50,803 nucleotides of DNA, taken from positions 1 through 50,803 of the forward strand of contig JAIXQE010000037.1 of NCBI GenBank assembly GCA_027485815.1, given 5' to 3'. The position numbers were made by a program, and so were the translations under genes. This stretch comes from Opitutaceae bacterium. GTDB lineage: Bacteria > Verrucomicrobiota > Verrucomicrobiia > Opitutales > Opitutaceae. The notes beneath the pieces are model-generated. The model saw only the letters and a program-made list of their open reading frames with translations, was not told the origin of the DNA and made no database searches. How positions within the stretch are numbered: the stretch's first letter is position 1; each line of letters starts with the position of its first letter. This document shows positions 1 through 50,803 of the stretch, in pieces.

Positions 1-65
1 GCGGCGAGCGCGGCGGCCAAGGGAATGGCGGGGGCAAGGGAGCGGGAGGCGATTGGAGACCGCAT
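1..65 (-). CDS. Partial gene start, putative secreted or membrane protein
   Basis: Reading leftward from the ATG complementary to bases 63-65, the frame stays open to the window edge and gives MRSPIASRSLAPAIPLAAAL. This has arginines followed by a hydrophobic Ala/Leu stretch, which resembles a Sec signal peptide or a first membrane helix. A GGAGG Shine-Dalgarno match lies at 77-81 (CCTCC on the plus strand), about 11 bases before the ATG, and such a match is rare in this window. Only 21 codons are present, so the product cannot be named. The gene is divergent from the rightward sialidase-like gene. Confidence 0.45.
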   Translation of the reverse strand, partial: MRSPIASRSLAPAIPLAAALA

Positions 66-222
66 TAGTATTTTTTCCTCCAGCACGGCGGATGCCGAGA
101 TGATACGAATGACACCTCCTGCCTCCTTACCATCTGCTCTAAAGCGCGTTAAAACTTCCGGAGCCTAAAGCAAAACAATGGCTGTAAAAATCAAATGTAA
201 GCTGAACCGACATCGCTGCGGC

Positions 223-244
223 CTAAGGACGGGGTCAGGCCGTT
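223..244 (+). repeat. 22-base direct repeat, copy 1
   Basis: Starts CTAAGGACGGGGTCAGG and ends CCGTT; identical to bases 871-892. In this copy CGGCCT (219-224) and AGGCCG (237-242) can pair into a 6-base stem around a 12-base loop. Short dispersed repeats with a GGGGTCAGG core often lie near IS200-like/RAYT transposases in other genomes (recalled, not checked). No transposase is present here. Confidence 0.75.
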
Positions 245-870
245 CGGCGACGACTTCGTTCAAGCCGACGCCGCGGAATCAGTTTGCAGCCTCGCTGCTG
301 GCCAGCGAGCAGCCGGAGGCGTGGCGATTCGCAACGTGCCTGCCACGCCTGACCTCCGAACATTCGCCGGCGCGGCGCCGGAATCGGACGCGTGGCTGAG
401 TTTCTGTCGGGATATCTTTGTTAACCGGCACTTCGCGCCGCGAGCCGGTCAGGCGGCCTTTAGGGTCGGGGGACTACAGGGGTCCGACTCCGTTTTCACC
501 CGCACCCTCCCCTCACACCCCTCCCGAATCCGATCCCACTCAAAATCCAGTTTCCTATCGGTCAACTTTCCCGACGCCGCAGCGGGCAAATTTACACTTT
601 CCTGTCCCGCGCCCGCGGGGGCTTATTGCCAAAAACACCGCAGGGGCTCGCACCCGCAAGCACTTCCTATCGCAAATGGGGGCGGGGGGGACTTGGCATC
701 CCACCTGCAATCCCCCGCTGCGCATCCCGGTCCTAGGCCCGAGGAGCCAGAACCCTCCACATCCGAACCCACCACCAGCCCATCCGGCACTACCCAACGA
801 TGAACCTCAGCTCTTCCCTTCGCACCTTGGCGATTTCTATCGATCCAGGATCATGATTCGCCTCGCGGGT

Positions 871-892
871 CTAAGGACGGGGTCAGGCCGTT
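871..892 (+). repeat. 22-base direct repeat, copy 2
   Basis: Exact copy of bases 223-244, 648 bases downstream in the same orientation. The flanking bases differ (GGGTCT instead of CGGCCT upstream), so the stem possible in copy 1 is weaker here. The shared block is therefore the 22 bases themselves. Confidence 0.75.
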
Positions 893-976
893 GTATGCTG
901 CCGAACAAAATTCGTTCGGCGCCGATCGTCGCCTCGGAACGCCTGCAGGGCCGGCATCGGCTTCCGTCTGCCGCGA

Positions 977-1054
977 CCGGGGCGACGCGCCCCGGCTACC
1001 TCGATCCGCTGCACGTGGTCTTCGGCCCGGTGTAGCCGGGGAATCGTTCCCCGG
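977..1054. repeat. Pair of facing palindromes (REP/BIME-like)
   Basis: Two perfect hairpins, each with an 8-base stem and a 3-base loop: CCGGGGCG-ACG-CGCCCCGG (977-995) and CCGGGGAA-TCG-TTCCCCGG (1036-1054). They are arranged as inverted copies, because CCCCGGCTAC (990-999) is the reverse complement of GTAGCCGGGG (1032-1041). The layout, two palindromes with asymmetric CTAC/GTAG feet pointing at each other across 32 bases, is like bacterial REP doublets (BIMEs). No T-run follows, so a simple intrinsic terminator is unlikely. Confidence 0.6.
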
Positions 1055-1164
1055 TCAGTGCAGAAGGGAACCGGGGCAGCGCAGCCATTGCCGGCGAGGA
1101 AGGCAGCCAGCACCCGCGCAGAATCCGGTTTCCTCCCGCCGGCCACCTGCCAACCTAGGCGGGG

Positions 1165-2325
1165 ATGTTTCCCCGCGTCGTGATTGCCCGCTCCCGACTC
1201 TGCTCCCCGTTCCTGGTCCTGCTGCTGACGGGGCTGGCGGCCCGCGCGGGCGCGGCGGAACCAGCCTCCGCCGTCGGACCGGTGATCGAGTCCTTCATCG
1301 CGCGCGCCACCGCGGAGCACCCGCGGCACTCGGAGGCGGACGTGCTCGTGCTCCGCGACGGCACGTTGCTGGCGGCGTGGACGGGATTCGCGGGCGGGGC
1401 GCGCGATGACGCCCCCGCGCACATCGCGGCGGCGCGTTCCACCGACGGCGGCCGCACGTGGGGCGAGCGCAGGGTTCTCCAGGAAAACTCGGGCCGGGCG
1501 AACGTGATGTCCGTGAGCCTGCTGCGCTCGCGCAGCGGCGACGTGCTGTTCTTTTTCCTCCGCAAGAACTCGGCGACCGACCTGAAGGTGTTCGTGCGCC
1601 GCTCGACCGACGACGCCGCGACCTGGGGCCCGCCGGTGCTCGTGACGCCAGAGGACGGCTATCACGTGATGAACAACGCCCGCGTGCTCCAGCTGCGTTC
1701 CGGCCGGCTGCTGGCGCCCGTTGCCACGACACAGCGGGTGGGCACGAAGCAGGATGATTTCCGGACCGTCGTGCACCTTTCCGACGACGACGGCCGGACG
1801 TGGCGGCGCGGGCGCACGTGGCTCACCGCGCCCAAGCGCGGCGCGATGGAGCCGGGCCTGATCGAGCTGCGGGATGGCCGGGTGATGCAGATCATCCGCA
1901 CCCAGACCGGCCTCATCTGGCGCGCCTTCTCGAGCGACGGCGGGGAGACGTGGACGGAGGCGACCCCGTGGAACGTGGAGTCACCCGAGTCGCCGGCGAC
2001 CCTCGCCGCGCTGCCGGAGACCGGCGACTGGCTGCTGGTGTGGAACCCGCACGTGGCGTGGGCGAATCCCGAACGGACCGTGCTGGGCGCGAACCACGGG
2101 GGTCCGCGGACGCCGCTGGCCGCGAGGCTCTCGCGGGACGAAGGCGAAACGTGGGGCGCGCCGCGGAACCTCGAGGCCGATCCGGCGTGCACCTATGCCT
2201 ACACGAGCATCACGTTCCACGAGGGGCGGGCGCTCCTCACCTATTACCACTTCCCGCAGGGCGGGAAGCTGCTGTCGCTGAAGTTCCGCAGCGTGCCGCT
2301 CGGGTGGTTTCACGCTACGCCCTGA
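1165..2325 (+). CDS. Secreted sialidase-like BNR/Asp-box protein
   Basis: 386 residues. An N-terminal signal peptide (basic start, hydrophobic core about residues 12-24, then ARAGAAE) suggests export. Five Asp-box motifs (S/T-x-D-x-G-x-T-W type) occur at about residues 92-99, 147-154 (STDDAATW, imperfect), 206-213, 256-263 and 323-330, the hallmark of a six-bladed sialidase propeller. Family members are exo-alpha-sialidases or related hydrolases and lectins acting on terminal sugars outside the cytoplasm. An MEPG segment (about 228-231) and a Y-rich segment near 344-347 could supply the catalytic Glu and Tyr, but I cannot assign an arginine triad with confidence. It lies 94 bases upstream of the heptose group and may not belong to it. 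No Shine-Dalgarno sequence at useful spacing precedes the ATG. Confidence 0.8.
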   Translation: MFPRVVIARSRLCSPFLVLLLTGLAARAGAAEPASAVGPVIESFIARATAEHPRHSEADVLVLRDGTLLAAWTGFAGGARDDAPAHIAAARSTDGGRTWGERRVLQENSGRANVMSVSLLRSRSGDVLFFFLRKNSATDLKVFVRRSTDDAATWGPPVLVTPEDGYHVMNNARVLQLRSGRLLAPVATTQRVGTKQDDFRTVVHLSDDDGRTWRRGRTWLTAPKRGAMEPGLIELRDGRVMQIIRTQTGLIWRAFSSDGGETWTEATPWNVESPESPATLAALPETGDWLLVWNPHVAWANPERTVLGANHGGPRTPLAARLSRDEGETWGAPRNLEADPACTYAYTSITFHEGRALLTYYHFPQGGKLLSLKFRSVPLGWFHATP

Positions 2326-2419
2326 AACGGTGCGCTGAGGGAGGGCGGCCGACGCCCGCGGATTCCCCGCTTGCCGTCTCCCCCACCCTCCCCTCACTCC
2401 CTGCTCAACCCTCGACCTG

Positions 2420-3022
2420 ATGTCCTACGCCGTCCAGCACCTGCGGGAAACCGCCGAGATCGTCGCCCGCCTGAACCCGGAGGACTGCGAGCGGTGCGTG
2501 CGGGAGCTGGTGGCGCTGCGGGCGCGGGGCGGCCGCCTGTTCATCCTCGGCGTGGGCGGCAGCGCGGCGAACGCCGGGCACGCGGTGAACGACTTCCGCA
2601 AGATCGGCGGCTTCGAGTGCTACGCGCCCACCGACAACGTGTCCGAGCTGACCGCGCGCACCAACGACGAGGGCTGGGCGACGGTGTTTGTCGAATGGCT
2701 GCGCGGCTCGCGGCTGCGGGCGGACGACGCCCTGCTGGTGCTCTCGGTGGGCGGGGGCAACCGCGAGCAGAATGTTTCCCCCAACTTGGTGGCGGCGGTG
2801 GACTTCGCCAAGCAGGTGGGCGCGCGGGTGATCGGCCTGCTGGGCAAGGACGGCGGGCACACGGCGAAGGTGGCGGACGCCTGCGTGATCGTACCGGTGG
2901 TGAATCCCGGCAACATCACGCCGCACAGCGAGGCGTTCCAGGCGGTCCTCTGGCACCTGTTTGTCTCCCACCCCGCGGTGAAGGTGAACCAGACCAAGTG
3001 GGAGTCGGTCGCGAAACCCTGA
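2420..3022 (+). CDS. SIS-domain sugar-phosphate isomerase (GmhA-like)
   Basis: 200 residues, a single SIS domain filling the protein. The first sugar-phosphate loop is GVGGSAANAGH (residues 44-54) and the second is SVGGGNREQN (109-118); a C-terminal helix contains H179 and H184. Size and motifs match the GmhA (sedoheptulose-7-phosphate isomerase) side of the SIS family, which converts sedoheptulose-7-P to D-glycero-D-manno-heptose-7-P in the cytoplasm. The internal segment TDNVSELTARTNDEGW belongs to a subgroup I recall from polysaccharide loci. The next two genes (HAD phosphatase, transaldolase) fit a heptose route. No heptose kinase or nucleotidyltransferase (HldE, HddA/HddC) is visible, so the product is inferred. 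No Shine-Dalgarno precedes the ATG. Confidence 0.8.
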   Translation: MSYAVQHLRETAEIVARLNPEDCERCVRELVALRARGGRLFILGVGGSAANAGHAVNDFRKIGGFECYAPTDNVSELTARTNDEGWATVFVEWLRGSRLRADDALLVLSVGGGNREQNVSPNLVAAVDFAKQVGARVIGLLGKDGGHTAKVADACVIVPVVNPGNITPHSEAFQAVLWHLFVSHPAVKVNQTKWESVAKP

Positions 3023-3032
3023 GCGCCGCCCC

Positions 3033-3590
3033 GTGAGCGCGGGAATGTCCCTGACCCGCCCGGCGGTCTTTCTCGACCGCGACGGTACCCTGAACCGGCA
3101 GGTCGTGCGCGATGGCCGGCCGTATCCGCCGGATCGGCTGGAGGACTTCGTCCTGTATCCCGATGTCCCCGCGGCCTGCGCGGCGCTGGCGGCGGCAGGA
3201 TTCACGCTGGTGGTGGCGACCAACCAGCCGGATGTCGGGCGGGGCACGCAGCGGCGGGAGGTGGTGGAGGCGATGCACGCGCGGCTGCTCGCCGCCGTGC
3301 CGCAGCTCGCGCGCGTCGAGGTGTGCTACGCCCCGGGAGGGGAAAACCCGCCCGACCCGCGCCGCAAGCCGGAGCCCGGGATGCTGCGCGACGCGGCGGC
3401 CGCGCTGGGCCTTGACCTCGCCCGTTCCTGGATGATCGGCGACCGCTGGCGCGACGTGGACTGCGGCCAGCGGGCGGGCGTGCGGACCGTCTTCATCGAT
3501 CGCGGTTATGCCGAGGCGCTGCGGGCGCCCCCGGACTTCACCGTCGACTCCTTCGCGGCGGCGGCGGACCTCGTCCTGCGTCACGCGTGA
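3033..3590 (+). CDS. HAD-IIIA phosphatase, GmhB-like
   Basis: 185 residues from GTG 3033; an ATG at 3045 is an alternative start. HAD motifs are complete: FLDRDGT with nucleophile D15 and acid D17, T63-N64 in VVATNQPDVG, K112 in RRKPEPGM, and IGDRWRDVD (135-143) for Mg2+. The KPEPGM segment is typical of the GmhB/HisB-N group, which removes the C1 phosphate of heptose-1,7-bisphosphate. The Zn-binding loop of classical GmhB (CxH...CxC just before RKP) is mostly lost: only C98 remains in CYAPGG, and Pro/Asp occupy the other positions. Specificity may therefore differ. The gene starts 10 bases after the SIS gene stop, so the two are probably co-transcribed. Confidence 0.8.
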   Translation: MSAGMSLTRPAVFLDRDGTLNRQVVRDGRPYPPDRLEDFVLYPDVPAACAALAAAGFTLVVATNQPDVGRGTQRREVVEAMHARLLAAVPQLARVEVCYAPGGENPPDPRRKPEPGMLRDAAAALGLDLARSWMIGDRWRDVDCGQRAGVRTVFIDRGYAEALRAPPDFTVDSFAAAADLVLRHA

Positions 3591-3601
3591 GTCCGGCCAA
3601 G

Positions 3602-3646
3602 CCCTGAGCGGAGTCGAAGGGGCGCGGGACTTCGGCCTTGCGCCCC
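3602..3646. repeat. Dispersed-repeat-like motif plus stem-loop
   Basis: In the 90-base gap between the HAD gene and the transaldolase, CCCTGAGCGGAGTCGAAGGG (3602-3621) matches a short imperfect palindrome (reverse strand CCCTTCGACTCCGCTCAGGG) that I recall as an intergenic repeat in many unrelated bacteria. It runs into a 7-base inverted repeat, GGGGCGC (3619-3625) and GCGCCCC (3640-3646), with a 14-base loop. No T-run follows, so it may be a repeat, a weak terminator or an mRNA-stabilising hairpin. Confidence 0.5.
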
Positions 3647-3680
3647 CATCCCCGCCGGCTCCTCAATCCCGGATCCGCCG

Positions 3681-4400
3681 ATGAAGTCCCTCCAAGAACT
3701 CACGATCCAGCTGTACGCCGACGGGGCTGACCGCGCGGGCATTCTGGAGCTCTACGCGAAGCCCTACATCCGCGGCCTGACCACGAACCCGACCCTGATG
3801 CGCAAGGCCGGGATCAAGGACTACGAGGCGTTCGCCCGGGACATCCTAGGCACCGTCACCGCCAAACCCCTCTCGCTGGAGGTGTTCTCGGACGAGTTCC
3901 CGGAGATGCGCCGCCAAGCCCTGCGCCTCGCGTCCTGGGGAAAGAACGTCTACGTGAAGATCCCGATCACCAATTCGCGCGGCGAGTCGGCGTTGCCGCT
4001 GATCCGGGAGCTGGGGGCGGAGGGGGTGAAGCTGAACGTGACCGCGCTGCTGACCCTGCCGCAGGTGGCGGGCGTGGCGGCGGCGTTGCCGGCGAACCTG
4101 CCGGCCGTGGTCTCGGTCTTTGCCGGGCGAATCGCGGACACGGGCGTCGACCCGATGCCGCTGATGCGGGCGGCGGGGGCGTTGCTGGCGGACCGGCCGC
4201 AGGCCGAGTTGCTGTGGGCGAGCACGCGCGAGGTGCTGAACATTTTGCAGGCCCAGGCCTGCGGCTGCGCGATCATCACCGTACCGCACGACATCCTCGC
4301 CAAGGCGGCCACCCTGCTCGGCCAGGACCTGAGCGCCCTCTCCCTCGACACCGTGCGGATGTTCGCGAAGGACGCCGCGGCCTGTGGTTTCCAGCTTTGA
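3681..4400 (+). CDS. Transaldolase
   Basis: 239 residues, the length of the short transaldolase/fructose-6-phosphate aldolase class. Visible features: an early Asp in LYADGA (D14), the TTNPTLM phosphate/sugar loop (34-40), and the Schiff-base lysine K93 in YVKIPIT. These enzymes move dihydroxyacetone units between sugar phosphates; a true transaldolase interconverts fructose-6-P plus erythrose-4-P with sedoheptulose-7-P plus glyceraldehyde-3-P. Sedoheptulose-7-P is the substrate of GmhA-type isomerases, which explains its place behind the SIS and HAD genes. A fructose-6-P aldolase activity is the alternative. The 3' end overlaps the next gene by 17 bases, suggesting translational coupling. 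No Shine-Dalgarno precedes the ATG. Confidence 0.85.
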   Translation: MKSLQELTIQLYADGADRAGILELYAKPYIRGLTTNPTLMRKAGIKDYEAFARDILGTVTAKPLSLEVFSDEFPEMRRQALRLASWGKNVYVKIPITNSRGESALPLIRELGAEGVKLNVTALLTLPQVAGVAAALPANLPAVVSVFAGRIADTGVDPMPLMRAAGALLADRPQAELLWASTREVLNILQAQACGCAIITVPHDILAKAATLLGQDLSALSLDTVRMFAKDAAACGFQL

Positions 4401-7400
4401 CCCGGCCGTCCCGCCGCTCCGCGCCTTGAATCTCCTCTTCGTCAATTACGGGGACTTCACTACCAACAGCCTGAACCACATCGGGGGGTTCGCCAACACC
4501 CTGAGCGCCGCGGGCCACGCCTGCGCGGTGGCGGTGTCGGGCGACCTGGAGAGCCTGCGGCACGTCGCCGATCCGCTGTTCATCCCGGTGACCCACGCCG
4601 AGGCGGTGGCGCGGCCGGGATTGTTCCCCGACGGTCGGCCCGCGGACCTGATCCACGCGTGGACCCCGCGGGAGGGCGTGCGGAAGTGCGTCCTCGCGTA
4701 CCAGCGGGCGGTGGTGGCCGCGGGGGGAACGCCGGCCCGCCTGATCGTCCACCTCGAGGACAACGAGCATTTCCTGCTCGAGAACTACACGGGACGGACC
4801 CTCGCCCAGCTGCGCGCCCTCCCGGCCGGGGAACTGGCGAGCCTGGTGGACGACCGTCTGCCGCACCCGTTCCGCGCCGAAAGTTTTCTGCGCCTGGCGG
4901 ACGCGGTCACGCACATCATCGCCCCGCTGGCGGAGTTCGCGCCGCCGGGGATTCCGACCCACCTGCTGCTGCCCGGGGTGGACTTCGCGCAGTACCGGCC
5001 CGACCTCGCGGACGCGGCGGAGACGGCGGCGGAGCGCGCGACGCTGGGGCTGCGTCCGGAGGAGCGGGTGCTGGTGTTCACCGGGAGCAACACCTTCGCC
5101 AACGAGCCGGAGATGCGGTCGCTGTACCTCGCGGTGGCGCTGCTGAATCAGCGGGGCATCCCCACCCGGCTGGTGCGCACCGGCCTCAATTCCCCCCGTT
5201 TTCTCGCGGGCTTGCCGGAGGATGTGCGGCGCCACGTGCTCGATCTGGGCTTCATCGCGAAGCGACGCCTGCCCGTGCTGCTGGCGCTGGCGGACGTGCT
5301 CGTGCAGCCGGGCCGGCCGGGACCGTTCAACGACTACCGGCTGCCGTCGAAGCTGCCCGAGTTCCTGGCCTCGGGGCGGCCGGTCGTGCTCCCGCGCGCC
5401 AACCTGGCCGCGCTGCTCGAGGACGGGCGCGATGCCCTGTTCCTGCCGCCGGCGGGCACCCCGGAGGAGATCGCGGCCGCCTGCCAGCGGCTCTTCGCCG
5501 ATCCCGCCCTCGCGGCGAACCTCGGCCGCCACGGCGCCGCCTTCGCCCGGCTGCACTTCGACCTCGCGCACAACACGAGCCTGCTGGCGGGTTTCTACGC
5601 CGAGACCGCCGCACGGGGGCCGCGCGCCGACTGGAGCGGGCTGACCGAGCCCACCGCGACGGATGCGACCCTCTTCGCCCAGGGGCTCGCGGCGCAGCTC
5701 AACGACGCCGCCGCCACCCTCGATGATCCCGCCGCCCGCCAGCTGGCGGCGCAGACCGATCTCCTCGCCGGGCTCGTCCGGCAGTTGGAGCAGGGCGTCG
5801 AGGCCGCCGCCCGCGACCGCGTGGCCGCGGCGCTCGCCGACCGCGACGCGGTCGTCGCCCGCGAGGAACTCACTCGCAATCACGCCCGGAACCTCGAGGC
5901 CCTGCTCGCCGCCGCGCGGGAGCATGCCGCCGGCCTCGAACGCGCCCGGGAACTCACCCAGAACCACGCGGACCACGTCGCCCGCGAGCGGGATCAGCAC
6001 CGCGTCCGCCGGGAGCAGGCCGACGTGCTCCTGCGGACCGCGCGCCTGCAGGTGACCGCCTACGAGAACGCGATCCTCGCGGCCGATGCCGAGTTGGCCG
6101 AGCTCCGGCCCGCCCTGGCCCAGACCCGCGCCGAGCTGGCCGAAACCCGGGCCCGCGCCGCCCGGGACGCCGCGGCCCAGGTCGAGGCCGCCCGCCACGC
6201 GGAAAACGAGCTGCGCGCCCGCCACGCGGCCGAACTCGCCGCCGCCGCCCAGCGCCTCCACCAGGCCCAGGACGTCATCCGGACCCGCGACGACAAGATC
6301 CGCCGGATGCACGAGTCCCTTTCGTGGCGCGCCACCGCCCCGTTCCGCGCGCTGCGCCGCACCCTGTTCGACGGACCCGCCGCGCCGGCGGCCGCCTCCG
6401 TCCTGCTCGGCAATGTCGATTACCCGCAGGACTGGTCCCGGATCGCGCCCACCCTCAACGTCCGCGGCTGGTCCCTCCACCGCGACCGGATCCCGCTGCA
6501 GGCCGTCCGCGCGCGCCTCGGCCGCACGCCCGCGGCGGTCGAGTTCGGCCTCGAGCGCCTCGACGTGCTCGACCACTTCCGCGACCATCCCGGGGCCGAG
6601 CGCTCCGGCTGGATCGTCAAGGTCGACGTCCCCCGCTTCGGCCGCCACCTGCTGCTCATCGAGGTGCAGGATGCCAACGGCACCTGGCACACGGCCGTGG
6701 CGCGTCAGGTCCGCCGGACGGCCGCGGCCGCGCCGCCGCCGCCCAACACCTACGCCGCGTGGGTCGCCGCCTACGACACCCTCACGCCCGAGGGTGCCGA
6801 CCAGATCCGCCGACGCCTCGCCGGCCTCTCGCGGAAGCCGCTCATCTCGGTCCTGCTGCCCGTGTACGACGCCCCCGAGCAGTGGCTGGTGCGGGCCATC
6901 GAGTCGGTGCGCCGCCAGCTTTATCCCCATTGGGAGCTCTGCATCGCCGACGACGCCTCGCGCCAGCCGCACGTCCGGCGCGTCCTCGAGCGCTACCAGC
7001 GCCGCGATCCGGAGCGGATCAAGGTGGTCTTCCGCGACACCAACGGGCACATCTCGGCGGCGTCCAACTCGGCCCTCGCCCTCGCGCACGGCGAGTTCCT
7101 CGCCCTCCTGGACCACGACGACGAGCTGCGGCCCCATGCCCTCGCCTGCGTCGCCCTGGAGCTCGACGCGCATCCCGCCGCGGACCTCGTGTACAGTGAC
7201 GAGGACAAGGTGGACGAGAACGGCCACCGGTACGACCCGTACTTCAAGCCGGACTGGAACCCGGACCTGTTCAACGTCCAGAATTTCATCAGCCACCTCG
7301 GCGTCTACCGGACGCTGCTGGTGCGCGAGGTCGGCGGATTCCGGGTCGGTTACGAGGGTTCGCAGGATTGGGATCTCGCGATGCGGGTGATCGAGCGGAG

Positions 7401-8478
7401 CGCGCCGGAGCGCATCCGCCACATCCCGAAGATCCTCTACCACTGGCGCAGCGTCCCCGGCTCCACGGCGCTGCTGATCGGGGCCAAGAACTACGCGGCG
7501 CAGGCCGCGGAAAAGGTGATCAGCGAGCATTTCACCCGGATCAACGTGGAGGCCCGCCTCTCGCCGACCAAGGGCTCGTACTGGCGCGTCCATTACCCGC
7601 TGCCCGCGCCCGCCCCGCGCGTCACGCTGGTCATCCCCACCCGCAACCGCCTTGAGGTGCTGCGCCCCTGCCTGGAGAGCATCCTCGGCCGCACCACGTA
7701 CCCGGACTTCGAGGTCCTGATCGTCGACAACGGGAGCGACGACCCGGCGACGCTGGCCTATCTGGACGAGGTCGCGCGTCCCGCGGCCGGCCGGGCGCCC
7801 GTGCGCGTCCTGCCGCAACCGGGGGAGTTCAACTACTCGGCCCTGAACAATGCGGGCGTGGCCGCCACCGACGCGCCGCTCGTGGCGCTGCTGAACAACG
7901 ACCTCGAGGTCATCCACGGCGACTGGCTCGACGAGATGGTGTCGCACGCGCTCCGGCCGGAGATCGGCTGCGTCGGCGCGAAGCTTTATTATCCGGACGA
8001 CCGCATCCAGCACGCGGGCGTGATCCTGGGCGTCGGCGGGGTCGCGGCGCACGCCTGGCAGACGCACCCGCGCGGCGCGGCCGGCCAGGCGCACCGCAAC
8101 CTGCTCCAGCAGAACCTCTCGGCCGTGACCGCGGCGTGCCTCGTCGTGCGGCGCGAGGTCTACCTCCAGGCGGGCGGCTTCAACGCGGACGAGCTCAAGG
8201 TCGCCTTCAACGACGTGGACTTCTGCCTGAAGGTCCGCGCGGCCGGTTACCGCAATCTCTGGACGCCCTACGCCGAGCTCTACCACCACGAGAGCGCCAG
8301 CCGCGGCAAGGAGGACACCCTTGAGAAGCGGGACCGCTTCCGCGCCGAGGTGGAGCACATGCGGGCGACGTGGGGCGAGCTGCTGGACCGCGATCCGGCG
8401 TACAATCCGAACCTCACGCTCACCATCAACGACTTCACCCTCGCGCTGCCCCCGCGCCCCTGGCCGCCGCTGGCGTGA
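4384..8478 (+). CDS. Giant GT4/coiled-coil/GT2/GT2 glycosyltransferase
   Basis: About 1364 residues from GTG 4384; TTG 4426 is also possible, removing 14 residues. Domains in order: a GT-B/GT4-like domain (about 10-420) whose C-terminal half has SKLPEFLASGRPVV near 322-335; a long Ala/Arg/Glu-rich coiled coil (about 425-650) ending in SLSWRATAPFRALRR; a beta domain with GWSLHRD (about 690-790); a first GT2 domain beginning LISVLLPVYD (about 820) with D910-H-D-D; and a second GT2 domain beginning RVTLVIPTRN (about 1079) with LLNNDLEV around D1173. GT-A domains use the Asp motif to hold metal and NDP-sugar. Three active sites on one chain suggest processive or sequential assembly of a repeat unit on the cytoplasmic face. 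No membrane helix is evident. It is the first dedicated glycan gene after the heptose group. Confidence 0.85.
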   Translation: MVSSFDPAVPPLRALNLLFVNYGDFTTNSLNHIGGFANTLSAAGHACAVAVSGDLESLRHVADPLFIPVTHAEAVARPGLFPDGRPADLIHAWTPREGVRKCVLAYQRAVVAAGGTPARLIVHLEDNEHFLLENYTGRTLAQLRALPAGELASLVDDRLPHPFRAESFLRLADAVTHIIAPLAEFAPPGIPTHLLLPGVDFAQYRPDLADAAETAAERATLGLRPEERVLVFTGSNTFANEPEMRSLYLAVALLNQRGIPTRLVRTGLNSPRFLAGLPEDVRRHVLDLGFIAKRRLPVLLALADVLVQPGRPGPFNDYRLPSKLPEFLASGRPVVLPRANLAALLEDGRDALFLPPAGTPEEIAAACQRLFADPALAANLGRHGAAFARLHFDLAHNTSLLAGFYAETAARGPRADWSGLTEPTATDATLFAQGLAAQLNDAAATLDDPAARQLAAQTDLLAGLVRQLEQGVEAAARDRVAAALADRDAVVAREELTRNHARNLEALLAAAREHAAGLERARELTQNHADHVARERDQHRVRREQADVLLRTARLQVTAYENAILAADAELAELRPALAQTRAELAETRARAARDAAAQVEAARHAENELRARHAAELAAAAQRLHQAQDVIRTRDDKIRRMHESLSWRATAPFRALRRTLFDGPAAPAAASVLLGNVDYPQDWSRIAPTLNVRGWSLHRDRIPLQAVRARLGRTPAAVEFGLERLDVLDHFRDHPGAERSGWIVKVDVPRFGRHLLLIEVQDANGTWHTAVARQVRRTAAAAPPPPNTYAAWVAAYDTLTPEGADQIRRRLAGLSRKPLISVLLPVYDAPEQWLVRAIESVRRQLYPHWELCIADDASRQPHVRRVLERYQRRDPERIKVVFRDTNGHISAASNSALALAHGEFLALLDHDDELRPHALACVALELDAHPAADLVYSDEDKVDENGHRYDPYFKPDWNPDLFNVQNFISHLGVYRTLLVREVGGFRVGYEGSQDWDLAMRVIERSAPERIRHIPKILYHWRSVPGSTALLIGAKNYAAQAAEKVISEHFTRINVEARLSPTKGSYWRVHYPLPAPAPRVTLVIPTRNRLEVLRPCLESILGRTTYPDFEVLIVDNGSDDPATLAYLDEVARPAAGRAPVRVLPQPGEFNYSALNNAGVAATDAPLVALLNNDLEVIHGDWLDEMVSHALRPEIGCVGAKLYYPDDRIQHAGVILGVGGVAAHAWQTHPRGAAGQAHRNLLQQNLSAVTAACLVVRREVYLQAGGFNADELKVAFNDVDFCLKVRAAGYRNLWTPYAELYHHESASRGKEDTLEKRDRFRAEVEHMRATWGELLDRDPAYNPNLTLTINDFTLALPPRPWPPLA

Positions 8479-8490
8479 CGCGGTCCCGCG

Positions 8491-9501
8491 ATGCAAGCCT
8501 GCCTCGATGCCCCGGTCGCCGGCGTCCCCGTGGACCCGCTGGGCTTTGTGGTCCGGGGCTGGGTGCGGCCGGAACCGCCGTTCGTCCCCGGTGAGGCGCT
8601 CGAGGTCTGGGTGGGCGGCGCGTGCCTCGGGCGGACCTTGACCCGCTCCGTGCGGCCGGACGTCAACGCGGCCCTCGGCCTGCCCGCGGGCACCGCGTGC
8701 GGCTTCGAGTTGGCGGCCCACCATCCCGCGGCGGGTGGCGCGCCCTTCACCCTGGAACTGCGCCGGCGCCCTCCCGGTGGGGAGGCGGGGCCGCCGCTCG
8801 CGCGCGTCCCGGTGACCCCCATCGCCCGGGATTACCGGCAAAACCATTTCGGCGTGCTGTTGGACCAGCGGACCACCGCGATCCAGCGCCGGGGCAACAT
8901 CTGGGCCACCGGGCCCTCGCAGGCCGAGGGTAGCCCGGAGTTGGCCACCCTCATCCGCCAGCACCTGGGTCCGCCGCCGCGGCGCGTGCTCGACGTCGGC
9001 TGCGGCCTCGGCTCCTACGGGCGCGGCCTCCTCGCGGAGGGTTACGATTGGATGGGCGCGGAGGTGAACCCGGACGACTGCGACCAGCTCGCGCGGCTGG
9101 GCCTGCCGCACCGGCGGGTCGACGGGCGGACGCTGCCATTTGCGGACGGCGCCTTTGCCGCGGCGCTCTGCCTCGAGGTGCTGGAACACGTCGAGGAGCC
9201 GCGCGCCTTCCTGCGGGAGGTCGCCCGCGTCGCGCCGGCGCAGTTGATCGTCTCGGTGCCCAACTGTGAGCTCCTGGGCTACCTTTGGGACCACCTCGCG
9301 ACCCCGTGGCACATGCTGGAGGCGAGCCACGTGAACTTCTTCACCCGCTGGAGCCTCGGCGCCCTGCTGCGCGAGTTCTGGCCGGAGGTCGAGGTGGGCT
9401 TCCACACCCTCTACCCCCTGCGTACGCCCGAGGGCACGCCGCTGCACTACAACCTCATCGCGTGCGCCCGCCTGCCGGACGTCGCGGCGGCGGCGACCTG
9501 A
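8491..9501 (+). CDS. SAM methyltransferase with N-terminal beta domain
   Basis: 336 residues. The C-terminal two-thirds is a class I SAM-dependent methyltransferase: motif I is VLDVGCGLGSYG (166-177), an acidic residue follows in AEVNP (190-194), and LEVLEHVEEP (228-237) is typical of the UbiG/Methyltransf_11 type. Residues about 10-110 form a separate beta-rich domain with GFVVRGWVRP and VRPDVNAAL. It resembles the beta domain just before the GT2 modules of the upstream giant glycosyltransferase, pointing to a shared glycan- or partner-binding role (inference). It begins 12 bases after the glycosyltransferase stop. The likely job is methylating a sugar residue of the growing glycan, but the substrate is unknown. 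Confidence 0.8.
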   Translation: MQACLDAPVAGVPVDPLGFVVRGWVRPEPPFVPGEALEVWVGGACLGRTLTRSVRPDVNAALGLPAGTACGFELAAHHPAAGGAPFTLELRRRPPGGEAGPPLARVPVTPIARDYRQNHFGVLLDQRTTAIQRRGNIWATGPSQAEGSPELATLIRQHLGPPPRRVLDVGCGLGSYGRGLLAEGYDWMGAEVNPDDCDQLARLGLPHRRVDGRTLPFADGAFAAALCLEVLEHVEEPRAFLREVARVAPAQLIVSVPNCELLGYLWDHLATPWHMLEASHVNFFTRWSLGALLREFWPEVEVGFHTLYPLRTPEGTPLHYNLIACARLPDVAAAAT

Positions 9502-9517
9502 CGGCCATTGTTAGCTT

Positions 9518-9550
9518 GAGCCCCGACGGGGTTCGTCTCCCTTCGAGGGA
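9518..9550. other. Two short hairpins before a membrane GT gene
   Basis: In the 54-base gap before the next gene, CCCC-GAC-GGGG (9521-9531) and TCCCT-TCG-AGGGA (9538-9550) form two consecutive stem-loops. The second ends five bases before the GTG start. They may be a weak terminator for the upstream genes, a repeat remnant or a translation-controlling structure. There is no T-run. Confidence 0.3.
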
Positions 9551-9555
9551 ACTCC

Positions 9556-11442
9556 GTGCCGTCGTTCCTGTTTCGCGCCGCCTGCGGCCTCTGCCTTTTC
9601 CTGGTCATCGTCGCCGCCAAGTGGGCGACGTTTGACCGTTTCGGGTCGCCGATGCCGGACTGGGACCAGTGGGACGCCGAGGCGTCCGCGCTGCTCGTGC
9701 CGTGGCTGGAAGGGGATCCGGCGTTTTGGGGCCACCTCGTGGCGGCGCACAACGAGCACCGGATCGTCCTGACCAAGCTGCAGGCGCTCGCGCTGACGGT
9801 GGCGAACGGCCAGTGGGACGCGCGGCTGGAGGCGGTGGTCAACGCGATGCTGCACGGGTTGGTCGCGTGGGGCCTGTGGGGGCTGGCGGCGCGGCGGTGG
9901 ACGGGTTTTCCGCTGGCCGCCTTCTGGGTCGTGCTGGCGGTCGTCACCGGCCTGCCGTTGGGCTGGCAGAACGTGCTCGGCGGCTTCCATTCGCAGCAGT
10001 ACTGGCTGCTGGGCCTGTCGATCGCGACCGTGGGGCTGCTGCCGTTCGCGCGAGCGGGGAGCGCCCGGTGGTGGGTGGGCGTGGGGGCGGCGGGGTTGGC
10101 GTTGTTCTCGATGGGTTCCGGCCTGCTGGCCGCCGCGGCGGCCAGCGGGCTCGTGGCCGTGCGCTGGGCCCGGCGGGAGACCTCCGCGCGGGACGCCCTC
10201 GCCACGCTGGCCGTGGCCACCGTGGTGGTGGGAGCAGGATGGCTGCTGCGGGTGAAGGTGCCGTGGCACGAGGGGATGCAGGTGCGGACCGCGGCAGACT
10301 TCCTCTCGAGCCTGGTGCACAGCCTCCAATGGCCGTGGCGGGAGCAGGACTGGGCCGCCGTGGTGCTCTGGCTGCCCTGGACGCTCGTCGCGTGCGGCCG
10401 GCTGCGGCCGCGGGCGCGCGGGGAAGCGCCGCACCCGCGCGACGACCACGCGCTGCTCGTGACCGGAATCGGCGGCTGGGTGCTGTTGCAGGTCGCCGCC
10501 ACCGCGTATGCGCGGGGTGCCGGCGGGGGGTACCCGGCCTCCCGCTACATGGACACCCTCGCCGTGGGCGTGGTGGCCAACGCCCTCGCCCTGCTCCACC
10601 TCCTCGGCGGCGCCCGGCCGCGGCTCATCCGCGGTCTCGGGGTCCTCTGGTTAGCCGGGTTGGCCGCCGGCCTGCTCCCGCTCGTCCGGGACACCTTCCG
10701 GAGCGACCTGCAGGACGCGCGCACCTACTACCGCAAGGCGGAGGGCTACGTGCGCCGCTACCTCGCCACCGGCGACGCGGGCCACCTGATCCCGCCCGAT
10801 ATCCCCTACCCCAGCGTCGAGGGGCTGGTGGATCGCCTGACCATTCCGAGCCTCCGCGAGCTCCTGCCGGTGCCGCTGCGGACCCCGCCCGCCCTGCTCC
10901 CGCTCGCGGCGGAGCCAGGCGCGTTCCGGCTCAACGACGCCCGGGGTTGGACGACCCCCGACGCGCCCCGGCACGGGCTCTCGCCGGCCACCGCGGCGCT
11001 TGATTACGGCGTCACGTGGGGCAGCCACGGGCCGGACGGGGCGGCGGGGCGCGGCGCGTGGCGGAGTGCGGTGCTGCCCGGGCCAGCGCGGCGCTGGCTG
11101 CGGTTTGAGACGGCCGGTCAGCCCGGGGCGGCGGGGGTGGCCTTGGAGCTGCGCGCGGCGGACGACGACCGGGTGCTGGCGCGCGTGGTGCCGTCGCGGG
11201 AACCCGGCGACACCTGGCGGGCCGCGTACGTGCGGGCGCCGGCCGGGCCCTACCGGATCGTGGCGCGGGACGACTCGGCGGCGCACTGGCTGGCCTTCAG
11301 CGGCCCGGTGGAGATGGGTGGCCTCTCGCACGCGGCCTGGCAGGCGACCAAGCACGCCGGGACCCTCCTGGGAATCGCGCTGGTCCTGAGCCTCGCGCTG
11401 GGCCTCGTGGCCCTGGGGCGGCGGCGGCGCCCGGCGGGTTAA
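9556..11442 (+). CDS. Polytopic membrane protein, probable GT-C glycosyltransferase
   Basis: 628 residues from GTG 9556. A first hydrophobic helix (about 6-22) is followed by an acidic loop with PDWDQWD (34-40) and HNEHR (65-69), then roughly ten hydrophobic helices to about residue 375, a soluble region, and one last helix near 600-618. A long acidic first extracytoplasmic loop followed by many helices is the plan of GT-C enzymes, which use polyprenyl-phosphate sugars; function is inferred from this plan only. Residues about 480-595 form a beta-rich domain ending in RDDSAAHWLAFSGP. The same domain type appears at the N-termini of the proteins at 16265 and 20907. A transport role is less likely given the neighbours. 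Confidence 0.65.
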   Translation: MPSFLFRAACGLCLFLVIVAAKWATFDRFGSPMPDWDQWDAEASALLVPWLEGDPAFWGHLVAAHNEHRIVLTKLQALALTVANGQWDARLEAVVNAMLHGLVAWGLWGLAARRWTGFPLAAFWVVLAVVTGLPLGWQNVLGGFHSQQYWLLGLSIATVGLLPFARAGSARWWVGVGAAGLALFSMGSGLLAAAAASGLVAVRWARRETSARDALATLAVATVVVGAGWLLRVKVPWHEGMQVRTAADFLSSLVHSLQWPWREQDWAAVVLWLPWTLVACGRLRPRARGEAPHPRDDHALLVTGIGGWVLLQVAATAYARGAGGGYPASRYMDTLAVGVVANALALLHLLGGARPRLIRGLGVLWLAGLAAGLLPLVRDTFRSDLQDARTYYRKAEGYVRRYLATGDAGHLIPPDIPYPSVEGLVDRLTIPSLRELLPVPLRTPPALLPLAAEPGAFRLNDARGWTTPDAPRHGLSPATAALDYGVTWGSHGPDGAAGRGAWRSAVLPGPARRWLRFETAGQPGAAGVALELRAADDDRVLARVVPSREPGDTWRAAYVRAPAGPYRIVARDDSAAHWLAFSGPVEMGGLSHAAWQATKHAGTLLGIALVLSLALGLVALGRRRRPAG

Positions 11443-11452
11443 AGCCTTGTCG
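11441..11452 (+). promoter_or_regulatory. Candidate -35-like motif AAAGCCTTGTCG
   Basis: AAAGCCTTGTCG lies just after the upstream stop codon; its TTG starts 39 bases before the ATG of the YfhO gene. Very similar blocks precede other genes at comparable distances (40646-40656, 30868-30878, 34471-34478; weaker at 9513-9521). No convincing -10 box is visible 16-18 bases further on, so this is only a candidate. Confidence 0.25.
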
Positions 11453-11485
11453 CGGGCCCTGCCTCGGGAAGACCCTTCGCCGCCG

Positions 11486-14400
11486 ATGAAATTCCTGACC
11501 CTGCCGGCCCTGCTGGCGGCCGCCCTCCTGAGCGCGGCCGTGGCCCTGCCGCTGCTGCCGGCGGCACGGATGGGGCAGGATCGGTTTGCCCTGGAACTCG
11601 GCTACACCACCTCCGCGGCGGCCAGCGTCCAGGTCTACCTCGACGACGGCGGCGGCTACCGGGACGGCCTGCAGGTGCAGGCGGCGCTGCCGGCCGCGAG
11701 CGAGCCGGCCGTCCTCCTGCTTCCGGTCCCGGCCGGCACCTACCGCAGCCTCCGGCTCGATCCGCCGGAGGGCGGGCGGGAGCTGACGCTGCGGTCGGCG
11801 CGCCTGCGCACCCGCGCGGGACGGACCTTGGCGGACATCCCGATGACCGGATGGCGGGCGGGCCAGCAGCTCGCGGCGCTCGCCCCCGCGCCGGCGGGCC
11901 TGAACGTCCGCTCGCTGCCGGGCAGCGATGATCCGCAGCTCCTGCACGACTTCCCGGTGCCGGTGGCCGTGGCCCTCAGCTGGCGGGACTATGCGGCGGA
12001 ATTGCTGCCGCTCCAGCTGCCGCTCCTCGCGGGGCTCGTCCTCCTCCTCTGGCTGCTGGATCGCGGGGCCCCGCTGCGCGCGCGGGCGGCGGCGCGGCTC
12101 GCGGCCCTCGCGCCCGGCACGCGGGTGGCGTTGACGGCGGCCGTCGCGGTCGTCGCCAGCGCGTATCCGGTCGTGTTCCTCGGCAAGAGCCACGTGTCGC
12201 CGAACCTCGGGACCACCCTGCTTTACGGCGAATTCCCGACGCTGCCGGGCGACCGCTCGACGGAGACCACCGACGTGAAGCTGTCGGACGTCGGGGCCGT
12301 GATGTGGCAGCACGTGCCGTTCTCGATGATGCAGCGGCGGGCGTTGCTCGAGGGCGAGCTGCCGCTGTGGAACCGCTACAACGCGATGGGCGTGCCGCTC
12401 CTCGGTCAGGGGCAGTCGATGTTCGGCGACCCGCTGCACCTGCTCGTCGTCGCGGCGGACGGGGCGGCGTGGGCGTGGGACGTGAAGTACCTGCTGGCCA
12501 AGTGGCTGCTGGCGCTGGGCCTGGGGTGGACCGTGCTGGCGTTGACGCGGCCGGGGCCGGCGACCGCGGCGGTGCTCGTGGCGGCGGCGGCCCCGTTCCT
12601 CGGCTTCTTCCTCTACCGCCTGAATCATCCGGCCTACTTCAGCCTCTGCTACGCCCCGTGGCCGCTGTACTGCCTCGTGCGCCTCGCGCTGCTGGATCCC
12701 GCCCGCGACGGCGCGGCGGCGTGCCACCGGGCGACGCGCCGGTGGTCGCTGGCCCTGCTGGGGGCGAACCTCGCGCTGATGGGCAGCGGGACCGTGAAGG
12801 AGGCGTACATGCTGCTCGTGACCGTGAATCTCGCCGGGGCCGGGGCGGTGCTCGCGGGGAACGGGGATTGGGGCAGCCGCCTCGCCCGGCTCGGCACGCT
12901 GGCCTGGCACGGCGTCCTTTTCGCCCTGCTCACGGCACCGATCTGGGGGACGTTCCTCGGTTCCCTCGCCAACGCCTACACCGGCTACAACGAGGCCAGC
13001 GCCTACCAGCTGCAGCCCTCGCTCCTGCTGGGGTTGTTCGACGAGGCGTTCTACCGGCCGCTGCTGACCAAGGACCAGGTGTTCGGCCCCTCGCTGAACT
13101 TCCTCCTCCTGCTGGGCATCCTGTACTACCTCGCCACCCTCCGGGAACAGTTCACGCGCCCGATCGCGACCGCGCTGGGGGTGGCCTGCCTGCCGCCGCT
13201 GGCCCTCGCCTTCGGCCTCGTGCCGCCGGCGTGGGTCGTGACCGTTCCTTTCCTCCGGAACGTCGCCCACCTCGACAACACCTTCTCCTGCGCGTTGCTC
13301 GTGCTCGGCTCCGTCCTCGCGGGCCTCGGCTTCGCCAGCGCGGGCCGGCGCCTCGGCACCCGCGAGGGCCGCGCGGACCTCGCCCTTGCCGCGCTGCTGC
13401 TGTTCGCCCTCGTCTTCGCCTGGATCGCCTTCCGCCAGGCGTCCCACCGCGTCATCTTCGGACCCACCTTTTCCGTCCACCCCCCGGGCCAGGTACTCGC
13501 GATCAACCCGTTCCTCTGGAGCTACCTCGCGAGCCTGCTGGCGGCGGCGGTCGGGCTCGCGTTTACCGTGCGCCGCACCGCCGCGACCGGCTGGACGTCC
13601 GCGCGGGCCCTGGTCGCGGTCACGTGCGTCCTCGGGCTCGTCTGGCGGCACGGGTTGCACGCGGCGGCGGTCGGGTTCGACGACTTCACCGCGCAGCCGA
13701 CGCCGCGGGCGGACTTCCACGCGCGTTCCCCGGCGATCGAGCACCTGCGGGCCGCGCACGCCCGCGAGCCCGGGCGCGTCTTCGGCTTCCAGTCGCACCT
13801 CTTCCCCGGCTGGACCGGGGTGTACGGGCTCGAGGCGGTGCACGGGCCGGACGCGCTGGTGAACCCGGCGTTGCGGGACCTGATGGGGGCCAGCGGCGTG
13901 GAGCGGCAGTGGGACTGGCGTCTGTACGCGGAGGCGAAGGACGCGGGCACGGTCCGGCCGTTCCTCGACGCGATGAACGTGCGGTACTATGTGGACCGGG
14001 GTGGCGACGCGCGGGCGCTCGCCGCGCACCTGCGGCCGGAATTGGCGGCCGACCTCGAGGTTTACTCCAGCCCGACGGCGTGGCCGCGGGCCTTCTTCAT
14101 TCCGGAGGTGGTGGAGTACCAGGGGGCGCCGGAGCTGGTGGCGCGGATCCGCGCGAGCGCGGGGCGGCCCTTCGCGGCGGTGGAGCGGAGCGACGCGGCG
14201 GCGGTTGCCGCGGTGGCGAAGGTGGCGCGGGCGACCGGCGCGGCGACGGCGGAGCCCGCGAGCCGTTACCAGCTGGGGTCCAACGCCACCTCGTTCCTCG
14301 TGCGCGCGCGGCAGCCCGGCGTGGTGGTGCTCACCGAGGCGAACTGGCCGCGGGATTTCCGGGCGACCGTCAACGGCCGCGCCGTCCCCGTGATCCGCGT

Positions 14401-14572
14401 GAACCACGCCTTCCTCGGTCTCGTCCTCGATGGTCCGGGCGAGTACCGCGTGACCTTCCGCCATTGGCCGCGGGATCTCTCGCGCAACCTCAGCCTCGCC
14501 CTGATCGGCGCCCTGCTCCTGGCGGGCACCGTCTGGCTCGGCCGCCGCGGCGGCGCCGCTCCTTCCCGATGA
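11486..14572 (+). CDS. YfhO-family membrane protein (GT-C fold)
   Basis: 1028 residues from ATG 11486. A longer frame from TTG 11447 exists, but its 13 extra residues precede a normal membrane start (MKFLTLPALLAAALL), so I chose the ATG. The body has many helices. The YfhO-type motif ELPLWNRYNAMGVPLL lies near residue 291, and there is a C-terminal beta domain with NWPRDFRATVNGRAVPV (about 952-968) before a final helix; both are hallmarks of the family. Bacillus YfhO is needed to glycosylate lipoteichoic acid, so this protein probably transfers a lipid-linked sugar outside the membrane. Substrate and acceptor are unknown. The stop codon overlaps the next start as ATGA. Confidence 0.8.
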   Translation: MKFLTLPALLAAALLSAAVALPLLPAARMGQDRFALELGYTTSAAASVQVYLDDGGGYRDGLQVQAALPAASEPAVLLLPVPAGTYRSLRLDPPEGGRELTLRSARLRTRAGRTLADIPMTGWRAGQQLAALAPAPAGLNVRSLPGSDDPQLLHDFPVPVAVALSWRDYAAELLPLQLPLLAGLVLLLWLLDRGAPLRARAAARLAALAPGTRVALTAAVAVVASAYPVVFLGKSHVSPNLGTTLLYGEFPTLPGDRSTETTDVKLSDVGAVMWQHVPFSMMQRRALLEGELPLWNRYNAMGVPLLGQGQSMFGDPLHLLVVAADGAAWAWDVKYLLAKWLLALGLGWTVLALTRPGPATAAVLVAAAAPFLGFFLYRLNHPAYFSLCYAPWPLYCLVRLALLDPARDGAAACHRATRRWSLALLGANLALMGSGTVKEAYMLLVTVNLAGAGAVLAGNGDWGSRLARLGTLAWHGVLFALLTAPIWGTFLGSLANAYTGYNEASAYQLQPSLLLGLFDEAFYRPLLTKDQVFGPSLNFLLLLGILYYLATLREQFTRPIATALGVACLPPLALAFGLVPPAWVVTVPFLRNVAHLDNTFSCALLVLGSVLAGLGFASAGRRLGTREGRADLALAALLLFALVFAWIAFRQASHRVIFGPTFSVHPPGQVLAINPFLWSYLASLLAAAVGLAFTVRRTAATGWTSARALVAVTCVLGLVWRHGLHAAAVGFDDFTAQPTPRADFHARSPAIEHLRAAHAREPGRVFGFQSHLFPGWTGVYGLEAVHGPDALVNPALRDLMGASGVERQWDWRLYAEAKDAGTVRPFLDAMNVRYYVDRGGDARALAAHLRPELAADLEVYSSPTAWPRAFFIPEVVEYQGAPELVARIRASAGRPFAAVERSDAAAVAAVAKVARATGAATAEPASRYQLGSNATSFLVRARQPGVVVLTEANWPRDFRATVNGRAVPVIRVNHAFLGLVLDGPGEYRVTFRHWPRDLSRNLSLALIGALLLAGTVWLGRRGGAAPSR

Positions 14573-15483
14573 GCTCCCCCGCCTGCCGCGCCTGCGGTTC
14601 CCTGCACACGAGCCTCCGGGGCACCCGCCGCGGGCGCACCCTGCCGACCGAGTTCTCCTTCCACGATTGCGCGGACTGCGGGCTCCTGTTCGTCGAGCCC
14701 TTCGCCGGGTTCGAGCTCTACGACGATGCCTATTACCGGGGGAAGGGGCCGGATCCGTTCGTCGATTACGAGACCGAGTACCGGGACTGGCGCGCGACCG
14801 ACCGCCGGCTGGAGCTGGCCGACCTGCACCGCCTCGCCGGGGAGCACCTCCGGGGCGACCCGGGCCGGGGATCGGTGCGCTGGCTGGACTTCGGCTGCGG
14901 CGCCGGGGCGCTGCTGAAATTCCTCCGGGACCGGGGCGACGTGGCGGGGCGGCCGCTGGAGCTCGCGGGCCACGACGTCGGCTCCTACGCGAACCTGCTC
15001 CGCGACCGCGACGGTTTCCGGATCCTCGATCTTGAACAGCTCGCGGCGGAGCCTCCGGGGACTTACGACATCGTCAGCATGATCGAGGTCATCGAGCACC
15101 TGCCCGCGCCCGTGGCGCCCCTCCGCGCCATCTCCCGCCTCCTGCGGCCGGGCGGCCTGCTGCTGCTCACCACGGGCAACCTCGATTGCCCGGTGGCGCG
15201 CCGGCAGGGCCTCGATTTCGGCTACTGCGTGCCCGAGATCCACGTGAGCCTCTTCAATCCGGCGGCGCTGGGCCGGCTCTACCGCGCGGTTGGCCTCGAG
15301 CCGCGGAACCTGCGTTACCGGGATACGGTGCGCTTCAAGGCGCTTAAGAACCTCCGCTTCCGCCCCGGGCTGCGGCTCGCCGCCCGCGCCCTGCTAAGCC
15401 TGCCGCCGGTCGTGCGGGCGATCGACGGCCTCTACGGCGTCTCCGCGATGCCGTGCGCGGTCAAGCCGGCCACCACCCCCTGA
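14569..15483 (+). CDS. Zinc-ribbon class I SAM methyltransferase
   Basis: 304 residues from ATG 14569, which overlaps the upstream stop as ATGA and so is probably translationally coupled. The N-terminus carries two CxxC pairs, CRAC (residues 5-8) and CADC (about 33-36), forming a likely zinc ribbon. A Rossmann methyltransferase domain follows, with motif I WLDFGCGAGALLKFL near residue 101 and MIEVIEHLPAP around 170. This architecture is common among methyltransferases in polysaccharide loci, including sugar C- or O-methyltransferases. The C-terminal segment (about 245-304) is basic with a Leu/Ala-rich stretch. The substrate is not predictable from sequence. Confidence 0.8.
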   Translation: MSSPACRACGSLHTSLRGTRRGRTLPTEFSFHDCADCGLLFVEPFAGFELYDDAYYRGKGPDPFVDYETEYRDWRATDRRLELADLHRLAGEHLRGDPGRGSVRWLDFGCGAGALLKFLRDRGDVAGRPLELAGHDVGSYANLLRDRDGFRILDLEQLAAEPPGTYDIVSMIEVIEHLPAPVAPLRAISRLLRPGGLLLLTTGNLDCPVARRQGLDFGYCVPEIHVSLFNPAALGRLYRAVGLEPRNLRYRDTVRFKALKNLRFRPGLRLAARALLSLPPVVRAIDGLYGVSAMPCAVKPATTP

Positions 15484-16244
15484 TGCCGATGCGCGCCCCA
15501 CCCTTTCCCCCGCTCCCGGGCGGCGTCCTTTCGGTGATCGTTCCGATCTACAATGAAGCCGCCACCGTGGGGGCCGCGCTCGACGCGATTCTGGCCAAGG
15601 AGATCCCGGGCTGGCGGCTGGAGATCATCTTGGTCGAGAGCAACTCGACCGACGGCACACGGGAGGCGGTGCTGGCGCGGCGCGATCACCCGCGGGTGCG
15701 GCTGATCCTTGAGGACCGCCCGCGCGGCAAGGGCCACGCCGTGCGCGCCGGGCTCGCGGCCGCGACCGGCGACGTCGTGCTGATCCAGGACGCGGACCTC
15801 GAGTACGACCTCGGCGACTACGAGATCCTGCTGGCGCCGCTGGCGGCCGGGCGACAGTCCTTCGTGCTCGGGTCGCGGCACGGCGAGGGAGGGTGGGCGA
15901 TCCGCTCCTTCTCGGACCAGCCGCTGCAGGCGCTCCTGCTGAACGCGGCGCACTGGGGCTTCACCCTGCTGATCAACGTTTCGCTGGGCGTCTGGCTGCG
16001 CGACCCCTTCACCATGTACAAGGTCTTCCGCCGCGACTGCCTCGGGGGCCTGCGGTTCGAGTGCAACCGGTTCGACTTCGACTGGGAGCTGCTGATCAAG
16101 CTGATCCGCTCCGGCCACCGGCCGATCGAGATCCCGGTCAGCTACCGTTCGCGCTCGTTCAAGCAGGGGAAGAAGATCGCGATGGTGCGCGATCCGCTGA
16201 CGTGGCTGTGGGCGCTGGCGCGGTTCCGGTTCGCGCGCCTCTGA
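15483..16244 (+). CDS. GT2 glycosyltransferase, DPM-synthase-like
   Basis: 253 residues from ATG 15483, sharing one base with the upstream stop (TGATG); ATG 15489 is an alternative. A GT-A fold is evident: SVIVPIYNEAATV near residue 18, ESNSTDGT, then QDADLEYD (about 103-110) as the metal/NDP-sugar motif, and DPFTMYKVFRRD further on. It is closest to dolichyl-phosphate-mannose-synthase-like enzymes, which load a sugar from an NDP-sugar onto a polyprenyl-phosphate at the inner leaflet. No C-terminal pair of membrane helices is seen; one hydrophobic stretch occurs around 158-170. It sits directly before the fused GT-C gene, consistent with supplying lipid-linked donor sugar (inference). Confidence 0.8.
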   Translation: MPMRAPPFPPLPGGVLSVIVPIYNEAATVGAALDAILAKEIPGWRLEIILVESNSTDGTREAVLARRDHPRVRLILEDRPRGKGHAVRAGLAAATGDVVLIQDADLEYDLGDYEILLAPLAAGRQSFVLGSRHGEGGWAIRSFSDQPLQALLLNAAHWGFTLLINVSLGVWLRDPFTMYKVFRRDCLGGLRFECNRFDFDWELLIKLIRSGHRPIEIPVSYRSRSFKQGKKIAMVRDPLTWLWALARFRFARL

Positions 16245-16264
16245 CCCGGCCGGCCGGATCCGCG

Positions 16265-19200
16265 ATGCTCCCGCGCCTCCCGCTCCTCCTCGCCGCCGCC
16301 CTCGTCGTCGCGCTCCTCTTCCGCGCCCGCGAGGCCCAGCGGCCCGCGGCGGACGACCCCGCGCCGGCCGCGGAGGTCACCGGGCAGTTCACGGCGGGCG
16401 GGGGCTGGTTTCCGGGCGAGCCCCTGCTGACGCGCGGTCCGGTCCGCGCCTGGGGCTCGTGGTCGGGGAACGATGATCACCGCGGCCGCCTCCTCCTCGG
16501 CCCCCTGGCCGCCCCGGCGCGGCTGCAACTCGCCGTCGGCGGCTACCCAGCGCGGGCCGGCAACCTGCTCGCCGTGGAACTGGCCGAGACCGGCGAACGC
16601 CGCTCGGTCGAGACCGGACCGGACATCGGCGAGCGCTGGCGGGTGGTGCACTGGGAGACCCCGGCGGCGTGGGTGGGTCGGCCGGTGCGGATCCTCGCGG
16701 TGGACGAGGCGACGGGCCCCGGCGGCTGGCTCGCGGTGACGGAACCCCTGCGCGGCGGCCGCGGCGAGGGGGCCAACGCCCTGACCGTGACCCTTGCCGG
16801 CTTCGCCTGGAACGGGCTGCTCCTCCTCTTGCTCTGGCGCGCCGCGGTGGCCTGGCTCGGCCCGCGGGGCTGGTTCGCCCCGCACTGGCTCCCGCTGGCG
16901 GGCGCGGCGGCCGTCGCGGGCGCCGCCTACGGGGTATTCTGGGCCTATTTCGCGCACCCTGCGCTCGGCCGGATCGCGGCGGGCGGCCTGCTGGCGGGCG
17001 CGCTGGCCCTCGCCCTGCGCCGTCGCGCGGAACCGCTGCCGGCGGAGGCCAGCCTCACCGCCCGCCTCGCGGCGCTCATCGGCTGCGGTTCGCTCGCGCT
17101 GCTCCACCTCTTCCCCTCGCTGCTGAGTTTCGATGACCTCGCGGCCAACCGCTTCCGCGAGCGGATGCCTTCCGACAACGTGCTGCCCTACGACGTGGCA
17201 AGCCGGCTGCACGCGGGGCAGCCCCCGACCCACCCGCTCGCCGAGTGGCAGTCGAGCGACCGCCCGCCCCTGCAGGCGGGCTGGGAGCTGCTGACGTGGG
17301 GCGCCGGCGAGGTGGCGGGGCTCGACGCCCGCACCGCCAGCGGCACGGCCGCGGTCTGGTTCCAACTGCTGTGGGTCCCGGCCGCCTACGGGCTGCTGCG
17401 CACCCTGGGCCTCCGGCCCGCGCGCGCCGCCGGGTGGACGGCGGCGCTGGCGCTCACCGGCTTCTGCGTGCAGCACACGACGTTCACGTGGCCGAAGCTG
17501 TCGTCGGCCGCGTTCCTGCTCGGGGCGTGGGCGCAGTGGTTCGCCCCTCCGGGAGGGGAGCGGCGGCGGCGGGACTTCGCGCTGGGCGCGGGCTGGGCGG
17601 TGCTGGCCTGGCTGAGCCACGGCGGGGCCGCGTTCTCGCTGCTGGCGCTCGCGCCGGCGGTGCTGCGGGGACTTGGGCGCGGCGAGTGGCGCGGCTGGCT
17701 GCTGGCCGCCCTCGTGTTCCTCGCCGCGGCCGCCCCGTGGCTGGCCTACCAGCGGCTGTACGAGCCCCCGGGCAACCGGCTGCTCAAGTGGCACCTCGCC
17801 GGCGTGGAGGCGCGCGATGCCCGGGGCCTCGGCGAAACCCTCCGCACCGCGTACGCGGGCCTGACGGGGCCGGAATTCGTGGCGGCCAAGGCGGCGAACG
17901 TCGGCGTCCTCTTCGCCGGGAACTGGCGGGCGCTGGGCGATTTCTCCGCCGAGCACGCCCAGGCGCGGCGGCACGACGAGTTCTTCTTCCTCTTCCGCGC
18001 GCTCGGCTGGTGGCTCGCCGGGCTCGCCCTGCTCGTCGCCGCCCTCCTGCTCCCGCGCGGGCGGGCCGCCCTCGCCGGGACCGCGCGCGCCCAGGCCGAC
18101 CTGCTGCTCTGGTGCGCGCTCACCCTCGCCGTCTGGTGCCTGCTGATGTTCACGCCGCGTTCGACGGTGATCCATCAGGGTTCGCTCGCCGCGCCCCTCG
18201 TCCTGTTCCTCCTGCTCGCCCGCTGGAGCGAGGCCGCGGGCCGCTGGAGCCTGCCGCTGATCGCCGGGCTGCAGGCCGCCACCCTCGCGGCCAACTACGC
18301 CCGCCCCAACGAGATCATCGCCGGCCCCCCGACCGGCCTGCCCCTGCTGCTGCTTAGCGCGGCCGGACTCGGCGCCCTGCTGCTCACCGCCGCGCGCACG
18401 ACCACCGCCGATCCCCCGCGCCCGACACCGGCCCCCACCGCGCCGCCGCCGGAGCGCGCGCCACTCCCCCCGGCGCCCGCCGCGGAGCCCGGTCCCACCG
18501 GGGGACGCCTGCTGCTGCTCCTCCTCGGCCTCGCCGCGCTCCTCGCCCTGCGCAAGCCGGACGCCCTCCTGAACCCCCAGCTCTGGGCCGAGGACGGCAG
18601 CGTGTTCCTCGTCGAGCAGGAGCGGCTCGGCGCCGGCGCGATCCTCCAGCCCTACATGGGCTACCTGCACCTGCTCCCGCGGCTCACCGCGTGGTCGGCC
18701 GCGCAGGCCCTCGATCCGGCGTGGTGGCCCGCCTGGTACAACGGCATCGCGTTCCTCGTCTGGTGCGGCGTGCTCGCGCGCACCCTCTCGTCCCGCCTGC
18801 CCCTGCCGCACCGGCCCTGGCTGGCGCTCGCGGTCATCGCCGGACCCCAGACCGGGGAGATCCTCGGCACGATCACCAACGCGCAGTGGGTGACGGCGCT
18901 GCTGCTCGTGCAACAGGTCCTGTTGCGGCGCCCCGAGACGACCGCGCAGCGCCTCGGCGACCTGCTCCTCGTCGCGGGCGCCGGCCTCACCGGGCCCTTC
19001 GCCGCGGCCCTGCTGCCGCTCTTCGTCTGGAAGTGGTGGCGCGAGCGCGACCGGGACGCCCTGGCCGCGCTGCTGGTCGCCGGCGCGGCCGCGACGTGGC
19101 AGTTGGCGCACCTGCTGCCCGCGGCGGGCGCCGGGGGGGCAGCGGGCGATCCCCTGCAGGCGCTGGCCATCGTCACGCGCCGCCTCCTGATCTGGCCGTT

Positions 19201-19684
19201 CCTCGGACCAGCCGCCGCCCAGGGGTTGCCCGCCGGCGTGATCGCCGGGGCCGGACTCGCCCTGGGACCCGCGCTGCTCGCGTGGGCGCTGCGGCCGCAT
19301 CCGCGCCGGGAGGTGCGCCTGCGGCTCCTCGGCGCCGCCGGACTGCTGCTGGCCGCGGGCGTGCTGCGGACCCGGCCGGACACCTGGCCGCAGGACGACC
19401 TGAACTTCGCCGACCGCTATTTCTTCCTGCCGCGGCTGTTGCTCGCGTGGCTGGTGATCCTGGAGCTCGACGCGGTTCCCCGGCTCGCGGCGTGGGGGGC
19501 GCGCCTGGCGCTCGCCGCGTACCTGCTCCTGCCGGTGCCACGGTTCATCCTGCCCGCGGCACGCGATTACCGCTGGCAGGAGGCGTGCGCGCCAATCCGC
19601 GCGGGCACCCCCGCCCGGATTCCCATCCTGCCGGAGGACTGGATCCTCGACTACCCGGGGCGGCCGCCGCGGGACGGACGATGA
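16265..19684 (+). CDS. Fused double GT-C-like membrane protein (A-B fusion)
   Basis: 1139 residues from ATG 16265, in frame throughout. The N-terminal half (module A, 1 to about 705) has a leader helix, a beta domain (about 37-165) and a dozen hydrophobic helices, with SDNVLPYDVA, SSDRPPLQAG and FTWPKLSSA in loops. A Pro/Ala-rich linker follows (about 707-745). The C-terminal half (module B, about 748-1139) starts with [18 protein letters not shown] (762-779) and is a clear paralogue of the next gene. Module A resembles the gene at 20907. Both halves fit the GT-C plan with an acidic first loop (E776/D777 in B). Probable function is transfer of lipid-linked sugars to an extracytoplasmic acceptor, not proven. 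The stop overlaps the next start as ATGA. Confidence 0.7.
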   Translation: MLPRLPLLLAAALVVALLFRAREAQRPAADDPAPAAEVTGQFTAGGGWFPGEPLLTRGPVRAWGSWSGNDDHRGRLLLGPLAAPARLQLAVGGYPARAGNLLAVELAETGERRSVETGPDIGERWRVVHWETPAAWVGRPVRILAVDEATGPGGWLAVTEPLRGGRGEGANALTVTLAGFAWNGLLLLLLWRAAVAWLGPRGWFAPHWLPLAGAAAVAGAAYGVFWAYFAHPALGRIAAGGLLAGALALALRRRAEPLPAEASLTARLAALIGCGSLALLHLFPSLLSFDDLAANRFRERMPSDNVLPYDVASRLHAGQPPTHPLAEWQSSDRPPLQAGWELLTWGAGEVAGLDARTASGTAAVWFQLLWVPAAYGLLRTLGLRPARAAGWTAALALTGFCVQHTTFTWPKLSSAAFLLGAWAQWFAPPGGERRRRDFALGAGWAVLAWLSHGGAAFSLLALAPAVLRGLGRGEWRGWLLAALVFLAAAAPWLAYQRLYEPPGNRLLKWHLAGVEARDARGLGETLRTAYAGLTGPEFVAAKAANVGVLFAGNWRALGDFSAEHAQARRHDEFFFLFRALGWWLAGLALLVAALLLPRGRAALAGTARAQADLLLWCALTLAVWCLLMFTPRSTVIHQGSLAAPLVLFLLLARWSEAAGRWSLPLIAGLQAATLAANYARPNEIIAGPPTGLPLLLLSAAGLGALLLTAARTTTADPPRPTPAPTAPPPERAPLPPAPAAEPGPTGGRLLLLLLGLAALLALRKPDALLNPQLWAEDGSVFLVEQERLGAGAILQPYMGYLHLLPRLTAWSAAQALDPAWWPAWYNGIAFLVWCGVLARTLSSRLPLPHRPWLALAVIAGPQTGEILGTITNAQWVTALLLVQQVLLRRPETTAQRLGDLLLVAGAGLTGPFAAALLPLFVWKWWRERDRDALAALLVAGAAATWQLAHLLPAAGAGGAAGDPLQALAIVTRRLLIWPFLGPAAAQGLPAGVIAGAGLALGPALLAWALRPHPRREVRLRLLGAAGLLLAAGVLRTRPDTWPQDDLNFADRYFFLPRLLLAWLVILELDAVPRLAAWGARLALAAYLLLPVPRFILPAARDYRWQEACAPIRAGTPARIPILPEDWILDYPGRPPRDGR

Positions 19685-20910
19685 AGCCTCCCGCGCCCGC
19701 CGCTCCCGGACCCGACCGCGCCGCGTGGGCGGCGGTCCTGGTCGCGGCCGTCTGCCTCGCGCTGCGCAAGCCGTGGGCCCTGCTCACGCCGCAGCTCTGG
19801 GCCGAGGACGGCAGCATCTTTCTCGTGCAGGACGAGCAACTGGGCCTCGGCGCGTGGCTTACCCCCTACAACGGTTATCTCCACCTGATCCCGCGGATCG
19901 TGGCCTGGCTCACCTCCCGCACCCTCGACGTCGCCTGGTGGCCCCTGGCCTACAACGGCGCGGCTTACCTCGGAACCATCGCCCTCTTCGCCCGCCTCGC
20001 GTCACGGCGCGTGGACCTGCCCGCGAAGCCCGCGCTGATCCTGGCGTTCACCCTCGTCGTCGGCACCGGCGAGGTGCTGATCGTGCTGACGAACCTGCAG
20101 TGGCTCGCCGCGTTTTTCCTGCTGCTGCAGGTCTTCACCCGCCCGCCGCGGGGTGTGCTTGAGCGCACCGGCGATCTTTCCCTGCTGGCCGTGGTCGGGC
20201 TCAACGGGCCCTTCGCCGCGGTCTTCGGTCCCCTACTCGCGTGGCGCTGGTGGGAGACGCGGAGCCGCGATGACCTCGCGGCCCTCGCCGTGACGGGAGC
20301 GGCCGCCGCCACCCAGGTGCTCCTGCTGCTCCAGACGCCGCTCGACATCAACGCGGAGGCCGCGCCCTTCCGTCCGCTGATGGCGCTGTCGGTGATCGGG
20401 AGCCGGCTGGTGACCTGGCCGTTTTTCGGCCCGGAGGCGGTGCGCGCGGCGCCGCCGTGGGTGCACGCGGCCGCGGGCACGCTGTTCCTCGGTGCCCTGG
20501 TGGCCTGGGCGCTGCGGCCGGACGCGCGGCGGCCGATGCGGCTGCGGCTGGTCGCGGCGCTCGGGATCGTCACGGCGGCGTGCGCCTTCCGGGCGCGGGC
20601 GGACGTGTGGGCGGAGGACACGTTGGTGAACGGGGACCGTTACTATTACATCCCCCGGGTCCTGGTGGCGTGGCTGGTGGTGCTCGAATGGCAGGCCCGG
20701 CCGGCGCTGGTGGCGTGGACCGCGCGGACGCTGCTCGCGGCGGGATTGCTGCTGCACCTGCCGCACTTCCGCTTGCCCGCGCCGCCGGACTATCGCTGGG
20801 CCGAGCATTGCGACGCGATCCGCCGGGGCGTGCCGGCGAACATCTTCACGCTGCCCGAGGGCTGGTGGATCGAGTACCCCGGCCGCCCAGGTCGGCCCCC
20901 GCCGCCGTGA
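19681..20910 (+). CDS. GT-C-like membrane protein, family B
   Basis: 409 residues. It begins with a helix, then [18 protein letters not shown] (28-45) with E42/D43 in the presumed first extracytoplasmic loop, then about nine hydrophobic helices. [10 protein letters not shown] (about 317-326) is a further conserved segment, matched by FADRYFFLPR in the preceding protein. It aligns along its whole length with the C-terminal half of the preceding fused protein, including the ends [13 protein letters not shown] and YRWQEACAPIRAG, so the two are tandem duplicates. Function as a GT-C glycosyltransferase is inferred from topology and context. It overlaps the genes on both sides by four bases (ATGA in, GTGA out). 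Confidence 0.7.
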
Positions 20911-23198
20911 GCCCTGCCCGCCTCCTGCGTCTCCTCTGGCTGACCGCCGGTCTCGGGCTCGTCCTCGGCTGGTGGCGCGAGGTGGTGCCCGACTGGCCCG
21001 CCCCGCCCCGGGCGCTGCCCCGCGCGGACGGCCGCAGCGGCGTGCCGTGGCTGGCGGGTCCGTTCCTGCCCGACGGCCGGCTGCAGTGGGGCGACCTGCC
21101 CGCGCACCTCGAGACGGCGAGCTCCCACGTGGGCGGCGACGCGTTCACGGGCCGGGCGGAGAGCGCGTGGTTCCGGGCGAACCGGAGCACCATCCGCGTC
21201 GGGGTAGCGGGCTATCCCGGGCGCCCCGGGTGCGGGGTGCGACTCGAGTTCCGCGATACCGCCGGCGCGATCACGGCCGTGCCGTACCGGGGCCCGGCTC
21301 CGGCGGAGACGTGGCAGGTATGGGAGGTGAGCCGGCCGCGGGATGCGGTCGCCGTGCGGGTGGTCGGGGAGGACGACTCCGCGGCGCACCAAGGCTGGGT
21401 GGCGTTCTCGCATCCGTTCCGGTCGTGGCCCCTCGCGGCGTCCGCGGCGTGGGCGGCGGCGCGGGTGTTCACCACGCTCGCGCTCGCCCTCGTGCTGCTC
21501 TGGGGACCCGGACTGTTCGCGGCCCCGGCGGGGGCCTCGGCGGGCGTGCGGGCGTGCTGGTTCCTGGGCACCGGCCCCCTCGGGCTGGCGGCCAGCGGGG
21601 TGCTCCTGTGGGCGACCGCGCCGTGGCTCCCCGTCGGCGCGCGTGGGTTGCTCGCGGCCGGACTGCTCGGCGCCCTGTGGTGGGTGGTGGGCGCGCGGGC
21701 GCGGCGCCTCGGCTGGCAAATCCCGGGGGAGAGCGGGTGGCGGCACGCCGTGGTCGCTGCGGCGCTCGCGGTGGCGGCCGTGGCCACCAAGGCGTCCTAC
21801 TCCACGGGCACCGCGGGCGAGCTCTTCCGGGGCACCGTGTCGCGCAATTTCGCCCTCTCCGACCGGATCGACAGCCGCTTCAGCTTCTACGCGGTGCAGG
21901 CCGCGGCCCACGGCTGGGCCCCGACGGCGGAGCGGACCGAGCGGTTCTATTATCCCTGGACCTACTTCAGCCGGGGACCCTTGCCCGGGCTGGTGGCGGT
22001 TCCGCTCGTGCTCGGCACGGGAGGGAGGCCGCCGACCGAGCACGCGGAGGAGACGTGGAGCCCGTTCGACGCCGGAGGGTTCGCCACGTACCGGATCGTT
22101 CAGTACGCGCTGGCCGCCGCGGTCATCCCCGCGGCCTACCTGCTGCTCCTGCCGCTCGCCGGGGCCGGCTGGGCCCTGGCGGGAGCGGGGCTCCTCGCGC
22201 TCACCCCCTTCGGCCTGCACGAGATCCTGTTCACGTGGCCCAAGTGGGCCGCGACCGCCTGGCTCGCAGCCGCGTTCACCCTGGTTCACGCCCGCCAACC
22301 CGCCGCCGCCGGCTTCGCCGTCGGCCTCGGCTTCCTCCACCATCCGCTGGTGCTGCTCTGGACGCCCTGGCTCGCCGTTTGGTGCGCCGGCCGCCACGGC
22401 CCCGGGCGCCGGGCGATCGCGGCCGGCGTCACCCGCCTGACCGTCGCCAGCGCGCTCGTGGTGCTCCCGTGGATGCTGGCCGGACGGCTGCTGCCGCACC
22501 TGCCGGAGACGCCGTTCGCCGGCCAGGGCGGGTTCATCCGTTACTTCCTGCTCGCCGACGCCCAGCACGCCACGCTGGAGACGTGGCTGCGCACCCGGTG
22601 GATGAACTTCGCCAACACGTTCGTCCCGCTCCACCTGCTGCTCGACCCCGCGTCGGCCGGGCACTTCCGGCTCAGCTCCGCGTACGAACCCTCCTCCGCG
22701 CTGACGCGGCTGACCTTCCTCTGGTGGAACACCCTGCCCTTCGCCCTGGGTTTGAGCCTCTGGGGCCTGACCCTCGCGGCGCTGACCCGGGCCTGGCGCA
22801 CGCACCGGGCGGCGCTCGGGCTTTTCGCCGCCGCCCCGGCGCTGCTGCTCATCGTCTACTGGGGGTGGGAGCCGCTCGGGTTGATGCGGGAATGCGGGCA
22901 TCCCCTGCTGCTCGCCCTCGTGGTCCTCGCGATCCTCGTGGCCGCCGGGGAGCGGCCGGGCCCCGCGGCGTGGCTCGCGCATCCGGCCACGCCGTGGCTC
23001 CAGGTGCCCGGCACCCTCGTGATGTGCTGGCTTCCCGTGCTCGCCAACCCGTCGCCGCCGGCCGTCCGCCTTGCACACCTCGACGGGCTCCACCTCACCC
23101 TCCACCTCGCCGCCCTGGGAACCCTCGCGTGGATGCTTGCCCGCGCCCGGCGCGACCCCACCCTGAACCCGACGTTATGCCCAAGACCCTGCTCGTGA
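20907..23198 (+). CDS. GT-C-like membrane protein, family A
   Basis: 763 residues from GTG 20907, overlapping the upstream stop as GTGA. An N-terminal helix is followed by a beta domain (about 55-165) ending [17 protein letters not shown], then many hydrophobic helices with loop motifs [13 protein letters not shown] and FTWPKWAAT. The plan matches the N-terminal half of the fusion protein at 16265. The beta domain also resembles the C-terminal domain of the protein at 9556. A GT-C role at the outer face of the membrane is inferred; an unrelated polytopic protein cannot be excluded. The 3' end overlaps the epimerase gene by 22 bases. Confidence 0.65.
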
Positions 23199-24238
23199 CC
23201 GGATCCTCCGGCCTGATCGGCTCCGAAGTCTGCACCTACTTCACCCGGGAGCTCGGCTACGCCGTGCACGGCGTGGACAACAACCAGCGCGCCGTCTTCT
23301 TCGGCCCCCAGGGCGACACCCGCTGGAACCAGCGGCGGCTGGCGGCCGACCTGCCCGGCTTCACCCACCACGAGCTCGACATCCGCGACCGCGCCGGGGT
23401 GCTCGCGCTGGTGCGGACGGTGCGCCCATCGGCCATCGTGCACACCGCGGCCCAGCCGAGCCACGACCGCGCCGCCGCGATCCCCTTCGACGATTTCGAC
23501 ACCAACGCGGTGGGCACCCTCAACCTGCTCGAGGCCGCCCGCCAGGCCTGCCCGGAATCGCCCTTCGTGCACATGAGCACGAACAAGGTCTACGGCGACG
23601 CTCCCAACCGGATCGCGCTGCGCGAACTGCCCACCCGCTGGGACTACGCCGACCCCGCCTACGCCGGGGGCATCGCGGAGACCTTCACCATCGACCAGTC
23701 GAAGCACTCCCTCTTCGGCGCCTCCAAGGTCGCTGCCGACGTGATGGTCCAGGAGTACGGCCGGTACTTCAACTTGCCCACGTGCGCCCTCCGCGGCGGC
23801 TGCCTGACCGGCCCCAACCACAGCGGCGTCGAGCTCCACGGCTTCCTCAGCTACCTCGTGAAGTGCAACCTCGAGGGCCGCGAGTACCGGGTCTTTGGCT
23901 ACAAGGGCAAACAGGTGCGCGACAACATCCACTCGCTCGACGTCGCCCGCTTCATGGCCGCCTTCGTCGCCGCCCCCCGCGCCGGCGAGGTCTACAACCT
24001 CGGCGGCGGCAAGGCCAACTCGTGCTCGATCCTCGAGGCCTTCCAGATCGCGGAAAAGCACTCCGGTCGCGCCCAGGTGCACACCTACGTAGACCAGGCG
24101 CGGGCCGGCGACCACATCTGCTATTACAGCGACCTGACCAAGATGCGGGCTCATTACCCGCGCTGGGATATCACCCATACCCTTGACGACACCATCGGTC
24201 AGATCGTCGCCGCGTGGCGCCGACGCCCCGCCGGCTGA
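23177..24238 (+). CDS. CDP-paratose 2-epimerase-like SDR
   Basis: 353 residues from ATG 23177. Extended SDR fold: the NAD loop is [10 protein letters not shown] near residue 8; STNKVYGD (about 133-140) carries the Ser/Thr and is diagnostic of the CDP-paratose/tyvelose 2-epimerase group; [11 protein letters not shown] has the lysine, but Phe stands where the catalytic Tyr of YxxxK usually is (I read F-G-A-S-K). [19 protein letters not shown] is another group signature. Known members epimerise C2 of CDP-paratose to give CDP-tyvelose. No CDP-glucose cytidylyltransferase, dehydratase or E1/E3 gene is visible here, so the substrate may be another NDP-sugar. Confidence 0.75.
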
Positions 24239-24290
24239 AACCTTCCCTCGCGCCCCGCGTCGCCCCCTCCGTCCTCCGCCCTCCGCCGCC

Positions 24291-24902
24291 GTGCGTCTCG
24301 TCCTCCTGTTCTGCCTGCTTGCCGCCGGCGCAGCCCGCGCCACCAGCGTGGTGCCGCCGAGCTTCGCCGAGTTGGTCGCGGAGGCGGAGCTCATCGTGCG
24401 GGCCACCCCGATCGCGCGGGAGACGCGCCGCGAGGCGGCGCCGGACGGCACCGCGATCCTCCGCACCTACGTGACCCTCGCCGTCGAGCGCACGCTAAAG
24501 GGGGCGCCAACCGATCGCCTCACGCTCGCGTTCCTCGGCGGGGAACTCGGCGACGAGGCGATGACCGTCCGCGGCGTGCCCCGGCTCGAACCGGGGGCCG
24601 TCGACTACGTCTTCATCGCCGGCAACGGCCGCGTCTTTTGCCCGCTGGTCGGCCTCGGCCACGGACGATTCCGGGTCCTGCGCGACGGCGCGACCGGACG
24701 CGAGTTCCTCGCCCGGGAAAACCACGAGCCGCTGACCGATCCCGCCGAGGTGGGACGGCCGCTGGACCCGGCCGTGACGGCGCTGCCCCTGCTGGCGACG
24801 CGCGCCGGGGAACGCCGCGCGCTCGCCCTCTCGCCGACGGCCTTCGAGGCCGCGGTCACGGCGGAGCTCCAACGCGGCTCCGTGCCGGTGCGCACCCGAT
24901 GA
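24291..24902 (+). CDS. Exported protein of unknown function, matrixin partner
   Basis: 203 residues from GTG 24291. The frame is open further upstream, but this start gives a clean signal peptide (MRLVLLFCLLAAGAARA, then TSVVPPSF). The mature part is a compact alpha/beta domain of about 150 residues with LVAEAELIVRATP, VERTLKGAP, FLGGELGD and GAVDYVFIAGNG. I recall similar small exported proteins directly upstream of matrixin-like proteases in this phylum, but I cannot name a function. The stop overlaps the protease start as ATGA, so the two are probably made in fixed proportion. A chaperone, inhibitor or shared-substrate role is possible (inference). Confidence 0.7.
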   Translation: MRLVLLFCLLAAGAARATSVVPPSFAELVAEAELIVRATPIARETRREAAPDGTAILRTYVTLAVERTLKGAPTDRLTLAFLGGELGDEAMTVRGVPRLEPGAVDYVFIAGNGRVFCPLVGLGHGRFRVLRDGATGREFLARENHEPLTDPAEVGRPLDPAVTALPLLATRAGERRALALSPTAFEAAVTAELQRGSVPVRTR

Positions 24903-26671
24903 CGCCGCGGATCCTCCGCCTTGCCGCCACCGGCGCCGGCCTCGCGGCGGCCGCGTCCGCCTACGACACCACCGGCGGCACCTGGGCCAGCGGCGACATC
25001 GTCCTGCACCTGCAGCTCGGCCGGCCCGCCACGCCGCTGCCGGATGGGGCCGCGGACTGGAACGCGGTCGCGGCCGGCGCGCTGGACGAGTGGAACGCCC
25101 AGCTCGGCCGGAGCCGGCTCGTGCCGGCGGCCGACTCCACCGCCGAGGTGCGCAACGGCAACCGGATCAACAACGTCGTGTTCCGTCCCGACGTCTTCGG
25201 CACCGCCTTCGACAGCCGCACCCTCGCGGTCACCGTCGGCTTCACCAACCGCGCCACCGCGCGCTTCACCGAGCAGGACGTGGTCTTCAACGCCAACCTC
25301 ACGTGGAGCTCCTACCGCGGTCCGCTGCGGTCCGGCACCCGCGACCTGCGCCGCGTGGCGCTGCACGAGTTCGGTCACGTGCTGGGCCTCGACCACCCGG
25401 ACGAGGCGACCCCGCCCCAGACGGTGAGCGCGATCATGAACAGCACCGTGGGCAACCTGGAGGCGCTCACGGCGGACGACATCGCCGGGGCCCGCGCGCT
25501 CTACACCACGGGCTCCTCCGGGCCGTTGCCCACCCTGCCGGTCATCGTCGCCCAACCCCAGAGCCGCACCGTGCCCGTCGGCGGCAGCTACACCTTCAGC
25601 GTCACCGCGACCGGCTCCGGCCCCTTCACCTACGCCTGGTTCTTCCGTGCGGACGGGGCGCTGTTCGCCGAGTCGCTGCCCTTCGCGACCGGCGCCAGCT
25701 ACACCCTGGGATCCGTGCAACGCGGGGACGCCGGCACCTACACCGCCTACGTGCGCGGACCCGGCGGGCTCACCCTCAGCAACGCCGCGCGCCTGACCGT
25801 CTCGTCCGGACCGGCCCTCACGCCCGCCACCCAGCTCGCCAACCTGTCCACCCGCGGCCGCGTCGAGGGCGGGGTGGGCGTGCTGATCGCCGGCCTCGCG
25901 GTCACCGGGAGCGCCCCGAAAAGCGTCCTCGTGCGCGCCGCCGGGCCGGCGCTGGCCGGCGTGGGCGTCGCGGACGCGCTGCCCGGACCCCGCCTGCGGG
26001 TGGTGGGCGCGGACGGCCGGACGCTGGCGGAGAACGAGGCCTGGGACGCCGCGGGCGCGGGCCCGGCCGTGGCGGCGGCCGCGCAGCGGCTCGGGGCGTT
26101 TCCCTTCGCGGCCGGCAGCCGCGATGCGGCGCTCCTGCTCACGCTCGCCCCCGGCACCTACACCGCCGTGGTCGCGGGCGGGGATCCGCGCGGCGGCACC
26201 GCGCTCGTGGAGGTTTATGATGCGGAGCCGGCCGCGACCGGCCGCCGGCTGGTGAACATCGCGACGCGCGGCTGGGTGGCGGGCGAGTCCGAGGTGCTCA
26301 TCGCCGGGCTGGTCGTCGCCGGGCCCGGACCCCGCACCTACCTGATCCGGGGCGTCGGGCCGACCCTGCTGCGCGCGCCCTTCAACCTCGCGGAGGCCCT
26401 GCGCGACCCGCAGCTCGAGCTGTACCGCGGCGAGACGCTGCTGCGGGAGAACGACGACTGGGACACCCCCGCGAACGGGATGGCCGCGCTGCGCGCCGCC
26501 GCGGCGGCCACCGGCGCGTTCGCCCTGGCCGAGACGCGCGACAACGTCCTCCGCACCGGGCTCGACGGCGCGATGCTGGTCACCCTCGCCCCCGGCAACT
26601 ACACCGCCAAGCTGAGCGGTTTCGGCGGCGACGCCGGGGTCGGCCTGATCGAGGTCTACGAGGTGCCCTGA
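24899..26671 (+). CDS. Secreted matrixin-type metalloprotease with Ig and beta repeats
   Basis: 590 residues. A short signal peptide precedes a zinc metalloprotease domain (about 20-205) with HEFGHVLGLDH (H156, E157, H160 and H166 as zinc ligands and base) and a downstream SAIMNS Met-turn: a metzincin of the matrixin (M10-like) type, without an obvious cysteine-switch propeptide. An Ig-like domain follows (about 214-302, PVGGSYTFSV to NAARLTV). Then come two repeats of about 130 residues (about 312-443 and 447-590), each running from a TRG...LIAGL start through a G-P-x-L motif and LAPGxYTA to an EVYD/EVYE end. Such repeats are frequent on secreted proteins of Opitutus-like bacteria (recalled). 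It should act outside the cell, perhaps on surface or matrix proteins. Confidence 0.8.
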   Translation: MTPRILRLAATGAGLAAAASAYDTTGGTWASGDIVLHLQLGRPATPLPDGAADWNAVAAGALDEWNAQLGRSRLVPAADSTAEVRNGNRINNVVFRPDVFGTAFDSRTLAVTVGFTNRATARFTEQDVVFNANLTWSSYRGPLRSGTRDLRRVALHEFGHVLGLDHPDEATPPQTVSAIMNSTVGNLEALTADDIAGARALYTTGSSGPLPTLPVIVAQPQSRTVPVGGSYTFSVTATGSGPFTYAWFFRADGALFAESLPFATGASYTLGSVQRGDAGTYTAYVRGPGGLTLSNAARLTVSSGPALTPATQLANLSTRGRVEGGVGVLIAGLAVTGSAPKSVLVRAAGPALAGVGVADALPGPRLRVVGADGRTLAENEAWDAAGAGPAVAAAAQRLGAFPFAAGSRDAALLLTLAPGTYTAVVAGGDPRGGTALVEVYDAEPAATGRRLVNIATRGWVAGESEVLIAGLVVAGPGPRTYLIRGVGPTLLRAPFNLAEALRDPQLELYRGETLLRENDDWDTPANGMAALRAAAAATGAFALAETRDNVLRTGLDGAMLVTLAPGNYTAKLSGFGGDAGVGLIEVYEVP

Positions 26672-26706
26672 GCCGCCCCCGCCGCCCCCGCCCTTCCCTT
26701 TTTCCC

Positions 26707-27513
26707 ATGTCCGAATTCAAGCACGCCTTCGGTTCCGCCCCGAGCGATCAGCACGCCCTCGACCTCTTCGCCGGGGAATGGTCCTCGCGGCCGCCGGCCG
26801 ACCGGCCGGAGCTGCGCGCGGGCGAAACCCCGCTGTTCGACGATCCCCGCATCGCGTGGGCCCATCACCGCCTGATGGAACTCGGCCTCGAGGCCGGGCT
26901 GTCCGGCCGCCACGTCCTGGAACTCGGCCCGCTCGAGGGCGGCCACACCTACCTCGTGGACCGCCTCGGCGCGGCGAGCGTGACGGCCGTCGAGGCCAAC
27001 GCGCGCGCCTACCTGAAGTGCCTGGTGGCCAAGGAAATCCTCGGGATGCCGCGGGCCCGCTTCCTCCTCGGCGACGGCCTCGAGTTCCTCCGCACGACCG
27101 ACCGCCGCTTCGACGTCGGCCTCGCGTGCGGCATCCTCTACCACCTCACCGATCCGGTGGAGCTGCTCGCGCTGCTCGCCCGCCGCTGCGACGCGCTCTT
27201 CCTCTGGACCGTGTTCTACGATCCCGCGTTCGTCGCCGCCAACCCGGTGCCGGGCGCGAAGTTCTCGGACGTCCTCGAGAAGGAGACCGCCGGGTACCGG
27301 CACGTCGTGCACCGCTTCAATTACGGCCCCTCCCTGGACTGGAAGGGTTTCTGCGGCGGCGGCGACGTCTACTCGTACTGGATGGAGCGCGAGCACATCA
27401 TCGGGGCGCTGCGCCACTTCGGGTTCACCGAGTTTCGCCAGGAGGAGCATCCGAACGTCCACGGCAGCGCGCTGATGCTGGTGGCGCGAAAGTCTGGGCC
27501 GGCGCCCCGTTGA
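26707..27513 (+). CDS. Class I SAM-dependent methyltransferase
   Basis: 268 residues. Motif I is VLELGPLEGGHT (70-81), followed by TAVEANARAYLKC (acidic ribose-binding E97) and CGILYHLTDP (141-150), a pattern seen in DUF1698/Methyltransf_23-type enzymes. The C-terminal part contains DVYSYWMEREH. Acceptor unknown: a sugar or lipid-linked intermediate is plausible from context, but the genes on either side (protease, periplasmic protein) are not glycan genes. The ATG follows a run of pyrimidines with no Shine-Dalgarno. Confidence 0.75.
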   Translation: MSEFKHAFGSAPSDQHALDLFAGEWSSRPPADRPELRAGETPLFDDPRIAWAHHRLMELGLEAGLSGRHVLELGPLEGGHTYLVDRLGAASVTAVEANARAYLKCLVAKEILGMPRARFLLGDGLEFLRTTDRRFDVGLACGILYHLTDPVELLALLARRCDALFLWTVFYDPAFVAANPVPGAKFSDVLEKETAGYRHVVHRFNYGPSLDWKGFCGGGDVYSYWMEREHIIGALRHFGFTEFRQEEHPNVHGSALMLVARKSGPAPR

Positions 27514-27543
27514 CGGCGCGGCGAAGGCCCGCACACTCCCCGC

Positions 27544-28203
27544 ATGCGCCTGATGCGACGCGCCCTGTTCCCCGCCGCCGGCCTGTTCGTGCTGGCGGCC
27601 GCGGCGCGCGCCGGCGAACCCGCGCCCTCCGGCCTGCCCCGCCAGTCGCCCTTCGCGCCCGCCGGGGCTCCGGCGGCCGAGACCGGCGCGGCCCCCACGG
27701 AAAACCTCGAGTTCGCGGGCGTGTCCTCGGTCGGCCGGCGCACGGACCTGATTTTCCACGACCGCGAGGCGAAGCGCACGCATTGGATCGGCGTGGGCGA
27801 GTCGAAGGCCGGCATCCAGGTCGTGGCATACGACAGCCGGCGCGAGCAGGCCATCCTCAAGGTGAACGGCGCGGACAAGGTGCTGCCGCTGCGCAAGGGG
27901 TCGAAGCCCTCGGGCGCGCCCGTCGCCGCCGCCCCGGCCACCGCCCCCGACGCGCCGCCGCCCGGCGTTGTGTTCGCGCAACCGTTCCCCGGACTCGCGC
28001 AGCCGCACGCCATCGGCGACTCCCCGACCAACCTCCAGCCCGTGCCACCCGCGCCGCCCCAGCGGCAGGAGGCGGAAGCGCGGATGCTGGTCAGCGACCT
28101 GCTCGAGATCGGCATGGCGCAGCGGCGCGCCTACGAGGAGGCGCAGCGGCGCCAGGCCCAGGCCAACCCGCCCCCGGCGCCGGCTCCCGGCGGCCCGCCC
28201 TGA
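27544..28203 (+). CDS. Exported Pro-rich protein, GspC/PilP-like core
   Basis: 219 residues. A signal peptide (MRLMRRALFPAAGLFVLAAA, then ARAGE) precedes a low-complexity Ala/Pro segment. A compact beta domain (about 55-118) runs LEFAGVSSVGRRTDLIF, HWIGVGES, VVAYDSRREQAIL to ADKVLPLRKG. This alternating pattern resembles the periplasmic homology region of GspC and PilP proteins, which link inner- and outer-membrane parts of type II secretion or type IV pilus machines; the resemblance is by eye only. The C-terminus (about 125-219) is Pro/Gln/Ala-rich and probably disordered. No other secretion or pilus gene is in the window. TTGACG at 27510-27515 lies 34 bases before the ATG. Confidence 0.6.
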   Translation: MRLMRRALFPAAGLFVLAAAARAGEPAPSGLPRQSPFAPAGAPAAETGAAPTENLEFAGVSSVGRRTDLIFHDREAKRTHWIGVGESKAGIQVVAYDSRREQAILKVNGADKVLPLRKGSKPSGAPVAAAPATAPDAPPPGVVFAQPFPGLAQPHAIGDSPTNLQPVPPAPPQRQEAEARMLVSDLLEIGMAQRRAYEEAQRRQAQANPPPAPAPGGPP

Positions 28204-28210
28204 GCGGGAC

Positions 28211-28888
28211 TCAAGCCTCCTTGCGGCCCCAGCCGTAGACCCAGAAGTCGAGCCGGCCGGCGACCCGGACGTCCGCGAACCCCGCGCGCCGTAGGAACGT
28301 CTCGATCTCGGGCTGCGTGGAGCACTTCGAGATCTGCGCCGGCCGTTGGCCCGGCGGGAAGCGCAGCCGGCTCTCCTCGAAGACCGCCCAGCCCGCGGGC
28401 GAGGCGAGGTCGACATTGTCGCAGTAGAAGCGCCCGCCCGGGCGCAGGATCCGCATCGCCTCGAGGATGTAGTTGTAGCGGTCCCACTCCTCCAGATGCA
28501 TGAACACCACCGTGGTGTAGACCACGTCGACCGAGGCATCGGGGATCGGACGCAGGTCGTACCCGGAAACCTCCTGCAGCCGGACGTTCGGCAGGCCGAG
28601 GAGCCGGCGCCCGGCGATCCGCAGCATGTTGGCGGAGACGTCGCAGCCGATCCACTCGCGCACGAAGGGGGACAGCACCCGGCCCACGCGGCCGACGCCG
28701 CAACCGATCTCAAGGAACACGTCCTCCGGGCGAATGCCCACCGTGGCGCGCAGGATGTCGAGCGTGTCCTCCGCGTCGGCGTGGAACTTGTCCTCGTCGG
28801 TGTAGCCGGAGACCACCAGGTACGCGTCGGTCTTGGAGCCGGAGAGGGAATTCCAGACCGCCTTGTAGTCGCCGCGCAGGGAGCTCAT
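28211..28888 (-). CDS. Class I SAM-dependent methyltransferase
   Basis: 225 residues, leftward, converging on the preceding gene with 7 bases between stop codons. Motif I is FLEIGCGVGRVGRV (58-71), the ribose-binding acid lies in IGCDVSANM (about 80-88), and VVFMHLEEWDRY and LRPGGRFYCDN are typical of Methyltransf_11/25 enzymes. Start is the ATG at 28886-28888. It is a single-gene unit that shares a 91-base divergent spacer with the sugar-epimerase gene at 28980. The substrate is not predictable; the setting favours a glycan or a lipid precursor. Confidence 0.78.
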   Translation of the reverse strand: MSSLRGDYKAVWNSLSGSKTDAYLVVSGYTDEDKFHADAEDTLDILRATVGIRPEDVFLEIGCGVGRVGRVLSPFVREWIGCDVSANMLRIAGRRLLGLPNVRLQEVSGYDLRPIPDASVDVVYTTVVFMHLEEWDRYNYILEAMRILRPGGRFYCDNVDLASPAGWAVFEESRLRFPPGQRPAQISKCSTQPEIETFLRRAGFADVRVAGRLDFWVYGWGRKEA

Positions 28889-28979
28889 CGCCGCCGAGCC
28901 AACGGCAGCGCCGCGGAACCGTCAAGGGCCCGGCCAGATCGGCCTTCACCGCGGGCCGGTTTTCCGCCTCACTCGCGCG

Positions 28980-30050
28980 GTGCGCATCCTCATCTCCGGC
29001 ATCTGCGGCTTCGTGGGCAGCACGCTCGCGCGCACCTTCGCGGAGCGCGGGGCCGGCCACACCCTTTGCGGATTCGACAACTTCATCCGCCCCGGCAGCG
29101 AGGCCAACCGGGACGCCCTGCGCCGCCTCGGGGTGAAGCTCTTCCACGGGGACCTGCGGGCGGCCAGCGATCTGGAGACGCTGCCCGCCGCCGACTGGGT
29201 GATCGACGCCGCGGCGAACCCGAGCGTGCTGGCCGGGGTCGACGGGCGCACGAGCTCGCGGCAGCTGGTCGAACACAACCTCGGCGGCACGGTGAACCTC
29301 CTCGAGTACGCCAAGGCCCACCGCGCCGGCTTCATCTTGCTGAGCACGAGCCGGGTGTACGGGATCACGCCCCTCACCCGGCTGCCCCTCGTCGTGCGCG
29401 ACCGGGCCTTCGCGCCCGCGCCCGACGCCCACGGTCCCGGTTTCGGGCCGGCGGGCATCACCGAGGACTTCCCCACCACGGCGCCGCTTTCTCTCTACGG
29501 CGCCACCAAGCTCGCCAGCGAGGCCCTCGCCCTCGAATACGGGGAGGCCTTCAACCTCCCCGTCTTCATCAACCGCTGCGGCGTGCTCGCGGGCGCCGGC
29601 CAGTTCGGCCGCGCGGACCAGGGGATCTTCTCCTACTGGATCCACTCGTGGCGCCGGCGCCGCCCCCTGCGCTTCCTCGGCTTTGACGGCCACGGCCACC
29701 AGACGCGCGACTGCCTGCACCCCCGCGACCTCGTCCCCGCCCTCGAGCGCCAGTTCGCCGCCCCCGTCCTGCCGGCCGCCGACCGCGTCGCCAACTTCTC
29801 CGGGGGCACCGCCTCCGCCTGCTCGCTGCGCCAGCTGAGCGACTGGTGCCGGGAGCGCCTCGGCGACCATCCCGTCGCGGCCGATCCGACCCCCCGACCC
29901 TTTGACCTGCCCTGGCTGGTGCTCGATGCGGGCAAGGCCCGTCGCCTGTGGCACTGGGCGCCCACGACCTCCCGGGCGGACATCTGCGCCGAGATCGCCG
30001 CCCACGCCGAGGCCCATCCCGACTGGCTCGAGCTCTCCGCGCCCCTCTGA
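28980..30050 (+). CDS. CDP-paratose 2-epimerase-like SDR, second copy
   Basis: 356 residues from GTG 28980. NAD-binding loop ISGICGFVGSTLA (5-17); DAAANPSVLAGVDG in the nucleotide-binding half; LLSTSRVYGI with the Ser/Thr; SLYGATKLASE containing the catalytic YxxxK, which is intact here, unlike the copy at 23177; RCGVLAGAGQFG and DQGIFSYWI downstream. These are features of the CDP-paratose/tyvelose 2-epimerase family of extended SDRs. It is distant from the 23177 copy, so this is not a recent duplication. The probable role is C2 or C4 epimerisation of a nucleotide sugar for the neighbouring glycosyltransferases. Confidence 0.75.
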   Translation: MRILISGICGFVGSTLARTFAERGAGHTLCGFDNFIRPGSEANRDALRRLGVKLFHGDLRAASDLETLPAADWVIDAAANPSVLAGVDGRTSSRQLVEHNLGGTVNLLEYAKAHRAGFILLSTSRVYGITPLTRLPLVVRDRAFAPAPDAHGPGFGPAGITEDFPTTAPLSLYGATKLASEALALEYGEAFNLPVFINRCGVLAGAGQFGRADQGIFSYWIHSWRRRRPLRFLGFDGHGHQTRDCLHPRDLVPALERQFAAPVLPAADRVANFSGGTASACSLRQLSDWCRERLGDHPVAADPTPRPFDLPWLVLDAGKARRLWHWAPTTSRADICAEIAAHAEAHPDWLELSAPL

Positions 30051-30055
30051 GCCCG

Positions 30056-30811
30056 ATGCCACCCCACGCCCCGCTCTCCCTGCTGTCCGTCGTCATCCCC
30101 GCGCGCGACGAGGAGGAATCGCTGCCCGCCACCCTCCGCGCGATCGCGGACACCTTCGGTCGGGCGGGCGTCCCGCACGAGATCGTGGTGGTCGATGATG
30201 GCAGCCAGGACCGCACGTGGGCGGTCCTGGAGGAACTCCGCCGGGAGATCCCCTCCCTCGCCCCGACGCGCAACGCCAGCGGCGCCCACGGCTTCGGCCG
30301 CGCCGTGATCTGGGGTCTCGACCACAGCCGGGGCGACGCCGTGGTCATCATGATGGCGGACGCCTCCGACGACCCGGCCGACGCGGTGAAGTACTGGCAC
30401 CTGCTCGCCGCCGGCCACGACTGCGCGTTCGGCAGCCGGTTCGTGAGCGGTGGGCGCGTCATCGATTACCCGCGGGTGAAGCTGCTGGTGAACCGGATCG
30501 CGAACCTGCTGGTGCGGATCGCGTTCCGCCTGCCGCTCAACGACACGACCAACGCCTTCAAGGCCTACCGCCGGCCGGTCATCGACGGCTGCCGCCCCTT
30601 CCTCGCGCCGCACTTCAACCTCACCGTGGAACTGCCGCTGAAGGCGATCGTGCGGGGCTACACCTACGCGATCACGCCGATCTCCTGGCGCAACCGGAAG
30701 CACGGCGTCGCGAAGCTGAAGATCAAGGAGATGGGGAGCCGCTACTTCTTCATCTGCGCCTACGTGTGGCTCGAGAAGTACTTCAGCCGCGGCGATTACC
30801 GGCGGAAGTGA
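30056..30811 (+). CDS. GT2 glycosyltransferase, DPM-synthase-like
   Basis: 251 residues from ATG 30056, five bases after the epimerase stop. GT-A features: SVVIPARDEEESLPATL (about 10-26), VVVDDGSQD (about 43-51), and MADASDD (about 100-106) as the metal/donor motif. DTTNAFKAYRRPV downstream is typical of the dolichyl-phosphate-mannose-synthase-like group. No strong C-terminal membrane helices, so a soluble or peripheral enzyme. The probable reaction is transfer of a sugar from an NDP-sugar to a polyprenyl-phosphate, making donors for GT-C enzymes. It forms a two-gene unit with the epimerase upstream, which may make its sugar nucleotide (inference). Confidence 0.78.
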   Translation: MPPHAPLSLLSVVIPARDEEESLPATLRAIADTFGRAGVPHEIVVVDDGSQDRTWAVLEELRREIPSLAPTRNASGAHGFGRAVIWGLDHSRGDAVVIMMADASDDPADAVKYWHLLAAGHDCAFGSRFVSGGRVIDYPRVKLLVNRIANLLVRIAFRLPLNDTTNAFKAYRRPVIDGCRPFLAPHFNLTVELPLKAIVRGYTYAITPISWRNRKHGVAKLKIKEMGSRYFFICAYVWLEKYFSRGDYRRK

Positions 30812-31004
30812 CCGGCCGCCGCGCTACGTAGCGTCCGCCGCGCACGCGGGAGGGTTTCACCCGGGAAAAGCCTTGTCGGCCGACCCGCTCCCGCGCCTTT
30901 ATTGCAATCTCTTTTCAACCCGGATTCCCGCCGCCGCCGATGTCGCCTCGAGCCCTCTCCCCTTCGTCCCCCATGAACCCGGCCCTCGGAACGGAGGCGC
31001 GCCG
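30812..31004. other. Intergenic region upstream of rfbC
   Basis: 193 bases. It holds a perfect 12-base palindrome CGCTACGTAGCG (30822-30833), an AAAGCCTTGTCG block (30867-30878) like the one before the YfhO gene, and an A/T-richer patch CCTTTATTGCAATC (30896-30909) that could serve as a -10 region. A 22-codon frame from ATG 30940 ends at 31008 and overlaps the rfbC start as GTGA. A promoter for rfbCDBA is therefore likely here, but the boxes are not decisive. Confidence 0.45.
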
Positions 31005-31008
31005 GTGA
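30940..31008 (+). CDS. Possible short leader ORF coupled to rfbC
   Basis: 22 codons from ATG 30940 (an internal in-frame ATG at 30973 would give 11). The peptide is Pro/Ser/Ala/Arg-rich with no run of one amino acid, so attenuation is not suggested. Its TGA overlaps the rfbC GTG as GTGA, the coupling arrangement used by real neighbours in this window. It could equally be chance in GC-rich DNA. Confidence 0.2.
   Translation: MSPRALSPSSPMNPALGTEARR
30993..30997 (+). promoter_or_regulatory. GGAGG ribosome binding site of rfbC
   Basis: GGAGG seven bases before GTG 31005. It fixes the rfbC start at the GTG instead of the in-frame TTG at 30873, and it is one of only two clear Shine-Dalgarno matches seen in the window. 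Confidence 0.6.
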
Positions 31009-31550
31009 ACGTCATCCGCGGTGAGATCGAGGGCCCGCTGATCCTCGAACCCAAGGTGTTCGGGGATGCCCGGGGATTCTTCGTCGAGTCCTACAATCTG
31101 GAACGCTATCGCGAGGCCGGAATCACGGCGGAGTTCGTGCAGGACAACTTCTCCTTCTCCGGCCGCGGCACCCTGCGCGGGATGCACGCCCAGAACCCGT
31201 CGCCGCAGGGCAAGCTCGTGTCGGTCTGGCAAGGCGAGGTCTGGGACGTCGCGGTCGACCTGCGGCGCGGATCGCCGACCTTCGGGCGCTGGATGGGCGT
31301 GACGCTCTCCGCCGAGAACAAGCGTCAGTTCTGGGTGCCGCCCGGCTTCGCCCACGGCTTCGTGGTCACCGGCGAGCACGCGCTCTTCCACTACAAGTGC
31401 ACCGCGCTGTATGCGCCGAAGGACGAGATCGGCTTCCGCTGGGATGATCCGGCGGTCGGGATCCCCTGGCCGGTCACCGCCCCGCTGCTCTCGGCCCGCG
31501 ACGCGCGCGCCCCGCTGCTGCGGGACCTCCCGCCGGAAAAATTGTTCTGA
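31005..31550 (+). CDS. rfbC: dTDP-4-dehydrorhamnose 3,5-epimerase
   Basis: 181 residues from GTG 31005, the usual RmlC length. Cupin fold with QDNFSFSGRGTLRGMH (catalytic-type H61), KLVSVWQGEVWDVAVDLR (70-87), FWVPPGFAHGF (109-119) and HYKCTALY around Y130, all typical of RmlC/RfbC. It epimerises C3 and C5 of dTDP-4-keto-6-deoxyglucose, the second-last modification step of dTDP-L-rhamnose synthesis in the cytoplasm. It is first in an uninterrupted rfbC-rfbD-rfbB-rfbA set, and rfbD begins six bases after its stop. Confidence 0.93.
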   Translation: MNVIRGEIEGPLILEPKVFGDARGFFVESYNLERYREAGITAEFVQDNFSFSGRGTLRGMHAQNPSPQGKLVSVWQGEVWDVAVDLRRGSPTFGRWMGVTLSAENKRQFWVPPGFAHGFVVTGEHALFHYKCTALYAPKDEIGFRWDDPAVGIPWPVTAPLLSARDARAPLLRDLPPEKLF

Positions 31551-31555
31551 ACGCG

Positions 31556-32434
31556 ATGCCCCGGAAACGCCTCCTCCTCTTCGGTGCGCAGGGCCAGGTC
31601 GCCTGGGAGCTCCGCCGCACCCTCGCGCCGATGGCCGACGTCACCTGCGTCGGCCGCGCCGGGGCCGACCTCGCGGATCCGGAGGCGATCCGCCGGGTGA
31701 TCGCCGCCGCAGCGCCCGACGTGATCGTCAATGCCGCCGCCTACACCGCGGTGGACAAGGCGGAGACTGAGACCGCGCTCGCCACCCGGATCAACGCCGA
31801 CGCGCCCGGGGTGATGGCCACCGAGGCCGCCCGCCGCGGCGCCCTGCTGGTGCATTATTCCACCGACTACGTCTTCGCCGGCACGCAGGCCACGCCCTAC
31901 ACCGAGGACGATCCGACCGGTCCACTCGGCGCCTACGGCCGCACCAAGCTCGCGGGGGAGGAGGCCGTGCGCGCCGCCGGCGGCAACCACCTCATCTTCC
32001 GCCTCTGCTGGGTCTACGGGAACCGGGGCGCCAATTTCCTCCTCACGATGCAGCGCCTGGCCCGCGAGCGGGACGAGGTCCGCGTCGTCGCCGACCAGCA
32101 CGGCTGCCCCACCTGGTCGCGGATGATCGCCGAGGCGACCGCGCACGCCCTCCGCTGCCTGCACACCCGGGAGGACGCGCGCGCCGTCACCGGCACCTAC
32201 CACCTCTGCGCCTCAGGCCGGACAACCTGGCACGAGTTCGCCCGCGCCATCATCGACGCGGTGCCGGCGGACCGCCGCCGCTGCCGCGAAGTCCGCGCCA
32301 TCACCACCGCCGAGTACCCCACGCCCGCGCGCCGGCCGGCCTACTCGGTCCTCGACACCACCAAACTCGAGCGCGTCTTCGGCCTGCGCCTGCCCGACTG
32401 GCGGGAGAGCCTGGGCCAGGTGCTCGAGGGCTAA
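31556..32434 (+). CDS. rfbD: dTDP-4-dehydrorhamnose reductase
   Basis: 292 residues. Rossmann loop [10 protein letters not shown] (about 10-19), a typical RmlD feature; [13 protein letters not shown] (about 60-72); YSTDYVFAG; and [10 protein letters not shown] with the catalytic YxxxK. It reduces dTDP-4-keto-L-rhamnose to dTDP-L-rhamnose with NAD(P)H. Length and motifs are complete. It lies between rfbC and rfbB, with 19 bases to rfbB. Confidence 0.93.
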
Positions 32435-32453
32435 CCCACCTTCCTTTCCCACC

Positions 32454-33521
32454 ATGAACCTCCTCGTCACCGGCGGCTGCGGCTTCATCGGCAGCAACTT
32501 CATCCGGCAGCGGCTGCTCGAGGCCGGCTCGCCCCTGCGCCGACTGGTCAACCTCGACGCCCTCACCTACGCGGGCAACCCGGCCAACCTCGCCGACCTC
32601 GCGGGGGATCCGCGCTACACCTTCGCGCACGGCGACATCGGTGACGCCGCCCTCGTGGCCCGCCTGCTGGCGGAGCACGCCATCGACGCCGTGGTGAACT
32701 TCGCGGCCGAGTCCCACGTCGACCGCTCGATCGATTCACCGGAGCCGTTCGTGCAGACCAACGTCGTCGGCACCCTCCGCCTGCTCAACGCCGCGCGCCA
32801 GCACTGGACCCGCCTGCCGGAGCCGCGCCGCGCCGCCTTCCGTTTCCTGCACGTCTCCACCGACGAGGTGTACGGCACGCTCACGCCGACCGACCCGGCG
32901 TTCACCGAGGAGACGCCGTTCGCCCCCAATTCCCCGTACGCCGCCTCGAAGGCGGCCAGCGACCACCTCGTCCGCAGCTACCAGCACACCTTCCAGCTGC
33001 CGACGCTGACGACCAACTGTTCGAACAACTACGGGCCGTACCACTTCCCGGAGAAGCTGATCCCGCTGATGATCCTCAACGCCCTCGAGGGGAAGCCGCT
33101 GCCCGTCTACGGCGACGGCCAGCAGATCCGCGACTGGCTCTACGTCGAGGACCACGCGGCGGCCATCTGGCTGGTGCTGCAGCGCGGACGCACGGGCGAG
33201 ACCTACAACATCGGCGGCCTGAACGAGAAACCGAACCTCGAGATCGTGCGCACCATCTGCGCCCTGCTCGACCGCAAGGCGCCGCGCGCCGACGGCCGCT
33301 CCTACGCGGAGCAGATCACCTACGTCGCGGATCGCCCCGGCCACGACCGCCGGTACGCGATCAACTGCGCCAAGCTCCAGCGCGAGCTCGGCTGGGCGCC
33401 CCGCGAGTCCTTCGCCACCGGCATCGAGAAGACCGTCGACTGGTACCTGACCCACCGGAGCTGGGCCGCCGACATCACCGCCAACCGCTACGCGCGCGAA
33501 CGCCTCGGCGCGAAGTCCTGA
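32454..33521 (+). CDS. rfbB: dTDP-glucose 4,6-dehydratase
   Basis: 355 residues. NAD loop [12 protein letters not shown] (about 6-17), [11 protein letters not shown] (about 83-93), STDEVYG with the acid/base Asp-Glu pair typical of 4,6-dehydratases, [10 protein letters not shown] carrying YxxxK, and [17 protein letters not shown]. It converts dTDP-glucose to dTDP-4-keto-6-deoxyglucose, the committed step to dTDP-rhamnose and other deoxysugars. All active-site positions I can place are intact. The ATG follows a C/T-rich stretch without a Shine-Dalgarno. Confidence 0.95.
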
Positions 33522-33542
33522 ACCCCGGTCGCGCCCTTCCCG

Positions 33543-34463
33543 ATGAGCCCGGTCCCGCCCTCCTCCTCCCGCCCGCCCTTCACCTCCCGCAAGGGCATCG
33601 TCCTCGCCGGCGGCTCCGGCACGCGCCTCTACCCGCTCACGGTGGCGGTCTCCAAGCAGCTGATGCCGGTGTACGACAAGCCGATGGTGTACTACCCGCT
33701 GTCGGTGCTGATGCTCTCCGGCATCCGCGAGATCCTGATCATCTCGACCCCCGCCGACCTGCCCCTCTTCCGCCGCCTGCTCGGCGACGGCTCGGCCTTC
33801 GGGGTGAAGTTCTCGTACGCGGAACAGGCCCGGCCGGAAGGCCTGGCGCAGGCCTTCCACATCGCGGGCGACACCGGGTTCCTGCGCGACGAGCCGGCCG
33901 CCCTGGTGCTCGGCGACAACCTGTTCTACGGCCACGACCTCGTGAAATCCCTCGAGCGGGCATCCCTCCGCCAGGACGGCGCCACGATCTTCGGCTACCA
34001 CGTGGCCGATCCCCGCAGCTACGGCGTGGTGGAGTTCGCCCCAGACGGACGCGTCGTCTCCCTCGAGGAAAAGCCGGCGCAACCCAAGTCGAACTACGCC
34101 ATCCCCGGAATATACTTCTACGACGCGGAGGTCGTGGCGCGCGCGCGCAGCCTCCGGCCCTCGGCCCGCGGCGAACTCGAGATCACGGACCTCAATCGCC
34201 TCTACCTCGAGGCGGGGCGCCTCCACGTGGAGCTCCTCGGCCGCGGCACCGCCTGGCTCGACACCGGCACGCACGACTCGCTGCTCGAGGCCGGCCAGTT
34301 CGTTTCCGTGATCGAGAACCGGCAGGGCTTGAAGATCGCCTGCCTCGAGGAGATCGCCTGGCGCCAGGGCTGGATCGACCGCGCCACCCTCGAGGCCAAC
34401 GTGACCCGGCTCGGCAAGTCCTCCTACGGCGCCTACCTGCGCCGGGTGGTGCTGGGCGCCTGA
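33543..34463 (+). CDS. rfbA: Glucose-1-phosphate thymidylyltransferase
   Basis: 306 residues, slightly longer than usual because of a Ser/Pro-rich N-terminus (about 1-15). The nucleotidyltransferase signature is [17 protein letters not shown] (17-33), followed by [29 protein letters not shown] and LGDNLFYG. It makes dTDP-glucose from dTTP and glucose-1-P. This completes the four-enzyme dTDP-L-rhamnose pathway. An internal ATG is possible, but the residues before the signature make the choice of ATG 33543 uncertain by about 15 residues. Confidence 0.94.
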
Positions 34464-34539
34464 ATGCCAGCCTTGTCAGGAATCAGGGGTTGAGCACCGC
34501 CGCCGGAGCCGAGATACCTCGGTCGTCCCCGCCCGGCTG

Positions 34540-35544
34540 ATGCGCCTCCTCCCCTGCCGTTCCGCACCGCCGCCGGAAGCCCCCCCGCCCCGGCTCAGCC
34601 TCATCGTGCCCCTGCACAACTGCCTCGGGCTGACGCGGGCGATGCTGGCCAGCCTGCACGCCACGCTTCCCCCGGGCCTCGCCGCGGAACTGCTCCTGAT
34701 CGACGACGGGAGCACCGACGGCACCCCGGCCTGGCTGGAGGAGATCGCGGCCCGGCCGCCCCCCGGCTGGCTGCCGCTGCGGATCCTGGTCAACGAGGGC
34801 AACCGGGGGTTCGCCGTCAGCAACAACCGCGCCGCCGCCCTCGCCCGCGGCGAGCTCCTGCTGCTCCTGAACAACGACCTCGTGCTGCTCCCCGGCTGGC
34901 TCGAGCCCCTGCTCGCGGCGCACCGCCACCTGGGCGCCCGGGCCGGACTGGTGGGCAACGTCCAGCTCGACGCCGCCACCGGCGCGGTCGATCACGCCGG
35001 CCTCGAGCTGACGCCCCAAGGCAAACCCGTCCACACCCGGGTGCTGCCCCGCGCCCGCGCCGCCCGCCGCCAAGGCGTGCGGATCATGCCGGCCGTCACC
35101 GGAGCGTGCCTCCTGCTTTCGCGCGCGCTCTGGGAGGAGTTGGGCGGCTTCGACGAGGGCTACGTCAACGGCGGCGAGGACATCGACCTCGGCTACCGCG
35201 CGCGCGCCGCCGGCCGCGTCAACGCCGTCGCGCTGCGCAGCGTGGTCCGGCACCACGTGAGCAGTTCCCCGGGCCGGAAGGCGCGCGACGAACAGAACTC
35301 GCGGCGCCTCGCCCTGCGGTGGCGGGAGCAGCTGCTCGCCGACAGCCTGGTGCCGTGGTGCCGCGCCCAACTCGCCGAAGCCTGGCTCCAACCCGACCCG
35401 CAGGACTACCTCATCACCCTGCGGACGGCCACCTTCCTCGCCGGCCTGCGGCGCGCGCCGCCGCCGGAAGCCGGGCTGCGCGTCGCCCGGGCGATGCAGC
35501 GCGAGTTCGAGCGCTGGGACGCGATCTGCGGTCAGGACGCCTGA
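34540..35544 (+). CDS. GT2 family glycosyltransferase (rhamnosyltransferase-like)
   Basis: 334 residues. GT-A fold: LSLIVPLHNCLGLTRAML (about 20-37), LLIDDGSTDGTP (about 63-74), NEGNRGFAVSNNRA, and LLLNNDLVLLPGW with the donor/metal Asp near residue 110. The GFDEGYVNGGEDIDLGYRAR segment is the acceptor/catalytic region seen in rhamnosyltransferase-type GT2s. Directly after rfbCDBA, it is a candidate user of dTDP-rhamnose (inference). A CCTTGTCA block lies at 34471-34478, 62 bases before the ATG. The stop overlaps the convergent membrane GT2 gene by 13 bases. Confidence 0.8.
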   Translation: MRLLPCRSAPPPEAPPPRLSLIVPLHNCLGLTRAMLASLHATLPPGLAAELLLIDDGSTDGTPAWLEEIAARPPPGWLPLRILVNEGNRGFAVSNNRAAALARGELLLLLNNDLVLLPGWLEPLLAAHRHLGARAGLVGNVQLDAATGAVDHAGLELTPQGKPVHTRVLPRARAARRQGVRIMPAVTGACLLLSRALWEELGGFDEGYVNGGEDIDLGYRARAAGRVNAVALRSVVRHHVSSSPGRKARDEQNSRRLALRWREQLLADSLVPWCRAQLAEAWLQPDPQDYLITLRTATFLAGLRRAPPPEAGLRVARAMQREFERWDAICGQDA

Positions 35545-36476
35545 GGCGGCGAGACGAGCACCTCGCGCACCACCGCCTGCGGGCGCTGGTTCACCGCGAT
35601 GAACATCCGGCCCACGTACTCCCCGATCAGGCCGAGCATCACCAGCTGCGTGCCCGAAAAGATGAGCATCACGGACATCGTCCAACCCCAGCCGTACTCC
35701 GGGCCGATGCCCCGGATCCAGAGCCACGCGATCGTGCCGAGCGCCACCAGCCCCAGCGCCGCGACGCACAGGCCCAGCGCGGTGGCGAGGCGCAGCGGCA
35801 ACAGGGAGAAGTTGACCCACGCGCTCAGCCAGAGCCGCACGAGCCGCCCAAAGGTGTAGGTACTGCGCCCCGCCTTGCGGTCCTCGTGGCGCACCTGGAT
35901 CGAGCCGATCCGCTGGGTCACCTGCAGCAGCAGGCCGTCAAGGTAGGGATAGGGCCCCGCGTAACCCGTCACTTGTCGCGCCGCGAAGGCGCTCACGCAC
36001 CGGAAGCTGGACAGGTAGAAGCCGGCCGGCTTGTCGAGCGCCCAGTCCGTCATCCGGTTCGTGAACCAGCTGCCGAGGTTCCGCCAGGCGGCGTGGCGCT
36101 TGTCCTCGTAGTGACCGAAGACCACGTCGAGGCCGGTGGCGCAGGCGTGGCGCCACAGGCGCACGGCCTCGGCCGGCGGGTTTTGGCCATCGTCGTCCAG
36201 GTTGACGAGGTGCGCTCCCCGCGCGTGCCGCCAGCCCGTCAGGACCGCGTTGTGCTCGCCGAAGTTGCGCGCGTGCTCGACCAGCGTGACGGGGACCCGC
36301 GCGGTCCGCACCAGTTCCCGCGCGACGCGGCTGGTCTCCTCGCCGCTGCCGTCGTGCACCAGGACGATCTCGTGCCCGCCCGGGATCTCCATCGCCTCGA
36401 TCTCCCGCACGACCGTCGCGATCGTCTCCGCGCTGCGGTAGAGGGGGATCACGAAGCTCAGGGCCGGGGCTGCCAT
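35532..36476 (-). CDS. Membrane GT2, polyprenyl-phosphate glycosyltransferase
   Basis: 314 residues from the ATG at 36476; a TTG at 36494 would add six residues. The N-terminal GT-A domain has LSFVIPLYRSAETI, LVHDGSGEET, EHARNFGEHNAVLTG and the LDDDGQNPP metal motif. Two C-terminal hydrophobic segments (about 218-245 and 258-287) match the ArnC/GtrB/DPM1-like layout. Such enzymes transfer a sugar to undecaprenyl-phosphate at the inner face of the membrane. It is last of the leftward four-gene operon, after a 74-base gap behind the epimerase, and could charge carrier lipid for the GT-C protein in the same operon. It overlaps the convergent GT2 gene by 13 bases. Confidence 0.85.
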   Translation of the reverse strand: MAAPALSFVIPLYRSAETIATVVREIEAMEIPGGHEIVLVHDGSGEETSRVARELVRTARVPVTLVEHARNFGEHNAVLTGWRHARGAHLVNLDDDGQNPPAEAVRLWRHACATGLDVVFGHYEDKRHAAWRNLGSWFTNRMTDWALDKPAGFYLSSFRCVSAFAARQVTGYAGPYPYLDGLLLQVTQRIGSIQVRHEDRKAGRSTYTFGRLVRLWLSAWVNFSLLPLRLATALGLCVAALGLVALGTIAWLWIRGIGPEYGWGWTMSVMLIFSGTQLVMLGLIGEYVGRMFIAVNQRPQAVVREVLVSPPQAS

Positions 36477-36550
36477 CGCGCGATTAGCCGCCAAAGGTCC
36501 CCGCGGCGCAAGTCCGGGTTGCTGGCCGGTTGGTCAGGCGGCGGCCGGCG

Positions 36551-37552
36551 TCAGACGTAATGCCGCAGCTCCTTCCGGTAATAGGCGAGCGTGCGCGCGA
36601 GGGCCGTGCGCAAGTCGACGCGCGGCCGCCAGCCGAGGCGCCGCCGGATCCGGCGGTCGTCCGCGTAGTAGTCGCCGATGTCGATCTTCCGCCGGTCGGA
36701 CGGGAAGGCCCGCACCACGAAGGAGCCGCCGCCGTTCAGCTCGACCAGCAGCTCCGCGAGGTGCGCGAGGGTGACGCGCGGCGGGCCGCCCAGGTTGAAG
36801 ATCTCGCCCACCGCCTCGGGCCGCGCCGCGGCCAGCAGGAACGCGTCCACCGCGTCGTCCACGTAGGTGAAGTCCCGCCACTGCTCCCCGCCCCAGACCT
36901 CGAACGGCTCGCCCTCCACCAGCCGGCGGATCCAGACCCCGACGAACGTCTGCCGCGCGTCCCGCACCCGCATCCGCGGTCCGATGGTGTTGGTCAGCCG
37001 CAGCGCCGTGGCCGCGATCCCGTGGACGCGCGAGTACAACAGGTGAAACGACTCGCCCGCCAGCTTGTTGATGCCGTTCACGTCGACCGGCCGCAGCGGG
37101 TGGAGTTCGTCGACGGGAAGGTAGTCCGGCCGGCCGTAGATCTGCCGCGTGCTGGCGAAGACGATGCGGATCCCGGGGTTGTGCTGGCGGCAGGCCTCGA
37201 GGATCGCGAGCTGCGCCCGGCAGTTGATGTCCAGGTCCGTCTGCGGATCCGTCATCGAGTCCATGTGGCTCGTCTGCCCCGCGAGGTTGAAGAGGAAGTC
37301 CTGGCCGCGGATCAGCTCCGGCAGGCGGGGCCAGTCACGCACGTCGGCCAGGTGCACGCGCACGCGCGCGGCGATGCCCGCCAGGTTCCGCCGGTTGCCG
37401 CCGTATTCCGGCACCAGGCTGTCGACGATCGCGACCCGGGCGCCGAGGCCGACGAGGGCGCGGGCGAGGTTGGAGCCGATGAAGCCGAGGCCGCCCGTGA
37501 TGAGGACGCGGCGGCCGGCGTAGGTGCGGCGCAGGTTCGGCGGCGGGGCCAT
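36551..37552 (-). CDS. NAD-dependent epimerase/dehydratase (extended SDR)
   Basis: 333 residues. NAD loop ITGGLGFIGSNLARAL (about 18-33), FNLAGQTSHMDSM, FASTRQIYGRP, then VDVNGINKLAGE where the usual YxxxK catalytic pair should be; here Asn replaces Tyr while the Lys is kept. RLTNTIGPRMRVRDARQTF and WRDFTYVDDAVDAFL follow. The family includes UDP-sugar 4-epimerases and 4,6-dehydratases; the VNGINK variant is one I recall from other sugar-epimerase-like proteins. It probably makes a nucleotide sugar for this operon, but the chemistry is uncertain because of the Tyr replacement. It lies 34 bases downstream of the membrane GT-C-like gene. Confidence 0.8.
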   Translation of the reverse strand: MAPPPNLRRTYAGRRVLITGGLGFIGSNLARALVGLGARVAIVDSLVPEYGGNRRNLAGIAARVRVHLADVRDWPRLPELIRGQDFLFNLAGQTSHMDSMTDPQTDLDINCRAQLAILEACRQHNPGIRIVFASTRQIYGRPDYLPVDELHPLRPVDVNGINKLAGESFHLLYSRVHGIAATALRLTNTIGPRMRVRDARQTFVGVWIRRLVEGEPFEVWGGEQWRDFTYVDDAVDAFLLAAARPEAVGEIFNLGGPPRVTLAHLAELLVELNGGGSFVVRAFPSDRRKIDIGDYYADDRRIRRRLGWRPRVDLRTALARTLAYYRKELRHYV

Positions 37553-37586
37553 GCGGGCGTGAGGAAGGGGGCGGCCGGGAGGGGCG

Positions 37587-39764
37587 TCAACGCCCCGCTG
37601 CGGCCACCGTGAGCCGAAAGACCTGCACCGCGAGTTCGCGCGGATCCGACCCGCCCGCAGGGCGCGCGGGTTGCGCGGAGGCGAGCACCCAGCGGGAGAC
37701 GCCCGGCGGGGCCCGCAGGTCGCGCCAGACCAGCTCGGTTTCCGCGTCGCCGAGGGCGAGCGCCGCGCCGGTGGCGGATCCGTCAGCGGCGCGGAGGGTC
37801 AGCACGCGATCCCCCCAGCCGCGGGCCCGCAGCGTGAACGTGACGGGCACCGCCGTGTCACCCGGGTTGCGGACCTCGATCTCCGCCTCCCGGCCGGTCC
37901 ACTGCCACGGTCGTCCGCCCGCCGGCGCCTGTTCGACGGGAAACCAGCCACGGGTGGCGGTGGCGCGCCAGCCGCCGGCCGGGACCAGCGCGAAGCGGGG
38001 CGAGAGTTCCCGGCGCCCCTGCTCCGGGGAGCCGGCCCCCACCACCCCGCCCTGCAGGTCCCACGCGCCCCGCAGCGGCGTGTCGCGGCGGGCCTCGTAG
38101 GTGTGGGACTCGAAGTACTGCGGCCGGCGCAGCAGGAAGGCGTTGGCCCAGAGGCGCGACCACATGTCGGGCACGAGCAGGTTGACGCCCCCCGCGAGCT
38201 CCGGCCGGTCCTCCGCCGCCCGCAGGGCCGCCAGTTCCGGCGTCACCCGCAGCGGGGCGCCGGCGAGCGCGGCCAGGATGCGGGCCGAGGCGAAGGTGCC
38301 GCCCGCGAGCACGGTCACGACCAACGCGGAGACGCTGACCCACCGCAACGGCCCCCCGCCCTGCCGGAGCGCCGCCCACGACCACAGGACCGGCAGGAGG
38401 AGCGGGTAGAACACCGCCAGCAGCTTATAGGCGTCGTAGCTGGCGTTCGTGCCCCACCACGCGCCGCGGACCTGCAGGAGCACGTAACCGGCGACCACCG
38501 GCGCCAGCACCGCCAGCGGCAACGCCAGCGCGGCCGGACGACGCCGGACCAAGGCCAGCCCCGCGGCACCCCAGAGCGCAACCATTCCCGCCGCCAGGCA
38601 CACCCGCACCGAGACGGCGGGCCATGCCGCCAGATCGGTGCCGCCGACCAGCCCCATCCAACCTTCGGGCGTCAGCGCCGGGATGCGCCAGCCGAAGTCG
38701 TGCGTCTGCAGCAGCGTGAGCCGCTCCGCGTACCCCGCGAACCGCGCCGGGAAAGCCAGCGCGACGGCCGCCAGCGGCGCGAGCATCGCCGCCGCCCACC
38801 GCACGCCGCGCCCGACGGCCCCCGGGCCGCGCAGCGCCCAGGCCGCGTGCAGGCCGGCCGGCAGCAGGACCGCCGGCAGCAGGAAGTTGTACGCCCCCGC
38901 GACCAGCCAGAACGCCAGCCCCAGCAGCGGCGCCCCGGCCCACGCACTCCGCCGGCGGACCTGCACGACGCCGGCCCACGTCACCCAGACGAGCGCCTGC
39001 GCCGCGAGCAGCTGGCCGGGGGCGACGTGCGCCACCGCGTACCACCACAGCGGGCTCGCGGCGGCCGCGGCGGCCACGACCAGCGCCAGCGCCCCACGTT
39101 GCCCGAACAGGGCCCGCGCCGCCCAGAAGGCCGCCGGCACCAGCGCCGCGAGCAGCAGCCCCGTGTGCACCGTCGCCAGCGCGTGCGGCGCCCGCCCGAG
39201 CAGGGTCGCGTTGAGCGCCAGCAGCGCCGCGGGCGTGAAATGGTTCAGCCGGAGCCAGTAATCGAAGAAGTTGTCGACCGAGAGGATCGCGACCACCTCG
39301 TGCTGCCCGAAAAAGCCGCCGCGCTCCGTCCGGGCGAATTCCTGCAGGACCCGCGCGCCCGCGCCGTAGTCCGCGGCGTCGCAGCTTCCCAGCGAAACCG
39401 TCGTGGCGCCCGCGCCGCCGGCCGCGACCGCACCGGCCGCCGCCACAACGACCAGTCCCCCCAGCCCCAGCACGATCCCGACCCGCGCGACCTCCCGCGC
39501 CATCCGCCGCGCGCCGCCGCGGGCCAGCGCCACGGCCAGCAGCGCCGCCGGGAGCAGTTGCGCCCAACGTCCGTAGGCGTCGGTGCCCGCCGCCCCCGCC
39601 GCCGCGCCCCACCAGACGACCGCCGACTGCAGGCCGAACCCGGCGGCCGGCACCAGCAGCGGCCAGAACGCGCGCCAGCGCCGCGGCATCGCCAGCCAAG
39701 CCAGCCCGGCGCCCCAGAAGGCGAGGTGCGCCGCGAGCAGCAGGGCGATGAGCCAGACTTCCAT
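37587..39764 (-). CDS. GT-C-like polytopic membrane protein
   Basis: 725 residues from the ATG at 39764. The frame is open 26 codons further upstream, but those residues are Arg/Gly-rich and overlap the preceding gene. MEVWLIALLLAAHLAFWGAG starts a membrane helix. After about four helices comes a loop with CDAADYGAGARVL (D129, D132) and DNFFDYWLRLNHFTP (about 164-178), then further helices to about residue 500 and a beta-rich C-terminal domain (about 560-725). Acidic loops, many helices and a terminal beta domain fit GT-C glycosyltransferases acting outside the cytoplasm. I cannot identify the family more closely. It follows a methyltransferase gene with 19 bases between them. Confidence 0.65.
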   Translation of the reverse strand: MEVWLIALLLAAHLAFWGAGLAWLAMPRRWRAFWPLLVPAAGFGLQSAVVWWGAAAGAAGTDAYGRWAQLLPAALLAVALARGGARRMAREVARVGIVLGLGGLVVVAAAGAVAAGGAGATTVSLGSCDAADYGAGARVLQEFARTERGGFFGQHEVVAILSVDNFFDYWLRLNHFTPAALLALNATLLGRAPHALATVHTGLLLAALVPAAFWAARALFGQRGALALVVAAAAAASPLWWYAVAHVAPGQLLAAQALVWVTWAGVVQVRRRSAWAGAPLLGLAFWLVAGAYNFLLPAVLLPAGLHAAWALRGPGAVGRGVRWAAAMLAPLAAVALAFPARFAGYAERLTLLQTHDFGWRIPALTPEGWMGLVGGTDLAAWPAVSVRVCLAAGMVALWGAAGLALVRRRPAALALPLAVLAPVVAGYVLLQVRGAWWGTNASYDAYKLLAVFYPLLLPVLWSWAALRQGGGPLRWVSVSALVVTVLAGGTFASARILAALAGAPLRVTPELAALRAAEDRPELAGGVNLLVPDMWSRLWANAFLLRRPQYFESHTYEARRDTPLRGAWDLQGGVVGAGSPEQGRRELSPRFALVPAGGWRATATRGWFPVEQAPAGGRPWQWTGREAEIEVRNPGDTAVPVTFTLRARGWGDRVLTLRAADGSATGAALALGDAETELVWRDLRAPPGVSRWVLASAQPARPAGGSDPRELAVQVFRLTVAAAGR

Positions 39765-39783
39765 GGGGCGGCGCGCGGCCGGT

Positions 39784-40521
39784 TCAGACGGGCTTCCCGC
39801 CCACCCCCAGCACCGACGTGCCCCACGCCCATCGCCCGCCAAGGTCGAGCCAAGCGTGCTCCGCGGCCATCAACGCGCCGCAGACGCCCTCGACCACCGG
39901 AGGGTACGCCCGGACATCGCTCGTGTCCTCCGGACGCCGGAACACCTTGCGCTTCGCCCATACCGCCGGGAACGGCAGCGCGTTCCAGTGCGTCGTGCTC
40001 ACCCCGGTGAAGCCGGCCCCGCGCAGCAGCGCCGCCACCTCCGGCCGCGTGTACCGGTGCTTCGTCTGGCACGAATCGTCATGGTACGACCACATCCACC
40101 GGTAGGCCGGCACGTTGATCATCACCCGTCCGCCCGGCCGCAGGACGCGGAAAAACTCCGCCGCCGCCACCTCCGGATCCGTCACCTGGCAGACCACGTC
40201 CGCCGACACCACCGCGTCGAAGCTCGCGTCGGGGAACGGCAGCGCCGTGACGGAGGCCTCGCGCACGTCGACGGCCGGGCCGCAGCGCCGCTGGGCCAGC
40301 GTGCAGGCGAGCGGCATGAAATCGATGCCCGCGAGGGTCCAGTCCGGATGCCGCGCCCGCAGCCGCAGGATCAGGCCGCCGGTGCCGCAGCCGGCATCGA
40401 GGACCGCGCCCCCGGGCGGCACCCAGCCGGACAGCTCCCGGTCGACGTGCGCGTGCAGGGAGCGGAAATACCACATCCCGTCCTCCACTTCGGCCAGCTT
40501 CACGTACTCGTCGGTGTTCAT
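39784..40521 (-). CDS. Class I SAM-dependent methyltransferase
   Basis: 245 residues from the ATG at 40521. It starts MNTDEYVKLAEVEDGMWYFR; motif I is VLDAGCGTGGLILRL (40-54), the ribose-binding acid lies in LAGIDFMP, and LRPGGRVMINVPAYRWMWSYHD is typical of the Methyltransf_11/ubiE-like group. It is the first gene of the leftward operon (methyltransferase, GT-C-like protein, epimerase, membrane GT2). No Shine-Dalgarno. It shares a 169-base divergent promoter region with the GT4 gene at 40691. The acceptor is unknown. Confidence 0.8.
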   Translation of the reverse strand: MNTDEYVKLAEVEDGMWYFRSLHAHVDRELSGWVPPGGAVLDAGCGTGGLILRLRARHPDWTLAGIDFMPLACTLAQRRCGPAVDVREASVTALPFPDASFDAVVSADVVCQVTDPEVAAAEFFRVLRPGGRVMINVPAYRWMWSYHDDSCQTKHRYTRPEVAALLRGAGFTGVSTTHWNALPFPAVWAKRKVFRRPEDTSDVRAYPPVVEGVCGALMAAEHAWLDLGGRWAWGTSVLGVGGKPV

Positions 40522-40690
40522 CGCCGGCGGAGGTGAAGCAGAGTTCGCCGGCGGGTGCACCCCGAAACCATCGCGCGCCGCAGTCGGCGAACTCGTCGGC
40601 GCTCCCCGCCCAACCACCGCAAGTGCCACGAACTGACATCGGGGAAAGCTTTGCCAAATCGGCCGGCGCTTCCTTCGCTCCGCCCGACCG
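40522..40690. promoter_or_regulatory. Divergent promoter region
   Basis: 169 bases between the leftward methyltransferase operon and the rightward GT4 gene. GGGGAAAGCTTTGCCA (40641-40656) contains an AAAGCTTT palindrome and a TTGCCA -35-like hexamer that begins 40 bases before the GT4 ATG. No clear -10 box. Both transcription units must start from here, unless the two-component genes or others read through. Confidence 0.35.
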
Positions 40691-42340
40691 ATGCCTTTCC
40701 GCGCCCCCCCGCCCTCCGCCGCCCGCCCGCGGCCCTTCGCCCACGCGGGGCTGCTCTGGGACGATTTCGACCTCGCCTCCGCCTGGCTGCGCGAGACTGC
40801 CGTCCTGCGTTTCCGCAAGCCCGCGGGCCCGACCTCGGTCACCCTCCACGGCCGACGCCGCACGCACCCGGAACTCCGCGGGCTCGAATGCGGACAACCC
40901 GGGCTTCGCGTGCGGATCAACGACCGCCCCGCGGGGGAACTGCCGCCGGGCGAACCCGGCGACTGGACCCTCCCCCTCACCCTGCCCGCGGGCGAGGAAG
41001 TCGAGCTGACCCTCGAACTGACGGGCAACCGCGTGACCAACGCCCTCGCGTGGGCCGGCCGCCTCACGGGCCTGCCGGCGTGGCAGCGCTTCCGCGCCCA
41101 GCGCCGCAACCGGCAACTGCGGCTGGTCGCCCTCCGCGCGGCGGACGGGGAATCCCTCTGCGACTTCGGCCGGCCCGACGCCGTCTTCCCCCGCGCCGCC
41201 GTGCGCCGGCACCTGCGGCCGGGCCTCAACATCGTCGGCTTCCTCACCGCCGACCTGGGCGTCGGCGAATCCGCCCGCTGCATGGTCCGCGCCGCGGACG
41301 CCGCCGGGCTGGCGTCGGCCCTGGTGCCCCTGCGGCTCAATTGCCGGAACCGCCTCGGGGACGACACCTACGCCGCGCGGCTCGGGCCGGGGAACCCGCA
41401 TCCGGTGAACGTGTTCCACGTCGATCCGCCGGCCGCGGCGGAGATCGACCATCACCACGGCCGCGGCTTCCGCGCCGGGCGTTACAACATCGGTTACTTC
41501 GCGTGGGAACTGCCGGAGTTTCCCGACGCGTGGCTGCCCTCCTTCGCGTACTTCGACGAGATCTGGTGCCCGAGCGACTTCACCGCGGCGGCGGTGCGCG
41601 AGAAGTGCCCCCTCCCGGTGCTGACCTTCCCGCACGCCATCGCCTTCGCCCCGCCGCCGGAGCCGCGGGCGGAACTGCGGCGGCGATTCGGCCTGCCGGC
41701 GGATAAGTTCCTCGCCCTGACGTTGTTCGACCTGAACTCCTACGCCGCCCGCAAGAACCCGCGGGGCGCGATCGCCGCCTTCCGGGAGGCGAGCCTCGAT
41801 CCGCGCGCCGCGGGCCTCGTGGTCAAGGTCCACAACGTCGCCGGCAACGAGGCCGACTTCGCCGCGCTCGAGGCCGAGCTGCGGCAACTGCCCGGGGCCG
41901 TGCTCCTCACGGCCACCCTGTCGCGCGCCGACCTCTATGCGCTCGAGGCCGCGTGTGACTGCCTGCTCTCCCTCCACCGCTCCGAGGGCTTCGGCCTCGC
42001 CGTCGCGGAATGCATGCACCTCGGCAAGCCGGTCGTCAGCACCGACTGGTCCGCGACCGCGGAATTCGTCACCCCCGCCAACGGCTGCCCGGTGCCCGCG
42101 CGTCTGGTCACGCTCGACGCCTCCCACGGCCCGTACGCCCGCGGCGGCACCTGGGCCGATCCCGACGTCGCCGCCGCCGCCGGCCACCTGCGCCGCCTGG
42201 CCGCTGACGCGGCGCTGGCCGCGCGGCTCGGCGCCGCCGCCCGGGCGACCATCGCCGCGCGCTTCGCCCCCGCCGTCATCGGCGCGCGCTACCGCGGGCG
42301 CCTCGAGGCGCTGGCGCTCCAGGGCCGCACCGGCGGCTGA
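40691..42340 (+). CDS. GT4 glycosyltransferase with N-terminal beta domain
   Basis: 549 residues. Residues about 30-115 form a beta-rich domain (jelly-roll-like, inferred from alternating pattern). A GT-B glycosyltransferase follows: LNIVGFLTADLGVGESARCM (179-198) begins the N-terminal lobe; YFAWELPEFPD and EIWCPSDFTA lie in the middle; SLHRSEGFGLAVAE (about 427-440) carries the Glu-x7-Glu donor motif of GT4 retaining enzymes. It is probably a mannosyl-, galactosyl- or glucosyltransferase acting in the cytoplasm on a lipid-linked glycan. It is monocistronic or leads into the two-component genes 67 bases downstream. Confidence 0.8.
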   Translation: MPFRAPPPSAARPRPFAHAGLLWDDFDLASAWLRETAVLRFRKPAGPTSVTLHGRRRTHPELRGLECGQPGLRVRINDRPAGELPPGEPGDWTLPLTLPAGEEVELTLELTGNRVTNALAWAGRLTGLPAWQRFRAQRRNRQLRLVALRAADGESLCDFGRPDAVFPRAAVRRHLRPGLNIVGFLTADLGVGESARCMVRAADAAGLASALVPLRLNCRNRLGDDTYAARLGPGNPHPVNVFHVDPPAAAEIDHHHGRGFRAGRYNIGYFAWELPEFPDAWLPSFAYFDEIWCPSDFTAAAVREKCPLPVLTFPHAIAFAPPPEPRAELRRRFGLPADKFLALTLFDLNSYAARKNPRGAIAAFREASLDPRAAGLVVKVHNVAGNEADFAALEAELRQLPGAVLLTATLSRADLYALEAACDCLLSLHRSEGFGLAVAECMHLGKPVVSTDWSATAEFVTPANGCPVPARLVTLDASHGPYARGGTWADPDVAAAAGHLRRLAADAALAARLGAAARATIAARFAPAVIGARYRGRLEALALQGRTGG

Positions 42341-42407
42341 CAGGAAATATCAGAGGGATTGCGTTTCCACCGCCGAGCCGGAGCATACGCCAACCGCCCT
42401 GAGCCCC

Positions 42408-43118
42408 ATGGCCGCCACGGATGTGATGAAACCCCCGCGCGTACTCCTCGTCGAGGACGAGGGCAAGACCCGCGACTCGATCGTCGAGGGAATGACCTTG
42501 GAGGGCTGGCAGGTGCAGAGCGCGGCCGAGGGCGCCTCCGGCCTGCGGCTGGCCCAGGGGGAACCGGCGGACCTCATCGTGCTCGACTGGATGCTGCCGG
42601 ACCTCGACGGCTTGGAGGTGTTGCGCCGCATCCGCGCCTCCGGTCGGACCACGCCAGTGCTGATGCTCACCGCCCGCGGCACGCTGACGGACCGGCTGCT
42701 CGGGCTGGACAACGGGGCCGACGACTACCTGCCGAAGCCGTTCGCCTTCGCGGAGCTGATCGCCCGCTGCCGCGCGCTCCTGCGCCGCCCGAACTGGGCC
42801 GCGGGCCGCAACCTGCAGTGCGGCGACCTGCAGCTCGACACCCGGGCCCGCATCGCCGTGCGCGCCGGCCAGGAGATCCGCCTCACCCCGCGCGAGGTCG
42901 ACGTCCTCGAATACCTGATGCGCAGCCAGGGGCAGACCGTGACCCGCGAGATGCTCGAGCGCGACGTCTGGAAGCAGGTCCACCGGATGACCTCCCTGGA
43001 CAACGTCATCGACGTGCAGATGATGCGCCTGCGCAAGAAGGTCGATTTCCCGGGGGTCGAGCGCCTCATCCACACGCAGCGCGGGATCGGCTACAAGATG
43101 GAGCGGCTGACCCCGTGA
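42408..43118 (+). CDS. OmpR/PhoB-family response regulator
   Basis: 236 residues from ATG 42408; ATG 42426 is an alternative. The receiver domain (about 10-125) has acidic pocket E16/D17 in LLVEDE, phosphoacceptor D60 in VLDWMLPD, Thr in LTARG and Lys in YLPKPF. The C-terminal winged-helix DNA-binding domain (about 140-230) ends THTQRGIGYKME-like (here IHTQRGIGYKME), as in OmpR/CusR proteins. It should bind DNA when phosphorylated by the adjacent kinase. The stop overlaps the kinase start as GTGA. Targets are unknown; nearby glycan or transporter operons are possible. A weak promoter pair TTGCGT/GCATAC lies at 42359-42388. Confidence 0.92.
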   Translation: MAATDVMKPPRVLLVEDEGKTRDSIVEGMTLEGWQVQSAAEGASGLRLAQGEPADLIVLDWMLPDLDGLEVLRRIRASGRTTPVLMLTARGTLTDRLLGLDNGADDYLPKPFAFAELIARCRALLRRPNWAAGRNLQCGDLQLDTRARIAVRAGQEIRLTPREVDVLEYLMRSQGQTVTREMLERDVWKQVHRMTSLDNVIDVQMMRLRKKVDFPGVERLIHTQRGIGYKMERLTP

Positions 43119-44662
43119 CCCCGCTGGCGGACCGCGTGGTCGCGTGGTGGTCGCGGCTGACCGTCCGTTCCCGGCTGGCGCTCTGGTACGCGGTTGGCGG
43201 CACGGGCCTGGTGGCCCTGTTTTCCGCGACGCTCTACACGTTCGTGGCGGTGCGCCTCGCCCGCCCCCTCGACCACCAGCTGCGGCAGGACCTCGCGGCG
43301 GTGGAGCGCAGCCTGCAGGCGGCCGAAGGTCCCTCCCTCCGCTGGCAGGGGCAGGAGCTCACCCGCGGCCCGGTCGATGTCACCGAGCACCCGTGGTTCG
43401 AACTGTGGGACGACCGCGGCGGCCTGGTGGTCCGCCGCTGGCCCTTGTCCGAGAACCGCAACCTCCAGCTGCCGCCCCCGAACCGCCTCGCGGCCCCCGG
43501 CACGATCAGCGTCTTCCCGGTCGCCCCCGACCTGCGGCTCCGCACGCTCACCGTGCCCTTCACGGTACCGGGCGCCCCGGGGCCCTGGCTGCTGCGCCTC
43601 ATCCGGGTGCACCAGCCGCACGCCGACGCGCTGCCGGACCTCCAGCTCATCATCATCGCCGCGCTCCCCGTGGTCGTGGCGCTGCTGGTCGCGGGCGGTT
43701 ACTTCTTCACCCGGCGCTGGCTGCTGCCCCTCGACCGGATGGCGGACGAGGCGCAGCGCATCTCCGCGGAAGACCTCGGGCGGCGCCTGCCAGTCGCGAA
43801 CCCGCACGACGAGCTGGGGCGCCTCGCCGGCGTGTTCAACGTCACGCTGGACCGGCTGCAGAACTCCTTCGAGGCGCTGGACCGCTTCGTGGCGGACGCC
43901 TCGCACGAGCTCCGCACCCCGCTGACCACGCTGCGCAGCGTGGGCGAGGTGGGCCTGCGGCGGGGGCGCTCGGAGGAGGAGTACCGGGACATCATCGCCT
44001 CCATGCTCGAGGAGGCGCAGCGCCTGCAGCAGCTGGTGCAACGCCTGCTTCAACTCGCCAGCGCGGAGGGCCGCGGCGAGGCGCTGCATCCCGCGCCCGT
44101 CGCGCTCGACGAACTGCTCGGCGCCTGCGCCCAGGAACTCGGCATCCTCGCCGAACAGAAGGACCAGCGCCTGGTGGTCGTGGGGGCGGGCCTCGAGCTC
44201 CGGACGGATCCGGTGATCCTCCGTCAAGCCCTGCAAAACCTGATCGACAACGCGATCAAGTACGGCCCCCCGGATTCGGAGGTGCGCGTCTCCAGCCGGA
44301 AGGCGCCCGGGAGCGTGGTGATCGAGGTCGCGGACGAAGGTCCGGGCATCAGTCAGGAGGATCGCCAGCATCTGATGGGACGCTTCTACCGGACGGATCG
44401 GGCGCGCGCGCGCGCGAGCGGCGGCTTCGGGCTGGGCCTGGCCATCACCAAGGCCTACCTCCGCGCCCTGGGCGGCCGCCTGGAGCACGAGCCGCGCTCG
44501 CCCCGCGGCAGCATCTTTCGCCTGCAGTTGCCGGACGGGACGGCGCGGCCGGAGCCGCGCCCGCCGTCAGGGAGAAATCCGGCGGAGCCAAAGCTGCCCG
44601 CCGCCGCCCCGGGCGCACAGGGGCATCCGTTCCCGGAACCACTCGTGCCGCGCGTTGAATAG
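43115..44662 (+). CDS. Sensor histidine kinase (CusS-like architecture)
   Basis: 515 residues from GTG 43115. TM1 about 22-46 (LWYAVGGTGLVALFSATLYTF), a periplasmic sensor region about 48-175, TM2 about 178-200, then a HAMP domain. HisKA has VADASHELRTPLTTL with phospho-acceptor H264; the HATPase_c domain has NLIDNAIKYG (from about 375), DEGPGIS and GFGLGLAI. The layout matches heavy-metal or envelope-stress type kinases of the CusS group, but the signal is unknown. The last 40 or so residues are Pro/Ala-rich with no kinase homology, and the final 96 bases lie antisense to the convergent methyltransferase gene. A (GC)7G tract at 44402-44416 encodes ARARA before the G2 box. Confidence 0.9.
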   Translation: MTPLADRVVAWWSRLTVRSRLALWYAVGGTGLVALFSATLYTFVAVRLARPLDHQLRQDLAAVERSLQAAEGPSLRWQGQELTRGPVDVTEHPWFELWDDRGGLVVRRWPLSENRNLQLPPPNRLAAPGTISVFPVAPDLRLRTLTVPFTVPGAPGPWLLRLIRVHQPHADALPDLQLIIIAALPVVVALLVAGGYFFTRRWLLPLDRMADEAQRISAEDLGRRLPVANPHDELGRLAGVFNVTLDRLQNSFEALDRFVADASHELRTPLTTLRSVGEVGLRRGRSEEEYRDIIASMLEEAQRLQQLVQRLLQLASAEGRGEALHPAPVALDELLGACAQELGILAEQKDQRLVVVGAGLELRTDPVILRQALQNLIDNAIKYGPPDSEVRVSSRKAPGSVVIEVADEGPGISQEDRQHLMGRFYRTDRARARASGGFGLGLAITKAYLRALGGRLEHEPRSPRGSIFRLQLPDGTARPEPRPPSGRNPAEPKLPAAAPGAQGHPFPEPLVPRVE

Positions 44663-45511
44663 CAGCCCCGTGAAGAGCTCGATCCGCCAGGCCGCGTTGT
44701 GCATCAGGAACGCACGCAGCAGGTACTGCTCGTTCCACGCGCGCCCCTCGTCGAACCACTCCCGCGGATACTCGAGGTTGCCGGCGACGTCGTGGATGTG
44801 CACGAGCACCCCCGGCGCGAGCGCCGGCAGCACCTCGAGGTAAAGCCGGTTCACGTCGCTGCCCACCTTGCTGACGTGGGAGGAGTCGATGAACAGCACG
44901 TCATTCTCCCGCAGCGCCGCGAAGGTCGCGAGCGGCACCTCCTGCACCCGCCGCTCGACCAGCGTGCAGCGGGCCGCGTCGTCCGGCCGCAGCAGCGGCC
45001 GCAGCCGGCGCATGTCGGGGTCGATGAAGGTGAATTCGATCCGCCCCCCGAACACCCGGTCGTTGAGGTCCAGCATCGCGGCCGAACTGAAGCCGGACCC
45101 GACCTCGATCACCCGCCGCGGCTGCGCCTCCCGCAGCATCCCGTAGAGCATGATCGCGTCAAAGTGCCCATAGGAGGGGTTCGCGAGGTGGAAGCGCCGC
45201 GCCGGGTCCGGCTGCTCCGGAAACGGCTGCTCCGGATACCACGCCGCGAACCGCTCCAGCCGCTCCAGCTGGGCCGCCTCGTTCAGGTCGATCCCCGGAA
45301 AAGGCGGGCCCGCCAGCCCGCGGGCGAACACCTCGGCCACCTCCGCCCGCGACGGGAGCGGGGAATAGAAGTGCCCTGGCGGGAAGAACCGCGCCCACTC
45401 CGCCTGCTCCGCGCGCAGCCGCGCCACCTCGTCCCGCAGGCGCCGGTTTTCCCGCGCGAGCCGGCGGCGGAAGGGCAGGAGATCAAGCCACGATTCGGGG
45501 GCGGCGCTCAT
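44567..45511 (-). CDS. Class I SAM methyltransferase (cephalosporin-hydroxylase-like group)
   Basis: 314 residues from the ATG at 45511. A short N-terminal coiled coil (about 14-40, RRRLARENRRLRDEVARLRAE-like) precedes a class I fold with motif I VIEVGSGFSSAAM (134-146), TFIDPDMRRL, and NDVLFIDSSHVSKVGSD (about 207-223), a DSSH motif common in Methyltransf_24-type enzymes. The C-terminus ends GGGQLWLRRISP. Its 3' end overlaps the histidine kinase 3' end by 96 bases on opposite strands. The substrate is not known; glycan methylation fits the context. The upstream 152-base region is shared with the divergent ABC importer operon. Confidence 0.78.
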   Translation of the reverse strand: MSAAPESWLDLLPFRRRLARENRRLRDEVARLRAEQAEWARFFPPGHFYSPLPSRAEVAEVFARGLAGPPFPGIDLNEAAQLERLERFAAWYPEQPFPEQPDPARRFHLANPSYGHFDAIMLYGMLREAQPRRVIEVGSGFSSAAMLDLNDRVFGGRIEFTFIDPDMRRLRPLLRPDDAARCTLVERRVQEVPLATFAALRENDVLFIDSSHVSKVGSDVNRLYLEVLPALAPGVLVHIHDVAGNLEYPREWFDEGRAWNEQYLLRAFLMHNAAWRIELFTGLLFNARHEWFRERMPLCARGGGGQLWLRRISP

Positions 45512-45663
45512 CGGGCGGCGATGGTTCAGAGACCACGGCGCAGCGCAACCCCGCACCCGCGGTCCGCTGGACTGTCCAACCCGGCGGGGATCGCGCCGCG
45601 GCCGCGGGCCTTTTCTCTGGCCCGCGCCGCCCACCCGCGCCATCACCGACCGTCCCGCCCCCG
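45512..45663. promoter_or_regulatory. Divergent regulatory region of the ABC importer
   Basis: Holds an 11-base perfect palindrome TGGACTGTCCA (45568-45578) overlapped on its left by GTCC-GCT-GGAC (45562-45572), together a good candidate operator. A hairpin CGCGGGCC-TTTTCTCT-GGCCCGCG (45603-45626) lies 38 bases before the importer ATG. A repressor of the LacI or GntR type acting at the palindrome would be ordinary for sugar importers; no such regulator gene is in the window. Confidence 0.35.
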
Positions 45664-47169
45664 ATGTCCGCCCCGCTCCTCGAATTGCGCCGCCTGACCA
45701 AGTCGTTCGGCGGCGCCCGCGCGCTCCGGGGCGTCGACTTCGACCTGCGGGCCGGCGAAGTCCACGCCCTCCTCGGGGAGAACGGCGCCGGCAAGAGCAC
45801 GCTCATCCGGATCGTCACCGGCGCCCACCGCCCCGACGGCGGCACCATCACCGTCGACGGCCGCCCCGCCGGCCCGCTCGACCCCCGCACGGCGCAGCGC
45901 CTCGGCATCGCCTGCATCTATCAGCAACCCGCCCTCTTCCCCGACCTCTCCATCGCCGAGAACCTCGCCCTCCGCCTCGAGACCGGCGGCCCCCTTCGGC
46001 GCCTCGACTGGCCGGCCCGGCACCGGCGCGCCACCACCCTGCTCGCCCGCGTCGGCGCCCCGCTCGACCCGCGCCGAGAGGTCCGCGACCTCTCGATGCC
46101 CGAGCAGCAGCTCGTCGAGATCGCCTGCGCCCTCGGCGCCGGCGCGCGGATCGTGATCATGGACGAGCCCACGGCCGCCCTCACCCAAACGGAGCAGACG
46201 CGGCTGCACGGCGTGGTGCGCGAACTCCGCGCCCAGGGCACCGGCGTGATCTACATCACCCACCGCCTGGAGGAGATCTTCGCCCTCGCGGACCGCGTCA
46301 CCGTGCTCCGCGACGGCGAGAGCGTCGGCACCCGGCCCGCCGCCGGCCTCACCGAACCCGAGTTGATCCGCCTGATGGTGGGCCGGGAGGTCGCGCAACC
46401 CTACCCACCCGCGGAACACCCGCCCGGCGACGCCGTGCTGCGGGTGCGCGGCCTCGGCCGCCGCGACGCCGGCGTGCGGGACGTGAGCTTCGACCTCCAC
46501 GCCGGGGAAATCCTCGGCCTCGCGGGCCTCGTGGGCGCCGGCCGCACGGAACTGGCCCGCATCCTGTTCGGACTCACCCCGGCGGACGCGGGGACCATCG
46601 AACTGCGGGGCCGGATCGTGCGGCCCCGGAGCCCGCGGGAAGCCGTCCAGCTGGGCTTCGCGTACGTCCCGGAGGATCGCCGGCGCCACGGCGTGATCTT
46701 GGACCTGCCGCTCGCCCACAACGCCTCCCTCGCGAGCCACCGCCGCCTGTTCCCCGGCGGCTGGCTGCGCCCCGCGGCCGAGCGCCGGCTCGCCGAGGAC
46801 TTCATCCGCGACCTCGGGATCCGCTGCGGCGGACCCTTCGCCCCCGCGGGCAGCCTCTCCGGCGGGAACCAGCAGAAGGTCGCGCTCGCCCGCTGGCTGG
46901 CCACCGGCCCGCAGGTCCTCCTGCTCGACGAACCCACCCAGGGGGTCGACATCGGCGCCAAGGCTGAGATCCACCGCCTGATCCGGGGCCTCGCCGGCCA
47001 AGGCCTCGCGGTGCTGCTCATCTCCAGCGACCTGCCGGAGGTGATCGGGATGAGCGACCGGATCGGGGTCATGCGCGGCGGCACCCTCACCACCCTGCTG
47101 CCGGGCGGCGCGGCCCCCGACGCGGTGATGGCCGCGGCGCTCGGCCGCGCGACGGAGGCCGCCCGATGA
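45664..47169 (+). CDS. Sugar ABC importer ATPase (RbsA/LsrA type)
   Basis: 501 residues with two ABC domains. The first has Walker A GENGAGKST (38-46), a modified signature LSMPEQQLVEIA and Walker B IVIMDEPTAALT. The second has a degenerate Walker A (GLVGAGRTEL, no GKS/T), the signature LSGGNQQKVALA and Walker B LLLDEPTQGVD. This asymmetric double ATPase is characteristic of the CUT2 group (RbsA, XylG, LsrA, RhaT). It energises import of a monosaccharide or AI-2-like molecule through the two permeases downstream. The 3' end overlaps the first permease as ATGA. Confidence 0.92.
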   Translation: MSAPLLELRRLTKSFGGARALRGVDFDLRAGEVHALLGENGAGKSTLIRIVTGAHRPDGGTITVDGRPAGPLDPRTAQRLGIACIYQQPALFPDLSIAENLALRLETGGPLRRLDWPARHRRATTLLARVGAPLDPRREVRDLSMPEQQLVEIACALGAGARIVIMDEPTAALTQTEQTRLHGVVRELRAQGTGVIYITHRLEEIFALADRVTVLRDGESVGTRPAAGLTEPELIRLMVGREVAQPYPPAEHPPGDAVLRVRGLGRRDAGVRDVSFDLHAGEILGLAGLVGAGRTELARILFGLTPADAGTIELRGRIVRPRSPREAVQLGFAYVPEDRRRHGVILDLPLAHNASLASHRRLFPGGWLRPAAERRLAEDFIRDLGIRCGGPFAPAGSLSGGNQQKVALARWLATGPQVLLLDEPTQGVDIGAKAEIHRLIRGLAGQGLAVLLISSDLPEVIGMSDRIGVMRGGTLTTLLPGGAAPDAVMAAALGRATEAAR

Positions 47170-48089
47170 AGGCCTGGCCCCGGGAACTCTCGGTGGGCCT
47201 CGCCTTGGCCGCCCTGCTGGCCGCGCTGGCAGCGTTCGCCCCCGGGTTCTTCGCCCCCCAGCCCCTCCTCTCCCTCGCGGCGCGCGAGGCCCCGGTGCTG
47301 CTCGTGGCCTGCGGGGCGGCGATGGTCATCGTTTGCCGGCAGATCGACATCTCCAGCGGCTCCCAGTTCGCCGTCGTCAGCGTTGTCGCCGGACTGCTCG
47401 CCGCCGAAGGCTGGCCGCCCGCCGCGGTCGCCACCGCCGCGCTCGCGCTCGGGACCGCGCTGGGGGCGCTCAACGGCTTCCTCGTCGCCGGCCTCGGCTT
47501 GCCCTCGATCGTGGTGACCCTCGCGACGATGGTCACCTGGCGCGAGGGGCTGCGGTGGTGGCGGCAGGGCGCCTTCGTGAACCTGCCCGACGGCCTGCAA
47601 TGGCTGGGCCTCGGCCAGACCGCCGGCCAATGGACCCTCCTCGCCACCGCGCTGGCGCTGCTCACCCTGCTCGCGCTGGCGGCCCGCCACCTCGCGGCTG
47701 GTCGTCACCTCTACGCGGTGGGCTCGGACGCCGAGGCGGCCCGGCTGGCGGGCATCCGCCCCGGGGCCGTCACCTTCGGTGCCTTCACCGCCGCCGGCGC
47801 CCTCACCGCGCTCGCCGCGCTGATGAATGTCATCCAGTCCCCGCAGGTGGACCCGAAGTCGGGCACGGGCCTCGAACTGAAGGCGATCGCCGCCGTCGTC
47901 GTGGGTGGCGTCGCGATCGCCGGTGGCCGTGGCCGCTTGGCCGGCGTGCTGCTGGGGCTGCTGCTGCTGGCGACGGTGGGGCCCGCGCTGACCCACCTGC
48001 GGATCGAGGCCCACTGGGAGAAGGCGATCCAGGGCGCGATCATCCTCCTCGCCGTGGCCGCCGAAGGCGCCCGCCGCCGCCCCGCCTGA
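47166..48089 (+). CDS. CUT2 sugar ABC importer permease 1 (LsrC/RhaP-like)
   Basis: 307 residues, about eight to ten hydrophobic helices. CRQIDISSGSQFAVVSV (about 57-73) and NGFLVAGLGLPSIVVTLATM (about 102-121) match the BPD_transp_2 permease family, and the C-terminal segment VVVGGVAIAGGRGRLAGVLLG is the conserved coupling and GG-rich region. The replacement of the usual GGIDLS by CRQIDIS resembles LsrC- and RhaP-type permeases. It forms the membrane channel with the next permease. ATGA overlap with the ATPase gene; one-base overlap (TGATG) with permease 2. Confidence 0.9.
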   Translation: MKAWPRELSVGLALAALLAALAAFAPGFFAPQPLLSLAAREAPVLLVACGAAMVIVCRQIDISSGSQFAVVSVVAGLLAAEGWPPAAVATAALALGTALGALNGFLVAGLGLPSIVVTLATMVTWREGLRWWRQGAFVNLPDGLQWLGLGQTAGQWTLLATALALLTLLALAARHLAAGRHLYAVGSDAEAARLAGIRPGAVTFGAFTAAGALTALAALMNVIQSPQVDPKSGTGLELKAIAAVVVGGVAIAGGRGRLAGVLLGLLLLATVGPALTHLRIEAHWEKAIQGAIILLAVAAEGARRRPA

Positions 48090-49081
48090 TGTCGCCGTCC
48101 CCCACCGTCCCCCGCCCCGCCCTCCGGCACGAGACCGTGCTGCTGGCCGTCGTCGTCCTCGAGTGGCTGTGCTTCCATGCGCTCGGGCCCCGCTTCGGCA
48201 CCCTCGAGAACTCGTTCGACCTACTGCGCCACTCCGCCGAGATCGGCCTGCTCGCCCTTGCGATGACGCCCGTGATCCTCACCGGCGGCATCGACCTCTC
48301 GGTCGGCTCGCTCCTCGGCCTCTGCGCGGTGCTCTTCGGCAAGCTGTGGCGCGACGCCGGGCTGGACCCGGCCGCCGCCGCGGGCTGCACGCTCGTGCTT
48401 GGCGCCCTCGCCGGAGGCCTCAACGCCACCCTCATCGCCGGCCTGCGCCTGCCGCCCCTCATCGTCACGCTCGGCACCTACTCGCTGTTCCGCGGCCTGG
48501 CGGAGGCGATCACGCGGGGCGCGGACACGTTCACCAACTTCCCCTCGGCCTTCCTGTTCCTCGGCCAGGAACGCTGGCTCGGGCTCCCCACGCAGGCCTG
48601 GCTCTTCGCCGCGGTCGCGATCGCGGTCTGGCTGCTCGTGCACCGCACCACCTTCGGCCGCGCCTGCCGGGCCCAGGGCTTCGCGCCGGAAGGGGCGCGC
48701 TACGCCGGCCTGCCCGCGGGCCGGCAGCTGGCCGCAGTGTACGTGCTCTCCGGCACGATCGCGGCCCTCGCCGCGGTCATCTACACCGCCCGGCTCGGGC
48801 AGGCCCGCGCCGACGCCGGCACCGGCTACGAGCTGCTCGCGATCACCGCCGTCGTCCTCGGCGGCACCAGCATCTTCGGCGGCCGGGGCTCCGTCCACGG
48901 CACGCTCCTCGGCGTCGCCGCGCTCGCGATCCTGAACAACGGGCTCGTGCACGCGCGCCAGCCCCGCGAGGTGGCGGGACTGCTGACCGGCGCGCTCCTC
49001 CTGCTTGCCTTGGCCGCCGGCACCGGCCCAAAACTATGGGCCGCGCGGCGCGCCCGCGCGACCCCCCCTCCCTCCCCCTGA
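48089..49081 (+). CDS. CUT2 sugar ABC importer permease 2 (LsrD/RhaQ-like)
   Basis: 330 residues. Typical BPD_transp_2 permease: VILTGGIDLSVGSLLGL (about 63-79), LNATLIAGLRLPPLIVTLGT (about 111-130), and AITAVVLGGTSIFGGRGS in the C-terminal half. It pairs with the preceding permease; two different permeases per importer is the arrangement of LsrCD and RhaPQ but not of ribose or xylose systems. The C-terminal tail is Arg/Pro-rich. The stop TGA shares its last base with the ATG of the binding-protein gene. Confidence 0.9.
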   Translation: MSPSPTVPRPALRHETVLLAVVVLEWLCFHALGPRFGTLENSFDLLRHSAEIGLLALAMTPVILTGGIDLSVGSLLGLCAVLFGKLWRDAGLDPAAAAGCTLVLGALAGGLNATLIAGLRLPPLIVTLGTYSLFRGLAEAITRGADTFTNFPSAFLFLGQERWLGLPTQAWLFAAVAIAVWLLVHRTTFGRACRAQGFAPEGARYAGLPAGRQLAAVYVLSGTIAALAAVIYTARLGQARADAGTGYELLAITAVVLGGTSIFGGRGSVHGTLLGVAALAILNNGLVHARQPREVAGLLTGALLLLALAAGTGPKLWAARRARATPPPSP

Positions 49082-50088
49082 TGATCAAGCCCGCCCTCTC
49101 CCTCCTCCTCTGCGGCCTCGTGTTCCTCGCCGGCTGCGGCCGCGCCCCTGAAGCCGCCCGCGACGCCGGCGGCGGCGGCAAGCGCCTCACCGTGGCCCTC
49201 CTGCCCAAGTCCAAGGGCAACGCCTACTTCATCTCCTGCCGCGCCGGCGCCGAAAAGGCCGCCCGCGCCCTCGGCGTGGAACTGCTCTTCGACGGCCCCA
49301 CCGACACCGATCCCGCCAAGCAGAACGAGATCATCGAGAACTGGATCACCCTCGGGGTGGACGTGATCGCCGCCGCCTGCGAGAACCGCGAGGGCATCTC
49401 GACCGCCCTGCGCAAGGCCCAGGCCCGCGGGATCAAGGTCATCACCTACGACGCCGACGCCCTGCCCGACGCCCGCGCCTTCTTCGTCAACCAGGCCACC
49501 CCCGAGGGCATTGGGCACACGCTGATGGACGAGGCCGCCCGCCTGACCAACGCCGAGGGCGAGTTTGCCGTCATCCTCTCCACCCTCACGGCCTCGAACA
49601 TGCAGGAATGGCTGAAGCACATCCGCGCCCGCCTCGCCGAGAAGTACCCGAAGATGAAGCTGGTCGCGGTCCGGCCCTGCGACGACCAGAAGGACAAGGC
49701 CCAGGCCGAGGCCACCACGCTGATGAGCGCCCACCCGAACCTGCGCCTGCTGATGAACATCTGCTCCCCCGCGGTCCCCGGCGCCGCCGAGGCGGTGAAG
49801 CAGGCCGGCAAGGCGGGCCAGGTGAAGGTCATCGGCCTCGGCCTCCCCAACGAGAACCGCCGCTACGTGAAGGACGGCGTCACCGACAGCGTCATCCTCT
49901 GGAAGACCGAGGACCTCGGCGCGCTAACGGTCGAGGCGGCCGTCGCCCTCGCGCGGGGCGCGCTGCAGCCGGGCGCCACCACGTTCCGCACCGCCGCGGG
50001 CGCCAGCTACGAGGTCAAGGGGGACCAGATCCTCCTCGGCCAGCCGTTCATCTTCAACCGCGCCAACATCGACCAGTTCAACTTCTGA
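49081..50088 (+). CDS. Substrate-binding lipoprotein, LsrB/RhaS-like
   Basis: 335 residues. Lipoprotein signal with lipobox LAGC (C19) for anchoring in the envelope. Peripla_BP_4 fold: VALLPKSKGNAYFISCRAG (about 38-56), DGPTDTDPAKQNEIIENWI, then FFVNQATPEGIGHTLMDEAA (about 136-155) and a C-terminal IFNRANIDQFNF. The DGPT segment and the C-terminus resemble both LsrB (autoinducer-2) and RhaS (rhamnose) binding proteins, which are close relatives. Since the window encodes dTDP-rhamnose synthesis but no AI-2 processing genes, rhamnose or a related deoxysugar is at least as likely as AI-2. This choice is an inference. Gene order matches lsrACDB. Confidence 0.88.
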   Translation: MIKPALSLLLCGLVFLAGCGRAPEAARDAGGGGKRLTVALLPKSKGNAYFISCRAGAEKAARALGVELLFDGPTDTDPAKQNEIIENWITLGVDVIAAACENREGISTALRKAQARGIKVITYDADALPDARAFFVNQATPEGIGHTLMDEAARLTNAEGEFAVILSTLTASNMQEWLKHIRARLAEKYPKMKLVAVRPCDDQKDKAQAEATTLMSAHPNLRLLMNICSPAVPGAAEAVKQAGKAGQVKVIGLGLPNENRRYVKDGVTDSVILWKTEDLGALTVEAAVALARGALQPGATTFRTAAGASYEVKGDQILLGQPFIFNRANIDQFNF

Positions 50089-50092
50089 CCCC

Positions 50093-50803
50093 GTGCGCTC
50101 CCTCCGCCTCCTCCCGCTCCTCGCCGCGCTGGCCCTGCCGGCCGCGGCCAACCCCGCCATTCAGCCGGCTCCGCGCGATGCCGCGTGGATCAAGCGCCAC
50201 GAGGGCTTCGTCGCCGAGGCCGCCCGCGGCGCGGTCGACGTGCTGTTCCTCGGTGACTCCATCACCGACGGCTGGCGCCGCCCGGGCCCCAACGGCGGCA
50301 AGGCGGTCTGGGACCGCGAGATCGCGCCGCTCCGCGCGGCAAACTTCGGCATCGGTGGCGACCGCACGCAGCACGTGCTCTGGCGCATCGAACACGGCAC
50401 GCTCGAGGGGATCCGGCCGCGCGTCGTCGTGCTCATGATCGGGACCAACAACACGGGCTTCGAACGCGACGGCACCACGGCGCGCAACACGCCCGCCGAG
50501 ACCGTCACGGGGGTGCAGGCGATCGTCGGGCAACTCCGCCGGCGCCTGCCGGAGGCCCGCGTGCTGCTGCTGGCGGTATTCCCCCGCGGCGAGCGCCCGG
50601 ACCACCCGCAGCGCCTCCAGGTCAACGAGATCAACCGCGGCCTCGCCCCGTTGGCCGACGGCCGCCACGTGACCTTCCTCGACCTCAACGCCACTTTCCT
50701 CGCTGCCGACGGCACCCTGCCGGCCGCGGTGATGCCCGATTTCCTCCATCCGCGCGAGGAGGGCTACACCCGCTGGGCGGCCGCCCTGAAGGAGCCCCTC
50801 GCC
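50093..50803 (+). CDS. SGNH/GDSL hydrolase, 3' end beyond window
   Basis: Starts at GTG 50093, four bases after the binding-protein stop, and is open to the window edge (237 codons, no stop). Signal peptide MRSLRLLPLLAALALPAAA. SGNH blocks: GDSITDGW with nucleophile S56 (block I), GIGGDRTQHVLWRIEHG with the oxyanion Gly (block II), MIGTNNTG with Asn (block III), and DFLHP with D216/H219 (block V). It resembles platelet-activating-factor acetylhydrolase-like and carbohydrate esterases, which remove acetyl or acyl groups. Its exported location next to a sugar importer suggests it deacylates a glycan before uptake (inference). Nearly the full family length is present. Confidence 0.87.
   Translation, partial: MRSLRLLPLLAALALPAAANPAIQPAPRDAAWIKRHEGFVAEAARGAVDVLFLGDSITDGWRRPGPNGGKAVWDREIAPLRAANFGIGGDRTQHVLWRIEHGTLEGIRPRVVVLMIGTNNTGFERDGTTARNTPAETVTGVQAIVGQLRRRLPEARVLLLAVFPRGERPDHPQRLQVNEINRGLAPLADGRHVTFLDLNATFLAADGTLPAAVMPDFLHPREEGYTRWAAALKEPLA

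Follow-up and report, generated by a model that had tools for sequence, protein, structure and literature searches.

Three adjacent genes in the window, by which we mean the whole 50,803-nucleotide stretch of Opitutaceae contig JAIXQE010000037.1, may encode the opening steps of a dedicated pathway whose product would be a nucleotide-activated higher-carbon aldose destined for a surface glycan. The aldose is most likely an octose, a reading to which we give about an even chance, and we favor an activated octose over an activated heptose. What the analysis observed are gene identities, linkage, co-occurrence, correlated divergence and transaldolase-type active-site positions; the individual reactions, a chain length of C8, the nucleotide and the glycan are our inference. 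The first-pass annotation of this region had suggested a heptose supply, with a different sugar phosphate as the alternative; it is the alternative that our analysis favors, in the form of an octose, and the heptose becomes the less likely product.

That annotation had named three genes here, and all are present on the plus strand: a SIS gene (2420–3022), a HAD gene (3033–3590) and a transaldolase gene (3681–4400). The first product (200 aa; Pfam SIS_2) is a GmhA-like SIS-domain aldose/ketose phosphate isomerase of a divergent subfamily. Its score with the NCBIfam gmhA model TIGR00441 is 51.6 bits, far below the cut-off of 209.45, and the other GmhA-like protein of this genome also remains below that cut-off (183.7). 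As modelled by AlphaFold2 (pLDDT 87.4), the isomerase has the GmhA fold, with GmhA and DiaA structures tied as matches (Z 20–21, rmsd 2.1–3.6, 163–181 residues). In the alignment, E65 of E. coli GmhA is replaced by D in all 18 module SIS rows, and the S119–S124 loop of GmhA carries a six-residue insertion in the module rows (four residues in one row). Close to the C-terminus, a two-residue gap leaves the counterparts of GmhA Q172/H180 ambiguous, these being either Q174/H184 or E171/H179; these four residues are all invariant across 30 rows.

The second product (185 aa) is a HAD-IIIA phosphatase of the GmhB/HisB-N kind, as assigned by Pfam HAD families and by NCBIfam TIGR01656. It exceeds two general NCBIfam cut-offs (TIGR01656, 111.6 vs 84.15; TIGR01662, 83.5 vs 44.6) and lies below all three GmhB cut-offs (NF006506, 90.9 vs 178; TIGR00213, 49.1 vs 149.6; NF050049, 49.9 vs 250). 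The CxH...CxC motif of GmhB, which we take to be a zinc loop, is absent from the aligned window protein. In two overlapping Opitutia sets, a motif count recovered the loop in one of 38 HAD rows and in none of 35; outside Opitutia loci, it occurs in 42 of 49 rows, among which one Bradyrhizobium locus was counted twice (L195 = L208).

The third product (239 aa; Pfam TAL_FSA) belongs to the transaldolase family TIGR02134 (transald_staph), whose NCBIfam cut-off of 281.95 it exceeds with 305.4 bits. With the fructose-6-phosphate aldolase model TIGR00875, it scores 79.6 bits, below the cut-off of 245.95. All 13 compared TalB active-site positions are identical in the window transaldolase and in the other module rows, the truncated row L169 lacking some of these columns. 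TalB E96 and F178 are among the residues kept, where FsaA has Q59 and Y131; we take these positions to have active-site roles that distinguish the transaldolase type from the aldolase type. The possibility raised earlier that this enzyme acts only as a fructose-6-P aldolase is rejected on the basis of the score and of the active-site positions, which are of the transaldolase type.

The adjacency of the three genes is not a product of chance. Among 40 loci of the family, fetched via the transaldolase, 36 contain all three genes on one strand and in the same order. Across 120 genomes of the family, a transaldolase above the TIGR02134 cut-off is found in 51 and a SIS orthologue (at least 70% identity) in 49; both occur together in 49 genomes, the transaldolase alone in two, the SIS gene alone in none, and neither in 69. 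The transaldolase is tied to the GmhA-like and GmhB-like enzymes, all 49 SIS genomes containing it, and the earlier proposal of a dedicated carbon-supplying step is upheld.

In relatives, the trio has a GHMP kinase and a nucleotidyltransferase as neighbors. Using SIS as the probe, we retrieved the best 80 of at least 575 loci and added two plasmid loci; 51 of these, the wide-view loci, extend 7 kb or more upstream and 3 kb or more downstream of the SIS gene. The kinase, the nucleotidyltransferase and the HAD gene were each found in 50 of the 51 and the transaldolase in 47. Moreover, the pairwise distances of the five module proteins correlate over 53 loci (r = 0.80–0.88), a level reached by none of 999 permutations for any pair. 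The linkage to sugar genes is kept across loci of several phyla. Fuller versions of the module add epimerase, nucleotide-sugar dehydrogenase (UGD), SDR and Gfo/Idh/MocA genes, and these accessory genes vary between loci: Gfo/Idh/MocA is missing from 15 of the 51, the epimerase from 16, SDR from 23 and UGD from 33, the UGD matches being a lower bound because the probe was one Bradyrhizobium protein. These gaps, together with the four loci without a transaldolase match, weigh against the octose reading. In Bradyrhizobium locus L214, the SIS–transaldolase pair lies beside an HldE-like kinase/nucleotidyltransferase and a transketolase part, and the arrangement with the HldE-like enzyme is conserved in four further loci. 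Directly after the window transaldolase, a plus-strand gene (4384–8478) encodes a glycosyltransferase with three Pfam domains, one GT4-type followed by two GT2-type, which is a possible user of the activated sugar; 35 of the 40 family loci and 21 of the 51 wide-view loci contain, at any position, a tblastn match to part of it.

The kinase and the nucleotidyltransferase had been described as missing, which holds for the window and fails for the system, since both are neighbors in relatives and the kinase of this genome lies on another contig (C37). The five core classes stand together in relatives, and four of the five are present in this draft genome. The module nucleotidyltransferase was not found in the draft, which is a point against the octose. 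The best NCBIfam match of the kinase is the HddA model NF049969, at 144.5–157.8 bits for three kinases (145.5 for that of this genome) and a cut-off of 600. For the nucleotidyltransferases of two relatives, the best match is MurU (113.7–115 of 250), with HddC behind it (74.1–77.8 of 300). The module kinases and nucleotidyltransferases do not reach the HddA and HddC cut-offs for the GDP-heptose pathway. Among solved structures, the best relative of the kinase is 3k85, named a heptose 1-phosphate kinase; another is 4n3o, a putative heptose 7-phosphate kinase, and putative sugar kinases rank between the two.

In the pathway that we propose, the transaldolase would transfer a dihydroxyacetone (C3) unit to ribose 5-P, with fructose 6-P or sedoheptulose 7-P as the donor, and yield octulose 8-P. 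The SIS enzyme would convert this ketose into octose 8-P, the GHMP kinase would add the 1-phosphate, the HAD enzyme would take off the 8-phosphate, and the nucleotidyltransferase would produce NDP-octose. Where present, the epimerase, nucleotide-sugar dehydrogenase, Gfo/Idh/MocA and SDR enzymes would then modify NDP-octose before its use by glycosyltransferases.

The strongest competing explanation, which we regard as possible but well short of an even chance, is a dedicated heptose supply with an NDP-heptose product, as in the GmhA-HddA-GmhB-HddC route. Acting on fructose 6-P and erythrose 4-P, the transaldolase would form sedoheptulose 7-P, the SIS enzyme would form D-glycero-D-manno-heptose 7-P, and an HddA-like kinase, the HAD enzyme and the nucleotidyltransferase would follow. 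The match of the SIS model to GmhA structures agrees with this route, although the same enzyme departs from E. coli GmhA at E65 and in the S119–S124 loop. The GmhB-type loop kept in most HAD rows outside Opitutia loci, the heptose names of 3k85 and 4n3o, and HddA as the best match of the kinase also speak for a heptose; however, the resemblance of the kinase and the HAD enzyme to heptose enzymes is expected for an octose or a heptose product alike. The L214 variant, with its HldE-like enzyme and transketolase part, would suit a heptose too and is to that extent an argument against the octose. The genome, however, has a separate set of GmhA-, GmhB-, HldA- and HldC-like genes, to which its only transaldolase is unlinked. 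Given this set, we consider it unlikely that the trio represents the ordinary LPS heptose route, and there is no need to borrow HldE from elsewhere, so that this earlier suggestion loses ground. Furthermore, in a Rhizobium leguminosarum plasmid cluster that contains SIS and HAD genes and a GHMP kinase of 42% identity, no transaldolase is listed among the 14 features over 17 kb; this is a single case, and its gene table may be incomplete.

Another product, whether an unusually configured C7 sugar or one derived by the transaldolase and SIS enzyme from a different ketose phosphate (C9, branched or deoxy), is improbable. The variation of accessory enzymes by locus and the transketolase part near the Bradyrhizobium variant would accommodate it, but the five-enzyme core already fits known octose or heptose logic. 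Still less probable is a housekeeping pentose-phosphate transaldolase with incidental neighbors. In this draft, indeed, PF00923 matches nothing but the window transaldolase, and TIGR02134 takes its name from a Staphylococcus transaldolase, presumably a housekeeping enzyme. We nevertheless reject this explanation on the basis of the co-occurrence with SIS (in 49 of the 51 transaldolase genomes, with both absent from 69 of 120) and of further copies elsewhere: 14 of 16 chosen genomes outside Opitutia have a further PF00923 match, which marks the module transaldolase as dedicated. The linkage to sugar genes in several phyla also argues against a housekeeping role. The identity of the module as the operon for bradyrhizose, the C10 sugar of photosynthetic Bradyrhizobium, is rejected as extremely improbable despite a related epimerase and the presence of the module in some Bradyrhizobium, since the SIS gene occurs in only 11 of 242 Bradyrhizobium genomes and in 2 of the 24 with photosynthetic reaction-centre genes (PF00124), counts from which it is likely absent from that operon.

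Two Streptomyces plasmid candidates for lincosamide-like clusters were rejected: the transaldolase of strain sp. 3211 has a hexitol phosphatase and a lactone oxidase beside it, and in strain SAT1 the SIS gene is close to an APH(7'') match, which we read as resembling a hygromycin-type cluster. PDB searches with the module epimerase and oxidoreductase returned generic UDP-glucose 4-epimerases and inositol-dehydrogenase-like relatives, respectively, with no pointer to the product.

Several bacterial phyla share this gene set, which would supply a C7 or, more likely, a C8 surface-coat sugar. Among the matches listed from the open-licence PMC literature, as titles and the starts of abstracts, we recognised no prior description of the module in surface glycans. 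We tentatively suggest, at somewhat under an even chance, that NDP-octoses are a widespread and so far unrecognised surface-glycan building block made by a mobile five-enzyme module of several phyla, the lincosamide sugar pathway being one specialised relative. If so, an antibiotic sugar chemistry that counts as rare would be widespread among the surface glycans of environmental bacteria, the signature of SIS, TIGR02134 transaldolase, GHMP kinase, nucleotidyltransferase and HAD would predict strains with C8 sugars, and "GmhA/GmhB/HddA-like" annotations in such clusters would change from heptose to octose. Even with a heptose product, a dedicated transaldolase paired so nearly constantly with sugar activation would be an arrangement that we did not find described in the titles and abstract starts searched.

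Several known systems resemble the module. The window transaldolase passes the family cut-off of the Staphylococcus-type TIGR02134 enzymes and shares the transaldolase-type active-site positions; unlike them, it is linked to sugar-nucleotide genes and is patchy in the family (51 of 120). Lactobacillaceae and Staphylococcus plasmids carry similar transaldolases (46–53% identity), and the transaldolase type is therefore not octose-specific. The ADP-L-glycero-D-manno-heptose pathway (GmhA, HldE or HldA/HldC, GmhB, HldD) uses the same isomerase and phosphatase superfamilies, and an HldE-like enzyme occurs in the Bradyrhizobium variant, whereas the separate ADP-heptose-type genes of this genome stand elsewhere. 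The GDP-D-glycero-alpha-D-manno-heptose pathway has a SIS isomerase, a GHMP kinase, a HAD-IIIA phosphatase and a nucleotidyltransferase in the same chemical order, but the module proteins tested lie far below the equivalog cut-offs, and the transaldolase is linked in 47 of 51 loci. The lincosamide GDP-octose pathway resembles our proposal in its enzyme classes. According to passages of the published accounts, LmbR uses ribose 5-P and a C3 donor to make an octulose (PMC5854111); LmbR transaldolase, LmbN C8 isomerase, LmbK phosphatase and LmbO guanylyltransferase are listed as confirmed, and LmbP C8 kinase, LmbL dehydrogenase, LmbM epimerase and LmbZ oxidoreductase as predicted (PMC4351081); and GDP-octose is converted by LmbM, LmbL, CcbZ and CcbS (PMC12945683). 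As far as these passages go, R, N, P, K, O, M, L and Z each have a counterpart in the fuller module, matched only at the level of enzyme class and gene set, a restriction that counts against the octose, and the module order Gfo/Idh/MocA–kinase–nucleotidyltransferase equals the listed order Z-P-O. An LmbS-type aminotransferase is not among the 24 features listed over 30.6 kb of Lawsonia, whose gene table may be incomplete. Unlike the lincosamide pathway, the module often includes an SDR and, in several phyla, has glycosyltransferase genes next to it.

The isomerase of the SIS type (2420-3022, forward strand), the HAD phosphatase (3033-3590, forward strand) and the transaldolase (3681-4400, forward strand) are encoded by ORFs of the window, which is the entire contig C35 (50,803 bases) of a draft genome of 4.08 Mb in 232 contigs that is 97% complete. 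The region looks like a surface-glycan region because methyltransferase, epimerase and glycosyltransferase domains occur farther along the window and a dTDP-rhamnose-like set (dTDP_sugar_isom, RmlD_sub_bind, a GDP_Man_Dehyd-type dehydratase and NTP_transferase) lies at 30873-34463. Among the open-licence papers listed, no prior report describing the module in a surface-glycan setting was recognised. Directly after the transaldolase, and overlapping the 3′ end of its gene, an ORF at 4384-8478 encodes a glycosyltransferase of 1364 aa with GT4-type and two GT2-type domains (Pfam). The sequence upstream of the isomerase gene (1165-2325) encodes a BNR-repeat, sialidase-like protein; such a protein also lies upstream of the isomerase in the close relative G081 (locus L068), and no match at E 1e-15 was found in the other 12 loci tested. 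A 1088-aa ORF at 20972-24238 has a Pfam NAD-epimerase domain at residues 741-1061 and no Pfam match outside them, and its true start may be far downstream of the listed one. The ORF at 24638-26671, among the glycan genes, has matrixin (Peptidase_M10) and immunoglobulin domain matches.

The transaldolase scores above the TIGR02134 cut-off. In an alignment with E. coli TalB and FsaA, it has the TalB residue at each of the 13 positions compared, E96 and F178 (Q59 and Y131 in FsaA) among them. Judging from these residues, the protein should be a transaldolase rather than a fructose-6-P aldolase. It is also the sole PF00923 match in its own draft, and an additional match is present in 14 of 16 genomes outside Opitutia, chosen among the 80 loci of the wider search described below (L186 and L181 have a single match). 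We regard the transaldolase as dedicated to the module and not as a housekeeping enzyme.

Within the family, TIGR02134 was above cut-off in 51 of 120 genomes; any match at E 0.001 or better raised this to 60, and the nine additional matches are weaker, at least one of them (G114) resembling a fragment. An isomerase orthologue (at least 70% identity) occurred in 49 of the 120, so that 49 genomes had both genes, two the transaldolase only (G107 and G109, where it is near a contig start), none the isomerase only and 69 neither; the Fisher value for this co-occurrence is overstated because the genomes are related by descent and not independent. Regions were fetched around 40 of the 51 family transaldolases, the window's own left out. 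The three genes were all present, with order and strand kept, in 36 of these loci, the exceptions being L056, L069, L075 and L090; L090 begins at the edge of its contig. For L056 and L069, the isomerase sits on another contig of the same genome, together with the kinase and the nucleotidyltransferase. Some part of the glycosyltransferase was matched by tblastn in 35 of the 40. The usual order 5′ of the isomerase is Gfo/Idh/MocA oxidoreductase, GHMP kinase and nucleotidyltransferase, found in 27, 33 and 35 of the 40 fetched stretches, which are often ended by contig ends.

The first-pass annotation had described the kinase and nucleotidyltransferase as missing. This is true of the window, but the kinase lies beside the oxidoreductase on contig C37 (7289-9264) of the same genome, and both genes are upstream of the isomerase in relatives. 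No close nucleotidyltransferase was found in the draft; both close relatives (G081 and G104) have one. The operon is thus split in this lineage, and its fifth gene may be hidden in a gap of the assembly.

A wider view was obtained by searching genome contigs with the isomerase alignment. The best 80 (65-96% identity) of at least 575 confirmed relatives included, by record title, Verrucomicrobia, Acidobacteria, Chloroflexi, Chlorobiaceae, Geobacteraceae, Betaproteobacteria, Polyangiaceae, Bradyrhizobium and Legionella. Most came from metagenome bins, to which contigs may have been wrongly assigned. Once the plasmid loci of Lawsonia and Rhizobium jaguaris were added, 82 loci, many ended by contig ends, contained the phosphatase (79), nucleotidyltransferase (75), kinase (70), transaldolase (69), oxidoreductase (47), epimerase (40), SDR enzyme (35) and nucleotide-sugar dehydrogenase (22). 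For the 51 loci that extend 7 kb or more upstream of the isomerase and 3 kb or more downstream of it, counting a match anywhere in the locus, these numbers were 50, 50, 50, 47, 36, 35, 28 and 18. Pairwise protein distances correlated for all ten pairs (r = 0.80-0.88; 53 loci with all five genes nearly complete), as would be expected for a unit inherited or moved together. All five plasmid records with the isomerase at 58% identity or more also had the transaldolase (at least 50%) and the kinase (at least 59%). Plasmid 3 of Lawsonia intracellularis (L115) carries the whole module in rearranged order, with isomerase-phosphatase-transaldolase before dehydrogenase-SDR-oxidoreductase-kinase-nucleotidyltransferase.

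From a larger group of Bradyrhizobium genomes, 242 were examined, and 11 of these had the isomerase. Four loci (L208-L211) had all nine genes, L217 had isomerase, phosphatase, nucleotidyltransferase, kinase and oxidoreductase with no transaldolase match, and L218 had the isomerase only. In the remaining five (L212-L216) the isomerase adjoins the transaldolase, with no kinase, nucleotidyltransferase or phosphatase match by the probes used. The neighbours in L214 are an HldE-like bifunctional kinase/nucleotidyltransferase, a GmhB-like HAD, two epimerase-like proteins, a Gfo/Idh/MocA-like protein, a nucleotide-sugar dehydrogenase and a transketolase part. The majority of these ORFs are matched by counterparts in four other loci of the set. 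In most members, therefore, isomerase and transaldolase appear to form the core of the unit, and kinase and nucleotidyltransferase appear exchangeable.

The isomerase is GmhA-like, but far under the GmhA cut-off, and its AlphaFold2 model (pLDDT 87.4) is about equally close to GmhA and DiaA structures (Z 20-21). Compared with E. coli GmhA, E65 is D in 18 of 18 module rows, the stretch holding G68-R69 is lacking, and the loop at S119-S124 has a six-residue insertion (four in one row). The phosphatase is of the GmhB/HisB-N kind, and no GmhB-type CxH...CxC loop was found in it by alignment and motif check; the loop is present in 42 of 49 rows outside Opitutia loci, one Bradyrhizobium locus being counted twice (L195, L208). 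Among Opitutia phosphatases (loci L052-L091 and L117-L152) the motif is nearly absent, with counts of 1/38 and 0/35 in two overlapping sets.

Heptose-type genes do occur elsewhere in the genome, all under curated cut-offs of models that are still their best NCBIfam matches: a GmhA-like protein on C232 (183.7 bits vs 209.45), an HldA-like kinase on C112 (331.1 vs 345) adjoining a GmhB-like HAD (NF006506, 111.8 vs 178), and an HldC-like protein on C8 (156.6 vs 181.5). The window trio is probably not an ordinary heptose set.

We see about an even chance that the module makes an activated octose, by analogy with lincosamide biosynthesis; the heptose-like kinase and phosphatase, the HldE-like Bradyrhizobium variant and the best match of the nucleotidyltransferase, MurU, count against this. 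An activated heptose seems less likely as the product. Bradyrhizose, as described in parts of PMC4743980 and PMC9912281, was rejected by the present data. If the product is an octose, it may be of the hydroxy and not of the amino type, given an SDR enzyme and no aminotransferase among the features listed for the Lawsonia locus.

The lincosamide octose pathway proceeds by transaldolase, then isomerase, kinase, phosphatase and nucleotidyltransferase, which is the same layout as that of the module. Of its enzymes, LmbN carries a SIS domain, LmbP belongs to the GHMP kinases, LmbL is similar to UDP-glucose dehydrogenase, and LmbZ is of the Gfo/Idh/MocA type. According to an excerpt of PMC5854111, LmbR forms the octulose from ribose 5-P and a C3 donor, fructose 6-P or sedoheptulose 7-P. 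PMC4351081 gives confirmed functions for LmbR (transaldolase), LmbN (C8 isomerase), LmbK (C8 phosphatase) and LmbO (C8 guanylyltransferase), and predicted ones for LmbP (C8 kinase), LmbL (dehydrogenase), LmbM (epimerase) and LmbZ (oxidoreductase); conversion of GDP-octose to GDP-lincosamide by LmbM, LmbL, CcbZ and CcbS is given in a portion of PMC12945683. Matched by enzyme class, the fuller module has a counterpart for each of LmbR, LmbN, LmbP, LmbK, LmbO, LmbM, LmbL and LmbZ.
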